Shown: piece after piece, positions 1 to 64,000 of the stretch
Numbering within the stretch: position 1 is the first letter of the stretch
How the letters are laid out: each line of letters starts with the position of its first letter
The notes under the pieces: generated by a model
Database searches by the model: none
Told to the model about the DNA's origin: nothing
What the model saw: only the letters and a program-made list of their open reading frames with translations
Position numbers and translations under genes: made by a program
NCBI RefSeq assembly: GCF_000706765.1
Contig: NZ_CP006018.1
Location: 1,612,001-1,676,000, forward strand
DNA from: Bifidobacterium [indicum] DSM 20214 = LMG 11587
GTDB taxonomy: Bacteria; Actinomycetota; Actinomycetes; Actinomycetales; Bifidobacteriaceae
Length of the DNA: 64,000 nucleotides
Direction: 5' to 3'

Positions 1-163
1 TGTTCCCGGAATCCCCGTAGATGTTCATGTCGCGATGGTACAGGGAGAGGACATGCAGGGGTGGATGGTCCATGTTCGACGTCCCCTTTCCGTTTCCGGC
101 AGATTCGCTCGACCGGGACTCATCCGCGCCCATCTGGGCCACCTCGGTGTCTTCCATGCTCAT
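1..163 (-). CDS. gatD: GatD, lipid II isoglutaminyl synthase glutaminase subunit (partial, N-terminus)
   Basis: Only the N-terminus is in the window; the gene runs off the left edge. Its ATG overlaps the murT stop codon (ATGA), and a GGAG-type ribosome site lies inside the end of murT. The visible protein has a hydrophilic lead of about 30 residues, then HVLSLYHRDMNIYGDSGN, which resembles the start of CobB/CobQ-like class I glutamine amidotransferases of the GatD family. In that family GatD releases ammonia from glutamine for MurT, which amidates the D-Glu of the lipid II stem peptide. A second Met at 112 gives a start closer to the usual family N-terminus. The identity rests mainly on linkage to murT, because the catalytic Cys lies outside the window. 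Confidence 0.75.
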   Translation of the reverse strand, partial: MSMEDTEVAQMGADESRSSESAGNGKGTSNMDHPPLHVLSLYHRDMNIYGDSGN

Positions 164-1548
164 ACCCCCACTCCGGCATCGCTGACCTCGGTCACACGGC
201 CAAGCTCGGCCCGCAGACGCAGCATGGAGGTGTAGGTGCAGTAGATTCGCTTGGGCCGGCCGGAATGAGCATCCAGGAAGGCGGCCAGGGCCTTCTCCAG
301 ATCGGTATCGACCGCATCAACAGGTACCTGCTCATAGGCCAGGCGGAGGGCCATGTCATAGGCCCGGGTCCCGGAGACCATAGCAACACCGGACTTCCTG
401 AGTGAGGCGAAATCCACATCCCAGAGCCAGCTCATATCGCGCCCGTCGGCATAGTCGTCGCGGATGGCAATCATCGTATCCCGTCCATCAGGGTCGAAGG
501 AGGAAAGTGCCAGTCGGAATCCCATGGGGTTCTTGACCAGGACCAGTTCCACCGGCGCCCCCTTATAGGTGATGACCTCACCACGCCCGAAGGCCGGGGT
601 CACCTGGGCAAGGGCCTCCATCAACCGGGCATCGTCCGGCTCATTATCCGCCAGGACGGAGCGGACAAGGGCAAGGGCCGCCGCGGCATTGTAGAGGTTG
701 TATACACCCTCCAGGCGCACATCCGTCTCCAGCCGCCTGCCGTCCACCCGGAAGACGGCCCTATGGTCCATGACCTTTTCCAGGACCACATCCGCAGGAA
801 GGGAGTGACCGGGCCTCGGGGAAGGCACATCCGCGTCCTCCCCGGATGCCCTGGTCTCGGTCTGGGCATGCATGTCGTCATCAGTCGGGAAATAGGTCAG
901 CAGGTCATCGGTCAGACCGAAATAGGCCACCCGGGTCCGGGCAGGGGTCTGCGCTGCCAGGGCGGAGATGCGCGGATCCTCCCGATTCAGGACCACGGTG
1001 CCGGTGGTGGATTCGGCCACCTGGGCCAGGAGACCTGCAGTGGTATCGATTTCACCGAACCTGTCCAACTGGTCGCGCATGACGTTGAGGAGGAGGGCAT
1101 GGCGGGGCTTGACCTGCCTGACGAAGTGGACCGCGTAGGCCTCGTCCAGTTCCAGAACGGCTATGTCCGCATCCAACTTCCCACCCGGGCCGAGGGTGGA
1201 GACCAGGGATGAGACCACACCCCGGGTGAAGTTGGAGCCGGTCGGGTTGGTGAAGACCTTCAGACCGAGAGATTCAAGCATGGAGGCGACCATGCGGGTG
1301 GTGGTGGTCTTCCCATTGGTTCCCGAGACCAGGACCACGCCGCGGGGCAGACGGGAAAGGGTCCGGGCCAGGAAGGTGGGGTCGATCCGTTCGACCACCT
1401 TGCCCGGAAGGGCGGAGCCTCCGTGACGGGTAAGGCGGGAAAGGACGCGGACCGCCTTGCCTGCGGGCAGCGCCAGGAAGGAGTACCAGTGCCGGGAGGG
1501 GGTCATGCCCATTTGGCTCCCCTCGCCCGTCGCGACCTGCCGAATCAT
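160..1548 (-). CDS. murT: MurT, lipid II isoglutaminyl synthase ligase subunit
   Basis: A 462-residue Mur-ligase-like protein. The ATP loop SGTNGKTTTT is at residues 75-84, followed by a Mur central domain (LELDEAY, NVMRDQLDRFGE, LNREDP) and a C-terminal DUF1727-type domain (KNPMGFRLAL, IRDDYADGRDMSWLWDVDF). With GatD it would amidate D-Glu of lipid II at the inner face of the membrane. The start lies 2 bases after the dnaB stop, and a GGGAGGGG ribosome site sits in the end of dnaB. Odd point: after YFGL, where described MurT proteins carry a four-cysteine zinc ribbon, this one has an acidic Ser/Pro-rich stretch with no cysteine; the only Cys of the protein is near the C-terminus. Confidence 0.9.
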   Translation of the reverse strand: MIRQVATGEGSQMGMTPSRHWYSFLALPAGKAVRVLSRLTRHGGSALPGKVVERIDPTFLARTLSRLPRGVVLVSGTNGKTTTTRMVASMLESLGLKVFTNPTGSNFTRGVVSSLVSTLGPGGKLDADIAVLELDEAYAVHFVRQVKPRHALLLNVMRDQLDRFGEIDTTAGLLAQVAESTTGTVVLNREDPRISALAAQTPARTRVAYFGLTDDLLTYFPTDDDMHAQTETRASGEDADVPSPRPGHSLPADVVLEKVMDHRAVFRVDGRRLETDVRLEGVYNLYNAAAALALVRSVLADNEPDDARLMEALAQVTPAFGRGEVITYKGAPVELVLVKNPMGFRLALSSFDPDGRDTMIAIRDDYADGRDMSWLWDVDFASLRKSGVAMVSGTRAYDMALRLAYEQVPVDAVDTDLEKALAAFLDAHSGRPKRIYCTYTSMLRLRAELGRVTEVSDAGVGV

Positions 1549-1550
1549 GA

Positions 1551-2966
1551 TCAGACCCCTCCCTGCTGGTAATCCTGGGGCATGTCCTTGAACTTGGACT
1601 TTTCGCCCAGGAAGGCCAGCTGGAAGGTGTCGGTCGGGCCGTTACGGTGCTTGGCCAGGATGATATCGGCCTCGCCCGGGCGGTCCTCCTTGTCGTAGAA
1701 GTCTGGCCTGTGAACCAGGAAGACCGCATCGGCATCCTGCTCGATGGAGCCGGACTCACGCAGGTCGGACAGCATGGGCTTCTTATCGTTACGCATCTCG
1801 GGGCCTCGGTTGAGCTGGCTCAGGGCCACCACCGGAACCTCCAGCTCCTTAGCCAGAAGCTTCAGGGCGCGCGAGAAGTCGGAAACCTCCTGCTGGCGGG
1901 ACTCCACCCGCTTGCCCGAGGTCATCAGCTGGAGGTAGTCGATGACAACCAGCTTCAGGTCATTGGTCTGCTTGAGCCTGCGGCACTTGGCCCTGATCTC
2001 CATCAGGCTCATGTTGGGGGAATCATCCAGGAAGAGCGGGGCCTCCTGCAACTTGCTCCAGAAGGTGTTGAGGGTGTTCCAACGCTCAGGGGTGATGTCG
2101 TCGGCCCTGCGCAGGGCGACCAGGGGAATATCGGTTTCGGCCGAGATGATGCGCTGGGCCAACTCGGTCTTGCTCATCTCCAAGGAGAAGACGACAGTGG
2201 TCAGGTTGTTGTGAAGGGCGGCGGCACGGGCGAAGTCGATACCCAGGGTGGACTTACCCATGGCCGGGCGGCCTGCCACGACGACCATCTGCCCGGGCTG
2301 AAGGCCCTGGGTCACATCGTCGATGCTCTTGAATCCGGTGGGCACACCACGCTCGGCATATCCGTTCTGCAGCTTGTCCAGCTGCTCCAGGGTGTCGTGG
2401 ACCACCGGCCCGATGGCCTCGTAATCCTGACGGACCTTGCCCGAACTCATCTCGTAGACTTCGGCCTGTGCCATGTTGACGATGTCTTCAGCCTGGGACC
2501 CTTCAGCCGAGTACCCCAGCTGGGCAATCTTGGTACCGGCGGCGATGACGTTGCGAAGGATGGCCCTCTGGTGGACGATTTCGGCGTAGTAGGTAGCGTT
2601 CGCCGCCGTGGGGACCGAGGCCACCAGGGAGTGGAGGTAGTCGGTGCCGCCTATCTTGTCCAGGTCACCGGATTTGAGGAGTTCGTTGGCCACCAGAACA
2701 GCATCCACGGGCTGCGAGGCCGAGAAGAGGGTGATGATGGCCTCATAAATGGTCTGATGCTTGGGCTGGTAGAAGTCGGCCACGTCAATCATCTGACTGA
2801 CCTCTCCGATGGCGTCCTTGCTCATCAGCATCCCGCCAAGGACGGCCATCTCGGCATCGTCGTCATGCGGGGGGACCCGATCGAAGATCACGTCACGCGA
2901 GCCGCCATCCTCTCGCGGCGGACGCTGCTCGGGGTGAGTGTAGTCGGTGGAGTTTTCAGAAACCAT
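1551..2966 (-). CDS. dnaB: Replicative DNA helicase DnaB
   Basis: A 471-residue replicative helicase. The N-terminal primase-binding domain starts at PPHDDDAEMAVLGGML. The RecA-like domain has Walker A GRPAMGKST, EMSKTEL, Walker B VVIDYLQLM, the SQLNRGPEMR loop and LRESGSIEQDAD near the arginine finger; no intein is present. The open frame extends upstream to 3164, but I chose MVSENSTDY at 2966 because the upstream 66 residues are unlike DnaB and cover the promoter region. It unwinds DNA at the replication fork as a hexamer. It is transcribed into murT-gatD, an unusual mixture of replication and wall genes with almost no spacing. Confidence 0.95.
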   Translation of the reverse strand: MVSENSTDYTHPEQRPPREDGGSRDVIFDRVPPHDDDAEMAVLGGMLMSKDAIGEVSQMIDVADFYQPKHQTIYEAIITLFSASQPVDAVLVANELLKSGDLDKIGGTDYLHSLVASVPTAANATYYAEIVHQRAILRNVIAAGTKIAQLGYSAEGSQAEDIVNMAQAEVYEMSSGKVRQDYEAIGPVVHDTLEQLDKLQNGYAERGVPTGFKSIDDVTQGLQPGQMVVVAGRPAMGKSTLGIDFARAAALHNNLTTVVFSLEMSKTELAQRIISAETDIPLVALRRADDITPERWNTLNTFWSKLQEAPLFLDDSPNMSLMEIRAKCRRLKQTNDLKLVVIDYLQLMTSGKRVESRQQEVSDFSRALKLLAKELEVPVVALSQLNRGPEMRNDKKPMLSDLRESGSIEQDADAVFLVHRPDFYDKEDRPGEADIILAKHRNGPTDTFQLAFLGEKSKFKDMPQDYQQGGV

Positions 2967-3188
2967 AGGTTCGATTCTACGGACGGCACCTACCGCTTGC
3001 GAGGGTTCGGCAGGTTTTAGCCCAAGGCTTTTACGGACCAGGTACAAAGGCAGGAAACCCCTGGGGCCGGTTCGGACCGCAAATACACCAGGAATCTTCG
3101 GCACCATTACTCCACATCCACAGGCATGTCGAGAGGGATGACCGTGTGAAGTGAGCTGGGCCACACCCCATTGTGCATAAAATAAAAG

Positions 3189-3263
3189 TTATCCACATTT
3201 TAGGCGTGTCATAGAGGATATGTATCTGACTTATCCACCTCATGGGTATAACTGTGTGGAAAA
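3189..3263. promoter_or_regulatory. Cluster of three DnaA-box-like nonamers upstream of dnaB
   Basis: TTATCCACA lies at 3189-3197, TTATCCACC at 3231-3239 and the inverted TGTGGAAAA at 3255-3263, in the AT-rich gap between dnaB and the MATE gene. The first is an exact match to the bacterial DnaA box and the others differ at one position. This could be DnaA control of dnaB or an accessory DnaA-binding site. dnaA and dnaN are not in the window, so nothing shows that it is oriC. Confidence 0.5.
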
Positions 3264-3383
3264 CCTGGGGATAGAGTTCTCTCCGGCGGCTGGCAGTTGC
3301 GCCTGCTCTTCATCAGTGGTAGTGCCTCTTGCGTCAGCCACGATGAGGCCCCAACGGGAAGAGGACCGAAGCCCGGTTGTAGC

Positions 3384-4775
3384 ATGGCATCCGTGACTTC
3401 ATCAGATCAGGACCAGGCGCGGAACAAGCCCGACCGAAAACGCCAAGCCCGTTCCACCTATGCCGCTATAGCCTCTCTGGCCATCCCCACTTTCGGGCAG
3501 TTAATCGCCGAACCCCTCTTCGTCATGATCGATACGGGCATCGTCGGTCACGTCAGCGACTCGGCCCTTGCGGGGCTTTCCATCGGATCGACCGTGGTCC
3601 TGACCACCGTCGGCCTCTGCGTCTTCCTGGCCTACGGGACCACCTCCCAGGTTGCTCGTCTGATGGGCGCGGGCCGCCGCAGGGAGGGGATGGAAACCGG
3701 AATCGACGGTATGTGGCTGGCCTTCATCATCGGGGTGGTGGTCTGTGCCATCCTGATGATCTTCAGCCGCCCGCTCTGCTCGGTCATGGGAGCTTCGGGG
3801 CAGGTCCTGGACGCCGCCCAGCAGTATCTGAATGCGCTGATATTCGGCCTGCCCGCCATGCTCCTGGTCTATGCAGCCAACGGCATCTTCCGCGGCCTGC
3901 AAAAGGTCAACATCACCCTGGTCGCCGCCATATCAGGGGCGATACTGAACACAATCCTGGAGGTGCTCTTCGTTTTCGGGCTGCACATGGGCATCCTCGG
4001 GTCCGGCCTGGCCACCCTGATCGCCGAGTGGTACATGGGTCTCTTCCTTACCATCCCGGCCCTGATCTGGGCCAGGCGAGAGGGGGCCAGCCTGCGGCCC
4101 CGGATGAGCGGGATAGCCAGCAGCATGGGCGACGGCTTCCCCCTCTTCCTGCGCACCCTGGCCCTGCGGGTCTGCCTGGTCATGACCGTGGTCGCGGCCG
4201 CCCACCTGGGCGAACGGGTCCTGGCAGCCTATCAGGGGGTCAACTCGGCGTGGAACTTCGGCCTGAACATGCTGGATGCCGTTGGCATCGCAGGGCAGTC
4301 CCTGGTGGCAACCGAACTGGGGGCCCATCACAAGGCACGGGCTCGGATGATGACGGACCTCTCGGCAAAGGCCGGCATGATCATGGGTGTTCTGGTGGGC
4401 CTGGTCATGATTGCCCTGGGACTCTTCGCCACCCCGCTCTTCAGTCCCACCCCCGCCATCCGCTCCCTGATAACCGTCGGCATGATCGTTCAGGGGGTCT
4501 TCATGCCCATAGCAGGCTGGATGTGGGCCCTGGACGGAATCCTGATCGGAGCCGAGGACTACCGGTATCTGGCCGCCACCTGCTCACTGACGGCCCTGGT
4601 CTATGTGGCTTGCCTGCTGGGGCTGACCAACCTGGCGCAGGGCTGGGAGGACACCTGGCGGATCGCCATGCTGTGGGGGGCGATCAACATCCTCTTCATC
4701 GGCATCCGTGCCATCTTCAACGGCCTGCGTGCACGGACGGACACATGGATGGACCGGGCCTTGGTGGCCGACTGA
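3384..4775 (+). CDS. MATE family efflux transporter (DinF-like)
   Basis: A 463-residue polytopic membrane protein with about 12 hydrophobic segments in two halves. The MATE/DinF opening is IPTFGQLIAEPLFVMIDTGIVGHVSDSALAG split by its first helix, then GLQKVNITL and, in the second half, AYQGVNSAWNFGLNMLDAVGIAGQSL. MATE proteins export cationic drugs and metabolites against Na+ or H+; the substrate here is unknown. I chose the ATG at 3384 because the upstream 29 codons are not conserved-looking and cover the promoter region shared with dnaB. It is divergent from dnaB and has no operon partner. Confidence 0.85.
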   Translation: MASVTSSDQDQARNKPDRKRQARSTYAAIASLAIPTFGQLIAEPLFVMIDTGIVGHVSDSALAGLSIGSTVVLTTVGLCVFLAYGTTSQVARLMGAGRRREGMETGIDGMWLAFIIGVVVCAILMIFSRPLCSVMGASGQVLDAAQQYLNALIFGLPAMLLVYAANGIFRGLQKVNITLVAAISGAILNTILEVLFVFGLHMGILGSGLATLIAEWYMGLFLTIPALIWARREGASLRPRMSGIASSMGDGFPLFLRTLALRVCLVMTVVAAAHLGERVLAAYQGVNSAWNFGLNMLDAVGIAGQSLVATELGAHHKARARMMTDLSAKAGMIMGVLVGLVMIALGLFATPLFSPTPAIRSLITVGMIVQGVFMPIAGWMWALDGILIGAEDYRYLAATCSLTALVYVACLLGLTNLAQGWEDTWRIAMLWGAINILFIGIRAIFNGLRARTDTWMDRALVAD

Positions 4776-4893
4776 CCCCATCTCTTCCGGCGTATCCCCT
4801 CCCTGCCGCAACAACCGGACTCCGCCTGGACGCAGTGCGCCCTTGCACGCCCCACTCAACGCTCCGATTGCAGAGACAGCCAAAATACGAAAA

Positions 4894-4929
4894 CCGCCGA
4901 CCGAGCCCCTACCGGGACCTGGTCGGCGG
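4894..4929 (-). terminator. Intrinsic terminator of amtB-glnK
   Basis: CCGCCGACC at 4894-4902 pairs with GGTCGGCGG at 4921-4929. Read on the minus strand the hairpin is followed by TTTTCGTATTTTG. It ends the glnK transcript and lies tail-to-tail with the MATE gene. Confidence 0.85.
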
Positions 4930-4952
4930 TCATCCATCAGCCAGCGCCACCC

Positions 4953-5291
4953 TCAGATGGCGGCGGCACCTGTTTCACCCGTCCTGACACGGGTGACTGA
5001 ATCCAGGGACTGGACCCAGACCTTCCCGTCACCAATCGTGTCGGTGCCTGCGGTCTGGACGATGACATCGACCAGGGACTGCGCCTTGGCGTCATCGGAC
5101 AGCACTTCCACACGAATCTTGGGAATCAGGTCAACCGTGTAGGTGGCGCCGCGGTAGACCTCCTTGTGCCCACCCTGACGACCGTAGCCGTTTGCGGAGG
5201 AGACGGTCATGCCATGAACACCCGCCTGGGAGAGTGCCTCTTTGACCTCTTCCAACTTCTGAGGCTGGAGAATTGCCGTTATCAGCTTCAT
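4953..5291 (-). CDS. glnK: Nitrogen regulatory protein PII (GlnK)
   Basis: A 112-residue PII protein of full length. The T-loop keeps Tyr51 (YRGATYTVD), which is uridylylated in proteobacteria and adenylylated in actinobacteria. The B- and C-loop signatures are also present (TAGTDTIGDGKVWV and RVRTGE). PII proteins sense 2-oxoglutarate and ATP/ADP, and GlnK gates the AmtB ammonium channel. The gene lies 21 bases downstream of amtB, the standard pairing, and ends at a strong terminator. Expression is probably under the GlnR-like box upstream of amtB. Confidence 0.95.
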   Translation of the reverse strand: MKLITAILQPQKLEEVKEALSQAGVHGMTVSSANGYGRQGGHKEVYRGATYTVDLIPKIRVEVLSDDAKAQSLVDVIVQTAGTDTIGDGKVWVQSLDSVTRVRTGETGAAAI

Positions 5292-5312
5292 GTCTCTACA
5301 CTCCTTTGATGA

Positions 5313-6578
5313 TTAATTGGCGGACAGGGCGAATTCGTAAGCGCTCTCACCCTGGTCGCTCTGGTCGACACCGACAACCTCTTCCTTGTCGCTGACGCGC
5401 CAGCCGACGGTCTTCTCAAGGGCGAAGGCGATGACCCCGGTCACGACTGCGGCGTAAATCACGGCAATCAGCGCCACCAGGAACTGTACCAGCAGCTGCT
5501 TGTAGTCGCCACCGGCCAGGAGACCGGTTCCCGCGCCGAAGAGTCCGACCATGAGGGTGCCGAGCACACCACCCACTCCGTGGATACCGACCACATCGAG
5601 GGAGTCGTCATAGTTGAACCGGAACTTGAGACCGCAGGCGAAGCAGCAGACCACACCGGCCACCAGGCCCATGACGATGGCCCAGAGGGGGGAAACCACA
5701 TCGGCTGCCGGAGTGATGGCAACCAGGCCGGCAATCATGCCCGAGGCCGCGCCCATGGCGGTGTAGTGCCCGGAACGGATCTTCTCGGTGAAGAGCCATC
5801 CCAGGGTGGCCGCAGAGGCGGCGATGGTGGTGGAGACCCAGGAGTACCCGGCGGTGCCGTTGGCCGCGAAAGCGGATCCGGCGTTGAATCCGAACCAGCC
5901 GAACCAAAGCAGGAAGGCCCCCAGCATGACCATGGGCACGTTGTGGGGACGCATGGGCTCCTTCTTGAAGCCAATCCTCCGCCCGATGATCATGACGATG
6001 ACCAGGGCCGCCACTGCCGCATTGATGTGAATGACCGTACCGCCGGCGAAGTCGTGCGCCGGGGCACCGATGGCATTGGAGATGGCGCCGTCAGCCGAGA
6101 GGAGACCGTTGTTCCAGACCATGTGAGCCATGGGGGCATAGTCCAAGGTGATCCAGAGGGCCACGAAAATCATCCAGGTGCTGACCTTGATGCGCTCTGC
6201 CAGGGCGCCGGAAATCAGGGCCACGCAGATCATGGCGAAGGCGACCTGGAAGGCGATATCGATGGTGTGGGGGTAGGGGGCGTCTTTCAGATCGACCGAG
6301 GTGAAAATCCCATCCTTGGCCGTGACCGTGTCCTTGAGGAGGAAGCCGGTGACCGGGTCACCGAAGATTCCACCCACATCCTTGCCCGCGTATGCAATCG
6401 ACCAGCCCCAGAGAGTCCAGATGATGCCCGTGACGGCAATGGCCACCGTTGACATCATCAGCATGTTCAGCACGGCCTTGGCCCGGACCATACCTCCATA
6501 GAAGAAGGCCACTGCGGGGGTCATCAAGAAGACCATGGCCGCGGCCATCAACATCCATGCAGCATTTCCCGAATCCAT
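5313..6578 (-). CDS. amtB: Ammonium transporter AmtB
   Basis: A 421-residue ammonium channel with about 11 membrane helices. It starts MDSGNAAWMLMAAAMVF and carries the Amt signature region DFAGGTVIHINAAVAALV, which includes the first pore histidine, and HGVGGVLGT, which includes the second. The start at 6578 has AGAGAGG eight bases upstream; the longer open frame to 6650 adds a charged, unrelated lead. It carries ammonium across the membrane and is closed by unmodified GlnK, encoded next. A GlnR-type operator lies about 110 bases upstream. Confidence 0.95.
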   Translation of the reverse strand: MDSGNAAWMLMAAAMVFLMTPAVAFFYGGMVRAKAVLNMLMMSTVAIAVTGIIWTLWGWSIAYAGKDVGGIFGDPVTGFLLKDTVTAKDGIFTSVDLKDAPYPHTIDIAFQVAFAMICVALISGALAERIKVSTWMIFVALWITLDYAPMAHMVWNNGLLSADGAISNAIGAPAHDFAGGTVIHINAAVAALVIVMIIGRRIGFKKEPMRPHNVPMVMLGAFLLWFGWFGFNAGSAFAANGTAGYSWVSTTIAASAATLGWLFTEKIRSGHYTAMGAASGMIAGLVAITPAADVVSPLWAIVMGLVAGVVCCFACGLKFRFNYDDSLDVVGIHGVGGVLGTLMVGLFGAGTGLLAGGDYKQLLVQFLVALIAVIYAAVVTGVIAFALEKTVGWRVSDKEEVVGVDQSDQGESAYEFALSAN

Positions 6579-6687
6579 GCTCACACCTCTCTTTCCACGC
6601 CCGGAGCCGTCAAGTCCCGCGTCGCGGCGGGCGGACCCGGACGACGCCAATCGTCGTTCATCTTCAAGGTCATAGAACAGCCAAAGG

Positions 6688-6725
6688 GTTTCATCCAGGT
6701 CAACCGTTCGTTTCCCATCAGTAAC
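6688..6725 (-). promoter_or_regulatory. GlnR-type operator upstream of amtB
   Basis: On the minus strand the sequence reads GTTAC-N6-GAAAC-N6-TTGAC-N6-GAAAC, four half-sites in exact 11-base phase. This is the a1-b1-a2-b2 pattern known for the actinobacterial nitrogen regulator GlnR, placed 110 bases before the amtB start. Binding by GlnR is inference. Confidence 0.65.
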
Positions 6726-6813
6726 CTGGACCGGGAAACCGTAACCGGAACGTAATCCCCGGTATTCCTGTCCAACCTTCGTTCAACCCGGCTCAGAGCC
6801 GACCGGCAGGGCT

Positions 6814-8007
6814 TCACTCCTCGCCCAGAATCCCATCCACGAAGGACTCGGGATTGAAGGGGGAAAGATCATCGGGCCCCTCGCCCAGACCAACCAGCTT
6901 GACCGGCACGCCCAGCTCCCGCTGAACGGAGATTACGATACCACCCTTGGCCGAACCGTCGAGCTTGGTCAGGACAATGCCCGTTACACCGATGGCCTCC
7001 GCAAAGACCCTGGCCTGGATCATCCCGTTCTGCCCGGTGGTCGCATCCAGGACCAGGAGGACCTCCTCCACGGGGAGGTTCTTCTCGATCACGCGGCGGA
7101 TCTTGCCCAGCTCATCCATCAGGTTGGCCTTGTTCTGAAGCCTGCCGGCGGTGTCCACAATCAGGACGTCGGCACCCATCTCCTTGGCCCTGGATGAAGC
7201 CTCGAAGGCAACCGAGGCCGGGTCGGCACCCTCCTTGTCGCTGCGGACGACCGGAACACCCACCTTGCTGCCCCATGTTTCCAGCTGGTCGGCGGCTGCG
7301 GCGCGGAAGGTGTCGGCGGCCCCCATGACCACCGTCTTGCCATCGGCAACGAAGAGGCGTGCCAGTTTGCCGGCCGTCGTGGTCTTGCCGGTTCCATTGA
7401 CCCCGACCATGATGATGACCGAGGGTTTGCCGGTTTCGGGCTTATCGGCCTCCAGGGTTCGGTCCATGCCGGGATCTACCAGGTCGATCAACCGCTTCCT
7501 GAGACCAGCACGAACCGCCTTGGGATCCCTCTCACCACTGACCCGGGCATCCGAGCGCAGCTGATCGACCAGCTGCTCACTGGCCTCAGCCCCGACATCC
7601 GCCATGAGCAGGGTGTCTTCAACCTCCTCCCAGTCGGATTCACTCAGATGGTCCTTGGTGAGGATGGCAAAAAGTGCCTTCCCGAAGGGGTTGGGGCTCT
7701 TCGCCAGCTTGGCCTTGAGCCTGGTCATACGCGAGGCAGAAGACTCCGGTTCCAGAGACACCCCGCTCTTCGAGGGTTCCCCGTCCTGGCCCCTTGCGGC
7801 ATCTCCTGATGCCCGCGTGCCCCCGTCGGAACCCTTTTCGGTCCTGCCCGGGACCTCTTGCTGCTTCGCCGGATTCGAATCGGACCCTGCGGGCTGCGAG
7901 CCGTCCCCGTTCTTGTGCCGGGACTTGGACAGGAGACATACCCCTGCCACGACCAGGGCCAGAACGACGACAAGTGCTATGGCTATAAACAGGTAGGACG
8001 TAGTCAT
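6814..8007 (-). CDS. ftsY: Signal recognition particle receptor FtsY
   Basis: A 397-residue SRP receptor. It has an N-terminal membrane segment (YLFIAIALVVVLALVVAGVCLL), then a charged linker of about 90 residues, then the NG GTPase domain. G-motifs are GVNGTGKTTTAGKLA, DTFRAAAADQL, DTAGRL and TKLDGSAKGG. It docks SRP-bound ribosomes to the SecYEG translocon. The ATG at 8007 is preferred because it starts directly at the membrane anchor; the frame opens at 8055. Single-TM anchoring is common among actinobacterial FtsY proteins. Confidence 0.95.
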   Translation of the reverse strand: MTTSYLFIAIALVVVLALVVAGVCLLSKSRHKNGDGSQPAGSDSNPAKQQEVPGRTEKGSDGGTRASGDAARGQDGEPSKSGVSLEPESSASRMTRLKAKLAKSPNPFGKALFAILTKDHLSESDWEEVEDTLLMADVGAEASEQLVDQLRSDARVSGERDPKAVRAGLRKRLIDLVDPGMDRTLEADKPETGKPSVIIMVGVNGTGKTTTAGKLARLFVADGKTVVMGAADTFRAAAADQLETWGSKVGVPVVRSDKEGADPASVAFEASSRAKEMGADVLIVDTAGRLQNKANLMDELGKIRRVIEKNLPVEEVLLVLDATTGQNGMIQARVFAEAIGVTGIVLTKLDGSAKGGIVISVQRELGVPVKLVGLGEGPDDLSPFNPESFVDGILGEE

Positions 8008-8199
8008 ACCGACAAGATTAGGGTCGCGAACGGACACGGGGAAGGCAAGACGCATAGCCCGTCACACGTTCAGCGGAGAAGCCGGGCAACGGACCGGATA
8101 CCGGGTAACCACATCCGCAATTCTCTCGACGACGGGTGAAGGAGACCGCTCCCGTATCTTATGCCGCCAAGGGAGAGGGTGATTCCCTGAGACGACCTG

Positions 8200-8679
8200 T
8201 CAGGCAGTGGGGCTGACCGCCGGTATGGCATCCGACGTTACCGCCACCGGCTCACCGGCCTGTGCGGATTCTTCGACGATGAATCCTTCGAACCCATCGT
8301 CCGTATGCGGTTTCAGAGGCGTGACCAAGTTCCCCTCATTGGTCTGCCAGAGCTCGATCTCGTCCGTAAAGTCCGAGGACAAAAGCGCTCTCATTTCCAC
8401 CACCGAGGCGGAGTTGACATATACCGGGCACTTGATGGAACCTGGCCCACCCTCCTCGGAGTCCTCCGCGCTTCCGTCCGGGTTGGGAATAAAGGAGAGC
8501 CTGCCTCCACCGATGCGGGGCAACCTGTCCTCACGCCGCCGCCCGGCACCCCTGAACACACGCTCATTCAAAGACTGGGAGAAGGCGCGATTCGCTGATT
8601 CCCCGCGCGCCAGACGCAGGACGTAGACGATGAATGCCACCACTACCAGCACCCATATGAGCACAATCACCCAGACCAT
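8200..8679 (-). CDS. Small membrane-anchored hypothetical protein
   Basis: A 159-residue protein with one N-terminal membrane helix (VWVIVLIWVLVVVAFIVYVL), a basic stretch with RRRED, then an acidic soluble tail (SAEDSEEGGP, ELWQTNEGN, DDGFEGFIVEE). The likely topology is a cytoplasmic tail held at the membrane, judging from the basic residues after the helix. I recognise no family. It is a single gene on the same strand as ftsY, with about 190 bases between them. Confidence 0.6.
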   Translation of the reverse strand: MVWVIVLIWVLVVVAFIVYVLRLARGESANRAFSQSLNERVFRGAGRRREDRLPRIGGGRLSFIPNPDGSAEDSEEGGPGSIKCPVYVNSASVVEMRALLSSDFTDEIELWQTNEGNLVTPLKPHTDDGFEGFIVEESAQAGEPVAVTSDAIPAVSPTA

Positions 8680-8842
8680 GGTTTCATTCTCTCAGACGGA
8701 GATGCCGATGTGGTGGCAATGGTTGAATATGCCAACCTATTTCACAAGCTGACCCGTGATGCTCCACGCTGTGGACCATGCCCGCGGCGGCCGACCGGCA
8801 GACCATATACTGGGCATGAGCACACCTAGGCAAGGAGCCGCC

Positions 8843-9121
8843 ATGACAAACGCCATCGTACTGATTACGGTCCAGTCCGACAGAATCAACGAAGTGGCAC
8901 GTGCCATTGTCGAAATCGACGGGGTCAAGGATGTCTATTCCGTGGCTGGAGAGGTCGACCTGGTGGCCGTGGTCTCCACTGGCAAGTTCGACGATCTGAC
9001 CGCCGTCATCCCCGGTGGCATCGCCAAGGTACCAGGCGTGACCGGAACCCAGACCCTTACGGCCTTCCGCACATATTCCCGTGAAGACATGGACGCCGCA
9101 TACGACCTCGGCCTGGACTGA
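8843..9121 (+). CDS. Stand-alone RAM (Lrp/AsnC ligand-binding) domain protein
   Basis: A 92-residue protein consisting only of the effector domain of Lrp/AsnC regulators: AIVLITVQSDRINEVARAI, VYSVAGEVDLVAVV, PGVTGTQTLTAF. There is no helix-turn-helix part. Such stand-alone RAM proteins bind amino acids and may mix with full-length Lrp-family regulators. The start at 8843 has AAGGAG seven bases upstream; the in-frame Met at 8756 has no comparable site. Confidence 0.8.
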   Translation: MTNAIVLITVQSDRINEVARAIVEIDGVKDVYSVAGEVDLVAVVSTGKFDDLTAVIPGGIAKVPGVTGTQTLTAFRTYSREDMDAAYDLGLD

Positions 9122-9211
9122 TTCACTGACCCTCGACGGTTATCGGAGCTGCTCGCGGCTCGCGGGTCCGCCTCTGTGCAGATCACCTATATGAGCGGAC
9201 GGACCCGTACC

Positions 9212-9754
9212 TTATAAGTCAATCCAGTACCGCTGAATTCCAAGCCCGTTTGCTGTATATCGGGTGTCTTCCAGCCTGCCGCCATTCGACAGGATGGTCT
9301 GTCGGCTGCCCTCATTATGTTCGTCGCAGGTGACCAGAACCCTGTCCAGCCCTTCCTGCCGGGCCACACCCAGGCAGTCTGCCAACATTTGATTGGCGTA
9401 CCCACGACGCCGCCTGTCCGGGCGGACCGAATAGCCGATATTTCCTCCCAGCTCCAGCAGATAATCATTCAAATCGAGGCGCAACTGAATCATCCCGACC
9501 AGAGTCCCATCAGGCTCCAAGGCCAGGAATTGCAAGGCCGGCACGTATCCCGGAGGCAGGTTCTCCCCCTCGGCCTCATTGACGACCTGGGGCAACCAGT
9601 GCCGCCTGACCTGCTCAAGCGACGTGCAGTCCTCCAGACACCCCAGACCAGCCAGTTCATCACCGGCTACGGCCTTGCATGCCTGCATGTACTCCCATGC
9701 CTCGTCGGCATACCCCGTCGAAGCCGCATCGAGACGAACCAATCGAATAGCCAT
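9212..9754 (-). CDS. GNAT family N-acetyltransferase
   Basis: A 180-residue GNAT protein. The acetyl-CoA binding region is GYSVRPDRRRRGYANQML (motif A, R-x-x-G-Y/A type), preceded by GTLVGMIQLRL and followed by VLVTCDEHNEGSRQTILSNGG. Start 9754 has AAGGAG seven bases upstream on the minus strand. The substrate is not predictable. The preceding gene on the window is convergent. Confidence 0.8.
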   Translation of the reverse strand: MAIRLVRLDAASTGYADEAWEYMQACKAVAGDELAGLGCLEDCTSLEQVRRHWLPQVVNEAEGENLPPGYVPALQFLALEPDGTLVGMIQLRLDLNDYLLELGGNIGYSVRPDRRRRGYANQMLADCLGVARQEGLDRVLVTCDEHNEGSRQTILSNGGRLEDTRYTANGLGIQRYWIDL

Positions 9755-9899
9755 ACCCGCTCCTTGATTAGCCAACATTCTACACGCCGCGAAACGAAGC
9801 CTTGGTTGCTCTTCTTTCCGTCATCTCACCTGACACCACACCTCGGAAGAAACCGCGAGATTGGAAAATATCGTCCCAGCCGTGTATTTTTGTTGTGTT

Positions 9900-9972
9900 G
9901 CCCCTCTGGCTCAATGGTTAGAGCAGCGTCCTTTTAAGTCGTGGGTTCTCGGTTCGAATCCGAGGGGGGGCA
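9900..9972 (+). tRNA. tRNA-Lys (anticodon UUU)
   Basis: A 73-base cloverleaf. Acceptor GCCCCTC pairs with GGGGGGC with one G-U, the D-arm is GCTC/GAGC, the anticodon loop is CTTTTAA and the T-arm is CTCGG-TTCGAAT-CCGAG. CCA is not encoded. The fourth pair of the anticodon stem is a U-U mismatch, which is slightly unusual. It stands at the left end of an accessory stretch. Confidence 0.92.
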
Positions 9973-10095
9973 CAAATCTGCTCTTGCGGCACGGCTAGGT
10001 ACCTAAGTCCGCACGTTTTTCCATAGTACCCGTTTCTCTCCGACATGTACGAACCCGGGATAGGACTGAGCAGCCCAGGCCAAGAAAGAGGAAGC

Positions 10096-11106
10096 ATGGA
10101 TAAGGAACCAACCTCCGGCGACCAGGAAATCAGTCCTCCATCCGGCCTGGAGGACTCCCAGACCCCTCCAGCGTCCGAATCCGCAGAGGACACCGACGGA
10201 GCGACCAGGACCCGGCCCAGGTGGATGATCCCAGTCGTCACCGCCGCCGCCGTGGTTGTCCTTATTGCAGCTGGCCTGATCTGCTGGCGGGTGGTTTCCA
10301 ATCGTCAACACACCCAAGCTGTTGAGCGGTGCTCCGGGGCCGTGGCGCGTCTGGAGAAGCCGGCCGGCGGTGCCGCCGCCAGGACGGCACGCTACCAGGA
10401 GGCTGCAGGTATCAGCTCCGATCAGGTCAAGGATGTCAAGACGGTGATTGCCATGGCCAGGGCCGTCAAAAACGCCGGCGGCATCAAGCCGCAGCCGGTC
10501 AGGTGCGATGCGTCCATGAAAACTCAGGACCTTGAGGCCGCCGCCGACAAGGCGAAGGACCTGAACGACAGGTACGACAAGCTGGACCGGGCCGCGAAGG
10601 CGGTTCTGGCCTCCCGGGACGCGAAGGACCTGGACGACGCACGCACCGCCCTGGCCGCGAAGAGGGAAGAGGCCTCCAGGCTGCTGGGCGACAGCGACGG
10701 GAAGGTGACGGACAACACCACCCGCGAGACCCTGCAACAGGCCATCGGCCAGGCCGAGCAGACCAAGGGCGACAAGGCGAAGGCCTGGCGGGATGCGGTC
10801 GGTCCGCTCCAGTCGGCCATCGACCAGGTGAACGCCTCCATGCAGGCCAAGACCCAGGCGGACCAGCAGGCCGCAGAAGAAGCCGCACAGGCGGCGGCGC
10901 AGCAGGCCCAGGCCGTCCAGCAGGCGAGACCCTCCTACGGGCGAGGTGGAGGCGGAGGCTGGTCAGCCCCCGCGCCGGCCGCTCCTGCACCCTCAGTACC
11001 ACGAGGAGGAAACTCCAGCGATGACTTCAATTGGGAGCAGTGGCTGCAAACTCAAGTGCCACTCGGCAATGGATGCAATTCAGCTGGTGTGTGCGCCATT
11101 GGGTGA
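10096..11106 (+). CDS. Membrane-anchored coiled-coil protein, paralogue 1 of 3
   Basis: A 336-residue protein starting MDKEPTSGDQ with AAAGAGG upstream. It has an acidic Ser/Pro lead of about 40 residues and one membrane helix (MIPVVTAAAVVVLIAAGLIC). An outside Ala/Lys/Asp-rich helical region follows (DLEAAADKAKDLNDRYDKL, AKAVLASRDAKDLDDA, KREEASRLL) with strong coiled-coil character. The tail is Ala/Gln then Gly/Pro-rich and ends in NGCNSAGVCAIG. Two cysteines (ERCSG and VRCDASM) are conserved in all three paralogues at 10096, 13681 and 16527. I recognise no family; a surface or envelope role is inference. The 3' terminator is also duplicated with paralogue 2. Confidence 0.8.
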   Translation: MDKEPTSGDQEISPPSGLEDSQTPPASESAEDTDGATRTRPRWMIPVVTAAAVVVLIAAGLICWRVVSNRQHTQAVERCSGAVARLEKPAGGAAARTARYQEAAGISSDQVKDVKTVIAMARAVKNAGGIKPQPVRCDASMKTQDLEAAADKAKDLNDRYDKLDRAAKAVLASRDAKDLDDARTALAAKREEASRLLGDSDGKVTDNTTRETLQQAIGQAEQTKGDKAKAWRDAVGPLQSAIDQVNASMQAKTQADQQAAEEAAQAAAQQAQAVQQARPSYGRGGGGGWSAPAPAAPAPSVPRGGNSSDDFNWEQWLQTQVPLGNGCNSAGVCAIG

Positions 11107-11120
11107 TTGATTAAAGATGT

Positions 11121-11169
11121 GCCAGCGGGACCGGTTTCTTGCAGGTCTCCTATCCCGCTGGCTTTTATT
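11121..11169 (+). terminator. Intrinsic terminator of paralogue 1
   Basis: GCCAGCGGGA at 11121-11130 pairs with TCCCGCTGGC at 11153-11162, followed by TTTTATT. The same terminator with small changes follows paralogue 2, so the duplication included the 3' flank. Confidence 0.9.
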
Positions 11170-11221
11170 GTGGACGACCATAAGGCCGTCCCCTTCATAA
11201 TATCGGAAGGGAATTGAGAAT

Positions 11222-11418
11222 GTGCAAAAGTCAGGGAAGATCAGGGCCTGGGCCGGTCGACTCGGGCGGCTGGACTCCGGGACGATGCTGCGCAAGGGCC
11301 TTGCCGCCGCGGTGGCGGGGCCTCGATGTTGGCGGGTGTCCCCGCCGCTTTCGCCGGTGGCGGTGCGGGCAATTCGGACGGCCAGGGCGGAGGGGTGATG
11401 GACACCCAAGTCAGCTGA
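11222..11418 (+). pseudogene. Remnant of a secreted protein (signal peptide, frameshifted)
   Basis: From a GTG at 11222 the frame reads QKSGKIRAWAGRL and then GTMLRKGLAAAVAG. After one missing base in a G-run near 11320 a second frame continues ASMLAGVPAAFAGGGAGN and stops at 11416-11418. Joined, this is a convincing actinobacterial signal peptide with an AFA cleavage site, but only about 20 residues of mature protein remain. It overlaps the 3' end of repA by 8 bases on the other strand. Identity of the lost protein is unknown. Confidence 0.4.
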
Positions 11419-12577
11419 GTCCATCAGGAGGCGGATAATCGCACGTTCGGCCCCGCTGCGGATCTGAACAGTGTCCACAATGCGCTTGGCCGGATGGAGG
11501 TGACCATGCTTCCCGGACGGCGTAGCCCATGCCCAGAAGGCCCTGAATGAGGCCGATGCCAAATGCCTGCCCCGCTTCAACGAGGTTCTCCCGGACCAGT
11601 TCGGGCAGAGGCAGTGCCAAGTGGTCTGTATAGGTGTCATAATCGGCATCAACGAGCAATTCAGGGGACCTGTACAGGCAGAGTCCGCCCCTTTCGAAGC
11701 TGTATCTCAGCCGTCCCTCTTTGCCGGCCTCAATCAGGGTCGCATCCCACAGGGCGGCCACATGTTGCAGCCCCTTCTTGAAGTGGGTCACGAAGTTCCT
11801 GGTTTCGGCGTAGTTAGAACCCATCTGCTTCTGCAACGTCGTCCAGGGGATGACCGGGGTCCGGTGGTAGCTCGAATGGTTGAGCGCGCATATGCGCTGG
11901 GACAGCCAGGCGTAGATGTCGAAATCAACGCCCTTCCCGGTCATGGTGAGCAGTTCCACTATCTCGGTTGACAGCGACGTGCTCCTGGACATCCTGTCCC
12001 AGGTCTCCTTCGTGAGCTTGATGTACGACCCCTCGGAGGCCGCGTCCTTCGGGGTGTACCGGGACCACCCTACATCTGATTTTTCGACCAGGGTCACGTC
12101 CTTGCCAGTCACCCAGCCTGTCTCCGGCGGGGTCCCCGTCCTGGTTATGGTCATGCTGAAGTCGGAGAGGGCACTGATCTGGTGGCTGAAGTCGTCGTAG
12201 TCGGCCGCCGTGGGTTTCCTGTGCATTCCCAGGTCGTTCATCAGCTCCCTCAGCGTGGAGGGGAGCATGATGACGCGGTCGGTGTTGTGGTCCTTCTGGC
12301 GCACCACCTGGGTGCTTATCCATACCAGGAGCAGTCTGGCCTTCTTCCCATAGGGCCAGATGTGGGTGACCCCGCCATCTTCGTTCTGGATGGTGTGGGG
12401 GTGGATGACGTACGTCAGGTTGCCGTTGGTCCTGACCCACTTGGCGGTGTCAGGCCCGGGGTTGCGGATGGGGAGTCCTATGCGGCAGAAGTCCTGCATC
12501 AGGTATGAGCGGTTCTGCCTGCCGAGCTGCTGCCATTGCAACCCGTCCGGAGAGTCCGGTTTGTAGTAATCCGTCAT
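11411..12577 (-). CDS. repA: Plasmid-type replication initiator RepA (RepA_C family)
   Basis: A 388-residue protein resembling the plasmid RepA_C family: KKARLLLVWISTQVV, VIMLPSTLRELMNDLGM, FDIYAWLSQRICAL, FVTHFKKGLQHVAALW and RSPELLVDADYD. These proteins bind iterons and start plasmid replication. Here it sits between chromosomal-looking genes with no obvious iterons, ParA or mobilisation gene, so it is probably a relic of an integrated plasmid. The last 30 residues (Cys/Pro-rich) look like read-through into unrelated sequence, suggesting the original C-terminus was lost. The start at 12577 has only a distant AGAGAG upstream. Confidence 0.75.
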   Translation of the reverse strand: MTDYYKPDSPDGLQWQQLGRQNRSYLMQDFCRIGLPIRNPGPDTAKWVRTNGNLTYVIHPHTIQNEDGGVTHIWPYGKKARLLLVWISTQVVRQKDHNTDRVIMLPSTLRELMNDLGMHRKPTAADYDDFSHQISALSDFSMTITRTGTPPETGWVTGKDVTLVEKSDVGWSRYTPKDAASEGSYIKLTKETWDRMSRSTSLSTEIVELLTMTGKGVDFDIYAWLSQRICALNHSSYHRTPVIPWTTLQKQMGSNYAETRNFVTHFKKGLQHVAALWDATLIEAGKEGRLRYSFERGGLCLYRSPELLVDADYDTYTDHLALPLPELVRENLVEAGQAFGIGLIQGLLGMGYAVREAWSPPSGQAHCGHCSDPQRGRTCDYPPPDGLS

Positions 12578-12613
12578 ATGGGGTACACTCTCTCTTGTTC
12601 AATTCATTTTCTG

Positions 12614-12642
12614 ACCTCCGTTCTGTTACAGCAGGCGGAGGT
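12614..12642. terminator. Hairpin in the leader of repA
   Basis: ACCTCCG at 12614-12620 pairs with CGGAGGT at 12636-12642 and is followed on the plus strand by TTCTTCTTG. It lies just upstream of repA. It could be a plus-strand terminator left from the element, or part of an antisense control of the initiator, as is common for plasmid rep genes. Confidence 0.45.
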
Positions 12643-12809
12643 TTCTTCTTGTTCAGGCCCATCATACCCATGAATCGGGGACCCCTTTCAGCGGCCTCTG
12701 GAAGTCCCGTTACGGGCGGTTAGTTCCTGTTTGGCTTTCCCTCGTCTTGGATTCGATAAAATCGGGAATTCCCCTTTTCCGGTCTTTGGCTGATGGGTTG
12801 TTGTCGGGT

Positions 12810-13148
12810 CTATTGGCCTGTTCTATGGAAGTCCGTCAGTGCATCCTCTATGCGTCGAACGAGTAGATCCGTTCGTTGCAGTGCCGGTTTGTCCTGTTCC
12901 GCCAGGCTCAGGATCCGTGAATACTCGTCGGCCGGGTTCTTGCCGAACATCGTGCATACCGAGGTGAATTCACCCACGGTCAGCGGGGTGCTGCTGTAGT
13001 GGAATATCCTGTATAGCCTCGACTCCGAGCAGTCCAGCAACGTGGCCAGGTCGCGGGCGTTGATTTTCGGCTTGTTTTCACGGAGAAAGTGTCTGACGAG
13101 GTCGATTGTCCCCTTGTCGATGGCGGTCCATTGGCTAGCCTTCATCAT
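12810..13148 (-). CDS. Small helix-turn-helix protein (XRE-like) next to repA
   Basis: A 112-residue protein. NARDLATLLDCSESRLYRIFHYS looks like a phage/plasmid-type helix-turn-helix read in two pieces (ARDLATLLDCSE, SRLYRIFH). It is followed by PLTVGEFTSVCTMFGKNPADEY, typical of XRE-like regulators, and by a charged tail. It is on the same strand as repA, 232 bases upstream, and could regulate it. Two adjacent ATG codons (13148 and 13145) are possible starts with no strong ribosome site. Confidence 0.6.
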   Translation of the reverse strand: MMKASQWTAIDKGTIDLVRHFLRENKPKINARDLATLLDCSESRLYRIFHYSSTPLTVGEFTSVCTMFGKNPADEYSRILSLAEQDKPALQRTDLLVRRIEDALTDFHRTGQ

Positions 13149-13680
13149 GATGACCCAGTTTACATGAACGGCTCTTCAAAGCCCGGTAAATCGTCTTCTG
13201 TCCACGGGAAGTTTACCGGGGCTGGGGTCCTCCAGGCCCAGGCCGTCCAGCATTGTCAGGTAACACGTTCTTCTTGCTCATTGATCAATGATGGTCGCAT
13301 TATGCTTATCGTGTTTGATCTCCCTCGCGGCGCGAAGTGGGAGACCCGGCAGGTGCACGGTTCATGAGCAGTGACGCAGTCGGTGCAGTCAGGGAAGGGG
13401 AGACGGGATGATGCATAAGTCGACGGACATCTCCCCGGAGAGGCCGCTTCATGCTGCGCGGACCGGATGCCCGCAGGAAATAGAAAACCCCCGGTTGCCC
13501 GGGGGAGTACACGTTCGGGACCGGTGAAATCCGGTGACTTATCAGCCAAGATTAATCACCGGCACAACCGAATCCCATTGAGGTAAGGATGAACATGTAC
13601 AAGGATCCACTTGTAACACGGAGCCTCGCGCTTTCCTCTGATGTCGTAGGGAATCGTACACGTTCGCAGGAAGAGGGGAT
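13149..13680. other. Intergenic region with two inverted repeats
   Basis: No convincing gene. CCCGGTAAA (13182-13190) faces TTTACCGGG (13212-13220), an operator-like inverted repeat upstream of the XRE-like gene. CCCCCGG (13488-13494) and CCGGGGG (13499-13505) form a hairpin followed on the minus strand by TTTTCTATTT, an intrinsic terminator with no gene feeding it, perhaps left by a deleted minus-strand gene. Confidence 0.5.
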
Positions 13681-14658
13681 ATGAACAAGGAAGAGGAAGA
13701 ACGGATCACGAAGACCGTGGCCGATGCGGAGGAACCCGATCAGGGCCGCGCGCCGGACAAGGACGATGCAGCCGAGGGGCACACCCGGCAGGGGACTGTG
13801 ATTATTCCCCTCCTTGTGCTGGTTTCCCTTGTGGTTGCAGTGGTTGTTGTTTGTCTCGTCTATACGGGGATGTCGCACCACTCGGTCAAAGAGCGGTGTT
13901 CCATGGACGCAGCCTCCCTTGAGGAGTCTTCCGCATCCAGGGCCGCCCTCTGGAGGAAGGCCTGGGCGGTCAGTTCCGATCAGGTCAAGGATGCCAAGAC
14001 GGTGGTCGCCATGGCCAGGGCCGTCAAGAACGCCGGCGGCATCAAACCCGAGACTGTCAGGTGTGATGCCTCCATGTCCACGAAAGATCTGAAGGCTGCC
14101 AAGCAGAAGGCTGAAGACCTGGACAGCAAGTACGACAAGCTGGACAAGGCCGCGAAGGCAGTTCTGACCTCCAGGGACGCGAAGGACCTGGACGATGCAC
14201 GCACCGCCCTGGGCGTAAAGAGGGAAGAGGCCTCCAGGCTGCTGAGCGACAGCGACGGCAAAGTGGCGGACAACACCACCCGCGAGACTTTACAGAAGGC
14301 CATCATCCTGGCCGACCTGGCCAAGGGCAAGGCCAAGGACTACCGGGATGCGGCCGGTCCGCTCCAGGCGGCCATCGACCAAGTGAACGCCTCCATGCAG
14401 GCCAAGGCCCAGGCGGACCAGCAGGCCGCAGAACAGGCGGCACAGCAGGCGACCCCATCCTACGGCGGCGGATACACGCCTTCCTACCGGCCCTCCTACG
14501 GGCAGGGCGGTGGCGGAGGCTGGTCAGCCCCCGCGCCAGTCCAGCAGCCCGCACCTTCAACATCACAAGGAAGTAGCCAGAAATGGAATGACTTCATCAA
14601 TGAGCCTGATAACTCAATGCACGGCTGTAGGCCGGATGGCGGCTGTGGCATTGGGTGA
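13681..14658 (+). CDS. Membrane-anchored coiled-coil protein, paralogue 2 of 3
   Basis: A 325-residue paralogue of the protein at 10096. It has a charged lead (MNKEEEERITKTV), a membrane helix (GTVIIPLLVLVSLVVAVVVV) and the cysteines ERCSMDA and VRCDASM. The same helical blocks occur (SSDQVKDAKTVVAMARAV, AKAVLTSRDAKDLDDA, KREEASRLLSDSDGKV), followed by a Tyr/Gly/Pro-rich tail ending HGCRPDGGCGIG. The ribosome site AGAGGGG lies directly before the start. The middle is nearly identical to paralogue 1 while the lead is diverged, so the duplication is recent over the ectodomain. The terminal G-C-x5-C-x-I-G signature is shared with paralogue 1. Confidence 0.8.
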   Translation: MNKEEEERITKTVADAEEPDQGRAPDKDDAAEGHTRQGTVIIPLLVLVSLVVAVVVVCLVYTGMSHHSVKERCSMDAASLEESSASRAALWRKAWAVSSDQVKDAKTVVAMARAVKNAGGIKPETVRCDASMSTKDLKAAKQKAEDLDSKYDKLDKAAKAVLTSRDAKDLDDARTALGVKREEASRLLSDSDGKVADNTTRETLQKAIILADLAKGKAKDYRDAAGPLQAAIDQVNASMQAKAQADQQAAEQAAQQATPSYGGGYTPSYRPSYGQGGGGGWSAPAPVQQPAPSTSQGSSQKWNDFINEPDNSMHGCRPDGGCGIG

Positions 14659-14671
14659 TTGATCAAGATGT

Positions 14672-14717
14672 GCCAGCAGGGCCGGGTTCTTGGAAGGTTC
14701 CTCTCCCGCTGGCTTTT
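14672..14717 (+). terminator. Intrinsic terminator of paralogue 2
   Basis: GCCAGCAGG at 14672-14680 pairs with CCCGCTGGC at 14705-14713 with one mismatch, then TTTT. It is a diverged copy of the terminator of paralogue 1. The 270 bases after it up to the fic gene hold nothing I recognise. Confidence 0.8.
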
Positions 14718-14988
14718 CACGGACGACCATGAGTTGGTGTACAAGTTTGATGTGGTGGCGCATGGTCCGGAGACGGGCCTTGCTCCCGCCCACTCTTGGA
14801 ATGGTACCTGGATTACTCCCTTAACCTCCCCGGAGGAGGCATTCGAGGGCCTTGGATACTCAGCTAGTCGAGACCCAGTAGCTGCTAGATGGACAGTTCG
14901 ATTTCTGTCTATGCCTGCCGAGGTTCCCTTCTTCGCTATGCTGCAATTCACCGTTAGGAACCGACCGACATGGCGCATTCAGCTCTTT

Positions 14989-15579
14989 CTAGTCTCGCGG
15001 TCTTACGACCCTGTCGAACATGCGACACAGACCGCTTTGGTCGCCGAGGACGGCGTTCTTCGACGCTTGGATGTTCTCCTCTTTGGATATGCGGCTCCAG
15101 GGAATCTCCCACCCCGCTTCATGCGCAACGATGCTCCAATAGGCCCGCTGGGTCCTGCCGTTGCCCTCACGGAACGGATGGATCACGTTCAGGTTGTCGA
15201 AGTTGACGGCCAGCCTGGCAACGAACCTGTCCCTGTCCATTCCCCTAAGCCGGTGGTCCTCCCTAAAAACCTCCTCGTAGTACCGGATGGCCGTGCGGAA
15301 GGTGACGACGGGTTGGAACAATGGCCCGCCACCTTTACTCATGTCCACCGTCCTCAACTCCCCCGCCCACTCATATACATCCTGGAACAAGGCCTTGTGC
15401 ATCTCCTGGACCTGCCTAAAAGTGCCGTCGATTTTCGGCGGGTTCTCCATGAGCTCGTTCATTCTCAGGAACACCAGATCGTTTTCCCTGCACTCCAGAT
15501 CGGACCAAGTGGTCGCCCCGACCTTGTTTCTGAGCACGTCGGCGCCCTCTACGAGATAGGAATCGTGCGGCGCGCCCAT
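14989..15579 (-). CDS. Fic/DOC family protein (toxin of a Fic-VbhA type pair)
   Basis: A 196-residue Fic protein. The active-site motif HPFREGNGRTQR is complete at residues 134-145, preceded by MHKALFQDVYEWAGELRTVDMSK in two conserved blocks and a flap region GGPLFQP. Fic enzymes move AMP from ATP onto target proteins; class I toxins of the VbhT type modify gyrase and topoisomerase IV. The ATG at 15579 starts just before the stop of a short upstream gene (15581), as in toxin-antitoxin operons. With all catalytic residues present it should be active when not inhibited. Confidence 0.9.
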   Translation of the reverse strand: MGAPHDSYLVEGADVLRNKVGATTWSDLECRENDLVFLRMNELMENPPKIDGTFRQVQEMHKALFQDVYEWAGELRTVDMSKGGGPLFQPVVTFRTAIRYYEEVFREDHRLRGMDRDRFVARLAVNFDNLNVIHPFREGNGRTQRAYWSIVAHEAGWEIPWSRISKEENIQASKNAVLGDQSGLCRMFDRVVRPRD

Positions 15580-15580
15580 C

Positions 15581-15760
15581 TCAGGACTCCAGTCCGTAAT
15601 GAGATCTGGTCCGCTTGACCAGAGTGGGAATGTCGGTCCGCCCCTCGACCCACTCTCGGACCTGCTCCCGCATCCACGGCGTGATGGATCCGTTCTCCAT
15701 CTCTATGGAGTGGATGCTCTCCTCCGCAATCTCCCTGCGGCCATGAATCTCCGTCGTCAT
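15581..15760 (-). CDS. VbhA-like antitoxin of Fic
   Basis: A 59-residue gene directly upstream of fic, in a different frame from the longer shadow frame there. It starts MTTEIHGRREIAEESIHS with AGGAAGG nine bases upstream and ends RTRSHYGLES. Residues 18-23 read SIEMEN, matching the class I Fic inhibition motif [S/T]-x-x-x-E-[G/N], whose Glu enters the Fic ATP site. Later WMREQVREWVEGR resembles the second half of VbhA-type antitoxins. The stop lies 1 base before the fic ATG, so the pair is a translationally coupled operon. Confidence 0.8.
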   Translation of the reverse strand: MTTEIHGRREIAEESIHSIEMENGSITPWMREQVREWVEGRTDIPTLVKRTRSHYGLES

Positions 15761-15954
15761 GTCCCGTCACCTTCCTACAAGGTCATAGTTGAGGGCCAGG
15801 TAATCTACGCTGGTCTCCCGGATACGACCTGGAGCTTCAACAGGTCGCTCTTCCATGGACACCTGACAAGCACACCCCACTCATAACGAAGGAACCTCTG
15901 TGCAGTGAGGCGCGTGCCCGCCTGTGCCAGGCCCTCTATATCCTACGTGGACGA

Positions 15955-16080
15955 TCAGCATCCCTCCCCCCCCCTCAGTTTCGTCATATCTCTTATCTTC
16001 CTGACTTCCCCTTGTTGGGGTCGGGAACTGGGGCTGTTCTGATTGGTTCGCTGTTCGTACACCGCTTTCTTGAGATTCAT
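15955..16080 (-). CDS. Possible 41-residue basic peptide
   Basis: Starts MNLKKAVYEQRTNQ with TGAGGA five bases upstream and ends KLRGGEGC. It lies upstream of the fic operon on the same strand, 195 bases away. No family recognised. The rest of the 15,761-16,526 gap holds no supported gene. Low confidence: good ribosome site but no other support. Confidence 0.2.
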   Translation of the reverse strand: MNLKKAVYEQRTNQNSPSSRPQQGEVRKIRDMTKLRGGEGC

Positions 16081-16526
16081 AGATTCCTCACGTTCCATAA
16101 CATAAAGGTTCACATGTTTTGAACGAAAAACGGGGCGCAACGGAAAAAATCAAAAGGAATATGGAACTATCGAAAACACAAGGCAATTGAGCGACTCGAC
16201 CTATCCAGAAGTCCCGGTTCAGGGATCACGACGAATTGAAAAGTAAGCAGAAGCTCTATCAGGGTTCGCTGCTGTCCTGGACGACAGCAACAGGTCCGCA
16301 TGCCTAGTGATTTTGCGGTAGGCTCGTATCCGGTGTTCACTGACTTCTGATAGGTTGACGCGCAATGAGACGGCAGAAGGCAGGAACACCGCCCGGACAG
16401 CACGAGGTACCGATGCCCCAGGGCGATAGGCAGGAAGCACCCAAGGCTCCCTCGGTCTTCACTTCCCGTCGACCTGTGCGAATCTGGAGGGAGAACCGAG
16501 TGGCCCGAAGCCGAGAAAGAGGAACC

Positions 16527-17246
16527 ATGGACAAGGAACCCACCACTGACCGCCGGAAGACCAGCCGCCGTCCCAAGTGGATGGTGCCTATAACGGCTGT
16601 CGCTGTCGTTGTTGTGTTGGCAGTGGCCGGCATCGTCGGGTGGAGCCTGTATGAGCCGCGTCGGCACGATTCCGCAGTAGCGAGCTGTGTAGCATCGGTC
16701 AAGTCCATGTACGACAGCTCCAGGACCGCACAGGCCACAGTGGACCAGCATCAGGAGGCGGCCGCCATCCGGGCTCCTCAGGTGCAGAACCCGAAGACGA
16801 TAAGCAACATCCGCAAACTTGGCAACACCATCAAAAGGACCAGCGGCACCAGGCTGCAGAGTGTCCAATGCGACGCCGCCATGTCCACAGCAGAACTCCG
16901 CGACGCAACCGACACGGCCCGTCGATACGACACCAGGTTGAACGAGCTCTCCAGCCAGTACACGGAGGCCGCCAAGGCCGTGGTCGCTTCACGAGACGCA
17001 AAGAGCCTCCAGAATGCCAAGGACACCTTAGACAGGCGTAAGGGCGAGGCGTTGAGTCTTCTGGTCGACACCGATGGAAAAGTAACGGATGGCGCTGTAC
17101 GCGATGGTTTGCAGACCGCCATCGAGCAGGCCGGACAGGCCAAGGGCAACAAGCCAGATGCATACCTGGAAGCTGCCGCCTCACTCCAGGCCGCCATCGA
17201 CCAGGTGAACGCCTCGGTTCAGGCCCAGACTCCAGCCGGCCAGTAA
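16527..17246 (+). CDS. Membrane-anchored coiled-coil protein, paralogue 3 of 3 (tail-less)
   Basis: A 239-residue paralogue starting MDKEPTTDRRK with AAGAGG upstream. It has a membrane helix (VPITAVAVVVVLAVAGIVGW), the two shared cysteines (ASCVASV and VQCDAAM) and the same block order (AKAVVASRDAKSLQNAKD, ALSLLVDTDGKVTD, SLQAAIDQVNASVQAQ). It stops right after QTPAGQ, where the other two enter their Ala/Gln and Gly/Pro-rich tail. The Pro/Gly-coding bases after the stop suggest the tail was lost by a recent nonsense or frameshift change. It is much more diverged than copies 1 and 2 are from each other. Confidence 0.75.
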   Translation: MDKEPTTDRRKTSRRPKWMVPITAVAVVVVLAVAGIVGWSLYEPRRHDSAVASCVASVKSMYDSSRTAQATVDQHQEAAAIRAPQVQNPKTISNIRKLGNTIKRTSGTRLQSVQCDAAMSTAELRDATDTARRYDTRLNELSSQYTEAAKAVVASRDAKSLQNAKDTLDRRKGEALSLLVDTDGKVTDGAVRDGLQTAIEQAGQAKGNKPDAYLEAAASLQAAIDQVNASVQAQTPAGQ

Positions 17247-17442
17247 GCCCAGCCTGTCCGGCAGTCGGCCCCCTCCACGGTGCGGCGACTGCGCCCCGCC
17301 CTGCCGGACGGGATGGGGAGCAGGCAGACCGTCCATTCCGGCGCTCACACCTAAGGGAAGCGGAATACCAACCGTTCGTATCTGTTGTATACTGACGAGG
17401 CCGGTCGCGAAGAGTGCCGGCAAGGTTTGATAACTGAAGATT

Positions 17443-17838
17443 GGGGCTGATCGGTTTCGACGGTGACCTGTTCGTCGCAGGGAAGCGTGCCGAGAACGCG
17501 GGGGTCCGCTCGTTAATGTCCTCCCGCAAACAACAAGTGCTAAATCTAACCGCACTGAGTTCGCTCTCGCTGCCTGAGCTTCGCGCCAGGATAAACCAGT
17601 GAGCAGCTGCTCCGTTCACTCTCCTTCGCCTTCGGGGGGATGCTGAGCGTCATTAAGAAGACTTGCCCGGACCGCTGCACCGCAGGACGATCCGGGGACT
17701 TTTCCTGCGGCTATGCCCGCCACCAGTCGTCTGCGACACAGGTGGGGGCAGACAGATAGCCATAACGGCCAGCAGACTACGCACGTAGAAGACTGAGGGT
17801 ACGGTCATCGGACCGGGGTTCAATTCCCCGCAGCTCCA
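17443..17838 (+). ncRNA. ssrA: tmRNA
   Basis: The ends GGGGCTG and CAGCTCC pair as the acceptor stem, and GACCGGGGTTCAATTCCCC-type T-arm sequence precedes the 3' end. The tag frame at 17539-17577 reads AKSNRTEFALAA then TGA, a normal proteolysis tag ending in LAA. tmRNA rescues stalled ribosomes and marks the peptide for degradation. A TATACT -10 element lies at 17388-17393. tmRNA genes are frequent integration sites, and accessory DNA lies on both sides here. Confidence 0.95.
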
Positions 17839-17850
17839 CTTATTTACCAG

Positions 17851-17879
17851 GCGCCACTTTGCACATAGAAAAGTGGCGC
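17851..17879. terminator. Hairpin after tmRNA
   Basis: GCGCCACTTT at 17851-17860 pairs with AAAGTGGCGC at 17870-17879. There is no T-run behind it on the plus strand, so it may be a processing or pause hairpin rather than a classic terminator. Confidence 0.55.
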
Positions 17880-18822
17880 ACCCAAACGATAACAAGACCT
17901 AGTCACACTTTTCTACATCTCTTTGTCGTATAGAGCTATCTGAGTTTTGTGGCGGCCAATTGAACATATATAGATGTCGTGTCCGGCAATAAGCGGTCAA
18001 AAAGCGGCAGATATGAGCGCTCTGAGAGCCGACCGATCTCTGCGGCCAAGTACATGGAGTACATCTGTTAGACGCGCAAAACCACCACCGATCACCTTTG
18101 CCTCGACTGATGACGTCAAATATGTCACCGCTCCATAAGATTCGTGGCGCTCTCAGTCCCATCCAAAGTCGTGGCACACCTTTGCGTGATGGCATGCGCA
18201 ACAAGCTCAAGAGTGCTTGGGGAGATGTCTCCCCAAGCACTCAATAGCAGGCCACAAAGAAGAGTACTTGCCAACACATCAAACTGCCGATTGCTCCCTC
18301 AAGCTTCGAATCTAGAGCGAGATTGTTCTCAGCAACTCTCATGCAAGTACACTTACTTTTAAGACCACAAGGGCATCCAATAAGGCCACTAACCGCACAA
18401 GCCTCACTGCCCGACTTACGTATCGCCGCATTTAATTTCACTGGCGCTCGTCATGCGCAACAAACTGTTGCCCAACAACAAGAGATCCTGCCGTAGAGGC
18501 AAGAAAACACAACAAAGACTTTTCCCGGTTTAGCAAGGAAAAAGGCTTAAATCATGGACGAAAATGGCGGCCTTGAGACATGTCTCACACAGGTCTCAAT
18601 ATAGGAGATAATAATTTATCCTATAGAACAGACTGCTACGGTTAGTTACAGGTATTGGGAACCTGATTGGACATTGTCGGTATTGACATTGTTGGTGTCG
18701 GACCACCTTGGGGAAGACTGGATGGTCCGTCCGACGGGTCGATGTAATGCGTGACACCGGCTTACAGTCCGCGAATCAAGGGTAACGGTCAGTACCTGTT
18801 GTCAATGAAGGGGTATGCAAGT
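17880..18822. other. Gene-poor AT-richer region between tmRNA and the RCC1 surface gene
   Basis: About 940 bases without a convincing gene; the minus-strand frame at 17899-18240 lacks a ribosome site and family features. The region holds a perfect inverted repeat at 18211-18242 and ATAGGA/TCCTAT facing each other around 18603-18626. Two near-repeats lie before the surface gene (GACATTGTCGGT and GACATTGTTGGT, about 18669-18695). It may be decayed inserted DNA. Confidence 0.4.
18211..18242. repeat. Perfect 15-bp inverted repeat, 2-base spacer
   Basis: GAGTGCTTGGGGAGA at 18211-18225 is followed after TG by its exact reverse complement at 18228-18242. No T-run follows on either strand. It could be a protein-binding site, the end of a lost element, or a terminator relic. 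Confidence 0.7.
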
Positions 18823-21800
18823 ATGCGTTTGAACTACAGTCTGCGCCGTACGCTGACACTCATAGTCACCGTGCTGGGTCTCATGTCGAGCCTGGGCATG
18901 GCTGTCGCCAGTGCAACCGATACCCCCGAAGAATCAGAGGGACAGCAGGCCTCTTCCGTCATTGAGGGGTCCACTGGCACCAATGACAACGACGAATCGG
19001 ACACTTCTCTTCTGACGCCCACCCCCTCGCCTGCCACAACGCCAGGCAATGCGCTAAGCACCACTCCTGCGACCCCGACCGACTCATCCACAAGCGCGCC
19101 ATCTCCAACAATCGGTGAAACAGATGATGCGGAGCCTTCCTCAACCGAGCCGGCGGAAAAGCCAAACAAACAGACCTCGCACGTGGTGCGGTTCGACCTG
19201 TCGGACGGAACCCCGCCCACGCAAACGACCGTGCAGGATGGCACCCTGGCCGGCCCGCCGGAGAGCAACCCGCAGCGCGAAGGCCATCGATTCAACGGAT
19301 GGACATACAAGGACCAGGTCTTCGACTTCCGGATTCCCGTCCGCGAGGACATGACTCTGACGGCCCAGTGGGTCCAGGACACGGATTGGCAGCTGAGTCC
19401 CGATCATGGACCTGCCTCAGGGGCCCGCCTGACCATCAACCCTCCTTCCAGCAAGGAACCGCGCTTCTCCCACCTGGAATCCTCCGGAGACCAGCTAATC
19501 GGGCAGACCAGCAACGGTGGTCTTTACACTTGGAACGGCGCAGCCACTCCAACGTCCATTCCGGCCCCGTCTGAGTCTCGGAACGCGTTCCACTACCTGC
19601 AAGCAGGCACCGGTGACCACTGGCAGGCGGCACTGGGATCGGATCATCACCTTTACACCTGGACCGTCAAGCAGCCCTCGCCCACGATTCCTGACGTCAC
19701 CCGGGAAACCCTGTATACAAGCATCAGCACGGACATCAGTCATGGATGGCTCCTGGCCGTTGATCAGCAAGGTCGCATCCACACGCTCCAAGCTGATGAG
19801 ACCAAAACCGAGAAGGCAGGCCCGCGCCTGTCCGAACAAGCCGTGGTCACCCTGCCCGAGCAGGCACATGCGACGCTTGTCACTACGGCCGCCGACCAGG
19901 CCTTGGCCGTGGACACGAACGGGCAAGCCTGGACTTGGAACATGACCGGTGCTGATGCGCACGCCACGCGCATCAGTCAGCCCGCAGATACTCCCATCAT
20001 CCAGGTCGAAAGCGTCGGCACAGGCTTCGTCCTTATGGACACGACTGGCCAAGCCAGCTATTTGGCAGGAGACAAAACTGCGCCCTCCGCGATTCGTCTG
20101 CCAGATGACAAACGCCCAAACCGGGTCAGCAGCAGCGGCAACCAGGTGCTGATTACGGACACCAAAGGCCAAATCTGGGCGTGGAAGCCGAACAGCACAC
20201 CTACGCAAGTGGACGGCGGGAAGCAGTCCTACATACAGGCACTCACAGTCGGCAGCAAGACTGTCGCCCTGAATCTGCAGGGAGAGTTGCTTGCGTGGAG
20301 CACCAAGCAACAGGACAGGCCTGTCAAAGTCGTCGTCACCAAAGAGCCGACCTTGGACGCGGCCAGATTCGACGACCAGCCCATGACCCTGACCCGCAGC
20401 GGCGATGCCTGGCAGGCAGACGCACCCGCGAGGCCAGCAGGGCAAGCCACGGTCACCATCAGCGGCAAGCAAGACAACCAGCCCTTCTCCAAGAGTTTCA
20501 CCTACACGGTGGAAGAGCCTCTCGCCAGAGCTGCTGCACCAAGCCCAACATATACAGTCACGTTCGACGCGGACGGAGGCAGCCCCCGACCCGGCGCCCA
20601 ATACGTCCCCAGTCCGTATGGGCGTGTGCAAAGGCCCACAACGAATCCGGTACGCAGCGGTTACCTGTTCGACGGATGGTTCAATGGCAGGATTGCCTAT
20701 GACTTCAGCAAACCCGTCACTTCGAACCTCACTCTGACCGCCCACTGGACACTCGACGGTCAGGACACTTGGCAAATCGACCCGGACAGGGGCAGCCAGT
20801 ATGGCGGACAGAGCGTGCGCATCACCCCACCCCTCAATAGGGGCATCAAGTTCAACCAGACCAGCAGTGCGACGAACCTCAACGAGGAACCCCACAGGGG
20901 GTATTCTCTGGCCATAGGCAGCGACGGGAATGCATATGCCTGGGGTTCAAACCAGCATGGGCAGCTTGGCGACGGAACAACCTCCCTCCGCAGAGCTCCA
21001 GTCTTGGTGAAAAAACCTGATGGAGCCCCGGCGGATTTCACGTACGTACAAGTCAGCGCTGGGGGTTATCACTCCTTGGCCCTAGGCAGTGACGGATACG
21101 TGTACGCCTGGGGGCTTAACAGCCATGGGCAGCTAGGAAACACCAATTGCGGCGATCAAACCACCACGCCTGCGAGGGTGCGCGACCCCAATGACCCTAC
21201 GAACCAATACAAGGGCCTAACCGCAGTCCAGGTAGACGCCGGCGCTTTGAACTCCATGGCGTTGGGAACGGACGGGACCGTATACACCTGGGGCAGCCAG
21301 GCAAGAGGGTGGAACGGAACCGTATTCACCGATCGACAGCCTGTTCCCGTCCCGGTCAAGGACCCCGCGAATTCATCCAACAGTTTCCGCGCCGTACAGA
21401 TCAGCACCAACTGGTCCTTCAACCTGGCCATCGGAACGGACGGTTACGTGTACGCCTGGGGGTACAACAATTTCGGCCAGCTCGGCAACAATCGCCTCGA
21501 TGGTCCAAATTCCACCGTCTTTTATCCGACCCCCACACGCGTTCGCGATCCAACCTGCCCCATGGACGCATCCTGCGGCTTTAAAGCGGTCCAGGTCAGT
21601 GCCGGAGGCTGGCACGCACTTGCCGTCGGCACTGATGGGAAAACCTGGGCATGGGGGCAGGGCCAGTATGGCCAGCTCGGCAACAACAGCATCGATAACG
21701 CCTGTATCCCCGTTCTTGTTTGCTCCCCTTGGGGCAACGGAAACCTGAACGCGACGCAAGTGATTGCCGGCCCCAACGACTCGTTCGCAATTGACTCGGC

Positions 21801-22374
21801 TGGAACCGCCTGGGCATGGGGATGGAACTGGCATGGACAGCTCGGCGACGGCAAAAAAACAGGGAATAGCCCAAACTGTGTGCCTGTCAAGATACTCAGT
21901 GCTGTCCATATAAGCGCAGGTTATGAACACACGATGGCAATCGGCCCGGACGGAGATGCCCAAGCATGGGGAGACAACATCTTTGGACAGCTCGGCAACG
22001 ACGGTATCTTCTCGCAGACCTCGACTCCTGTACCGGTATTGTTTAACAAGCGGCCGGTGATCACCAGAGTCAGGTTCGACCGGAGCCCCGCAACAAGCCT
22101 GACCATCAACAGTGACGGCCACAGTGCCACCGTGGTCACTCCTGCGCATCAGCCCGGGATGGTGACGGTCACCGTCGACTACACGCTGGAAAACGTACGA
22201 CAGATGCCGGATACGTCGCTATCGTACCTGTACCTGCCCGCAGGCACCCTCCTTCCCAACGCAGGAGGGGCCGGCATGATGCTCACGCTGCTTACCGGCG
22301 TCGTCGCCATGTGCGGCATCGCGGCGCAGCGCCATCACAGGCAATCGAGACAACTAGATACTTCGCTTGAGTAA
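18823..22374 (+). CDS. Large sortase-anchored surface protein with RCC1 propeller and InlB B-repeats
   Basis: A 1,183-residue secreted protein. It has a signal peptide (TLTLIVTVLGLMSSLGMAVASA), a Ser/Thr/Pro-rich lead and an InlB-type B-repeat (about residues 117-185, ending FDFRIPVREDMTLTAQW). A first diverged propeller region with TWN/TWT repeats follows, then a second B-repeat (YTVTFDADGG to NLTLTAHW). Next come seven clear RCC1 repeats of the type LAIGSDGNAYAWGSNQHGQL, enough for a seven-bladed propeller. The end has a sortase-like LPNAG, a hydrophobic segment and RHHRQSR. The ATG at 18823 has GAAGGGG upstream. A host or polymer-binding adhesin is likely by architecture only. Confidence 0.85.
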   Translation: MRLNYSLRRTLTLIVTVLGLMSSLGMAVASATDTPEESEGQQASSVIEGSTGTNDNDESDTSLLTPTPSPATTPGNALSTTPATPTDSSTSAPSPTIGETDDAEPSSTEPAEKPNKQTSHVVRFDLSDGTPPTQTTVQDGTLAGPPESNPQREGHRFNGWTYKDQVFDFRIPVREDMTLTAQWVQDTDWQLSPDHGPASGARLTINPPSSKEPRFSHLESSGDQLIGQTSNGGLYTWNGAATPTSIPAPSESRNAFHYLQAGTGDHWQAALGSDHHLYTWTVKQPSPTIPDVTRETLYTSISTDISHGWLLAVDQQGRIHTLQADETKTEKAGPRLSEQAVVTLPEQAHATLVTTAADQALAVDTNGQAWTWNMTGADAHATRISQPADTPIIQVESVGTGFVLMDTTGQASYLAGDKTAPSAIRLPDDKRPNRVSSSGNQVLITDTKGQIWAWKPNSTPTQVDGGKQSYIQALTVGSKTVALNLQGELLAWSTKQQDRPVKVVVTKEPTLDAARFDDQPMTLTRSGDAWQADAPARPAGQATVTISGKQDNQPFSKSFTYTVEEPLARAAAPSPTYTVTFDADGGSPRPGAQYVPSPYGRVQRPTTNPVRSGYLFDGWFNGRIAYDFSKPVTSNLTLTAHWTLDGQDTWQIDPDRGSQYGGQSVRITPPLNRGIKFNQTSSATNLNEEPHRGYSLAIGSDGNAYAWGSNQHGQLGDGTTSLRRAPVLVKKPDGAPADFTYVQVSAGGYHSLALGSDGYVYAWGLNSHGQLGNTNCGDQTTTPARVRDPNDPTNQYKGLTAVQVDAGALNSMALGTDGTVYTWGSQARGWNGTVFTDRQPVPVPVKDPANSSNSFRAVQISTNWSFNLAIGTDGYVYAWGYNNFGQLGNNRLDGPNSTVFYPTPTRVRDPTCPMDASCGFKAVQVSAGGWHALAVGTDGKTWAWGQGQYGQLGNNSIDNACIPVLVCSPWGNGNLNATQVIAGPNDSFAIDSAGTAWAWGWNWHGQLGDGKKTGNSPNCVPVKILSAVHISAGYEHTMAIGPDGDAQAWGDNIFGQLGNDGIFSQTSTPVPVLFNKRPVITRVRFDRSPATSLTINSDGHSATVVTPAHQPGMVTVTVDYTLENVRQMPDTSLSYLYLPAGTLLPNAGGAGMMLTLLTGVVAMCGIAAQRHHRQSRQLDTSLE

Positions 22375-22375
22375 G

Positions 22376-22463
22376 GCTGTCGAGTCGGCCCACCCGACTC
22401 GACAGCACCGGGGAAAGGCCCGGGAGCATCAATGACCATCCCCAACTGGTCGATGCTCCCGGG
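22376..22463 (+). terminator. Two tandem hairpins after the RCC1 gene
   Basis: GCTGTCGAGTCGG (22376-22388) pairs with CCGACTCGACAGC (22394-22406), 13 perfect pairs. CCCGGGAGCATC (22419-22430) pairs with GATGCTCCCGGG (22452-22463), followed by TCTCATTAAT. The stop codon is 2 bases before the first stem. Together they look like a strong tandem terminator. Confidence 0.75.
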
Positions 22464-22587
22464 TCTCATTAATATCATCGCATCATCGGACACAACCAAT
22501 GCGGATGGTTACCGATTGTAAACCGATATGCAGAACAAAATGAATAGCCGACCACCTGGCAGCCATAACCCACACCAAACAGCGGAT

Positions 22588-23952
22588 CTACTTGCTTTCA
22601 GATCTACCTATGGCGGCAGCGGCCGGCAATCCCAGCAAGGAGAGCACGGCAGCAGTCAACATGGCGGCTTTGAAACCGGAGGTGAAGGCAGCCGGCGAAG
22701 AGGCGCTGCCCCTGGCATAAAAGACAAGCACTGAAACAGCAACGCCCACCGCTCCACCGAGAAGACGAGACATGTTATAGATACCGGACGCTTTGCCGCT
22801 ATCAGCAGACGGCACCGCTCCCAGCACCGCCTTCTGCAAGGCGGGGCCGGCCATCGACAAGCCGGCACCGGAGATGATCAGGGGCAGAACCAGGGCCGCA
22901 TAGGTGAACTCGCCACCGGTCGTCAGACCAATCCAGAAATATCCCAGGCCCTGCAGGAACAACCCGAGTGCGGCAACCATCCGTTCGCCGAACCTGTCCA
23001 CCCACTTCCCGGCCAGGGGTGCGACGACAACCAGGGTTCCCGTCCAGGGAAGAAGCTCGAGACCGGCGACCAGGGCTTTCGCACCACCCACCACCTGTAG
23101 CTGCTGAGGCAGGAAGAAAACCACCCCGTACATGGAAGCGTACAGAAGGAAGGTGGCGAGGTTACCTCCATCAAAGGAGGGGGATCGGAAGAAGCTCAAG
23201 GGAATCATAGGATTCGACTGGCCGCGTTGGCGCAGCATGAGCACAGCCCACAAGGCAACACCGGCCAAGCCGAGCACTATAGAGAAGCGGCTCCAGCTCT
23301 TGTCGGACAGCCCAAGTATCAGAGCCACGGAAGCGATAATGACCAGCACTGCATCCACCAGGTTGATGCGCCCGTTTCCTGGCGTATCTTCGGGCAGGTA
23401 CTTGTGGCTCAGCCAGATACCGGCCAGACCGATCGGGATGTTAATCCAGAAAATCCACTGCCAGGTCAACTGGGAGACGATAAGACCGCCCAGGGCCGGA
23501 CCGACGATCAAGCCCAGACCGCCGATTCCAGAGTAAATGCCCAGCGCCTTGCCCCTGCGCTCAGGTGGTGTTCCTGAGGCCAGAATGGTCATCGACATGG
23601 GCGTCAGCACGGAGGCGCCCACACCCTGCACCACACGGGCGGCAATGAGCACGGCAATGGAGCCTGAAAGGGCGGCCATGAGGGATCCCAGGACGAATAC
23701 AGCCATGCCAGCCATATACACAGTGCGGTGCCCGAATCGGTTCCCCAGGGCCGCACCGACCAGGAGGACCGCAGCGATTGTCACATTGTAGGCATTGAGC
23801 GCCCACTGCAGTGAGGTGATTGAAATACCGAAGTCATGACGAATGGCAGTGGAGGCGGTGGTGACAATCATCGAGTCCATCATCGACATGAAGAAGCCCA
23901 AGGAGGTGAGACCCAGAATCCAAAATGAACTGGTCGGCTTGTGTTTACGCAT
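22588..23952 (-). CDS. MFS drug efflux transporter (DHA2, EmrB/QacA type)
   Basis: A 454-residue transporter. The opening FFMSMMDSMIVTTASTAI holds the D1 motif, motif A is GNRFGHRTVYMAG, motif B is RVVQGVGASVL and the antiporter motif C is GIGGLGLIVGPALGG. About 14 helices are expected. It exports drugs or metabolites in exchange for protons. A 32-bp palindrome lies 27 bases upstream of the start, and an ArsR-type regulator gene is immediately upstream on the same strand, so repression by that regulator is likely. Confidence 0.88.
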   Translation of the reverse strand: MRKHKPTSSFWILGLTSLGFFMSMMDSMIVTTASTAIRHDFGISITSLQWALNAYNVTIAAVLLVGAALGNRFGHRTVYMAGMAVFVLGSLMAALSGSIAVLIAARVVQGVGASVLTPMSMTILASGTPPERRGKALGIYSGIGGLGLIVGPALGGLIVSQLTWQWIFWINIPIGLAGIWLSHKYLPEDTPGNGRINLVDAVLVIIASVALILGLSDKSWSRFSIVLGLAGVALWAVLMLRQRGQSNPMIPLSFFRSPSFDGGNLATFLLYASMYGVVFFLPQQLQVVGGAKALVAGLELLPWTGTLVVVAPLAGKWVDRFGERMVAALGLFLQGLGYFWIGLTTGGEFTYAALVLPLIISGAGLSMAGPALQKAVLGAVPSADSGKASGIYNMSRLLGGAVGVAVSVLVFYARGSASSPAAFTSGFKAAMLTAAVLSLLGLPAAAAIGRSESK

Positions 23953-23979
23953 AGGAGAGTTGACTTTCTGCGACTTTTA

Positions 23980-24011
23980 ACTATTTAATAGTTCATGAAC
24001 TATTAAATAGT
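23980..24011. promoter_or_regulatory. 32-bp perfect palindrome, probable operator of the MFS gene
   Basis: The half-site ACTATTTAATAGTTCA is followed directly by its exact reverse complement. Each half itself holds an imperfect inverted repeat (CTATTTAATAG), giving two nested dyads. It lies between the ArsR-type gene and the MFS start, where the promoter must be. Confidence 0.75.
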
Positions 24012-24096
24012 AGCACGACATCGACCACTCTCAACAAGCACCCGGACACCGAATCGGAAGAGCCGGTGGACCGATTCCCGCATCAGGAGAACAGCC

Positions 24097-24411
24097 TTAC
24101 AGGGCCGCAAGGAATCCGGGGGCGTACCGGCGGAAGGTCTCCTCGTTAAGGGAGACATACTTCTCGCGCGAACGCCGCTCGTCCACCGTAAGACCAGCCT
24201 CACGCAGGGTCCTGAAATGATACGAGCCAGCCGAGGGACTCATCTGCACCATTTGCGCGATCTCCCCGCAGGTCACACCTCTGCACACCCTTTTGAGGTA
24301 GCGCACAATCTGCAGGCGGGTCGGATCGGCGAGTGCCTTGAGCACCCTGACCCGTGCCTCATCATCTTCTGTTGCAAGAGAGGACCCATCACCCGTCGTT
24401 TCAATACTCAT
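24097..24411 (-). CDS. ArsR-family transcriptional regulator
   Basis: A 104-residue winged-helix regulator. LKALADPTRLQIVRYLKR opens the domain, VTCGEIAQMVQMSPSAGSYH is the helix-turn-helix and FRTLREAGLTVDERRSREKYVSL the wing. No clear metal-binding Cys pair as in ArsR/SmtB; the ELCVC motif is absent, so it may sense an organic ligand. The start MSIETTGDG at 24411 is favoured over the frame start at 24465. It is upstream of and codirectional with the MFS pump, with the palindrome between them. Confidence 0.82.
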   Translation of the reverse strand: MSIETTGDGSSLATEDDEARVRVLKALADPTRLQIVRYLKRVCRGVTCGEIAQMVQMSPSAGSYHFRTLREAGLTVDERRSREKYVSLNEETFRRYAPGFLAAL

Positions 24412-24630
24412 ACAAGTATTGTAGCGACCGCGCTCCCCTCCATGAGGATTGCCGATGAGTCCCAATCAAAACACCCGAGCCTGGACCCCGGGGAGATAAT
24501 ACTGCAAACACTCCGAGAGCCAGGCTCGGCGGCTCAGCACCGGTTTATCCCCGGGTCGCAATCCGGGTCTCCAAAGCACTACGCGTCCAGGCCCGCACAA
24601 CCTCTTCGGCACCCCTCCTGAAGGGGGGGG

Positions 24631-27600
24631 TTACGCTCGAATCCGCCTGAACACCCAGGTGACCAGTTTGCGCAGCTCCGAGGCCACCAGCACGAGGGAG
24701 GCCAGAGCGATGCACTCAAGCCAGGCCTGGGGCTGGAGGGGAACGGTGCCGAAGGCCTCGCCCAGGAAGGGCACATAGATAACCAGAAGCTGAAGCAGGA
24801 TCGAGATCCCTATGGCACCCCAGAGCCAGAGGTTGCTGAAGAGCCCATGGAAGGCCGACTTCCGGGACGAACGCGAGGCCAAGGCGTTGAACAGCTGGGC
24901 GAAGACCAGGATAGTGAAGCCCATGGTCCGCGCCTCCCTGATCTGCGCCTCGTGACCAATCATCTGGACAGACCTGTCGGTGAAGAGGCCGCCGCTCAGG
25001 TGCATGTCCATGCCGATCAGGGTGACCGCAGCCATGACCAGGCCTATATAGACGATGTCGAACCACATATCCCGATCGATCACCCTGTCGCTGACGGATC
25101 GGGGCGGGCGGTCCATCAGATCGTCGGTCTGGGGATCCACACCCATGGCCAGTGCGGGCGCCGCGTCGGTCAGGAGGTTGATCCAGAGCAGCTGGGTGGC
25201 CAGGAGAGGCACGGTCACACCCGCCGTACCAGGCTGGGATATACCCAGAAGGCCGGCGAAGACCACACCGCCAAAGACCGTGAAGACCTCACCCATATTG
25301 GAACTGAGGAGGTAGCGCAGGAACTTGCGGATGTTGTCGAATATGCCCCGGCCTTCTCGTACAGCCTGAACGATGGTGGCGAAATTATCATCCGCCAGAA
25401 TCATCTTGGCCGATTCCTTGGTGACCTCGGTCCCGGTGATGCCCATGGCTACGCCAATGTCGGCAGCCTTGACGGCAGGGGCGTCATTGACACCGTCGCC
25501 GGTCATGGCCACGACCTTGCCCTGGTCCTGAAGGGACTCGACAATCTTCAGCTTGTGCTCAGGGGCCACGCGAGCGTAGACGGAGACCTTGGAGGTGGTC
25601 TCCCGCAGCTGGTCAGCATCCATGGCATCCAGTTGCTCGCCGGTGCAGGCGGGCTGCCCGGGTTGGATGATACCCAGGTCCCCTGCGATTCTGGCTGCTG
25701 TGAGCGGATGGTCGCCGGTAATCATGATTGTTCTGACTCCGGCCTTGTGGGCCTGGTCCACCGCCTGGCGGACCTCGGTGCGGGGCGGGTCGATGATCCC
25801 GACCATGCCCGTCCAGATCAAGTTGTTCTCCAGATGGGCGCTTTCCTGAATCACCGTGTCAGCGGACAAGGTGACCGCCGCGGCATACTGAGACTGTTGG
25901 TCTGTTCCGACCGCCGCTGACGGCCCCTCCCCTGCGTCGGTTTCGGCCAATGATGACAGCTCCTGGCCGGACACAGGCCGGAAGGCCTGCCCCAGGGTCC
26001 TGTAGGCATCCGCCGAGAGGTTGCTTACCTGGGCAAGTATCCCCTCCCGATCGGCACTGGTCATGGTCCTGACCTGACCGCCTTCAAGAATCCTGTCGCA
26101 TCGATCAAGCAGCACATCGGGAGCGCCCTTGCAGAAGAGACGCGTCTTCCCCTCGTCACCGGTTCTCGAAGCAGCCAGAACCGACATGAGCTTGCGTTCG
26201 GACGTAAAGGGAATCTCGGCAAGACGACGATAGCCATCAGCTCTGGAATCGGCTCCCACCTTGCGGGCGGCGACAATCAGCGAAACCTCCGTGGGGTCGC
26301 CGACTATCTGCCAGTGCCCCTGGTCGGAACCGGACTGGGCATCGGAATCCGACTCGACATCGCCCCCCTGCCAGTGAAGGTCTCCGTCGTTGGCGACGGC
26401 TCCGACCATCAGGGTCTCTTCAACCTCCGCAGCCAGGGATGAATCGATGGGATCGGTCAGCTGATCGTCGGCCCCTGCGGACGCGACCGGCTGCATGGCT
26501 CCCTCCGGGGTGTACCCGGTACCGGTGAGCCGGACCTGCCCCGAGGGGACAACCACCCGCTCAACGGTCATTTCATTGCGGGTCAGCGTCCCCGTCTTGT
26601 CGGAGCAGATGACCGATGCCGACCCGAGCGTCTCAACCGAGCTGAGCTTCTTGACGATGGCATGGTGCTTGGCCATGCGCTGCACACCCAGGGCAAGGAC
26701 CACGGTCAGGATGGCCGTCAACCCCTCGGGTACGGCGGCCACGGCCAGGGAAACGGCCATGAGCAGGGAGTCAATCAGGTCCTGAGTCGTCTGGAAGCCC
26801 TCCATCAGGGCCAGGGCGGCCAGAACCAGGACGGCAATCAGGCAGACGGCCAGTCCAAGGAGCTTGGAGACCCTTGCCATCTCCTTTTGGAGGGGCGTGG
26901 GCTCCTCCTGGGTATCGGCCAACATGCCGGCAATCCTTCCGACCTGGGTGTCCATGCCGGTGGAGGTGACAATCATGCGACCTGTGCCCTGGGTCACTGC
27001 GGTGCCGTTGAAGACCATGTTGGCCCTGTCGCCCAAAGCCTTGGGCCGGTCAAGCCGACCGGGCCTCTTGCCCACCGGCAGTGACTCGCCGGTCAGCGAT
27101 GCCTCGGCCACGCGCAGTCCCGCGGCCTGGAACAGTCTCCCGTCAGCACCGACCGAGTCTCCCTCGGATAGGACCACGACATCACCGGGCACAATCCTGC
27201 TGGTCTCCAGGCTGACCACCTGACCGTCGCGCAACACCGAGGCACGCGGAGCCGTCATGCTCGCCAGGGCATCCACCGCCCGTTCGGCCTTGGCTTCCTG
27301 GGCGTATCCCAGGGCGGCGTTGAGGATGAGGATGATCATGATGACGATGGCGTCAAACGGGAGGGGCTCGCCCCCACCGGCCGCCGGATGAGAACGCTCC
27401 ACCATCCAGGCCACCAGCGAAATGGCCGTGGCCACCAGCAGCAGGTAGACCAGGGGATCCTTGAACTGCTGAAGGAACTTCCTCCATGCGGGTACAGGAG
27501 GCGCCCCAGCCAGTTCATTTGGGCCGAACGCCTCCAACCGACGTGCCGCCTCAGCCTCGTCCAGGCCCCGGTCAGGATCCACATTCAGCGCAAGGGCCAC

Positions 27601-27741
27601 CTGTTCGGCATCCGCCGTGGAGGGATCCTTGAGAATGGTGTCATTCGCGGTGCGCCTCAGCTCAGAGTCCTGCCCTGCAGTCGGAGCCATCCCGGTATCA
27701 GTTGATTGTTCTTGCTTGGAGCCGCTGGTCAACCCAGTCAT
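24631..27741 (-). CDS. Cation-transporting P-type ATPase, Ca2+ (P2A) type
   Basis: A 1,036-residue P-type ATPase. It has an N-terminal cation-ATPase domain (RRLEAFGPNELAG), TGES in the actuator domain, the phosphorylation site DKTGTLT and the hinge TGDGVNDAPAVKAADIG. Ion-site residues match SERCA-type pumps: PEGL in M4, NMGEV in M5 and NLLTD in M6. It would pump Ca2+ (or a similar divalent ion) out of the cell using ATP. Start 27741 has AGGAG upstream; the longer frame to 27819 adds an unrelated lead. The segment LHWQGGDVESDSDAQSGSDQ is an acidic insertion in the nucleotide domain. Confidence 0.9.
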   Translation of the reverse strand: MTGLTSGSKQEQSTDTGMAPTAGQDSELRRTANDTILKDPSTADAEQVALALNVDPDRGLDEAEAARRLEAFGPNELAGAPPVPAWRKFLQQFKDPLVYLLLVATAISLVAWMVERSHPAAGGGEPLPFDAIVIMIILILNAALGYAQEAKAERAVDALASMTAPRASVLRDGQVVSLETSRIVPGDVVVLSEGDSVGADGRLFQAAGLRVAEASLTGESLPVGKRPGRLDRPKALGDRANMVFNGTAVTQGTGRMIVTSTGMDTQVGRIAGMLADTQEEPTPLQKEMARVSKLLGLAVCLIAVLVLAALALMEGFQTTQDLIDSLLMAVSLAVAAVPEGLTAILTVVLALGVQRMAKHHAIVKKLSSVETLGSASVICSDKTGTLTRNEMTVERVVVPSGQVRLTGTGYTPEGAMQPVASAGADDQLTDPIDSSLAAEVEETLMVGAVANDGDLHWQGGDVESDSDAQSGSDQGHWQIVGDPTEVSLIVAARKVGADSRADGYRRLAEIPFTSERKLMSVLAASRTGDEGKTRLFCKGAPDVLLDRCDRILEGGQVRTMTSADREGILAQVSNLSADAYRTLGQAFRPVSGQELSSLAETDAGEGPSAAVGTDQQSQYAAAVTLSADTVIQESAHLENNLIWTGMVGIIDPPRTEVRQAVDQAHKAGVRTIMITGDHPLTAARIAGDLGIIQPGQPACTGEQLDAMDADQLRETTSKVSVYARVAPEHKLKIVESLQDQGKVVAMTGDGVNDAPAVKAADIGVAMGITGTEVTKESAKMILADDNFATIVQAVREGRGIFDNIRKFLRYLLSSNMGEVFTVFGGVVFAGLLGISQPGTAGVTVPLLATQLLWINLLTDAAPALAMGVDPQTDDLMDRPPRSVSDRVIDRDMWFDIVYIGLVMAAVTLIGMDMHLSGGLFTDRSVQMIGHEAQIREARTMGFTILVFAQLFNALASRSSRKSAFHGLFSNLWLWGAIGISILLQLLVIYVPFLGEAFGTVPLQPQAWLECIALASLVLVASELRKLVTWVFRRIRA

Positions 27742-27941
27742 GCCACTCTCCTGCTTATGCCACGGAGTAGTCAACGCCTCAGGGGCCCATTGAAGGAAAT
27801 CAAAAAACGGCCAGACCAAAACGCTGCGTGGTTGTTTACCAAGTAGATATCACAATATACACAGGCTCTGTCAAAACCGTCAAGGCTGCCGCTCCGAGGA
27901 GTGCGGCTAGTCAAGCAATCGGAGCATGCTCTTGTACTCCA

Positions 27942-29966
27942 CTAATTTGATCCAACGGACTTCAAGGTGCCATATGAGACCATGAGAGTCGCGGCGACGC
28001 CGATGACCAGCAGCAGGAATCCGACCAGGCAGAACGGCCCTAGAGGAATTGGCGTATAAGCAACAGACAGGCCTATACCGCTAAAGGCCAAGGCTACCGC
28101 CGCCACAACCACGCATATAGCAACCACAGCGATTAAGGCACCGGCAAGTATGTTCACGCCTGTCTCCAGGACAGCCGACCAAACGATGGACTGCCGTGAT
28201 ACCCCAATTTGATAGAGTCTCCGATTTTGCCCCTGCCGCTCGGAGAGGGCTATGGCTATCGACTGAAGCAGGAAGATGATTGCGAGTGCTGTACCGCCGA
28301 CAATCATAACGGACAGCGCGTGCTGACCTGAGACGCCACGCTGTAAGAACCGATCTATAAAAGCAGATCGGGTTTCCACCGACATTCCCTTGATTCCGGC
28401 ACCACGAATTGCTTTGGTTATATCACTGATTGCCGATGGCGAGGACGCGGAGATAAGCGCTAAGACCTGCTCCTCCTCGCCGGCATGAGGTAGTCCGTCA
28501 GCTGAGGACAGGAAGTCCATAGGCAGAGGGGGCGTACCCTCGGGCGGCCTGACGATGGCAGCCACGGTCAATTGATAACGTTTATCACTGCGATCAATCA
28601 AGGTAACCTTGTCACCCAGCCGGTAATCGGTGTTTTGGTTCGACACGGCAATTTTTCCGGGGCCCAGGTCAGACAGGCTTCCTTCGACCGCCTCGGGGGC
28701 GGTAGCCCTCCTCGCACCGTCTCCGACCAGCCCATCCGTACCGTTCTGCCAGGCCACCTGGAATGTTCCTGAGGGATTCTCCACGGCCCAGGTTTGGGTT
28801 GTATAGATATCGGCTCCACGGACTTCATCACCCAGGTCCCGTATGGTCGATGACAGCTCGTCGAAGCTTTCTTCGGTGTCAGAGCTTACGATCACATCCG
28901 CTTTAAGCGGCTGCAGGTTTAACATGTTTCCTCCTATGGAACCGGCCTGGAAGACCGCCAGGAAAGAAATCACAATCGTCAAAACCATCATGACAGGCAA
29001 GGCGACTGCCGTAGAACCGGCCGTCTCCCTTCTGGCCCGCTGACGAGCCAAAATCCCCGGCCCACTGGCCAGCTTTTCCGGAATCAAACCGAGCAGCGAA
29101 ACCGAACCAGCCACAAGAAGAGGGGAAGCTGCATAAACAGTGCAGATTACCAAGATGACCAGCAGCATACAGCGCATATCAAGAGGCAAGGAGATCGGAG
29201 CGAAACCGACGAACAAGGAAAGCAGAACCAGAAGGCAGGAAATGGCAATTCGGAGCTTGCCCATCTTTTTGGCGCCCTTGACAGACTCTTGCGCCATCAG
29301 CCCCAGCGGTGGCACTTTATTCAACTTTCGTATTGCCAGCCACACTCCCAGCAGACAGACGACCATCATGAAAGCAAAGGACAGAACAGTAACTGACGGA
29401 CGGATCCTCAAATCAAAGCTCACTCCCGAACCAGGAAACTCCGAAGGGCCCGAAAACGCCCTTCCCATAGGAACAGCCAGGACAGACCCGAGCAAGGAAC
29501 CTACGATGTTCGCAAGGGCCAAAGGCAAGGCGAATTCACACAGCTCCATCACCATGATTCTTGTCCGACTGGCTCCATTAAGCCGCATCATTCCGAACTC
29601 TCGCCTACGGTCCTGCACCAGGAAGGAGACTGAGGCAAGAACGAGGAAGATGGAAATCAATCCTATGCACAGCACAGACACCGTGGATATCATAACGACA
29701 TTCCGATATGGCGTTTCTGCCATGAGACGGCGCAAGGTATGCATGGATCCCATTTTCCCGATGCCGTCCTGCATTCTGCCAGCCATGTAAACCTGCAAGG
29801 TCGAACAGAACAGAAGAGAGGTCACGCACACTGTCACGGACATGACGATATACGAGGCGCTATGAGCCTTGACCAGAGACCAGACAAGCGCTGCGAGTGA
29901 GACCCTCTTCGACGAGAGGTGCGAGGAGGCTTGATGAGCCGGACCGTTGGGACCATGTCGCTTCAT
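27942..29966 (-). CDS. ABC exporter permease, FtsX/MacB-like, two FtsX domains
   Basis: A 674-residue permease. One N-terminal helix is followed by a first FtsX block (VSFLVQDRRREFGMMRLNGAS, then helices to WLAIRKLNKVPPLGLM). A middle pair of helices, an outside domain of about 200 residues and a last FtsX block (IALSERQGQNRRLYQIGVSRQS) come after. It belongs with the ATPase whose stop overlaps its ATG. Such systems export peptides or lipids or give antimicrobial peptide resistance; the cargo is unknown. Confidence 0.85.
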   Translation of the reverse strand: MKRHGPNGPAHQASSHLSSKRVSLAALVWSLVKAHSASYIVMSVTVCVTSLLFCSTLQVYMAGRMQDGIGKMGSMHTLRRLMAETPYRNVVMISTVSVLCIGLISIFLVLASVSFLVQDRRREFGMMRLNGASRTRIMVMELCEFALPLALANIVGSLLGSVLAVPMGRAFSGPSEFPGSGVSFDLRIRPSVTVLSFAFMMVVCLLGVWLAIRKLNKVPPLGLMAQESVKGAKKMGKLRIAISCLLVLLSLFVGFAPISLPLDMRCMLLVILVICTVYAASPLLVAGSVSLLGLIPEKLASGPGILARQRARRETAGSTAVALPVMMVLTIVISFLAVFQAGSIGGNMLNLQPLKADVIVSSDTEESFDELSSTIRDLGDEVRGADIYTTQTWAVENPSGTFQVAWQNGTDGLVGDGARRATAPEAVEGSLSDLGPGKIAVSNQNTDYRLGDKVTLIDRSDKRYQLTVAAIVRPPEGTPPLPMDFLSSADGLPHAGEEEQVLALISASSPSAISDITKAIRGAGIKGMSVETRSAFIDRFLQRGVSGQHALSVMIVGGTALAIIFLLQSIAIALSERQGQNRRLYQIGVSRQSIVWSAVLETGVNILAGALIAVVAICVVVAAVALAFSGIGLSVAYTPIPLGPFCLVGFLLLVIGVAATLMVSYGTLKSVGSN

Positions 29967-30703
29967 TGCACTTGCCTTCCGGCCGTTGTGGATGCCATAT
30001 CAGCCAAGTGCATGGCCAGACGCTCGGCATCGTACCCCTCGCAGATAGAATCCACGTGGCCGTCTTTTAAAAAGACGACACGGTGGGCCCTGGCCGCCAC
30101 GTTAGGGTCATGCGTAACCATCAGGACGGTACGCCCTTGTTCCACCACGGCCTCGAAAGAGTCGAGGACCAATGAGGCGCTTCGACTGTCCAGGGCTCCA
30201 GTAGGTTCGTCAGCAAAAATAATGTCCGGCTGTGAAGCCAAAGCCCGGGCAATTGCCACACGCTGACGCTGCCCACCCGAAATGTCTGCGGGATACGAGT
30301 CAGCAAAATCACCCAGCCCTACCAGCGATAAGGCTCGAAGAGCATTCTCCTTCTTAATGGACGGGCCACCAAACAGTGCTGTCAACATGACATTCTGCAA
30401 GCAGGTAAAGGCATCAACCAGGTTGTAGTCCTGGAACACGAATCCGATATGGTCCCGCCGCATCCGCGTCAGATCGGATTCACGCATGCCGGACAGATTC
30501 CTGCCAGCAATTGAAACCACTCCACTTTCTATCGGCAACAGGCCGGAAGCGCAGTAAAGAAAAGTTGATTTGCCTGCCCCTGATGGACCCATCAAAGCCG
30601 TCCACGAACCGGTCCCGCAGGCCAGAGACACATCGTTAATGCCAAGACCGCCCGAGGCATAGTGAAAAGAAACACTATCGAGGGTCAGCGGAGTTTCATC
30701 CAT
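29963..30703 (-). CDS. ABC transporter ATPase (LolD/MacB type)
   Basis: A 246-residue ATPase. Walker A is GPSGAGKST, the Q-loop FVFQDYNLVDAFT, the signature ISGGQRQRVAIARAL, Walker B IIFADEPTGALD and the switch MVTHDPNVA. The permease ATG overlaps its stop (ATGA), so the two are coupled. The upstream 1 kb has no gene, so this is the first gene of a two-gene operon. Confidence 0.92.
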   Translation of the reverse strand: MDETPLTLDSVSFHYASGGLGINDVSLACGTGSWTALMGPSGAGKSTFLYCASGLLPIESGVVSIAGRNLSGMRESDLTRMRRDHIGFVFQDYNLVDAFTCLQNVMLTALFGGPSIKKENALRALSLVGLGDFADSYPADISGGQRQRVAIARALASQPDIIFADEPTGALDSRSASLVLDSFEAVVEQGRTVLMVTHDPNVAARAHRVVFLKDGHVDSICEGYDAERLAMHLADMASTTAGRQVQ

Positions 30704-31742
30704 ATACAGATATCCTGTCTTTTCGATACGCCATTGTCGATTGGACTATCTTCTATATTATAGAGATAAGAGAAATTAAGGCAAAGGTAAAGTAAACCGC
30801 CAACCAAGGGGGAAGGCGGGCCATTGGGGATAGTGCACGACATGTGCCGCAAACAAAACGGTTGACCGCTCTCTGGGGAGGACCCGAGGTGAGCTCTAAT
30901 AGCGATTCCCCTCATTACTCCGTTGAAAGAACCGACCTTGAACCGCAGAGCGAAGTCGTATTCGACGCTTCTGAATCTGGCGATATGCCCAAAAGAATCC
31001 GGGGCAGCAAGCATCCTTATGGATATAGAACGGAACGTAGCGTGAAGATGAAGTAGCTGAACGACTCTTTATGCACAGACGCCTGTGACACCCTAGGGCC
31101 GTATTCAGCAACTTGGCTGTCACGCATTCGGAATGCCTAGCTATACGGAAACAGGAACGAGTTACAGAAGCAAGACGCTTTACGGCCTCGCGTCCTCTCA
31201 ATTTGACGGCGCTCACGACTATTGCACACAATTCCATGATCCCAAAGAACATAAGCGGTGAGACACCAACGATGTCATGAAGATATACTCAGGAATAGAG
31301 AAGCAGCTGCTCATCTCCTTCGGCAAGCAGGACACTTACCGCGAGGGGACACGCAGGATACTGTTAAGCAAACGGCGCCATAACTTTCCGGAGACAATCC
31401 GGAGCTGTACGGTGGGTTATGGAACAAGGGGGAAAACCAATGAAAAAGAGAATGAGCTGCAAAAACCGTGGAAGTTGCCGATAGACAGGAACTCGAAGCG
31501 CACAATTTTACGGAGTGACACGGGGATTGGCCCACCATCCCTCGCCAAACTCAGCAAGGATGGGTGTCATAACTGACTCGCTGCTCCGGACGTTGAGCAG
31601 GACGACACAGGAGAAGCCATCCCCGATGAGGAAGAACCTTGCGAGGCAGGCGAGATCCAAGAGGACGTGATCGGTAACGCCGGTTGAACATGCCAGCCCT
31701 GCCATACCGTATTACATGAAATAAAGAATGCGAGGAAGATGT
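30704..31742. other. Gene-poor junction left of the DISARM island
   Basis: About 1 kb without a convincing gene; short frames at 30844-31056 and 31277-31576 lack family features. Just before the methyltransferase one frame reads AAPDVEQDDTGEAIPDEEE and ends DVIGNAG (stop near 31686), an acidic tail that could be the C-terminus of a lost gene. TCCGGA-gacaa-TCCGGA around 31387 forms a small hairpin. Probably decayed boundary DNA of the island. Confidence 0.35.
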
Positions 31743-33032
31743 ATGCCACAGGCGGATAATCGAAGCAGCTACAATTTCATAGACCTCTTCGCAGGAGCCG
31801 GGGGGCTGTCCGAGGGCTTCCTTCAGGCAGGCTTCAGGCCTGTTGCGCATGTCGAGATGAATAAGCACGCCGCAGAGACGCTCGAAACCCGCAGTGCATA
31901 CCACTATCTGAAGAACACGGGTGATCTCACTCTTTACAAAGAGTACCTGTCCGGGAAAATCGTCCGGGATGAGTTTATAAAGCGGCTCCCTACAACCATT
32001 ACAAAGACGGTCATCAACGAGACGCTGTCGGACGAAACACTTCCGTCCGTCTTCAAGACCATCGACGATATCATGAAGATGCGCGGCTTCGGAAAGATAG
32101 ACGTGATTGTTGGCGGTCCACCATGCCAAGCTTACTCATTCGTCGGCAGAGCACAGAGCAGCCATATGGAGACTCCGATGAAAGACGACCCGCGCAACTA
32201 CTTGTATAAGTTATACGCACGATTCCTCGAGAAATACCAGCCGCGTATGTTCGCATTCGAGAATGTAACTGGCATCGAGTCAGCCCAGGGCGGCACCATC
32301 TGGAAGGACCTGCAGATGTGCCTCAAGAACGTGGGATACGAAATTGAATGCCGGGAGCAGAACGCGCAAAACTTCGGCGTGCTTCAGAGCAGACGGAGAA
32401 TTATCATCGTCGGATGGCTCAAGAACAGCGACCTGGCGTACCCGGACTTTGTGGAGAAAAAGTCGGATGCCGTGGTAAACGACCTATTCACAGACCTTCC
32501 AAAACTCCTTCCTGGCGAAAGCAATAACACCTATTCGAAGGAAAAGCCGAGCAGATACGTGACCGAGACCGGCATCCGGACGAAAGATGATGTCTTGACC
32601 CTGCAGAACTGCCGACCGAACATAGAGCGGGACATAAAGATATACGAGAAAGTTATAGCGCTGTGGGGCGACGGGCATAAGCGTCTCAACTACAACGATC
32701 TGCCCGAAGAATTGAAGACGCACAAAAACCGGCATTCCTTCATCGACCGTTTCAAAATCGTCGAGGGAGACGAACACTTCTGCCACACGATACTGGCGCA
32801 CCTCTCCAAGGACGGACACTACTTTATCCACCCGGATATTAATCAGCATAGGTCCATCACTGTGCGGGAAGCGGCACGCATACAGTCGTTTCCAGACAGT
32901 TACTACTTCGAAGGGTCACGCACATCGCAGTTCGTGCAGATTGGCAATGCCGTGCCTCCTCTGATGGCAAGAGGCATCGCAGATGGCATTCTTGCACAAC
33001 TTCATGGGGAGGACGCAGATGGAAAGCAGTGA
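31743..33032 (+). CDS. drmMII: DNA C5-cytosine methyltransferase (DrmMII-like)
   Basis: A 429-residue cytosine-5 methyltransferase. Motif I is FIDLFAGAGGLSEGF, motif IV GGPPCQAYSF with the catalytic Cys, motif VI FENVTG, motif VIII QSRRRI, motif IX TVREAARIQSFPD and motif X QIGNAVPP. GAGGAAG lies upstream of the ATG at 31743. It would mark host DNA as self for the linked helicase system. The next gene starts inside its end. Base composition is more AT-rich than the flanks, as for the rest of the island. Class 2 DISARM systems are defined by this methyltransferase type. Confidence 0.88.
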   Translation: MPQADNRSSYNFIDLFAGAGGLSEGFLQAGFRPVAHVEMNKHAAETLETRSAYHYLKNTGDLTLYKEYLSGKIVRDEFIKRLPTTITKTVINETLSDETLPSVFKTIDDIMKMRGFGKIDVIVGGPPCQAYSFVGRAQSSHMETPMKDDPRNYLYKLYARFLEKYQPRMFAFENVTGIESAQGGTIWKDLQMCLKNVGYEIECREQNAQNFGVLQSRRRIIIVGWLKNSDLAYPDFVEKKSDAVVNDLFTDLPKLLPGESNNTYSKEKPSRYVTETGIRTKDDVLTLQNCRPNIERDIKIYEKVIALWGDGHKRLNYNDLPEELKTHKNRHSFIDRFKIVEGDEHFCHTILAHLSKDGHYFIHPDINQHRSITVREAARIQSFPDSYYFEGSRTSQFVQIGNAVPPLMARGIADGILAQLHGEDADGKQ

Positions 33033-35652
33033 AAACAGAAACCGACTCCTCAGACAGTACCGCTGGTTCAAGTGCGAAGAACTGAAGAAATCTCCTTTCC
33101 ATTTTCTATTTGCAAGCGAGTCCCATCTTGATCCGAAACCTCACCAGATCAACGCGTTCTGCACTGCCGTCGACGCGATAAAGACAGGTGGCATAGTGCT
33201 TGCCGACGAGGTCGGGCTCGGGAAGACAATCGAGGCGGGACTCGTTCTGAGCTACATGCGGAAATCCGGAGCGAAAAAGGTGTTGATAGCACTCCCCGCT
33301 TCGCTCCGCAAGCAGTGGGAGTTGGAACTTGATGACAAATTCAATCTGAAGTCCGTGATTCTTGACAGACTTACGGTAGAACATGACGCGGAGGGCTGGT
33401 ACAAGAAACTTACTGACGAATCGTTCCTGATTGTGATTACCTCTTACGACTACTCGTCAAAGCTGATGAAGCGGTTCCCCGACGTGAAATGGGATTTCCT
33501 CATTATCGATGAGGCACACAATCTACGCAACCTGAATGGCACGAAACGTGCAAAGAGACTACATGAGCTGTCGGGAGGGATTCCAAAAATTCTCCTTACT
33601 GCAACACCGTTGCAGAACTCACTCATGGATCTGTACGGGCTGGTCTCTTTTATCGATCCGAGAATCTTCGGTTCAGAGCAGATGTTTCGGCATCTGTACA
33701 TGAAAGACGAGAATTACGACGACCTCAAGCGTGAACTCACGCCGGTGCTGTATAGAACTCTCCGAAAAGACACTGCAGACTATATGCATTTTGCGAAGAG
33801 AATTTGTAAGACTGCGGATTTCGAACTGTCACAGGACGAAATCGAGCTTTATAAACGAGTAAATCAGTTCCTCAAGAGGGATAACCTGTATTCCATACCG
33901 ACTTCCAACCGCGGCCTGGTCATCCTGGTTATCCGGAAACTCATGGCTTCATCCAGCTTCGCCCTGGTCGAAACACTCGAAGTACTGAAGAAGCGGCTCG
34001 AAAAGCTGCATGAGGGCACGAGATCGGCTGATGCGCAGGAAGGCTTCAATCTCTTCTGGAGCTTTGTCGAAGACGAAATCGACGAATCCGGCTTTGAAGA
34101 AATCGAAGATGCGGACACCGCCGCACAGAAGACATGCATCCAGGATGAGCTGGATGAGGTCAATGCGATCATCGATGCGGCGATGCGCGTAAAGACAAAT
34201 TCCAAGGTCGTCGCTCTGAAGCAGGCGCTTGAGAACGGATTCTCGCATCAGAAGAATAATGGCATAGCTCAGAAGGCTGTCGTATTCACGGAGTCAAAGC
34301 GGACGCAGAATTACATTGCTGCTGAGCTTCGCAAATCCGGGTATAGCGAGGAGGACATACTCCAGTTCAACGGCGACTTCGACGACACCATGACAAAGGG
34401 AATCTACCGGGCATGGCAGGTGAAGAACCCAGGGAACACGGACTATGGGAGAAATGTCGAATATAAGCACGCCATCGTTGACTATTTCAAAGAGAATGCG
34501 AAGATACTGATTAGCACCGACGCCGGATCAGAAGGTCTGAATTTGCAGTTCTGTAATATGGTCATCAACTACGACCTGCCTTGGAATCCGATGAAGATCG
34601 AGCAACGAATCGGACGATGTCACCGCTACGGACAACAGAACGACGTGGTCGCCATTAACCTTCTAAACACACAGAACGAGGCGGACAAGCGCGTCTATGA
34701 AATACTGTCAAAAAAGTTCGAACTGTTCGAGGGAGTGTTCGGCGCCTCTGACATTGCGCTCGGAGTATTGGAATCTGGCACGAGCTTTGAAAAAATGGTG
34801 TTGGACATCTACCAGAATTGCAACACACCAGATGAATTCGAGAGAGAGTTCGATAAGCTTGACAGGAAGCTGAACGCAAAAGGCTACAAGAACGTGCGCA
34901 AACTACGCGACATCCTAATTACGGAAAGCAGCGGGGCAAAGAAGCAGGCGCTCGAAAGAACGAAAGAGAATATCGACCGTTATCTTCAGGAAGTCACATA
35001 CTGGGACAAGGTTCCATCAATGGACCCGGTCAACGACCTTCAGTATTGGGAGGTCGACGATTGGGGCGAACAAACCGTCGGCGCCCATGGCTACCTGTTC
35101 CTAGGCGCTATGTACAATAACGTAGACTTACTCTTCCCTGCGTTGCTCCTGTGCGACCACGAAGGAAGATACATCGATTTTGATGAAGACGATCTCGTGC
35201 CGGAACTGGAGAAAATTGATGATTCCGCCATCCGCTATTTCAAACCAACCGCCGAGGAAAGCACGCTGTTCCAGGAGATAAACATAAACCTCGGATCTGA
35301 GATGCTGGACAGGCTCGAAAAACAGACAGAGCCTGTACGGGAATACAACAGACGCAAAATCGAAAACTGGATTCGCATCCAGAGCGAGCAGATCGAGGCG
35401 CAGCGACAGGAAATGCTTGCAGAAGTCGAAGCTCTCCATAACGAAGAACGCACCTCGAGCAGTTTCTACGAAAAGATGGATCTCCGGAAAAAGACAGCAC
35501 AGAAGGAGAAGGAGCTCGAAGTGTTCCAGGCGTCGTTCCCCGAACGAAACAACCGGTTCAGAACCGAGGGGGAGCGGGAAATCGCGGAATTCAATAAAAA
35601 CCTTGAAACTGACAATCCTATGCTTCTGATCAAAATAGTACTGAAATTTTAG
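33019..35652 (+). CDS. drmD: SNF2-family helicase (DrmD-like)
   Basis: An 877-residue SNF2/RapA-like ATPase. Walker A is DEVGLGKT (residues 63-70), Walker B DEAHNLRN, motif III LLTATPLQNS and motif V/VI ISTDAGSEGLNLQFCN then QRIGRCHRYGQ. A charged coiled-coil C-terminus follows (about residues 760-860). The ATG overlaps the methyltransferase stop by 14 bases. In DISARM class 1 an SNF2 helicase, DrmD, pairs with an adenine methyltransferase; here it pairs with a C5 enzyme. It presumably translocates on invading DNA. Confidence 0.8.
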   Translation: MESSENRNRLLRQYRWFKCEELKKSPFHFLFASESHLDPKPHQINAFCTAVDAIKTGGIVLADEVGLGKTIEAGLVLSYMRKSGAKKVLIALPASLRKQWELELDDKFNLKSVILDRLTVEHDAEGWYKKLTDESFLIVITSYDYSSKLMKRFPDVKWDFLIIDEAHNLRNLNGTKRAKRLHELSGGIPKILLTATPLQNSLMDLYGLVSFIDPRIFGSEQMFRHLYMKDENYDDLKRELTPVLYRTLRKDTADYMHFAKRICKTADFELSQDEIELYKRVNQFLKRDNLYSIPTSNRGLVILVIRKLMASSSFALVETLEVLKKRLEKLHEGTRSADAQEGFNLFWSFVEDEIDESGFEEIEDADTAAQKTCIQDELDEVNAIIDAAMRVKTNSKVVALKQALENGFSHQKNNGIAQKAVVFTESKRTQNYIAAELRKSGYSEEDILQFNGDFDDTMTKGIYRAWQVKNPGNTDYGRNVEYKHAIVDYFKENAKILISTDAGSEGLNLQFCNMVINYDLPWNPMKIEQRIGRCHRYGQQNDVVAINLLNTQNEADKRVYEILSKKFELFEGVFGASDIALGVLESGTSFEKMVLDIYQNCNTPDEFEREFDKLDRKLNAKGYKNVRKLRDILITESSGAKKQALERTKENIDRYLQEVTYWDKVPSMDPVNDLQYWEVDDWGEQTVGAHGYLFLGAMYNNVDLLFPALLLCDHEGRYIDFDEDDLVPELEKIDDSAIRYFKPTAEESTLFQEININLGSEMLDRLEKQTEPVREYNRRKIENWIRIQSEQIEAQRQEMLAEVEALHNEERTSSSFYEKMDLRKKTAQKEKELEVFQASFPERNNRFRTEGEREIAEFNKNLETDNPMLLIKIVLKF

Positions 35653-36337
35653 AAGAACAGCTGCGCAAGAAAAGGAAAATTCGAACTGACCTAGGTCGGC
35701 AGTTCTTCTTCTAATCCGTAACTATATCCTTGCTATGCCATTGTTGTAACTAGTGATAAAATAATGAAGCCACCAAAGTAGGGCTGGCACTGGTCAGAAG
35801 AAACCCGTAAAGAGAATGGCCACAGGGGGAAATTCGATGCAACGAACTGGCAAGAACATAAACAAAGAACCTACTTGTACGCCCAGAAGAGATTACCGTC
35901 CCCTTCATTATGAACGGACCGTTCTCAAAAAAGAGCGACATAAGGCATGAGCTTCCCACCGACCATGAAGTTCATATTACCCAGCAAGCGCATTCGACAG
36001 TGATACGGGGAGATTGTTCTCCATCATCCTCAAGGAAGAGCCAGATGTGGTCAGTTGGATTAATCTGCTACTGAATCAGTGCGGCTATTCCAGGAAAACA
36101 GTCTATAGCGCAACCCTTGTTCTCTTCGTGGAAACCGCGACTATGCATAGATTTAAGTCAATAGCACGTGGGCTCTTCAGCTGCACGTGAAGGCTCATGG
36201 TTGGCGAGGTTTTCCACCACGATAACCGACTCATACCACATGACACAAAAGCATAGGCTTATTCCGATGACAAAGTCCATCCCGAAAATGCCTGCAAATA
36301 TACCCTCGAATAGCGCATCCATAAAGGAGGAGGACTA
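35653..36337. other. 685-base gap inside the DISARM island
   Basis: No convincing gene on either strand. AGAAGAAC near 35651 and GTTCTTCT near 35703 could form a weak end-of-transcript hairpin for the SNF2 gene. A strong ribosome site for drmA (AAAGGAGGAGG) lies at the right end. Either a separate promoter for drmA-B-C lies here or a gene has been lost. Confidence 0.4.
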
Positions 36338-39300
36338 ATGGCTGACAGATTCAAGTATGCCAAAGTGCGACAGGAAATCATAAAAGCAATACGAACCGAC
36401 CTGATCGGCCCGTGCTCTCCGGAGGAAAAGCTGGACGAGAATCCGCGCTACGCCTATCTCGTCGGCAAGCTCGAGCCGCAGCGCGATGAGAATGCACCGG
36501 ACAAGAACGAGCAGGAAGTCGAAGCCGACATTGATTACGGGGATAATAAGGACTTCACACCCGGCAAGGATGATGATAACGAGTCGATATCTACCACGAA
36601 ATTCGAGCTGCCGTCATCCATCGGTATCAGCTTCTACGTGGAAAGCAGTCTCGACTACATCTTCCTGGATGTGACTTGGGGAGACTACACAAAGTCAACC
36701 GAGAAGAGCGTTGGTAAGGATGGGAAGGAACACAGCCGCACGGTTTACAAGAGGACCCCGGAGAAGGAAACCGTTCAAGTCAAATTCAGCGACTTCAGGC
36801 ACACAAAGGACTACACGCTTGTCCGCGATTCAAATATTCATGTCCATGTGTCGCGCATTCCATTAAAGACCGGATACTCTCTCGTTACTGCCTATGTTGT
36901 GAACAAGCGGAGCAATCCGTCCAGTGACGTCGAGGGACTGGTTTTCCAGGTAGGAATCAAGGCTCGAGGAGAAAACCAATCGACGGTGTTCATCGCAGAG
37001 CATGTCTGCAGGGATGTTCCCACGACCGAGGAGTTCTACTTTGAGCAACGGCCGATTATGGGACGCGGCAGAGGCTGCGCTGCCGTATGGGGAAAGACCG
37101 AAAACGGCCGGACTGATTATGTTGAATCCACGTTCATCCCAGAATATGAGCATCCCGGCGTTAGTGCTGCACTTGAGCATTTCTCATCCAAGCTTTCTAC
37201 CTGTCAGATGGCAGCAAAAGATAAAAAGTCGGAAACTATACAGAAGCTGAACGCGCTTGCCGACTCATACGAGGCTTGGATTAATGAAACTCTGACCAAC
37301 AGCTCAAGAATGAGCGATCCAGAATTCCGAGAGCAAGTCGGAGATACGGTTATAGGCCACTGCTCAGAGGCCCTGCGCAGAATTCGGGACGGCATCCGCA
37401 TCATCACGACCGATGATATCTCCTTTGAGGCATTCAGCTTCATGAACAGCGTAATCTTCATGCAGAACAGCATCAAGAACTACGCAAAGAAACACGGAAA
37501 AGGCATCGAGTGCAGTTTCAAAGAGTTTCTCGATCCGAACAACCCGAGGAACGACTTCTCCTGGAGGCCGTTCCAGATCGCTTTTATTCTGATGAATCTC
37601 AAGGGCATTGTGCATCCGGAAGATACTGAGCGTGAATTCGTCGACCTGCTTTACTTCCCGACTGGCGGCGGAAAGACGGAGGCTTACCTTGGACTCATGG
37701 CCTTCACCATCGCCAACAGACGTCTGAGATCTTCTGAAGGCGACAAATACAATCATGACGGCGGCGTAACCATCATCCTGCGTTACACGCTTAGGCTGCT
37801 GACGACGCAGCAACGTGACCGTATCACGAGGATGGTTGTCGCTGCTGAACTCGTCAGGCAGAAAAAACCCCGCTACGGATCAGAGCCGATCAGCATCGGC
37901 TTCTGGGTCGGAGGTGCAGTGACTCCGAACGGGTTCGCCGAAGTGAAAGAAAAGCCGGGCAGCAAGGAGAACCTGCTCTATAAGCAGCTTCTTACGTGTC
38001 CGCTCTGCGGCAAGTCTCTCACAGAAAAGGATTTTTATATCGTACCGGAAAAGAAGTCCGTAGAAATCTACTGCTCAGATAAGCACTGCATATTCTATAA
38101 ATACCCACAGAGCGGGACACGCACCCCAATCCCGGTATATCTGGTAGATGAAGAAATATACGCAAAGTGTCCCACCATTATTTTGTCAACGGTCGACAAG
38201 TTCGCAAAACTGCCGTGGGACGTAAACACGAATGCGCTGTTCGGAAGAGTTGACCACAAGTGCAGCCGCGACGGGTATATTGCAATCGGATCGGAAGAAC
38301 ATCCGAAACACAGGAAGACGGCAAACCTTCCTGCTGCAGAAATTACGAAGGTGAAACCGTTCCTCCCTCCAGAGCTGATTATCCAGGACGAGCTTCATCT
38401 GATCACGGGGCCTCTTGGAACTGTCTACGGTGCGTATGAGACAATTATCGAGGACATGTGTACGCATGATGGAATTAAACCAAAGTACGTAGTCTCCACG
38501 GCAACAATCAAAAATGCGGGCAACCAGGCGAAGAGCTTGTATGCCAGGAACGCAACGAAGCAATTCCCTCCTAATGGCTTCGAGATTGGCGACAGCTTCT
38601 TTATACGCGAAATCCCGATCGAGGAAGATCCGTTCCGGAAATATGTCGGAATTTGTGCTCCTGGGCAGTCCATGAAAACAGCCTTGCTGAGAACTTACGC
38701 CATCATTCTGCAGGCAGCCTACACACTCTCCCTACAAGATGAGTACAAGGACGTCATTGATCCGTACTACAGTTTGATCGGATATTTTAACAGTATCCGA
38801 GAACTTGGAGGTGCAGTCCGCCTTCTGCAGGATGATATTCCCGCTAGAATTAAACGTATCCAGAAACACTATGATTCCAAGAAGCGCAGGTTTCTGGATA
38901 AGACCGACGAGATAACATCCCGAATGTCGTCATGGAGAATACCGGAAAAACTCAATCAGCTTGAGCTGCCTTATACGGCAAAAAACCACATAGACACAGC
39001 CCTTGCAACGAATATGATTGCAACTGGTATGGATGTCGATCGGCTTGGACTTATGGTCGTGACGGGCCAGCCGAAACAGAACTCCGAATACATCCAGGCG
39101 ACAAGCCGCATAGGGCGTGCTCATCCTGGACTTGTAGTGACGCTGTATAACGCTTACCGTCCACGTGACCTTTCGCATTACGAGAACTTCACTGGCTACC
39201 ATGCGCAGCTATACCGGTTCGTGGAGGGGACAACTGCCACTCCATTCTCTGCAAGAGCACGGGATCGTGTTCTACACGCACTTGTTATTTCAGCTATAAG

Positions 39301-39652
39301 ACTTCTGTACCCGGAAATGGCCAACAACAAGGATGCTGCGGCAATTAGCGCTCTGCCACAGAGCCATATCAATACTGTGAAAGAAATGATCCTTGACCGG
39401 ATAGGGATTGTCAAACCATCTGCAAGAGCTGATGCAAGTGAAGAGATCAGCCAGTTCATTGATTGGTGGAAATCAAAGTCAGCGGCAGTGCAGGCCACGA
39501 GACCTCTTCGCTATTACGTTGTAGGAACAGAAAAATACAGCAGGCTTATGAACGGATATGAGCAGCCTCATATCGAGAGCGAGAAACCCACTTTGCGATC
39601 AATGCGTGATGTGGAGAGCGCAGCAAATATGTACTACTACCAGGAGGACTAA
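36338..39652 (+). CDS. drmA: DISARM helicase DrmA
   Basis: A 1,104-residue helicase-like protein. The ATP site is FPTGGGKTEAYLGL, followed by RYTLRLLTTQQ and a four-cysteine zinc knuckle (CPLCGKSL, then CSDKHC). Motif II is IIQDELHLITGPLG, motif III VVSTATIKNA and the C-terminal motif QATSRIGRAHPGLVV with NAYRPRDLSHYENF. These are the marks of DrmA, a DISARM core subunit that binds DNA together with DrmB. The start has AAAGGAGGAGG six bases upstream. It is followed after 1 base by drmB. Confidence 0.88.
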   Translation: MADRFKYAKVRQEIIKAIRTDLIGPCSPEEKLDENPRYAYLVGKLEPQRDENAPDKNEQEVEADIDYGDNKDFTPGKDDDNESISTTKFELPSSIGISFYVESSLDYIFLDVTWGDYTKSTEKSVGKDGKEHSRTVYKRTPEKETVQVKFSDFRHTKDYTLVRDSNIHVHVSRIPLKTGYSLVTAYVVNKRSNPSSDVEGLVFQVGIKARGENQSTVFIAEHVCRDVPTTEEFYFEQRPIMGRGRGCAAVWGKTENGRTDYVESTFIPEYEHPGVSAALEHFSSKLSTCQMAAKDKKSETIQKLNALADSYEAWINETLTNSSRMSDPEFREQVGDTVIGHCSEALRRIRDGIRIITTDDISFEAFSFMNSVIFMQNSIKNYAKKHGKGIECSFKEFLDPNNPRNDFSWRPFQIAFILMNLKGIVHPEDTEREFVDLLYFPTGGGKTEAYLGLMAFTIANRRLRSSEGDKYNHDGGVTIILRYTLRLLTTQQRDRITRMVVAAELVRQKKPRYGSEPISIGFWVGGAVTPNGFAEVKEKPGSKENLLYKQLLTCPLCGKSLTEKDFYIVPEKKSVEIYCSDKHCIFYKYPQSGTRTPIPVYLVDEEIYAKCPTIILSTVDKFAKLPWDVNTNALFGRVDHKCSRDGYIAIGSEEHPKHRKTANLPAAEITKVKPFLPPELIIQDELHLITGPLGTVYGAYETIIEDMCTHDGIKPKYVVSTATIKNAGNQAKSLYARNATKQFPPNGFEIGDSFFIREIPIEEDPFRKYVGICAPGQSMKTALLRTYAIILQAAYTLSLQDEYKDVIDPYYSLIGYFNSIRELGGAVRLLQDDIPARIKRIQKHYDSKKRRFLDKTDEITSRMSSWRIPEKLNQLELPYTAKNHIDTALATNMIATGMDVDRLGLMVVTGQPKQNSEYIQATSRIGRAHPGLVVTLYNAYRPRDLSHYENFTGYHAQLYRFVEGTTATPFSARARDRVLHALVISAIRLLYPEMANNKDAAAISALPQSHINTVKEMILDRIGIVKPSARADASEEISQFIDWWKSKSAAVQATRPLRYYVVGTEKYSRLMNGYEQPHIESEKPTLRSMRDVESAANMYYYQED

Positions 39653-39653
39653 T

Positions 39654-41411
39654 ATGGCTGAGCACTATAATAATAAACTTGGCGAGTTGCGACCAAACCA
39701 AATCATTACAACCTTCGGACCGGGATCGGTTGTAGACGCGGTAAAAGACTCAGTGACTATTCTTGATATCCCGTACTGGAAGGTCAAAGGGAAGAAGATA
39801 CTAGACGGTCGGCTTGCATCCTACCTGAACGTTGATGCCTTCTATATGCCGAGGACCACCTTTGCGTATGACATACCCGTCGTTACTTTTCCTTACTGGC
39901 ATGTTTGCTCCAAATGTGGGAGGCTCTTTGATGCAAGGAAGACGATTGACAGTGATTTTGACACGTACCTGCAATATGGCGTTAATTGCCCCGACTGCGG
40001 ATGGCGCGCTTATCCAGCCCGTTTCATAACAATCTGCGAAAAAGGGCACATGTCAGATTTTCCTTGGAAATGGTGGGTTCATCGCGGAGAAACAGATTGT
40101 GGAGGCAAAATGCGAATGTACTCCACCGGAAGTACATCCACGCTGTCGGATATGCGGTTAGAGTGCTCATGCGGCATGAAAGGAAGCATGAGCGGAGCGA
40201 CGCAGGCTCAGAACTTCGAAGGCCTGTCGTGTAGCGGCATGCACCCGTTCCGGCCGCGCTGCAAGAGCGAAAAGTGCGAGAAACCGGTCATCCCGTCACA
40301 ACGAGGCGCATCAAACGCATACTTTGCCGTGTCGAAAAGTGCCATATCTATCCCACCGTGGATTAATCCCCTATACAACCTGATAGACGAGCATCTCCGC
40401 GGTATCGAGGCGGCTGTAAAATACGGAGCCGACAAGGAATCAGTCCTTCAAGGTGTTTATGAAAATTACTTTTCCGGGTATACACGCGAGGAATTTGATG
40501 CAGCCTATGAGCGACGCATGAAAAACATCAAGGAATTTACGGAAATCAAGCGAATGGAGTATGAAGCCATAACGCATCACGATGATCCGTCCTATCAGTC
40601 CAACAAGAAACACTTCAAGACCGAAGAAGATGCTCTGCCCGATTACTTTAAACGCTACTTCAAGCGAATCATCCGCATAACAAGACTGCGTGAGGTGCAG
40701 GTGCTTCTTGGCTTCACGCGTGTTGATGCTCCCGAACCTGACGCGGATGAACAGCCGGATGTCGTCTACCTGACAAAAGGAGGGGACGAACGATGGCTTC
40801 CTGCTGTAGAGGTAAACGGGGAAGGAATTTTTATCGAATTCAACAGACAAACGCTTGCAGATTGGCTAAATGAGCCCAAAGTCGCAGAAATTTCGGGGAA
40901 ATATGCTGCTTCCTATGAGGAGTACTGTAAGTCAAAGGGATGGACGATAACGGCAGAACGTAATGCCGTTTACGCCCTTATGCATACCTTTTCCCATCTT
41001 CTCATCAAGCAAATGGCCATGTCGTCGGGCTACTCCTCTTCGGCAATCAGGGAAAGAATCTACTTCGGCGACAATATGGCAGGCGTCCTGCTCTACACGG
41101 GAAGCTCCGACAAGGAGGGCTCTCTCGGAGGTCTTGTAGAACTCGGTACGGCAGTCCAGATGACAGACCTCATGCGGGACACATTCCAGGAAGCCTTGAT
41201 CTGCACAAACGATCCGGAATGCATGAACACGCTCCCAGCCGGAAAGAACTCTAACGGTGCCACCTGCCATTCGTGCTGTATGGTTTCAGAAACTGCATGC
41301 GAGAACGGGAACCGCATGCTTGATCGGGGACTTGTGGTTCCTCTTTCGGAACGTGAGGAGACTTCGTATTTCCGAGAGTTGGTGAATGAGCTCTGTCAGG
41401 TGGAGATGTAA
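39654..41411 (+). CDS. drmB: DISARM protein DrmB (DUF1998)
   Basis: A 585-residue DUF1998 protein. It starts MAEHYNNKLGELRPNQIITT, with the typical FGPGSVVDA just after. Zinc-binding cysteines are CSKCGRLFDA, CPDCGW and, near the end, CHSCCMVSETAC. The later HTFSHLLIKQMAMSSGYSS block is typical of DUF1998. AGGAGG is seven bases upstream of the chosen ATG, so the 32 codons upstream are not used. DrmA and DrmB form the DISARM core complex in characterised systems. Confidence 0.88.
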   Translation: MAEHYNNKLGELRPNQIITTFGPGSVVDAVKDSVTILDIPYWKVKGKKILDGRLASYLNVDAFYMPRTTFAYDIPVVTFPYWHVCSKCGRLFDARKTIDSDFDTYLQYGVNCPDCGWRAYPARFITICEKGHMSDFPWKWWVHRGETDCGGKMRMYSTGSTSTLSDMRLECSCGMKGSMSGATQAQNFEGLSCSGMHPFRPRCKSEKCEKPVIPSQRGASNAYFAVSKSAISIPPWINPLYNLIDEHLRGIEAAVKYGADKESVLQGVYENYFSGYTREEFDAAYERRMKNIKEFTEIKRMEYEAITHHDDPSYQSNKKHFKTEEDALPDYFKRYFKRIIRITRLREVQVLLGFTRVDAPEPDADEQPDVVYLTKGGDERWLPAVEVNGEGIFIEFNRQTLADWLNEPKVAEISGKYAASYEEYCKSKGWTITAERNAVYALMHTFSHLLIKQMAMSSGYSSSAIRERIYFGDNMAGVLLYTGSSDKEGSLGGLVELGTAVQMTDLMRDTFQEALICTNDPECMNTLPAGKNSNGATCHSCCMVSETACENGNRMLDRGLVVPLSEREETSYFRELVNELCQVEM

Positions 41412-42038
41412 GAAGAGAGATACTTCTGAATACCATAAGGGCAGATGCTGCCAATGGTACCGACATTGCCGCAGACATCTTGCGCAGACAGTATCCGGGT
41501 TTGTCATCGACAGATTGCGAGGAAATAGCTAAGACAATCCAGTCTGCTCTGAATATAGAAAGCACCGACAAAGTCTCACTTGTCGTGACAGCACCGCCGT
41601 CGTTCAGAATTAATGCAAAGCCGACAATGGCTGTTGTTCGATCAATGATCGAGGGCGCGGAAAGCAGCATTCTAATGACCGGATACTCGCTGTCCTCATA
41701 TTTCTCAGAACTTACAGACACCATCATCGGCAAAAGCCGGAAAGGGGGTTGTCAAATTTCCCTTCAACAACATCTCGAACCAGCCAGAAGCAGGCAAATT
41801 GCTTCACACAAGGGTTGCTTTCTCAAACTATACGTTACAACAACAAGGAAGACAAGATGGCCGCTCTGCACGCCAAGATCATCTCTGCGGATATGAAATA
41901 ACATCAGTGAATCTGTCATACCACGGACAACAGGGAAACATCGAACTCGGAACCCTGATTGAGTCAGAACGCACAGCAAAACAACTCAATGAAGTGATGA
42001 CGCAGCTTATCTTCAGAAAGATATTCGAAGAAGCGTGA
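41393..42038 (+). pseudogene. drmC: DrmC (phospholipase-D-like DISARM protein), frameshifted
   Basis: Coding sense continues through three frames. Frame one reads REILLNTIRADAANGTD to TDTIIGKSRKG (41411-41745). After a five-G run it moves to VVKFPFNNISNQPEAGKLLH. Near 41835 it moves to RYNNKEDKMAALHAKIISADMK, which has the phospholipase D HxK motif, and near 41900 it returns to ITSVNLSYHGQQGNIELGTL and ends KIFEEA. At least three small insertions or deletions break it, and no good start codon is visible. DrmC was reported dispensable in a tested DISARM system, so the island may still work. Confidence 0.75.
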
Positions 42039-42425
42039 CATGGAGGTGACGGCGACATCAAAGTTATGACGGGGAAACAACGAGATCTCAACTGTCACAT
42101 CTACAAGGAGAGTGAAGCAAATCCGGCAAAGCGGATGGCTGTCTTCCGAAATACCGTGCAGTGCTTTATGCTCGGTTGCTTCTGGCGCACTCCGGGGCAG
42201 ATACACGATGACGCCGTCCATGAGTCCAAAAACAGACTTCCGGTGCCGAGACCCAGGTCCGGGATTCCACTTAAGGCTCTGTGAATCCTTCATTACCTTG
42301 CAAGCGCGCTTTGTAACACAAGCGGCTAAGGAAATCAACTCTTTTCTTCCTGTCGCGCCGATGCTAAATCTGGTATCTGGCTCTGGTGCGCCATGCCAGT
42401 TTCACAGCACAATCAAAGGAAACAC
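42039..42425. other. Intergenic region between DISARM and siderophore operon
   Basis: No supported gene. Short overlapping frames on both strands (for example 42066-42284 plus, 41964-42338 minus) have no family features. The right part must hold the promoter of the siderophore operon; I see no clear DtxR-type iron box. Confidence 0.4.
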
Positions 42426-43496
42426 ATGCATACTCGAACATCCCTTCCCCTGACTAGGCTCAAACGCGCCATCGCGATCGTCACTGTACTGGCAAGCTCC
42501 ACGCTCTTTCTAGGCGCCTGCGGGCAGAATTCGCAGACAGCCACGTCCAGCGAGACCACAACCTCCGGGCAGCAGGATTCCTTCCCCGTCAAGATCGATC
42601 ATGTTTACGGCACCACCTCGATCCCTTCCAAGCCCAAGCGCATCGCCACCGTCGGATGGGCCACTCCCGACAACCTCATCGCCTTGGGGGTCGTGCCGGT
42701 CAGCATCCAGAAGAACTCCTTCGGCAAGACCGTGGATGGAGGGTATCTGACCTGGACCAAGGATGCCCTAGATGAGATGCGTGTGGCCAAGGCGGATATG
42801 CCCAAGCTGCATGACGAATCGGACGGCATCGATGTCGAGGCCATCGCCGCGTCCAAGCCCGATCTAATCATCGGCCTGCTCTCCGGCATGACCAAGAAGC
42901 AGTATGACACCTTGAGCAAGATTGCGCCGACAATCGCCTATCAAGAGGTTGCCTGGGGCGACCCCTGGCGCAAGGTCATCACGTCCACAGCCAAAGCCAT
43001 CGGAGAACCCGAAAAGGGCAAGCAGCTGATATCCGACCTGGAGGAGCGCATCTCAAAGGCCGGAGAGACCCAACCGGCCATCAAGGGCAAGACCGCGGCA
43101 GTGATGTATTTCGATGCTTCCAAGCTCTCTAAGTTCAGCGTCTACACCACCTCCGACGCCCGGCCTCAGTTCCTGAACGACCTCGGTATGGAGACTCCGG
43201 AGTCCATCAAGGAGGACTCCAAGAGCACCAAGAACTTCTACAAGGAGATCTCCTCCGAGCATGCCGACAGGTACAAGGATGTCGACATCATCGTTACCTA
43301 CGGCACCCCGGACCTGCTTGAAGCGATGCGCAAGGACCCCCTCCTCTCCAAGATTCCTGCAGTTGAGCGAGGATCCGTCGTGGTCATCGACAATGACAGC
43401 GAGATGGCCAATGCCCTTGACCCCTCGGCCCTGTCCATCCAGAAGACGACCGACGCATACGCCCAACTTCTGGGCGAGGCTGCCGCCAAGGTCTAA
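42426..43496 (+). CDS. Ferric-siderophore ABC transporter, substrate-binding lipoprotein
   Basis: A 356-residue FepB/FhuD-type binding protein. The lipoprotein signal ends LFLGAC with Cys32 as the lipid-modified residue, followed by a Ser/Thr/Gln linker. Then come the family blocks PKRIATVGWATPDNLIALGV, ASKPDLIIGLLSGMT and the C-terminal DIIVTYGTPDLLEAM. The start at 42426 has AAAGGAA upstream. It captures iron-siderophore outside the cell and feeds the two permeases encoded next. First gene of a five-gene uptake cluster. Confidence 0.92.
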   Translation: MHTRTSLPLTRLKRAIAIVTVLASSTLFLGACGQNSQTATSSETTTSGQQDSFPVKIDHVYGTTSIPSKPKRIATVGWATPDNLIALGVVPVSIQKNSFGKTVDGGYLTWTKDALDEMRVAKADMPKLHDESDGIDVEAIAASKPDLIIGLLSGMTKKQYDTLSKIAPTIAYQEVAWGDPWRKVITSTAKAIGEPEKGKQLISDLEERISKAGETQPAIKGKTAAVMYFDASKLSKFSVYTTSDARPQFLNDLGMETPESIKEDSKSTKNFYKEISSEHADRYKDVDIIVTYGTPDLLEAMRKDPLLSKIPAVERGSVVVIDNDSEMANALDPSALSIQKTTDAYAQLLGEAAAKV

Positions 43497-43541
43497 TCAG
43501 GCCGCAGGTGAGGGGATGAAAGAGGGAGAGGTGGCGCATAT

Positions 43542-44591
43542 ATGCGGTCGGGAGTGACTCCGCGCCCAGGCACCCGGCGAGCAACCATGCATCGCAATGG
43601 AAACGGACCCATGGTCTTGTCCGGGCTGATTCTGGCGGTCTGCCTGGTCATGGTCTGCGCCCTGTCCCTGGTTTTCGGATCCCGTTCCGTCAGCCCTTCC
43701 GACATCCTCCACGCCCTGTCCGCCTCCTCGGATGACATCGCGGTCTCGGCCATCCGCCTGAGAATCCCTCGCACCGTCCTCGGCCTCCTGGTCGGTGCCG
43801 GGCTCGGGGTGGCCGGGACCCTGATGCAGGGCATATCACGCAATCCACTGGCGGACCCGTCGATTCTGGGTTTCAATACGGGGGCGGCCCTGGCGATCGT
43901 CTGCTCCATAGCCTTCTTCTCCCTATCGACCCCGGCCCAGTATGTCTGGGTCGGACTGCTGGGCAGTGCGACGACCGCACTGGCCGTCTGGGCCATAGGC
44001 TCCCTGGGACCATCCGGTCCATCTCCGCTACGGCTGACCCTGGCCGGTGTCGTGATCAGTTCAGTACTGGGATCTCTTACCTCCGCCATCCTTCTGCCGC
44101 GCATCAATGTCATCAGCTCATATCGCTTCTGGCAGGTGGGCGGAATCTCCGGCGCCCGGTTCGATCTCATGATGCCGGTCCTGCCTCTTCTCGCTCTTGG
44201 CCTGATACTCGCCTTCTGTCTGACACCCGGAATCAACGCCTTGACCCTGGGTGATCAGATGGCCGAAGGACTGGGTATGCACGTCGGGCGTGTCCGCAGC
44301 CTGGCCTGGCTTGCGGCGATACTCCTCTGCGCCTCCTGTACGGCACTGGCGGGTCCGATTGGCTTCGTCGGATTGGTGGTCCCCCATGTGGCACGACTGC
44401 TTATAGGACCCGACTACAGACGAATCATGGCTCTGAGCATCCTCATCGGCCCCCTTCTGGTGGTTGGCGCCGACGTGGTGGGCAGGATGATCACCCGCCC
44501 ATCCGACGTGGAGGTCGGCATCGTCACGGCACTGATTGGGGCTCCCGTATTCGTGATTCTGGCCGGGCGCAGAAGAAGCGCGGAGGTATAG
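43542..44591 (+). CDS. FecCD-family siderophore permease 1
   Basis: A 349-residue permease with about nine helices. FecCD marks are RLPRT-like RIPRTVLGLLVGAGLGVAG, the block GTLMQGISRNPLADPSILG split around Asn-Pro-Leu-Ala, and GPIGFVGLVVPHVARLLIGP. GGGAGAGG lies upstream of the ATG at 43542. It forms the membrane channel together with the next gene. Stop and next start are 2 bases apart. Confidence 0.92.
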   Translation: MRSGVTPRPGTRRATMHRNGNGPMVLSGLILAVCLVMVCALSLVFGSRSVSPSDILHALSASSDDIAVSAIRLRIPRTVLGLLVGAGLGVAGTLMQGISRNPLADPSILGFNTGAALAIVCSIAFFSLSTPAQYVWVGLLGSATTALAVWAIGSLGPSGPSPLRLTLAGVVISSVLGSLTSAILLPRINVISSYRFWQVGGISGARFDLMMPVLPLLALGLILAFCLTPGINALTLGDQMAEGLGMHVGRVRSLAWLAAILLCASCTALAGPIGFVGLVVPHVARLLIGPDYRRIMALSILIGPLLVVGADVVGRMITRPSDVEVGIVTALIGAPVFVILAGRRRSAEV

Positions 44592-44593
44592 GC

Positions 44594-45673
44594 ATGGTCG
44601 CTCCTCCCGTTCGTGGCGATAACCCCGCCCTTCAGAAATCGCATAGACCCGATGCGATGACCGACCTGCAACGGATACGACGGACCCATACCGTTCGTTC
44701 ACTGGCGGTCACCATCCTGCTTGTGGTACTCCTGGTTGCTCTCGCGCTGTCGGACCTGGTTCTGGGACACCGAACATACTCCATGAGCGACCTGATTGGA
44801 GCGCTTCTGGGGCAGGGAGACGAAGGGACCAGATTCGTGATTCTCCAACTCCGCATGCCCAGGGCACTGATCGGCTGCGCCGCCGGCATCGCATTCGGCA
44901 TGGCCGGAATTGGTTTCCAACACCTCCTGCGCAACATGATGGCCAGCCCGGATATCATCGGCATCACGGCAGGAGCCAACACGGCCGCCATCTTCGGCAT
45001 TGTCGTATTGGGTCTGTCGGGCATGCCCTTGGCCTGCCTGGCGGTCATGGGCGGTCTCCTGACAGCCCTCCTGGTCATGGCCCTGGCCTGGCGCGGTTCG
45101 TTCGACCCGACCCGGCTGATACTGATCGGAATCGGAGTGGCCGCAGGGTTCAATGCTCTGGGTTCCTGGCTCATGGTTCGCAGCAACCAATGGGACATCC
45201 AGGCAGCAACCCGGTGGCTGACGGGCAGCCTGGCCGATGCCCAGTGGTCCGATCTACCCATACTGGCAACAACAACCCTCGTCGGCGCCATGCTCCTGCT
45301 GGCACTCGACAGGAATGTCAGCACACTGCAGCTGGGACCGGAGATGGCCGCCGGACTGGGAGTCAGGGTAAGCCGTGTCCAGTTCGAGGTGATTATCGTG
45401 GGTGTGCTGCTCCTGGCTGTCGCAACGGCGACCACCGGTCCCATCTCCTTTGTTTCGTTCCTCTCCGGCCCCATCGCCGCAGTCCTGGTTGGTCGGGGAA
45501 CATCGGCCCTCATCCAGTCGGGCCTGGTGGGAGGTTGCCTGGTTCTGGGGTCGGACATCGTCGCTCAACATCTGCCCACAACCCAGGTGCCGGTCGGCAT
45601 CATCACCAGCATTGTGGGCGGCCCCGTCCTCATCCTGATCATGGTCCTCATGACCCGCAGACAGGAGCTCTGA
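44594..45673 (+). CDS. FecCD-family siderophore permease 2
   Basis: A 359-residue second permease subunit. It has RMPRALIGCAAGIAFGMAG, then GFQHLLRNMMASPDIIGI, and late GPISFVSFLSGPIAAVL. The extended N-terminus of about 35 residues before the first helix is Arg-rich; a start at MTDLQRIRR (44657) is also possible. It forms a heterodimer with permease 1. Five bases separate it from the ATPase gene. Confidence 0.9.
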   Translation: MVAPPVRGDNPALQKSHRPDAMTDLQRIRRTHTVRSLAVTILLVVLLVALALSDLVLGHRTYSMSDLIGALLGQGDEGTRFVILQLRMPRALIGCAAGIAFGMAGIGFQHLLRNMMASPDIIGITAGANTAAIFGIVVLGLSGMPLACLAVMGGLLTALLVMALAWRGSFDPTRLILIGIGVAAGFNALGSWLMVRSNQWDIQAATRWLTGSLADAQWSDLPILATTTLVGAMLLLALDRNVSTLQLGPEMAAGLGVRVSRVQFEVIIVGVLLLAVATATTGPISFVSFLSGPIAAVLVGRGTSALIQSGLVGGCLVLGSDIVAQHLPTTQVPVGIITSIVGGPVLILIMVLMTRRQEL

Positions 45674-45678
45674 ACATC

Positions 45679-46527
45679 ATGACGTCACCCCCGGCACACG
45701 ACTCCTGGAGCAGCGCGCATAAGCTGACCGCCTCGCACCTTCGCCTCACCTATGGCGGGCGTACGGTCATCGAGGACCTGAGTCTGGATATACCCCCACA
45801 CACGATGGGGTCCATCATCGGACCCAACGGGTGCGGAAAATCAACCTTCCTCAAGGCCATGGCCAGGATACTGAAACCTGCCTCGGGGGCCGTCATGCTG
45901 GACGGAGAGCCCATCACCAGCATGCCCACCCGCAAGGTTGCAACGATTCTGGGGTTACTGCCGCAGAACCCGTCAGCCCCCGCCGGCATCACCATCGCCG
46001 ACCTGGTCGCTCGCGGCCGATACCCCCACCACCACTTCGTCGAGCGGTGGACGGACAAGGACGAAAAGGCGGTGGAACGGGCCCTTGCCCTGACCGGACT
46101 GACCGATATGGCGGGGTGCCCAATCGACCGCCTGTCCGGAGGCCAACGCCAGCGCGCCTGGATTGCCCTGACCCTCGCCCAGCAGACCGACATACTCCTT
46201 CTTGACGAGCCGACCACTTACCTGGACATCGCCTACCAGCTTGAGGTGCTTGACCTGCTGAGCACCCTGAACAGGCAGGAGGGCGTCACGGTGGTCATGG
46301 TTCTCCACGACCTGAACATGGCCGCCAGATACTCGGATTGGATCCTGGCCATCAAGGATGGCAGGAGGGTCGCCCTGGGCGCTCCCGACGAGGTCATGAC
46401 CGAGAACCTGGTCACGGAGGTGTTCGACATCGCGTCCACCGTGGCGAAGGATGGGTCCACCGGCACTCCACTGATGACACCTGCTCCCCTCCATAGCCTC
46501 GGAGCCCACTCCGTGAGGCCCCGGTAA
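45679..46527 (+). CDS. Siderophore ABC transporter ATPase (FepC type)
   Basis: A 282-residue ATPase. Walker A is GPNGCGKST, the Q-loop region LGLLPQNPSAPAGITI, the signature RLSGGQRQRAWIAL, Walker B ILLLDEPTTYLD and the switch MVLHDLNMA. The open frame extends upstream to 45190 but that part overlaps permease 2 out of frame and is spurious; the ATG at 45679 fits the family start. It powers ferric-siderophore import. Confidence 0.92.
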   Translation: MTSPPAHDSWSSAHKLTASHLRLTYGGRTVIEDLSLDIPPHTMGSIIGPNGCGKSTFLKAMARILKPASGAVMLDGEPITSMPTRKVATILGLLPQNPSAPAGITIADLVARGRYPHHHFVERWTDKDEKAVERALALTGLTDMAGCPIDRLSGGQRQRAWIALTLAQQTDILLLDEPTTYLDIAYQLEVLDLLSTLNRQEGVTVVMVLHDLNMAARYSDWILAIKDGRRVALGAPDEVMTENLVTEVFDIASTVAKDGSTGTPLMTPAPLHSLGAHSVRPR

Positions 46528-46632
46528 TGTACATCCCCATGATTCGCATCCGATATCCGAAACACAGCAATCCAGCCCTATGACACCAAACCCGGTGTCC
46601 TGATTCTCGGCAACCCAGACACCCACACAACA

Positions 46633-46654
46633 GGCCTGAGTCCAAGGTCAGGCC
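46633..46654. promoter_or_regulatory. Inverted repeat upstream of the siderophore-interacting protein
   Basis: GGCCTGA at 46633-46639 and TCAGGCC at 46648-46654, 8 bases apart, 23 bases before the start of the next gene. GACACC-aaaccc-GGTGTC lies about 40 bases further upstream and may be a weak terminator. Either could control the last gene separately; no known regulator is matched. Confidence 0.3.
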
Positions 46655-46676
46655 ATACACCCCAACAGAAAGAGCA

Positions 46677-47651
46677 ATGACCATGAAACTTCCCGCCAAC
46701 CACCCGGTATCCCTGATTCCCTTCCACGTCACCGTGGCCAGAACGGAAACACTCTCGCCCCACTTCCGCCGCATCGTCTTCCAGAGTCCCGATCTGAAGA
46801 TCTTCGCCGATGCGGGATACGACGAGCGAATCAAAATCATCCTTCCCCTTCCGGACGGATCAGTGCCTGACCCCTCCTTCTTTGAGGTTGCCCCAGAAGT
46901 TCCGCTTGGCTGGCTACAGGAATGGAGAGCTCTCCCTACGGAGCGCCGCAACCCGATGCGTACCTACACGGTTCGCGCTCTCAGGCCCGAGATCGGGGAA
47001 ATGGATGTGGACTTCGTCATCCACGATCCTTCCGGACCTGCCGGAACCTTCGCGGAGCAGGCCAAGCCAGGCGACAAAGCCGTCATCATCGGCCCCGATG
47101 GAAGGGTCGGAGGACAGGTTCCAGGACTTGATTTTCACCCGGGCCAATCCAGGCATATCCTCCTGGCGGGTGATGAAACGGCGCTCCCGGCCATCGCCGC
47201 CATAATGGAAAGCCTGGTTCGCGACCAGTGGCAGGGTGACGGGGTGGTGGTGATTGAAGTCCCGACCGAAGAGGACCGCCTCCCCCTCCAAACACCCGAG
47301 GGCATTCGCGTCATCTGGACTGTGCGCGACGAGTCCGGCCACGGTCATGCCCTTACCGAGGCCATGCACAACCTCCTGGATGACCTGCCGGTCCATTCCG
47401 ACTCGGACGAGGCCGCTCAATCCTCCAAGGAATTCAAGGAAATCGATATCGACCGCGAGCTGCTCTGGGAGACATCCGATTCCGCCGAGGCGGATACCGT
47501 CATCCAAACCGATGACCTGTATGCCTGGATTGCCGGCGAGGCAGCCACCGTCCGTGACCTGAGGCGCATGCTGGTCAGAGACCACGGAATGGACCGACGC
47601 AGTGTCTCCTTCATGGGATACTGGCGACAGGGCCGTAGCGAGATGTCCTGA
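46677..47651 (+). CDS. Siderophore-interacting protein (FAD-dependent ferric reductase)
   Basis: A 324-residue SIP-family flavoprotein. The FAD site is RTYTVRAL, the phosphate and NAD(P)H region ILLAGDETALPAIAAIME, and the C-terminal marks AWIAGEAATVRDLRR and FMGYWRQG are present. SIP proteins reduce Fe(III)-siderophore in the cytoplasm to free Fe(II). It completes the uptake pathway of the four genes upstream. Met1 (46677) and Met3 (46683) are both usable starts. An acidic insert (HSDSDEAAQSSKEFKEIDID) lies between the NAD(P)H blocks. Confidence 0.9.
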   Translation: MTMKLPANHPVSLIPFHVTVARTETLSPHFRRIVFQSPDLKIFADAGYDERIKIILPLPDGSVPDPSFFEVAPEVPLGWLQEWRALPTERRNPMRTYTVRALRPEIGEMDVDFVIHDPSGPAGTFAEQAKPGDKAVIIGPDGRVGGQVPGLDFHPGQSRHILLAGDETALPAIAAIMESLVRDQWQGDGVVVIEVPTEEDRLPLQTPEGIRVIWTVRDESGHGHALTEAMHNLLDDLPVHSDSDEAAQSSKEFKEIDIDRELLWETSDSAEADTVIQTDDLYAWIAGEAATVRDLRRMLVRDHGMDRRSVSFMGYWRQGRSEMS

Positions 47652-47703
47652 TACGGACTTCGGGTGCGGTCGGCCCCCATTACCGACAGCCGACCGCAAC
47701 GGG

Positions 47704-48294
47704 TCAGTTCCCAGCAGGCGAGCCGCAGTACTCCCGGAAGAAGTTGCCAATCACCTGGTGACCATACTGGCTGCCGATGCTCTCGGGGTGGAATTGGACA
47801 CCCTCCATGAGCGATCGACCACGTCTCAGGCCCATCACATACCCGTCCAGAAGCGAGCGCGCACTGATCTCCAGATCGGCGACCTGCCCGACCGAGGTCT
47901 CATCGGCAACCAGGGAATGGTACCTGGTCACCTCAAAGGTGTCGGGTAACCCTGTGAAGCAGCCCCTCCCGTCGTTTCTTATCCGGCTCACCTTACCGTG
48001 CTGGCGGCTGGAGGCCCTGACCACCTGGGCTCCGGCATGTACTGCGATGGCCTGCATGCCCAGGCAGATGCCGAATACCGGCTTCCGTCCCGCAACCCGG
48101 TCAAGGAGCTCCAGGTATCCGCAGTCCTCCGGATGGCCCGGTCCAGGGCCCAGGATGACCGCATCAAAGGTGAGTGGATCCACCTCGGCAAGGTGGTTCA
48201 CCCGGACAATGGTCGTATCGGCGCCCAACAGGTCCACGTAGTTCTTGACCACATAGACGAAACTGTCGAAGGCATCAACCAGCAAGACTCTCAT
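47704..48294 (-). CDS. trpG: Anthranilate synthase glutaminase component (TrpG/PabA)
   Basis: A 196-residue class I glutamine amidotransferase. It has DAFDSFVYVVKNYVDLLG, the oxyanion loop GPGPGHPED, the nucleophile elbow GICLGMQAI and the His-Glu of GVQFHPESIGS. It supplies ammonia to the chorismate-using partner encoded directly upstream, whose 3' end overlaps its start by 20 bases. Family members serve tryptophan or folate synthesis, and one subunit may serve both. Confidence 0.9.
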   Translation of the reverse strand: MRVLLVDAFDSFVYVVKNYVDLLGADTTIVRVNHLAEVDPLTFDAVILGPGPGHPEDCGYLELLDRVAGRKPVFGICLGMQAIAVHAGAQVVRASSRQHGKVSRIRNDGRGCFTGLPDTFEVTRYHSLVADETSVGQVADLEISARSLLDGYVMGLRRGRSLMEGVQFHPESIGSQYGHQVIGNFFREYCGSPAGN

Positions 48295-49918
48295 GGGCCA
48301 GCTCCTTTCCGGTGATGGCCAGATAGGCCGAACTCATCTTCTTCATGGTTTCCTGCCATTCGCTTTCCGGCTGAGAATCCTCGACGATTCCGGCCGAGGC
48401 GCGCAGGTGGTACCTGCCCGAATGGTAGGAGGCCGTCCTTATGCACAGCGCCGTCAGGACCTGGCCGTCAAATCCGAGGAAGCCCACCGCCCCGGCATAT
48501 ACCCCGCGCGAACTGACCTCGGTCTCCTCGATGATTTCCACGGCGCGCACCTTGGGGGTTCCTGTCATGGTGCCGGCGGGGAAGGCGGCCGAGAAGACGT
48601 CGTACTTGTCCAGGCCAGGCCGGATTCGACCGACCACATCCGAGACCATATGAATGACGTGGGAGTAAACCTCGGTGGTCATCAGCCGGTCCACCTCCAA
48701 GGATTCGGGTGTGCAGCACCTGGCTACGTCGTTGCGCCCCAAATCCACCAGCATCAGGTGTTCGGCCCGTTCCTTGGGGTCGCCGGTCAGCTGCCTGATG
48801 GCCGCCTGGCGGGCCTCATCATCTCCGGGATTGCCGACAGTTCCTGCGATGGGCCTCAGGGTTATGTCACCATCAGGGGTCAGTCCGATGAAGAGCTCGG
48901 GGCTGGCGCCGATGACATGCACCCCTTGGGGAGTCACAAAATAGTACATATAGGGGGACGGGTCCTGCCGACGCAGCCGTTGGTAGACCTGGAAGGGCGG
49001 AATCCTGGAGTCCACCTGAATCTCATGCCCGAGCTGGAGCTGGTACACATCTCCCTGGGCTATGTGCTCCTTGCCCTTGGCAAACCACCGATAGAAGAGG
49101 TCCCGGTCAATCGTGTCATGGGCGCTGTAAGGGAAGTCCGATCCGGCATCCTCAGACCCTGCACCGGTCCGGGCAAGGTCTTCCGCAAGGGGTGCGTCAG
49201 ATTGCAGCAGGCCCAGCATTTCCGCAAACCGGTCGGACTCATGCCCAACGCTCTTCCCATCCGGCTGCCCGTCAAGCCTGCTGTACTCAATGCCACCCGC
49301 GTCTTCCTGCCCTACCGGACTGTCGCTTTCCCTGCTTCCCCGACCATCCCGGATGTCGTACCCGCCAGGGTCGCCGCTCAGATGGATCAGCGTGGCGCAG
49401 TGGCCGCCAGCCTTCAGGTCCAGGGTGATGATTCCCCGGTAGAGGGTCAGCGAGATGACCGGTAGGGCCGCATCCCTGGGAATGCGCTCTTCCAGGTCTT
49501 CAATCATGAAAATGGTGTCATACCCGAAGTAGCCGAACCATCCCATCCCGAAGGGGCCTTCATGGCCGCCGCTGATGGCGAAGGAGGACTCAATCCCCCT
49601 CAGTACCGCGAACACCTCCTGGATGTCGGAGACCGGATGGTGAACCACCCCCTGCTCAATCCGGCCGAAGACCTCCAACAGACCTGCCAGCTGTACGTTA
49701 CCCAGCGGATCAATGGTCATAACGTGGTCCGTCACACTCAGGGTCAACATGGGCTCGAATCCAATCACCGAACGGTTCCTGTCCGTATCGGGACCGCTCA
49801 GGGACTCCAGGAGGAAGAGCTGATCCTCCCGATACCTGGTGCGCAAGCGCCTGTATATGGACAGGGCGTCAAGGTCGCTGACGAATTGGTGGGATTCCAT
49901 GGTTGCATTGATGGTCAT
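48275..49918 (-). CDS. trpE: Anthranilate synthase component I (TrpE-like)
   Basis: A 547-residue chorismate-binding enzyme. The C-terminal catalytic blocks are PIAGTVGNPGDDEAR, LMLVDLGRNDVARC, AAFPAGTMTGTPKVRA and RASAGIVEDSQPESEW. PIAGT, with Ala rather than Lys, indicates anthranilate synthase rather than PabB, which has PIKGT. An unusual acidic insert (DGRGSRESDSPVGQEDAGG and what follows) lies between the N-terminal and catalytic halves. The start at 49918 has AAGGGAG upstream; the frame is open to 50074. No other trp gene is near. Confidence 0.85.
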   Translation of the reverse strand: MTINATMESHQFVSDLDALSIYRRLRTRYREDQLFLLESLSGPDTDRNRSVIGFEPMLTLSVTDHVMTIDPLGNVQLAGLLEVFGRIEQGVVHHPVSDIQEVFAVLRGIESSFAISGGHEGPFGMGWFGYFGYDTIFMIEDLEERIPRDAALPVISLTLYRGIITLDLKAGGHCATLIHLSGDPGGYDIRDGRGSRESDSPVGQEDAGGIEYSRLDGQPDGKSVGHESDRFAEMLGLLQSDAPLAEDLARTGAGSEDAGSDFPYSAHDTIDRDLFYRWFAKGKEHIAQGDVYQLQLGHEIQVDSRIPPFQVYQRLRRQDPSPYMYYFVTPQGVHVIGASPELFIGLTPDGDITLRPIAGTVGNPGDDEARQAAIRQLTGDPKERAEHLMLVDLGRNDVARCCTPESLEVDRLMTTEVYSHVIHMVSDVVGRIRPGLDKYDVFSAAFPAGTMTGTPKVRAVEIIEETEVSSRGVYAGAVGFLGFDGQVLTALCIRTASYHSGRYHLRASAGIVEDSQPESEWQETMKKMSSAYLAITGKELAHESLAG

Positions 49919-50284
49919 ACCGGCACTCCCTTGGTCGGATGCTGCGATTGGAAAGACGGGGGATGAACCTCTCATGGTGCGAGTGCGCCCGGGTTGAGGC
50001 GGGTATCCAATACGGTATGAATCCAAACCATCCGATGGCCCCACACCCGTCAGCAATGGAAAAAGAGACCTCAAACACCGAGGCGGATATATGAATCAGA
50101 AGAAGAACCGAGCCGGTTCTGGCCCATCAGGCGAAGGACATTAACGCCATCGGGCATCGACATAGAAAAAGACACCCATGGGCAACCAGGCCTGCCGTGA
50201 TGTCATTTTCCTCATGGGCACGATGCTAGAGCACCCGTGTGCATCCTCCCAAGCAGCATCCACCATTCGGACGTAGTTCGTCCA

Positions 50285-50323
50285 TTTGACCCACTCCAGT
50301 ACGTTTTGACCCACTCCAGTACG
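50285..50323. repeat. Two 19-base direct repeats
   Basis: TTTGACCCACTCCAGTACG at 50285-50303 is repeated exactly at 50305-50323, a 20-base period. It lies 19 bases after the stop of the AraC-type gene and 370 bases before the trpE start, both on the minus strand. It may be a two-turn binding site or a slippage duplication. Confidence 0.8.
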
Positions 50324-50342
50324 CGAAGAGAAATCAACAGCC

Positions 50343-51227
50343 TCAGTGTCGATACGCCCGGCGGTAGGCACGCGGGGTCGTGCCGGTCTCCATCTTGAAG
50401 CGACGGTTGAAATTGGCGGCATTACCGAACCCGCTCAAGGACTGAATCCGGGCGATGGGCAGATCGGTGGTGACCAGGAGGAGGGAGGCGCGTGCAGTCC
50501 GCAAGCGGCAGACCAGTGCGGAAAAGTTGATTCCCGCCGCCTCCTTGAAGAAGCGGGAGAACGCAGAGGGACTCATCACCACCTGGGCAGCGACCTCCTC
50601 CAAGGTAATCCGGTCTGCGATATGTGCCGTGATATACGCCAGGACCTGGTTGACCCGTTCCGTCATGCCGTCGGGCGCCTCCGCCACGTAACCCGGCGTA
50701 ACCACTGTCATCCACTCCCGGCGAGGGGCCTGGATGAAGATACGGAAAATCGCCAGGAGGTCAATCAGCCGGTCAAGATCATGATGCGCCCCCATACCAA
50801 TCAGGATGGTGGCCGCTCGGCGCGCGGATGCGCCTGACAGGACAAGGGCCTGCCCACTCCGTCTCAACAGGGTCAGTATCCTCCCGGCCTCGGGGAAAAT
50901 CCGCGCCAAGGCTCGGATGCGCTCGGGATGAACCTGGCAGGCCACATCCCGTTTGGGAATGGACACCTCACCCGGGTCCAATTCCGAAATCCAATTATGG
51001 GGAACATCGCTCCCCAGGAGGGAAACCTGCCCCGAATCAAAAGGCACCATCCCATCCCCGGCCATCATCATTCCCCTACCCTTGCGGATCAGATGGATCT
51101 CAATTTCGATGTGGTGATGCCACCGGGCCAGGGCCGAAGGGTACCCGTGCTCCACCCAGCGGATGCTCTCGCCGCTCCGAGGCAGGACCACCTCCAAATC
51201 CGCCCGCCCATCGACATGACTGCCCAT
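50343..51227 (-). CDS. AraC-family transcriptional regulator with cupin sensor
   Basis: A 294-residue regulator. The N-terminal cupin is RWHHHIEIEIHLIRKGRG with GQVSLLGSDVPHNW. The C-terminal double helix-turn-helix is ITLEEVAAQVVMSPSAFSRFF and IARIQSLSGFGNAANFNRRF, ending in GTTPRAYRR. Start 51227 has GGAGG upstream; the frame opens at 51380. It is divergent from the MDR dehydrogenase at 51620, a likely target. Ligand unknown; AraC proteins of this shape often sense sugars. Confidence 0.88.
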   Translation of the reverse strand: MGSHVDGRADLEVVLPRSGESIRWVEHGYPSALARWHHHIEIEIHLIRKGRGMMMAGDGMVPFDSGQVSLLGSDVPHNWISELDPGEVSIPKRDVACQVHPERIRALARIFPEAGRILTLLRRSGQALVLSGASARRAATILIGMGAHHDLDRLIDLLAIFRIFIQAPRREWMTVVTPGYVAEAPDGMTERVNQVLAYITAHIADRITLEEVAAQVVMSPSAFSRFFKEAAGINFSALVCRLRTARASLLLVTTDLPIARIQSLSGFGNAANFNRRFKMETGTTPRAYRRAYRH

Positions 51228-51619
51228 GCTCACCCACCTCCGATATGTGCGGGGAAACGGCCTGTTGCTCTTGACCCAATCGGTCGCGCTCAGCACAACT
51301 GATCGCACACAGGGGGAGAGCCTCAACGGCACCTTTGCCAACCCTGTCACTGCCAGGGCGAGACTACCCATCCTATCCAAGGAAAAGGCAAAATAATACC
51401 GATATCCGGCAGAAAAGCACCGGATTCCAAATCCTGGCGACCCTAGGATGAAACCAGGCAGTTGAGAACTTCGGCACCCAACTCCTCAATCAGATGAGGG
51501 GTATCAGTCCGAAGACGATTCACCCTATAGGTATGCACAAGGTCCAAGCCGAAATACCGGAAGAGCAGTAAGCACAGCGACGAGCAAACCTGCACCGCAG
51601 CCGGCGGAGGGAAACCATC

Positions 51620-52648
51620 ATGAGGGCACTGGTATTGGACAGAACACGCGGCCTGCACATGAGGCAGGTCCCGGTTCCTCGGCCCAAGGCGGGAGAGGTT
51701 CTCATCCGCACCGCCTTTACAGGCGTATCCAGCACAGATCGCGGCATCTACCAGGGAGCACAGGGTTCGATTGAGGCCAATCTCCCGATTATCCTGGGGC
51801 ACGAGAACTGCGGAACCGTGGCGGCCATCGGCACCCGGTCGGTCACCCTGGCTGACGGAGGCCAGGCGGCCGAGGGGGACAGGGTGGCCGTGGACCCTAA
51901 CATCACCTGTCATCGTTGTGATTACTGCCGAAATGGCAGACCCGAACTCTGCCGACACCCGGTGGTCATCGGCGTGACCCGCGGAGGTGGGATGGCCGAG
52001 TACTTCTCCGCCCCGGCCGAGGTGGTCTACCGGCTGCCCGATCGATTGGAGTTTCTGGAGTCCACTGCCATCGGTCCCCTATCCTGCGCCTTGCATGGCA
52101 TCCGATGCCTGGACTTGCGGCCCAATCAGCGGGCCCTGATTGTTGGGGATGGATTCATGGCACAGCTCTTTGCCCAGCTCCTCAGGATTCAGGGCATCTT
52201 TCAGATCGACATGGTCGGATTGAGCGAGACGAAACTGGCCAGGGGGAAGGCGCTGAACAACCTTCATGCCGTCTACAGGTCGGACAAGCGGAGACAGACA
52301 CCGCCCCGGGACCACTATGACCTGGTGATCGAAGCCGTCGGGGTTCCCGCCGCCGAGACCATGGCCATCAAGGCATGCCGCCATGGGGCCCAGGTGCTCA
52401 TGTTCGGCGTTGGCCGCCCTGATGCCCGATTCACGATGAACGCCTATGACATCTACCGCAAGGAGCTGACCATCAAGGGATCCTTCAGCAACCCGTGTTC
52501 ATTCGACGACGCCATCAGCCTCCTTGCCTCCGCTCGCCTGGATATCGCAGGTCTGGTCACCCACACATTGAGCCTCGAACAAGTGCCCGACCTGATGTCC
52601 GGATCGATCGGCGGTGTCATCAAGGCGGTGGTCGCCTTCGGGGACTGA
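51620..52648 (+). CDS. Medium-chain dehydrogenase (glucose dehydrogenase-like), atypical zinc site
   Basis: A 342-residue MDR enzyme. Four structural-zinc cysteines are in CHRCDYCRNGRPELC, GHE is present, and the nucleotide region is ALIVGDGFMAQLFAQLL. The position normally held by the first catalytic-zinc Cys (CGTD) is Ser (GVSSTDRGIYQG). The TDRG pattern resembles bacterial and archaeal glucose 1-dehydrogenases, where that residue varies. Substrate is probably a sugar or polyol, an inference from this resemblance. It is divergent from the AraC regulator. Confidence 0.8.
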   Translation: MRALVLDRTRGLHMRQVPVPRPKAGEVLIRTAFTGVSSTDRGIYQGAQGSIEANLPIILGHENCGTVAAIGTRSVTLADGGQAAEGDRVAVDPNITCHRCDYCRNGRPELCRHPVVIGVTRGGGMAEYFSAPAEVVYRLPDRLEFLESTAIGPLSCALHGIRCLDLRPNQRALIVGDGFMAQLFAQLLRIQGIFQIDMVGLSETKLARGKALNNLHAVYRSDKRRQTPPRDHYDLVIEAVGVPAAETMAIKACRHGAQVLMFGVGRPDARFTMNAYDIYRKELTIKGSFSNPCSFDDAISLLASARLDIAGLVTHTLSLEQVPDLMSGSIGGVIKAVVAFGD

Positions 52649-52799
52649 GGACCGCGCAAGCGCAACCGGGAATCGGAATCCCTAAAGCAGCGGCAACCGG
52701 CACCAGAGGTTCCGTACCGAGCAGCGCATACCATGGTTCCAGCAGCACGTATCGGCCATACGTCAGAATACGGTGCTCGCCACAACAAAGGAGTTATCC

Positions 52800-53195
52800 A
52801 TGCAGCCAATGTCGGCATTCACCACAGACCTCCAGCACTCAGGCATGATTGCCCATAACCTGGATGAGACCGTTGACTTCTATACCGCCAAGCTCGGTTT
52901 CGAGCTGGTGGGAGTCTTCCCCAACGGAGAGAACCGTTGCGCCTTCATGCGTTATGGTCACCTGACCATCGAGACCTGGGAAGGCGAAGAGGCCCCTTTG
53001 ACCACTGGAGCCATCAATCACTGGGCCCTGGATACCCCGGATATCGAAGCCGCCTATCAGAATGCCAGGGATCTGGGGTTGGAGATCAAGGAAGACGGCA
53101 TCCAGTCCATCCCCACCTTCTGGGATCGCGGCATCCGCTACTTCAACGTTTACGGACCCAACAGGGAGACCATCGAATTCTGTCAGATTCTCTGA
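52800..53195 (+). CDS. VOC-family (glyoxalase/bleomycin resistance) protein
   Basis: A 131-residue single VOC module pair: HSGMIAHNLDETVDFYTAKL, LTIETWEGEEAP, HWALDTPDIEAAYQNA and NVYGPNRETIEFCQIL. Metal ligands of the fold are visible at the His, the Glu of TIETWE and the last Glu. It may be an isomerase, lyase or resistance protein. AAGGAG is six bases upstream of the ATG at 52800. It lies 150 bases after the MDR gene, possibly in the same unit. Confidence 0.85.
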   Translation: MQPMSAFTTDLQHSGMIAHNLDETVDFYTAKLGFELVGVFPNGENRCAFMRYGHLTIETWEGEEAPLTTGAINHWALDTPDIEAAYQNARDLGLEIKEDGIQSIPTFWDRGIRYFNVYGPNRETIEFCQIL

Positions 53196-53510
53196 GCCGA
53201 CCATAACCGGCTGCATACGCTGACGGATGCAGCCGGCACCGTTCTTCCGCCCGGACGATTGAGGCGATTCGGCAGTCAGGCGATGTCGTGAGGCAGTATG
53301 CCCTGCAACAGCAGGGTTCCTTCTCATATCCGACCCTCGCTGCTGGCAGGCTCACCAGCTGAGCCGAAGACTACAAGCTTCCCTGCGACCGGCGACTTAT
53401 ACGACGAGGTCGATACATGACCCTCGAACGGAACCACCAGGACCAGGAGACCGATTGGTTCGAATCAAAGCCCGAGGCGAACTAAGCTCTATGCCCATAC
53501 CTTATAACCC

Positions 53511-53541
53511 CGCCTTTTCGCCGCTAAGAAAGGGCGTTTTG
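53511..53541 (+). terminator. Intrinsic terminator after the VOC gene region
   Basis: CGCCTTTTC at 53511-53519 pairs with GAAAGGGCG (one G-U), followed by TTTTGTC. The 53,196-53,787 gap otherwise holds one very short frame (MTLERNHQDQ, 22 residues, 53417-53485) without support, so I see no other gene there. Confidence 0.75.
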
Positions 53542-53787
53542 TCATAGCTGGCGGAATCCCGGTCCAGAGAAGCAGGCTTTGAACGTCATGATTTTCAGCA
53601 ATCGTACGAGTATCGATTTCCATGTGCTTGATTGGAAGGGAATCGTAAAAATGATATTGGGTTGTACTCTGAAGACAGTTATGGTACTGCTGTTCGCGGC
53701 AGCAGGAGCAATGTAGTCCTGATCAAATAGGGCTCAATCGAAGGGAATAGCGGACTATTTTTCCTATATGAAGCTTGGAATTCGGCT

Positions 53788-54990
53788 TCACAAGAGAGCT
53801 TTGTCTGACTTTTTCAAGAAGAGCACAACTATCAAGATAGATAGAAGTAGCGAGATCTCGAAGTTTCCAACTATTAATTGCTTAAGGTCTATTATTTTAA
53901 GCAATAGACCATTCACCCCTAGAACCAGGAATCCGGATATTCGGCTTATTGTTGAGTTGAGCGTTATTAACGTACTGATTCGCTCCTGAGATACCCTTAA
54001 GGAAAATAGCACATCATATAAATACTGCAAGAACATAAAGGCAAATGTCGCTGCACAATATGCGAATATGCCTGCTACCGTGCTAGGGAGCAAAATAAGG
54101 AGCGGCAAAGCGACAGCAAATGGAGTGGCAAAGAGAATGACACGTTTTAAGTGGTAATCGATACGGATAGAGTACGAGAGTATTCCGATTACCTGGAAAA
54201 CAAAATAAAATGCAATTAGGTATTTTTCTCTTATTCCAACTGACAACATGTATGCCTGCCATAAATTGAAATGTGTTTGGAAGAAGATTTGCCCAACCGC
54301 TGTAAGCATTATCAAGAGAGTCAGAGTGCGATTACCTTTTAGTTCGCCTAAGCCAGTTTTCACCTGCTTCAATATGGATGATCCGTCACTCCTTGAAGAA
54401 TGCTCATCTTTCGGGAAAAAGAGAGCGATCGGCAGAGCTGACAGACAAGCGAAGGCAATGCCGAATAAGTACATATTAAAGCCGACAGAAAAGTAAAGTA
54501 CAGCCCCGAGAGAGGCGCCTACTATCATTGCGACTAACGACAATTGACTAGAGATTCGCTTGAAGCGCTTTATCCGCTCTTCCGGATTGGTTAAATTCGC
54601 TTTGAAAATGTTGATCGTCGAGGCCTCTACAGTTCCTGAAGATAGTGCTTCAGCGATACCGTAAAAAGCCCATGCTACTGACATGGCGAGGAAACCGTTC
54701 CCAAAGAAAATGATAAGGCAGGTCAGAATCCAAGCCACGATAGAACACTCATAGATTATCTTTCGATCATAGAGATCTGATATCACCCCGCTTGGGAGCT
54801 CAAAAACGAAGACCGCAACATTGAAGATTGCCTGTACGAACATGATGTCAGCAAGGTTCAGGCCTTTACGCAAAAGAAGTACCGTAAGTATAGCATGGGG
54901 CTGTGACTTGGAAATAGTCAGGAGTGCTAGACTTGCATAGTAGGAAAGCTCGGCTTTATCCCACTTTTCCCGAATTCGTAGTATCTTCAA
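53788..54990 (-). CDS. MFS transporter, probable exporter of the peptide cassette
   Basis: A 400-residue transporter with about 12 helices. Motif A is SGVISDLYDRKIIYECS and an acidic cytoplasmic loop follows the sixth helix (FFPKDEHSSRSDGSS). The start is TTG at 54990 with GGAAGGGG upstream. Codon use is clearly AT-rich, like the genes to the right and unlike the core. It is divergent from the precursor peptide operon across a 270-base promoter region, a typical place for an export or immunity gene. Substrate is unknown. Confidence 0.78.
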   Translation of the reverse strand: MKILRIREKWDKAELSYYASLALLTISKSQPHAILTVLLLRKGLNLADIMFVQAIFNVAVFVFELPSGVISDLYDRKIIYECSIVAWILTCLIIFFGNGFLAMSVAWAFYGIAEALSSGTVEASTINIFKANLTNPEERIKRFKRISSQLSLVAMIVGASLGAVLYFSVGFNMYLFGIAFACLSALPIALFFPKDEHSSRSDGSSILKQVKTGLGELKGNRTLTLLIMLTAVGQIFFQTHFNLWQAYMLSVGIREKYLIAFYFVFQVIGILSYSIRIDYHLKRVILFATPFAVALPLLILLPSTVAGIFAYCAATFAFMFLQYLYDVLFSLRVSQERISTLITLNSTISRISGFLVLGVNGLLLKIIDLKQLIVGNFEISLLLSILIVVLFLKKSDKALL

Positions 54991-55060
54991 TATAGCCCCT
55001 TCCAGTATATCAAGAGTCCCAAAGATTACTCTGCTACGAGTAAAAGACGGAACATGCAGC

Positions 55061-55140
55061 CGGACTGTTCACAAGTATTGCAGTAGTAAGTGACAAGTTT
55101 AGATTGTTGAGTCAAAGAATATAAACGGACTGGTCACAAG
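55061..55140. repeat. Two direct repeats in the divergent promoter of the peptide cassette
   Basis: CGGACTGTTCACAAG at 55061-55075 and CGGACTGGTCACAAG at 55126-55140 differ at one base and lie 65 bases apart (about six helix turns), between the MFS start and the precursor gene. They look like paired operator sites. No regulator gene is in the cassette. Confidence 0.6.
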
Positions 55141-55174
55141 AACTAAAGATGCCCGATTAATGGGCAGATGTTTC

Positions 55175-55209
55175 TTGCTATCTGGCAAAATTTTATAATA
55201 AAATAGCAA
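55175..55209 (+). promoter_or_regulatory. Probable promoter of the precursor operon, flanked by an inverted repeat
   Basis: A perfect -10 TATAAT lies at 55194-55199 with a weak -35 (TTTCTT) 17 bases before it. TTGCTAT (55175-55181) and ATAGCAA (55203-55209) flank the -10 as an inverted repeat. The precursor start is 62 bases downstream. Confidence 0.55.
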
Positions 55210-55261
55210 AGTCACCGCTGACTATCGGGTGGCAACCTATCAATGAAGAAAGGAGTTGACC

Positions 55262-55357
55262 ATGGAAAAGACACTGATTTCTGCCAAGACTGTTCAGGCA
55301 CAAAACACGTCTGAGGCCGAGGATACCGCGGCCCGCGCGGCCACGGTTTTTGCCTAA
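55262..55357 (+). CDS. Candidate RiPP precursor peptide, 31 residues
   Basis: A 31-residue peptide starting MEKTLISAKTVQAQNTSEAE and ending DTAARAATVFA. GAAAGGAG lies seven bases upstream, the best ribosome site in the cassette. It is preceded by a perfect -10 box and followed by a long hairpin and then the E1-like gene. It has an amphipathic, leader-like first half and an Ala-rich tail with one Phe, two Thr and no Cys, as might suit C-terminal activation by an E1-like enzyme. It is too short for normal gene calling. That it is the substrate of the enzymes is inference from position. Confidence 0.65.
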   Translation: MEKTLISAKTVQAQNTSEAEDTAARAATVFA

Positions 55358-55363
55358 GCTAAA

Positions 55364-55407
55364 AAGGAGGGGGGTGTCTGCGCTTTTCGCATAGCACCTC
55401 CTTCCTT
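55364..55407. terminator. Long hairpin between precursor and E1-like gene
   Basis: AAGGAGGGGGGTG (55364-55376) pairs along its full length with CACCTCCTTCCTT (55395-55407), 13 pairs including two G-U, with TGCG/CGCA near the loop. No long T-run follows on the plus strand, so it probably gives partial termination or protects the precursor mRNA. On the minus strand it is followed by TTTTT and would be a full terminator. Confidence 0.65.
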
Positions 55408-55436
55408 GTTCATACATAGAAAGCTGAGGGATATAT

Positions 55437-56519
55437 ATGAGCAACGCAACAAAACAATATGTACTTAATGAAGTAGCCTATGTCCATCATAATGCGGCTG
55501 GTGAGGTATGTATCTTCTTACCCAGAGAAGAAAATGTGAAGTTTCCCGGCGTCAACGGTGATGTGATACTGACAATTCTGGATATCATGTGCAGGCCACA
55601 CACGGTAGGCGAGCTCTCTAAAGAGCTAGAGAAGACTCGTTACTCTGTGGATGATGTGGATTTCCTGGTTGATGAGCTTGTCAGTCGAAACGTGCTCAAG
55701 GAGTACTCAGATCCAGCTTGCCTTTCAACCAGTCTCACCCCTAAACAACTTGCGAAATATGATCGTCAGCTTCTAAATTTTGCTGCGCTTCCAGGCAACA
55801 CGATAGAGGATGCCGTTCGTCAACAGGAGAGATTCAGTGAATCGTCGGTACTGGTTATCGGTGTTGGTGGAATTGGATCATATCTCTCACTTGGGCTTGC
55901 TCAAATTGGTATTGGCACTATTCACATAGTTGACTTTGATGAGATTGAACTATCAAATACCAGCAGGCAGGTCTTGTACCGTGAGAAAGATGTAGGACAG
56001 TTGAAGACCGATGTAGCGTTGAGAGAACTGCAACAAGTCGCGCCAGATGCGACAATAGTTGCACATAACTGTGAGGTACTAAGCGCAGACACTCTTAACC
56101 GAGAATTTGAAAACGTGAGTCTTGATCTGATCCTGGTATGTGCAGACAAGCCTTTAGGCAAATTGGCGCACATTGTTGATGAATTCAGCGAAGCAACAAA
56201 AACCGCTATCCTCTATGGTGGTCCATATGCCAACGGGAAAATCTTCCTGGGGCCCCTGCTATTGCCTGGCAAGACGAGGTCATACTCTGATTTGGTTCCT
56301 CTTCAGAGTATTAGTACCAGCGACAACAGAATAGACAGAATCAACAATGCACATCGTGTGTCTGCCATTGTTGACACAGACAACGCTTTAGCTGCAAAGA
56401 TGATGGAGACGGAAGCAATTAAGTACTTAGGCATGCTTCAAGAGCCCTCTGTTGTGGAACGTCAGATTGCTGTTGACACTACTGACTGGTCAGTACATAG
56501 CGGGCAGTTTGCTCAGTAA
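55437..56519 (+). CDS. RRE-ThiF/E1-like adenylating enzyme of a RiPP pathway
   Basis: A 360-residue protein. Residues 1-90 look like a PqqD/RRE winged-helix that binds a leader peptide (PGVNGDVILTILDIM, HTVGELSKELE, DVDFLVDELVSRNVLKEY). Residues 100-340 are a ThiF/MccB-type E1 domain with GVGGIG (142-147), DFDEIELSNTSRQ (166-178) and GQLKTDVA. The zinc CxxC pairs usual in ThiF, MoeB and MccB are absent. By analogy with PaaA and MccB it would adenylate a carboxylate of the precursor. It starts 79 bases after the precursor gene, with GAGGG upstream. Confidence 0.8.
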   Translation: MSNATKQYVLNEVAYVHHNAAGEVCIFLPREENVKFPGVNGDVILTILDIMCRPHTVGELSKELEKTRYSVDDVDFLVDELVSRNVLKEYSDPACLSTSLTPKQLAKYDRQLLNFAALPGNTIEDAVRQQERFSESSVLVIGVGGIGSYLSLGLAQIGIGTIHIVDFDEIELSNTSRQVLYREKDVGQLKTDVALRELQQVAPDATIVAHNCEVLSADTLNREFENVSLDLILVCADKPLGKLAHIVDEFSEATKTAILYGGPYANGKIFLGPLLLPGKTRSYSDLVPLQSISTSDNRIDRINNAHRVSAIVDTDNALAAKMMETEAIKYLGMLQEPSVVERQIAVDTTDWSVHSGQFAQ

Positions 56520-56533
56520 GTACCACGGATAGC

Positions 56534-57487
56534 ATGACACACAACTTTCTCGAACTCATGAAAGCAATGAATGAGGGCGCGCTCGATTCACGACTACGGT
56601 CTCAAGTTCCTGTGGAACTTCTTCATGAATCCCCATACCTAGACCACAAACTCGATAAGTACTATGAAAGTCACCCGAACCCTGCACCTGTGGATGTCCT
56701 CAAATATCTGCAGTCAGTAGAATCTGACGCTGCGAGGATAATCAGGACAATAGATGTTCCTGATGGTGATGTTCCTACCGCAGAAGTTAGAGAGCTGACT
56801 GGACGTGACGGTGAACTCAGGCTTCTGGACATTTACCTTAACCGTTTATACAAGAACAATGTAATCCTAGTTGGAGCACCAGGTGTAGGGAAAACGGCCC
56901 TGGTCCTTTACTATTTTCGTAGTAGATCGCTGCCATTAATCTCCATATCGGCGGCAGAAATGCTGTCTGGCACTAAATATCGTGGTGAATTTGAACAACG
57001 TATGCAGCTCATGATTAAGAAAGCCCAGCAAGAGAAGTCTACTATCTTTTTTGATGAAATTCATACTCTAATCCATGCAGGTGCCTCTGAGGGAGGGATT
57101 TCTGCGGTGAACCTCTTGAAGCCTGTTATTACGGAGACGAATATCCGTATTATCGGGGCAACAACACCTCAAGAGGCAAAAGAACTATATAAAGATGGGG
57201 CATTCGAGCGAAGGTTCAGTTTTTTAAAATTAGAAGAGCCAAATAAGAAAATGCTGAGGCAAATAGGGGAACAGATTATACGGGAGTCCGGTAATAGCCA
57301 AGGAATGTCTGCAGAAACATACACCGAGGTATTTGATTTTCTCGATAGTCATTTTCCTAATAGGTACTACCCGGATAAACTCATTGACTTCTTAGATTTT
57401 TTCACTACAGCGCAGAAAAGAGCCGGACTAAGCTTTTCGGAAGCTAAAAAGTTATTTGCAGATTCGCAAATTCGAGGAGAGGTATAG
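56534..57487 (+). CDS. Single-module Clp-like AAA+ ATPase
   Basis: A 317-residue AAA+ protein like the first ATPase module of ClpB/ClpA. Residues 1-88 are a helical lead, then GRDGELRLLDIYLNR, Walker A GAPGVGKT (114-121), a pore loop KYRG (149-152), Walker B IFFDEIHTLI, sensor 1 IIGATTPQE and the arginine finger region GAFERRFSFL. It lacks the second ATPase module, the coiled-coil M-domain and the ClpP-binding loop. It may unfold or remodel the precursor-enzyme complex. It follows the E1-like gene by 14 bases. A Clp-type protein inside a peptide cassette is unusual. Confidence 0.82.
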   Translation: MTHNFLELMKAMNEGALDSRLRSQVPVELLHESPYLDHKLDKYYESHPNPAPVDVLKYLQSVESDAARIIRTIDVPDGDVPTAEVRELTGRDGELRLLDIYLNRLYKNNVILVGAPGVGKTALVLYYFRSRSLPLISISAAEMLSGTKYRGEFEQRMQLMIKKAQQEKSTIFFDEIHTLIHAGASEGGISAVNLLKPVITETNIRIIGATTPQEAKELYKDGAFERRFSFLKLEEPNKKMLRQIGEQIIRESGNSQGMSAETYTEVFDFLDSHFPNRYYPDKLIDFLDFFTTAQKRAGLSFSEAKKLFADSQIRGEV

Positions 57488-57488
57488 C

Positions 57489-58610
57489 ATGTATATAGGG
57501 CAGCAGTTAGCCGATGATAGGTTTGCTTTTTACAAGGATATATTGCCTGGAATCAGAGACCAGATTGTATTTGATGAAGAATTTAACGCGTGGTTTGTAT
57601 TCAACGTTCGTCATCTTAACTTATTGGTAAGAGACGAACGTCTACTAGCAAACACCAAAGCTAGTCTTAAGGAACTCCCACTGAACGCAGATACCCTGCA
57701 AGTATTAGAACAGTTCTATTCCAATTGGGTCATGTTTACTGATGGTGATTTGCATAAGACGCTGCGGCGTAGGGTGAATACTCTAATTCTAGACAGGTAT
57801 CGTAATATTGATTACCGGTGGGGGCCGATGGACAAGCAAGGTGATTTTAGTGAGCTTTATGCTGTCCCATATGTATACAACATACTAGCCCAGCTGATAG
57901 GCATATCTGAAAAAGATGTGGCTCTGCTTATTAAAGCTTCCGAGCAAATAAACTCGTTACTTCTACGCGGTTATTTAACGATACATGACTTTGACGCTGT
58001 TGCTCAGTCAATCCGACAAGCATATCAGCTAGTCAACGATGTAGATAGTAGATATCGTGATAGTGACAGATATGTAGGCAATGCCTTACTTGATTTGCCC
58101 AGTGAGCAGAAGTACCCATTGCTGATTAACTTGGTATCGGATGGTTTCGCACCGTTTGTGGCGGCGCTTAATTTCTTGGCCTACAACTTGCTAACTCATC
58201 CTGAACTTGAGCAAGAGGCTGATAGTAGGTCGGATGATATCTGTGCAGAGAGTCTACGGCTATTTCCACCGTTCACAACTATAAGTCGGGTGTGCTCTGA
58301 AGAGGTTCAGGTCGGAGATGCTCATATACTGCCTGGTCAACTCGTAATTTTTGACTTATACAGCATTAACCGGGATCCTGAGTGCTTCCCGGATCCTGAC
58401 TGCTTTAACTTAGCGAATACGGAAAGGGCGTACAGCTTTGGCGCCGGAAAGCACTTGTGCTCTGGTAACCCCCTGGTACGGAAGGCGTTGGGCGCAGTTA
58501 CGAAGCAAAGCGGGCAGATTTATAAATACGAGCTCGTGGACTCAAAATTCATTAATCTCTATGGCTCTACAGATATGAAATTAACCATTAAGAAAAATAC
58601 GAGACTATGA
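57489..58610 (+). CDS. Cytochrome P450
   Basis: A 373-residue bacterial P450. The haem loop is FGAGKHLCSG with the thiolate Cys at residue 324, the K-helix ESLRLFPP has Glu-x-x-Arg, and HKTLRRRVN matches the C-helix haem contact. In the I-helix, LVSDGFAPFVAAL stands where most P450s have A/G-G-x-D/E-T, so the acid-alcohol pair for oxygen activation is missing. The start 57489 has GAGGAGAGG upstream. No ferredoxin gene is near. It would oxidise the peptide, for example a crosslink or hydroxylation. Its stop overlaps the next ATG. Confidence 0.88.
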   Translation: MYIGQQLADDRFAFYKDILPGIRDQIVFDEEFNAWFVFNVRHLNLLVRDERLLANTKASLKELPLNADTLQVLEQFYSNWVMFTDGDLHKTLRRRVNTLILDRYRNIDYRWGPMDKQGDFSELYAVPYVYNILAQLIGISEKDVALLIKASEQINSLLLRGYLTIHDFDAVAQSIRQAYQLVNDVDSRYRDSDRYVGNALLDLPSEQKYPLLINLVSDGFAPFVAALNFLAYNLLTHPELEQEADSRSDDICAESLRLFPPFTTISRVCSEEVQVGDAHILPGQLVIFDLYSINRDPECFPDPDCFNLANTERAYSFGAGKHLCSGNPLVRKALGAVTKQSGQIYKYELVDSKFINLYGSTDMKLTIKKNTRL

Positions 58611-59160
58611 TTGAAACGAGAAGGCTTACGCTGCGTCCATGCAAACCAAATAACTATTTAGAAGCCGGGTCTTTATGCATATATGCGCGAAAGATCCGAA
58701 AGTGGGACCTACTGCAAGGTGGAATCCCTGCACTAGTGTTGACGGTAGTTTGCACGATATAAACACTGTTCTTGCAGTTGAAGGAAACTGTGCTATTTCA
58801 CTGGCAGGAAGTGACCGACCAATAGGCAGTATCGGGTTAAAAAGTAGGGCTATACAAAAGACCGTTAGCAGTAGCTCGGCCTTAAGCGATGATTATAAGA
58901 ACTTGTTGGATAATGCAAAAGAACTTGGGTACTGGATTGGACGTCCATACTGGGGTAAAGGTATAGCAACAGAGGCACTTAGTACAGTACTAAGGCATGG
59001 TTTCTCGACTTTACGAATTGAAGCCATGCGAGGCGATCATTATGACACCAGTGTTCAATCGGCACGGGTTATGGAAAAGTGTGAGATGAGGAAAGTCATT
59101 GAACATCAAGATGATTTTTACTCTGTAATCGGTCAGAATAAAAATCGACAATACAAGTGA
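58607..59160 (+). pseudogene. GNAT acetyltransferase (RimJ/RimL-like), frameshifted by an AT repeat
   Basis: The ATG overlaps the P450 stop (ATGA). Frame one reads MIETRRLTLRPCKPNNYLEA and GSLC, then at ATATAT (58679-58684) the sense moves to another frame: ICAKDPKVGPTARWNP through GYWIGRPYWGKGIATEALS, the acetyl-CoA site, to the stop at 59158-59160. Removing one AT unit restores a full RimJ/RimL-type protein of about 183 residues. So it is either a recent mutation or a slippage switch. Starting at the ATG at 58675 would give a protein lacking the first strand. It may acetylate the peptide or give self-protection. Confidence 0.75.
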
Positions 59161-59217
59161 TTGACTGTTGTAGCTGGGAGAACCGATGATTGCTGCTAGC
59201 ACTAGTCGTTAAACGAC

Positions 59218-59509
59218 CTACAAACAGTGTTTTCGCAGCCGCTGGTTGTGACTTCCGGTTCTCGTAAGAGTAATTACGCTGTCTTGTACTCTATATACTA
59301 GCAGCCAGCCCACGTCTACATGTGGCTCGCAGAAAGTGGCGAAGTCGCCTTTGAGTTGGCGATTTTGTATTTCCCGCCCAGTTCCTGCTTATCGTTATTC
59401 TCAGTGCAGATTGCGCTGCGCTGAGCAGTCGCACATCGTACTGCTTTCTTTTCAACCTTTTGATGTCTCTGAGGAACGAGGGGTTGTAGGTGACTTCACG
59501 CGTTGGCAA
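59218..59509 (-). pseudogene. YafQ/RelE-family toxin remnant
   Basis: Three frames must be joined: TREVTYNPSFLRDIKRLKRK, then ENNDKQELGGKYKIANS, then LKGDFATFCEPHVDVGWLLVY and VITLTRTGSHNQRL, ending at 59218. Together they give a recognisable YafQ-type mRNA endonuclease toxin with its WLLVY and LTRTGSH ends. Two frameshifts inactivate it. The start is a TTG inside the end of the antitoxin remnant. Confidence 0.7.
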
Positions 59510-59676
59510 TGAGCTCTTCGAACCCTTCGTCGCTCTCGACAGGAATTACCGGTTTTGCCAAGGGCTTTGAGTACAACGGTCTCAAATGATGGGACCTGAG
59601 CCAAGGATGGGGAGTTCCTTGTATTGACGACTCGCGTCAATAGAGAGTTTACTGCTATGGCAAGGCCCGTGCCCAT
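59496..59676 (-). pseudogene. DinJ/RelB-family antitoxin remnant
   Basis: Starts MGTGLAIAVNSLLTRVVNT, with PSFETVVLKAL following as in DinJ/RelB antitoxins. A frameshift near 59550 then gives PVIPVESDEGFEELIANA with a stop at 59496, overlapping the toxin start as in intact pairs. The N-terminal DNA-binding half is missing or degraded. Confidence 0.55.
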
Positions 59677-59851
59677 GCTTTAAGACGGCTGACGAGGCTT
59701 ATGGTCGTGGTTGGTCAAGAGTGTCTCGCGCCTGTTGCTGTGGGGAAGCGGCCATTCCCCAGGGAGTGTGTCTTTCAAACGACCCGATAGAATACCACTG
59801 TGTGATACCAAAACACTCGAAATGCAGTACGGCCAGGGGGCCGAAGAAAGA

Positions 59852-61516
59852 ATGATGGCACAAGAGGAATCAAGTTCAACCGACGGAAATAATCTCAATT
59901 CGAAGCAGGGTCATGGGCGGGGCGGAAAGACTGGGCCCGCTGCCAAAGGCAGGACCAGGAAGCGCAACCAGCATCCCCACCGAAGCTGGAACCAGCGCCT
60001 GCATCTCACTGACATCAACGTGGTCGATGCGTCGACACTGAAACGGGCCATCGCCGGCACCGTGGTCGGCAACTTCATGGAGTGGTACGACGTGGGAGTC
60101 TACGGCTACCTGGCCGTGACCATCGGCCGGGTCTTCCTCTCCGACGCTTCGGATGCCATTCAGCGTCTCTTCTCTTTGGGTGTGTTCGCGGTAACCTTCA
60201 TCGCCCGACCCCTGGGCGGTGTGGTGCTGGGCCAGCTCGGCGACAAGCTGGGCCGGCAACGAATCCTGGCTTTCACCCTCCTGAGCATGTCGGCAGCCAC
60301 ACTGCTGATCGGAGTCCTACCAGGGTACGCGGCCGTGGGCCCGCTGGCCCCCATCCTTCTGATCCTGCTCAAGCTGGTCCAGGGATTCTCGACCGGTGGA
60401 GAATATGCCGGTGCATCGACCATGGTCACCGAGTATGCCCCCGACCGGCATCGCGGCTTCTTTGCTTCCCTTTTGGACGTGGGCTCCTACCTGGGTTATG
60501 CCTTCGGGGCCGGTCTGGTCTCACTCCTGGAGTTCCAGCTCTCACCCGAGGCCATGCTTGCCTGGGGCTGGCGCATCCCCTTCATCATCGCCCTTCCCCT
60601 GGCAGGCATCGCCGTCTACTTCAGGGCGAAGGTCCAGGACACCCCGGCCTTTGAGCAGGCGCAAGCCGTTACGGACGAGAAGACCAAGAGCGAACACAAG
60701 GGCCTGGGCGACCTGATCCGAGGGTACTGGAAGGAACTGCTCATGGCCTTCATCCTGGTGGCCGCGGCCAACACCCTCAGCTACACCCTGACGGCCTACA
60801 TGCCCACCTATCTGACAGGCACTCTCCACTACAACACGGCCCAGGCCAACCTGCTATCCCTGCCCGTCCTCCTCCTGGTGGCCTTCTGCATCCCCATCAC
60901 CGGTGCCCTCTCCGACAGGTTCGGTCGCAAAAAGGTACTCTTCATGGGCGCCTTCACCGGACTGTGCCTCTCCCTTCCGGCCTTCAGGATTCTGGAACAG
61001 AGCACCACGGGCGCGGTCTTCGCCGGCCTGGTCCTCCTGGCCATACCGGTCATCTTCTTTGTGGCCAATCTGGCCTCGACCCTGCCCGCCCTCTTCCCCA
61101 CCGCCTCGCGCTACGGCGGTATGGGACTTTCCTACAACCTGGCCGTGGCCGTCTTCGGCGGTACGGCACCGGTCATCATGGAAGGCCTGGTGACAGCCAC
61201 AGGCAAGGGCCTGGCCCCGGCATACTGGATCATGTTCACCTCGGTCTGCGGCCTGGTGACCGTCCTCTTCCTGGCCGAAACAGCCCGCAAGCCCATGCCC
61301 GGCACCCTGCCTACGGTCCTCAACCGCCAGGAGGCCCGCGACCTGGTGGCCACGCAGGACCAGAACCCGGACCTGGACGTCAAGGCCATCATCAAGGACG
61401 CCGAGGAAAACGGCACCCGGAAGACCCCCGAAATGCTCAAGGCCGAAGCCAGGAAGGCGCTTGGGACCAAGCAGTCGGCAGGTGCGGACCGCTCAACCAA
61501 ACCCGCAAAGGCATAG
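59852..61516 (+). CDS. MFS metabolite:H+ symporter (MHS family)
   Basis: A 554-residue transporter with about 12 helices. Family marks are GNFMEWYDVGVYGYL, GGVVLGQLGDKLGRQR, GFSTGGEYAGASTMVTEYAP and DRFGRKKVLFMG. It resembles ProP/KgtP/ShiA-type carriers of osmolytes, organic acids or shikimate. It has long polar ends: about 60 residues before the first helix (Lys/Arg/His-rich) and about 80 after the last (DLVATQDQNPDLDVKAIIKD). Two adjacent ATGs (59852 and 59855) can start it. It marks the return to high-GC core-like DNA. Confidence 0.88.
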   Translation: MMAQEESSSTDGNNLNSKQGHGRGGKTGPAAKGRTRKRNQHPHRSWNQRLHLTDINVVDASTLKRAIAGTVVGNFMEWYDVGVYGYLAVTIGRVFLSDASDAIQRLFSLGVFAVTFIARPLGGVVLGQLGDKLGRQRILAFTLLSMSAATLLIGVLPGYAAVGPLAPILLILLKLVQGFSTGGEYAGASTMVTEYAPDRHRGFFASLLDVGSYLGYAFGAGLVSLLEFQLSPEAMLAWGWRIPFIIALPLAGIAVYFRAKVQDTPAFEQAQAVTDEKTKSEHKGLGDLIRGYWKELLMAFILVAAANTLSYTLTAYMPTYLTGTLHYNTAQANLLSLPVLLLVAFCIPITGALSDRFGRKKVLFMGAFTGLCLSLPAFRILEQSTTGAVFAGLVLLAIPVIFFVANLASTLPALFPTASRYGGMGLSYNLAVAVFGGTAPVIMEGLVTATGKGLAPAYWIMFTSVCGLVTVLFLAETARKPMPGTLPTVLNRQEARDLVATQDQNPDLDVKAIIKDAEENGTRKTPEMLKAEARKALGTKQSAGADRSTKPAKA

Positions 61517-61584
61517 GGCCAGTCAACCCCCATCCAACGAGCATCCCCGATAAGGCCCTGCCACGGTGCATCATCCGACCGGTA

Positions 61585-62094
61585 TCAGGCTGGATGATGC
61601 ATCAAATCGCGCTCGATCCACCCCATGACCAGGGCGGCCAACCGATCGATCTCACGGTCGGTCAGAGGGCGGCCCTTGGGAATATGGTGCCAACGTTGGA
61701 TGCATCCACGGCAACAGGTACCGGTGGCATGCTGGGCCGTGAAGACAGGATGACCTCTGTACGGTGTCTGTTTCCCATCCTTCAAGGGATGGGCCGGTCC
61801 GACCCTTTTGGCCAGCATTTCGTGGGCATGGCGGTTGATGGTTGCCTTCCCCCTGGCCCTGGCATAGGAGCGGTCCCTGGCCGATAGACTGAATCCAGCA
61901 CGAAAATTCGAGTGCCCCAGCCGGACCAGCGTTCGACCGACCCAGGCGGGCACCTCCTCTTCCCGCAGGTTCCCCGGTGAAGAAGCATTGTCGGGATTCG
62001 AAATCAACCCTTCCTGGTTATCATCACCAATCACGGTCGCCTCACTTTCAGCACCAGCATTACCAGCGAAAAGGGGATTCGACAAGGCACACAT
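61585..62094 (-). CDS. DUF4186 family protein
   Basis: A protein of 169 residues from the ATG at 62094; the frame opens at 62157 with GTG. Family blocks are LVRLGHSNFRAGFSLSARD, INRHAHEMLAKRV, DGKQTPYRGHPVFTAQHATG, TCCRGCIQRWHHIPKGRPL. The conserved His and Cys (HPVFTAQHAT-TCCRGC) suggest a metal site. Function of DUF4186 is unknown. Start uncertain because no clear ribosome site is visible. The opposite-strand cfa gene is divergent. Confidence 0.75.
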   Translation of the reverse strand: MCALSNPLFAGNAGAESEATVIGDDNQEGLISNPDNASSPGNLREEEVPAWVGRTLVRLGHSNFRAGFSLSARDRSYARARGKATINRHAHEMLAKRVGPAHPLKDGKQTPYRGHPVFTAQHATGTCCRGCIQRWHHIPKGRPLTDREIDRLAALVMGWIERDLMHHPA

Positions 62095-62213
62095 CAGCTC
62101 AGAGAATACCGGTACAGGCCAGTACGAGGAGTACGGTTGGGTCCAGAAAACAACCACAGGCGGCCTGATTTGTCATGCTTATTCGCAATCAGGACGTCAG
62201 AAAAGGGGGCTTC

Positions 62214-63503
62214 ATGGCCAGAAGCAATATGACGGTCGCGGAAATGATCGGGCTCTTTTTGGACCCTGCCGCGCCGGTTCAGATAACCGCCTTCGACGGA
62301 TCGCACTTCGGAGATTCGGCCGCACCGCTCCATCTGGAGATCAAGAACTCGCGCGCAATATACTACATCGCCGAGAACCCGAACGACCTGGGTCTGGCCC
62401 GGGCCTACCTGCAGGGCGACCTGGATTCGCCGGACCTGCAGCCAGGCAATCCCTATCAGGTCTTCAAGGACCTGGTGGCCCTGAAGAAGTACGTCAAGAA
62501 GCCCGGCAAGGCCGATCTGGCCCGCATGGCCGCCGCCATCTTCTCGCACGGGATTCGCATCCCCGAGCCTCCTGCAATCGAGGGCCCCTCCCTGGCCAAG
62601 CGTCTGACCGAGGGCCTGCGCCCCCACACCCGCAAGGGCGATGCGGCCACGGTCAGCTACCATTACGACCAGTCCAACGACTTCTACCGCCTCTTCCTGG
62701 GGTCCTCCATGACCTACACCTGCGCCGTCTTCGAGAAGCCGACCGATACCTTGGAGGCAGCCCAGGAGCACAAGCTCAACATGGTCCTCGACAAGATGAA
62801 CCTGAAGAAGGGCGACCGGCTCCTTGACGTGGGCTGCGGATGGGGCTCGATGGAGGTGGCCGCCGCCAAGCGTGGCATCCATGTCATCGGTGTCACCCTG
62901 GCCGAGGAACAGGTGGAATGGGCCCAGGAGTGGATCAGGAAGGAAGGCCTGGGCGACCTGGCCGAGGTCCGCCTGATGGATTATCGCGATGTACCCGAAT
63001 CAGGCTTCGACGGCATCTGCTCAATCGGCATGATGGAGCATGTGGGATATAAGCAGTACCCCTCCTACTTCAAGGAGATGATGGACAAGCTGCGCCCCGG
63101 CGGCATCCTCCTCAACCACCAGATCACCCGGACCAACTCCCACGACAACAAGAGGGCCGGCGGCTTCATCGACCGGTATATCTTCCCCGATGGCGAGCTG
63201 GCCAGCCCGGCCGAGATCGAACTGGCCATCCAGGACACCGGTTTTGAGGTCATGACCCAGGAGAACCTCCGTCAGCACTACGCCCTGACCCTGCAGCACT
63301 GGACCGAAAACCTCCAGGACAACTGGGAGCAGGCCAAGACCATGGTCGGCGAGCCCAAGGCCCGTCTCTGGGGTCTCTACATGGCCGGGTCGCGCCTGAA
63401 CTTCGAAATCAACAATATCCAGGTGCACCAGTTCCAGTGCATCAAGCCCGACCCCGCGACCGGCACGTACTCCTACCCGCTCCGCCCCTGGTGGGATCGC
63501 TAG
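62214..63503 (+). CDS. cfa: Cyclopropane-fatty-acyl-phospholipid synthase
   Basis: A 429-residue Cfa-type methyltransferase. The SAM site is LLDVGCGWGSMEVAAA, with FYRLFLGSSMTYTCAVFE, IGMMEHVGYKQYPSYF and RAGGFIDRYIFPDGEL as family blocks. It adds a methylene from SAM across the double bond of unsaturated membrane phospholipid chains. The start 62214 follows AAAAGGGGG by five bases; the frame opens 13 codons earlier. Ends at a strong bidirectional terminator. Confidence 0.93.
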   Translation: MARSNMTVAEMIGLFLDPAAPVQITAFDGSHFGDSAAPLHLEIKNSRAIYYIAENPNDLGLARAYLQGDLDSPDLQPGNPYQVFKDLVALKKYVKKPGKADLARMAAAIFSHGIRIPEPPAIEGPSLAKRLTEGLRPHTRKGDAATVSYHYDQSNDFYRLFLGSSMTYTCAVFEKPTDTLEAAQEHKLNMVLDKMNLKKGDRLLDVGCGWGSMEVAAAKRGIHVIGVTLAEEQVEWAQEWIRKEGLGDLAEVRLMDYRDVPESGFDGICSIGMMEHVGYKQYPSYFKEMMDKLRPGGILLNHQITRTNSHDNKRAGGFIDRYIFPDGELASPAEIELAIQDTGFEVMTQENLRQHYALTLQHWTENLQDNWEQAKTMVGEPKARLWGLYMAGSRLNFEINNIQVHQFQCIKPDPATGTYSYPLRPWWDR

Positions 63504-63554
63504 TTTCGAGTGGATCCGGGGAAGTAGTCGGCCGACCGATCATCCCTCGGCAAG

Positions 63555-63601
63555 GCGAAGGGTGCCCGGCACGGATTGGTTCCGTGTCGGGCACCCTTCG
63601 C
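63555..63601. terminator. Bidirectional terminator hairpin between cfa and the FMN-binding-domain gene
   Basis: GCGAAGGGTGCCCGGCACGG and one more A (63555-63575) pair with 63581-63601, 21 pairs with one G-U and a 5-base loop. It separates two convergent genes. No long T-run is present, so termination may rely on stem strength. Confidence 0.7.
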
Positions 63602-63636
63602 ATTCCGCACATGGGATCACCGACCGTCGCCCGAGG

Positions 63637-64000
63637 CTACTGCGAAATCGAGGCCTCCTGCCGGGCCAGGTCCAGAGCCTTGTTGAAAGCATCCGAGGTC
63701 CAGCTGGCACCAGCCACCTTGCTGACCTTGAGATCCTTGAGGGGTTTGCCCTGGACCACCCCAGGCACGGCCTTGGCGAACTCGTCGATGTGCTTTCTGG
63801 AGACCGGGGAATCGGACTTCCCGGAGACCCTGACCGATTGCACGGTGCCGCCCGACACATCCAGGTCGACATCGATGCTGTCGGAACCATCCTTGCCGTA
63901 ATGGCCCGTCAAGGCATATGACCCGTCCTGATACTGCCCGGTATCGGAAGCGGCAGGCTGCCTTCCATCCCGCGAAGATGCACTGGGCACACCCTCACCG
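63637..64000 (-). CDS. Secreted FMN-binding-domain protein (partial, C-terminus)
   Basis: Only the C-terminal 121 residues are visible; the frame is open to the right edge. A Ser/Gln-rich linker (SRDGRQPAASDTGQYQDG) leads into YALTGHYGKDGSDSIDVDL, VQSVRVSGKSDSPVSRKH and VSKVAGASWTSDAFNKAL. The last resembles the GA-[S/T]-x-T covalent flavin site of FMN_bind domains. Such proteins are extracellular electron carriers flavinylated by ApbE. The N-terminus, including any lipoprotein signal, is outside the window. Confidence 0.7.
   Translation of the reverse strand, partial: GEGVPSASSRDGRQPAASDTGQYQDGSYALTGHYGKDGSDSIDVDLDVSGGTVQSVRVSGKSDSPVSRKHIDEFAKAVPGVVQGKPLKDLKVSKVAGASWTSDAFNKALDLARQEASISQ

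Follow-up and report, generated by a model that had tools for sequence, protein, structure and literature searches.

The window, a 64,000-nucleotide stretch of the Bifidobacterium indicum DSM 20214 chromosome, holds a group of genes in which a short open reading frame (ORF), a ThiF-like enzyme, and a Clp-like ATPase stand side by side, raising the question of whether these genes form a peptide-modification cassette and what such an ATPase would do in it. We consider it probable that the locus is a horizontally acquired RRE-ThiF RiPP cassette working by the scheme proposed below. All of the genes placed at 53788-59160 by the preliminary description were found, except that the GNAT gene proved not to be a single open frame. 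The features were as follows.

53341..59776, strand not applicable: inserted island (alignment gap against a same-species genome, empty-site sequence, GC drop)
53788..54990, minus strand: divergent MFS exporter (PF07690, E 4e-20)
55262..55357, plus strand: gene for a 31-aa precursor peptide, MEKTLISAKTVQAQNTSEAEDTAARAATVFA (ORF, Shine-Dalgarno [SD] sequence, position, counterparts in four loci)
55364..55407, plus strand: intergenic hairpin separating the peptide gene from the ThiF gene, attenuator or stabilizer of the mRNA (fold)
55437..56519, plus strand: RRE-ThiF adenylyltransferase, MccB/PaaA-like (PF00899, E 3e-38; profile search; model fold)
56534..57487, plus strand: Clp D1-like single AAA+ ATPase (PF00004, E 8e-15; NCBIfam ClpA D1 region)
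57489..58610, plus strand: short cytochrome P450 with the heme Cys and an atypical I-helix (PF00067, E 4e-14)
58607..59160, plus strand: GNAT acetyltransferase, split in two frames (58607-58762 and 58675-59160)

GC content was 41-46% in the kilobase blocks from 54001 to 59000, against approximately 60% in the surrounding chromosome, which bears out the earlier claim of an AT-rich operon. In a genome of the same species the site was empty: window positions 51600-53340 (94%) and 59777-61500 (99%) aligned with 43 bp between them, suggesting a fairly recent insertion. Of 27 genomes from the genus, the window's own was the sole one with the cassette. The sole repeat found at the island edges was an imperfect 24-nt inverted pair at 53458 and 59554 (75%), possibly a product of chance. 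No Rfam match reached the gathering score within 52700-60000, and promoter-like sites were not in excess (7, compared with 10.2 in shuffles).

The enzyme had been described as an RRE-ThiF protein of the MccB/PaaA kind, and both profile search (MccB, E 5e-48; PaaA, E 9e-47) and model fold agreed. The structure model (pLDDT 86) had MccB 3h5r (E 4e-26) and then PaaA 5ff5 (E 1e-23) as its top PDB matches, spanning about 350 columns, and comparison with E. coli MccB gave E 1e-29. Judged by its predicted fold, the protein is a ThiF-fold adenylyltransferase with an N-terminal peptide-binding domain.

Adjacent ThiF, AAA, and MFS genes were found in four other hosts, Exiguobacterium, Lactococcus, Priestia, and Pantoea, bringing the known AAA-bearing ThiF loci to five with the window included, and a short precursor gene adjoined the enzymes in all five. 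The association of ThiF with a Clp-like ATPase, an exporter, and a short peptide, first described for the window, thus recurs in four further hosts. The ATP-site positions GxGGxGS, SRQ, K190, and D237 were retained in all five ThiF proteins, which formed one group (90/91) in a 25-row tree; none of 500 label shuffles was as tight, and the branch of the window protein was long (1.68). When ThiF loci were searched with five AAA queries at E 1e-3, matches were obtained in 4/4 AAA loci and in 0/9 other loci (L119 and L129-L136), and the further loci L115-L118 had no match to the AAA queries. Among 80 relatives kept from 242 found in genome contigs, one adjacent AAA gene, that of Lactococcus, was detected by tblastn of 109 loci with the window AAA; loci L024 and L056, with an AAA gene about 4 and 6 kb away on the opposite strand, were left uncounted. 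AAA loci constituted 3 of 46 plasmid records, and eight of the other 43, one per group, had no AAA match within the stretch taken. Stringent searches with the ThiF profile (cut-off E 1e-50 or 1e-55) gave no new AAA-bearing member in genome samples of 395, 348, 326, and 12; a fifth sample, of 345 genomes, contained no known positive, making its empty result uninformative. No ThiF match was found in phage records at E 1e-8, and no relative was found in IMG/VR by ThiF profile or P450. The cassette looks like a rare branch of microcin C/pantocin-style pathways in which the ATPase is a standing partner.

In NCBIfam, the window ATPase matched the ClpA D1 region best, at E 2e-38 and with a score far short of the model cut-off. 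The AAA module resembles the D1 modules of Clp/Hsp100 proteins (ClpA, ClpB, and Hsp101) in its pore loop, Walker, and Arg-finger residues: Walker A/B, two Arg-finger arginines, and an aromatic pore-loop residue were retained in all five AAA proteins, the pore loop being KYRG, or FRG in Pantoea. Unlike ClpA, ClpB, and Hsp101, the proteins are encoded next to ThiF, measure 258-337 aa in four of the five loci (too short for two AAA modules), and lack the ClpP-docking tripeptide [ILV]G[FL] (IGF/L type) in every case; Clp_N had no Pfam match in the three scanned (window, Priestia, and Pantoea). The absence of the tripeptide sets them apart from the proteolytic Clp unfoldases, and from this absence and the kept ATPase motifs we read the five proteins as putative remodelers. 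The structure model of the window ATPase (pLDDT 58) was too poor for fold search or for study of the N-terminal part.

The window precursor gene has an SD sequence, AAGGAG, ending 6 nt 5' of the ATG, and the hairpin 3' of its stop codon has a calculated folding energy of -28.0 kcal/mol (z -3.2), a value reached by 1 of 300 shuffles, and was absent from the T-tailed calls of a terminator scan. A chance ORF of 28-36 aa with SD and hairpin appeared in 20/400 shuffles of the upstream region, so the window by itself is weak evidence for a peptide and recurrence elsewhere carries the case. In all five AAA-bearing loci, the peptide is 31-32 aa long and a hairpin lies 3' of its gene, with z from -2.4 to -4.1. 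A script for the combination of ORF, SD, and hairpin passed four of the five loci, with Exiguobacterium probably failing because of a large inner loop in its stem; the shuffle rates per 400 were 6 for Exiguobacterium, 14 for Lactococcus, 1 for Priestia, and 5 for Pantoea, compared with the 20 for the window. The SD scan passed three of the five peptide genes (window, Exiguobacterium, and Pantoea). The Exiguobacterium and Lactococcus peptides were clearly alike (0/1000 shuffles as similar), with 13 synonymous and 9 non-synonymous codon differences between their genes. The preliminary description had named lack of peptide conservation as a point that would count against it; the loci agree in place, length, and hairpin, but the window peptide is not conserved in sequence, and no similarity was significant (377-944 of 1000 shuffles scored as high against the other four). 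The C-terminal residue is Ala in the window, Arg in Exiguobacterium and Lactococcus, Pro in Priestia, and Asn in Pantoea. The Priestia peptide has no Asp or Glu, leaving the C-terminus as the carboxylate common to all five, and on these sequences the C-terminus is the likely adenylation site. The window peptide contains SEAED but no EE pair and no Cys, and Trp is absent from all five peptides.

In tblastn searches with the window proteins, the P450 was found in one of the five AAA loci and the GNAT in two (the window and the Priestia flank), indicating that neither belongs to the conserved core; in this respect the earlier description was unsupported or overstated. The canonical P450 I-helix motif carries an acid/Thr pair; the window protein reads DGFAPF there, without the usual pair. 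Plasmid-borne relatives of the P450 in Klebsiella and S. hominis are neighbors of a HAD hydrolase gene, and the stretches examined carry no ThiF annotation. The start of the GNAT gene lies in 58607-58762 and its Acetyltransf_3 match (profile positions 32-138 of 138) in the other frame, 58675-59160, and the protein is probably impaired; the similarity of this split gene to MccE (E 1.6e-5) extends across 35 aa. The window exporter had an HP1165-type NCBIfam match below the model cut-off and matched E. coli MccC at E 8e-11, possibly through generic MFS similarity, and the MFS proteins of three other loci matched MccC marginally (Lactococcus, E 0.04) or not at all (Exiguobacterium and Priestia). 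Methyltransferases of the Exiguobacterium, Lactococcus, and Priestia loci had no match to MccD.

Among known systems, microcin C (mccABCDE, E. coli) shares with the cassette a short peptide, a hairpin or terminator, an RRE-ThiF enzyme (MccB), an MFS exporter, and a GNAT protein, and the order of peptide, hairpin, ThiF, and MFS resembles its operon, where mccA, a terminator, and mccB follow one another according to the available part of one study (PMC6495379). The reference used, the plasmid cluster of E. coli ATCC 25922, has MRTGNAN 5' of mccB and no AAA match in its mcc locus. The cassette differs from microcin C in its 31-aa peptide without C-terminal Asn and in its AAA+ ATPase and P450. All McC precursors reported in the accessible portion of that study end in Asn, needed for the N-P bond (PMC6495379); this residue is missing in four of the five cassette peptides, which places them outside microcin C. 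Pantocin A (paaPABC) has a similar precursor of about 30 aa and the RRE-ThiF enzyme PaaA (fold E 1e-23), which, in the part of a review available, acts on an internal Glu-Glu and is accompanied by a 2OG oxygenase and an EamA transporter (PMC12250964). The Priestia peptide differs in having no Glu, and a pantocin A type does not hold for the window, whose peptide lacks an EE pair, with no PaaB oxygenase or EamA among the six proteins scanned. RRE-ThiF enzymes of enterofaecin (EnfB) and Ind (IndF) activate the peptide C-terminus, as is likely in the cassette, and the available parts of two papers mention several transporter proteins for enterofaecin, a peptidase and a transporter for Ind, and no AAA+ partner (PMC12250964; PMC12150305); their cores there hold Trp, and the cassette, with Trp in none of its five peptides, is not of this type. 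Nor is it of the GrcB thiolactone type, as the window peptide has no Cys and no radical SAM was present among the six proteins scanned. The preliminary description knew of no described pathway with such a Clp-type combination. Among the open-licence PMC papers listed for ThiF, MccB, microcin C, or RiPPs together with AAA, Clp, unfoldase, or P450, none described the cassette by title and abstract, but the available part of a review names "ClpA homologs" in microcin-C-like clusters and suggests that they dispose of trapped or toxic processed peptide (PMC12250964).

In the proposed scheme, the peptide gene would be transcribed together with the operon, the hairpin probably favoring production of the peptide relative to the enzyme, as in mccAB. 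The N-terminal domain of ThiF would hold part of the peptide, ThiF would spend ATP to adenylate the C-terminal carboxylate, and the activated carboxylate would then react with a small amine or with a nucleophilic Lys, Ser, or Thr of the peptide. The dedicated Clp-D1-like AAA+ ring would pull peptide or product through its pore, off ThiF, acting as a remodeling subunit of the synthase and not as part of a protease. In the window host, the P450 would oxidize the product, with Phe30, the sole aromatic residue of the peptide, as its most likely target; the GNAT would serve in tailoring or, like MccE, in self-protection, and the MFS protein would export the product, which may be bioactive. A doubtful extension is that the cassette represents a separate RiPP class in which the Clp-derived ring is an obligate biosynthetic subunit that threads the precursor and presents its C-terminus to ThiF or strips tightly bound product, with modification ATP-driven in two ways.

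It is possible, if somewhat unlikely, that the ATPase is instead an immunity or clean-up factor that removes processed peptide when it is trapped or toxic, in line with the suggestion for ClpA homologs in the review portion cited above; the missing ClpP-docking tripeptide, the small size of four of the five proteins, and the restriction of the AAA gene to one ThiF group, not the wider family, argue against this role. The split GNAT, the I-helix of the P450, and the confinement to one genome of the genus would also fit a cassette that was imported in a single event, is now decaying and partly broken, and may yield no product. With the ThiF, AAA, P450, and MFS frames open, the ThiF and AAA motifs intact, and the empty site pointing to a fairly recent insertion, such decay seems unlikely.

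We regard as quite improbable a true microcin-C-like peptide-nucleotide, that is, a Trojan-horse inhibitor with an N-P-linked nucleotide at the C-terminus and the GNAT as MccE-type immunity: the operon logic, MccB as closest fold, the short MccE similarity, and the terminal Asn of the Pantoea peptide favor it, but the other four peptides end differently from the McC precursors in the accessible portion of PMC6495379. More improbable still is that there is no peptide natural product and that ThiF attaches a peptide or modifier to proteins, as in ubiquitin-like or E1-E2 defense systems. PADLOC E1-E2 models matched the ThiF core (E 8e-18) and IetA models matched the AAA (E 2e-11), but the listed E1-E2 matches span the generic ThiF core alone (about residues 109-267), no E2 or JAB domain of E1-E2/CBASS-like systems was present among the six cassette proteins scanned, and the full-length fold match is MccB/PaaA.

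ThiF-like enzymes have been a source of new peptide chemistry in recent studies (imide, indolylamide, thiolactone, and N-P bond). One ThiF branch carries a putative protein-remodeling ATPase, a partner unexplained in the ThiF-pathway literature examined. If the ATPase is self-protective, it would bear on a suggestion made in a single sentence of the available part of one review (PMC12250964); if it is biosynthetic, it would represent a new principle of RiPP assembly. With five precursors of known sequence and a core reduced to ThiF, AAA, and MFS, the system can be tested directly.

The cassette is probably an RRE-ThiF RiPP cassette of a new form, marked by a Clp-derived ATPase, its novelty being judged from sequence searches and an incomplete literature. 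Its genes were arranged as follows.

Genes of the cassette (window positions)
53788-54990, minus strand: MFS gene, divergent, facing the operon
55262-55357, plus strand: peptide gene, first in the operon, followed by a hairpin and then ThiF
55437-56519, plus strand: ThiF gene, operon
56534-57487, plus strand: Clp-like AAA+ ATPase (AAA) gene, operon
57489-58610, plus strand: P450 gene, operon
58607-59160, plus strand: GNAT gene, operon, split over frames

The AAA and P450 genes were 1 bp apart, and the P450 and GNAT genes overlapped by 4 bp; within the GNAT, the domain start and the Acetyltransf_3 match lay in different frames.

A tblastn search of 72,556 plasmid records with the ThiF (E 1e-15) found three plasmid relatives, with AAA and MFS genes adjoining ThiF in all three; with a Lactococcus locus from a genome scan, the window was the fifth locus carrying ThiF, AAA, and MFS.

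Related loci and their peptide ORFs
Exiguobacterium pE73 (L002): ThiF, AAA, MFS, methyltransferase; peptide ORF 7714-7812
Lactococcus reticulitermitis (L008): ThiF, AAA, MFS, methyltransferase; peptide ORF 6591-6689
Priestia (L003): ThiF with divergent AAA and MFS, ATP-grasp ligase and GNAT farther out; peptide ORF 5491-5589
Pantoea ananatis (L004): order MFS, AAA, ThiF; peptide ORF 2677-2772, preceding MFS, first gene of its operon

The preliminary description had proposed searching genomes for co-occurrence of E1-like, AAA+, and P450 proteins; co-occurrence held for ThiF and AAA, together with MFS, in the five loci, whereas a P450 match was found in the window alone. In an unrooted 25-sequence ThiF tree with a long window branch, a single branch separated the five AAA-bearing ThiFs from the rest (90/91; recovered in 88% of 200 bootstrap trees), and none of 500 label shuffles was as tight. 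Furthermore, five AAA queries (E 1e-3) gave matches in 4/4 AAA loci and none in another ThiF locus (L119) or in eight further MccB-like plasmid loci (8 of 43 other plasmid records, E. coli microcin C included). Because the five ThiFs grouped together and the control loci lacked AAA matches, the ATPase is best regarded, on sequence grounds, as characteristic of a single ThiF branch. This branch looks rare: searches of order-, phylum-, and genus-level genome samples, run at strict limits and not amounting to full surveys, yielded no new carriers. Flanking the Priestia cassette were an ATP-grasp gene of the L-amino-acid-ligase type (L003 879-2084) and a GNAT gene, possibly providing extra tailoring.

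The short upstream peptide expected across such cassettes recurred in all five loci as a 31- or 32-aa ORF, each with a 3' hairpin (z -2.4 to -4.1). Three of the five ORFs passed the SD scan, and in Priestia an AGGAGG was seen by eye somewhat more distantly. The Exiguobacterium and Lactococcus peptide codons differed by 13 synonymous and 9 non-synonymous changes, and this pair looks to be under protein-level selection. Outside this pair, no similarity above shuffled sequences was detected among the five peptides, the window's included, which counts against the peptide-cassette reading; McC precursors are likewise reported to lack sequence conservation (PMC6495379). The window peptide is supported by position, length, SD, and hairpin.

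In the AlphaFold model of the window ThiF (pLDDT 86, 11 rows), the ThiF core was preceded by an N-terminal domain with three strands and three helices. Whole-chain Foldseek ranked E. coli MccB first and PaaA second, a profile search was concordant, and the ATP-site residues GxGGxGS, SRQ, K190, and D237 were kept in the ThiFs of all five loci. The C-terminal residue was A in the window peptide, R in those of Exiguobacterium and Lactococcus, P in Priestia, and N in Pantoea, and the Priestia peptide contained neither Asp nor Glu. The C-terminal carboxylate is thus the one acid common to all five, so that, if a single chemistry serves them all, C-terminal adenylation by ThiF would be the simplest reading. 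The adenylated C terminus would then react with a Lys, Ser, or Thr residue or with an amine; EnfB (PMC12250964) and IndF (PMC12150305) are described as adenylating the peptide C terminus, which other nucleophiles then capture.

Since the window peptide has no aromatic residue other than Phe30 and only this locus had a P450 match, Phe30 would be the P450 target. The P450 retained its haem-ligand Cys, and its I-helix read DGFAPF (DGHEPF and DGYDPF in plasmid relatives). P450 I-helices usually carry an acid-Thr pair; because this is missing, the reaction may be unusual or the enzyme impaired. Related short P450s adjoined HAD hydrolase genes on plasmids of a Bactrocera dorsalis-derived Klebsiella michiganensis (L127 6929-8916, the P450 annotated as two pieces) and of Staphylococcus hominis (L128 653-2595).

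The AAA protein matched the D1 module of ClpA/ClpB/Hsp101. Walker A, Walker B, two Arg-finger arginines, and the pore loop (KYRG; FRG in Pantoea) were kept in all five proteins, and the ClpP-docking tripeptide was absent from all five; for these reasons, we infer that the protein is a threading ATPase with no role in feeding ClpP. We favor a role in shifting the peptide or product onto and off ThiF. The main rival is a clean-up or immunity factor, the kind of role that a 2025 review (PMC12250964) suggests for the "ClpA homologs" of McC-like clusters.

The cassette appears to work like a microcin-C/pantocin-style ThiF pathway, and it lies outside both types by their defining features. In the microcin C type, MccB requires a C-terminal Asn (PMC6495379), whereas the window peptide ends in A.

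The island (53341-59776, ~6.4 kb) had inner kilobase blocks of 41-46% GC in a 1.73-Mb chromosome of ~60% GC. An imperfect 24-nt inverted pair (75%; 53458-53481 and 59554-59577) near both edges could be accidental or could mark an insertion. A 72-aa minus-strand ORF (59291-59509) without a Pfam match, whose start resembles by eye that of a RelE/YafQ-type toxin, may be a relic left at the edge of the island. Elsewhere, the window held a plus-strand DISARM anti-phage set (31728-41411; DrmMII, E 2.5e-165; DrmD, E 0; DrmA, E 0; DrmB, E 2e-80) in a stretch of lower GC (~0.49) and a tmRNA (17443-17839) with the tag AKSNRTEFALAA, which we take to be bifidobacterial.

In a genome of the same species (G014), both island flanks aligned with 43 bp between them; the empty site there runs from a glyoxalase-family gene to a neighboring MFS gene. 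ThiF matches occurred in 1 of 27 genus genomes (E 1e-20), the window's own, and in 24 of 189 family genomes (E 1e-15), where the other 23 reached at best 3e-20 and the window's own 6e-239; P450s of any kind occurred in 2 of the 189. The low GC, the same-species empty site, and the rarity of close ThiF matches and of P450s in the genus and family together indicate that the cassette was imported.
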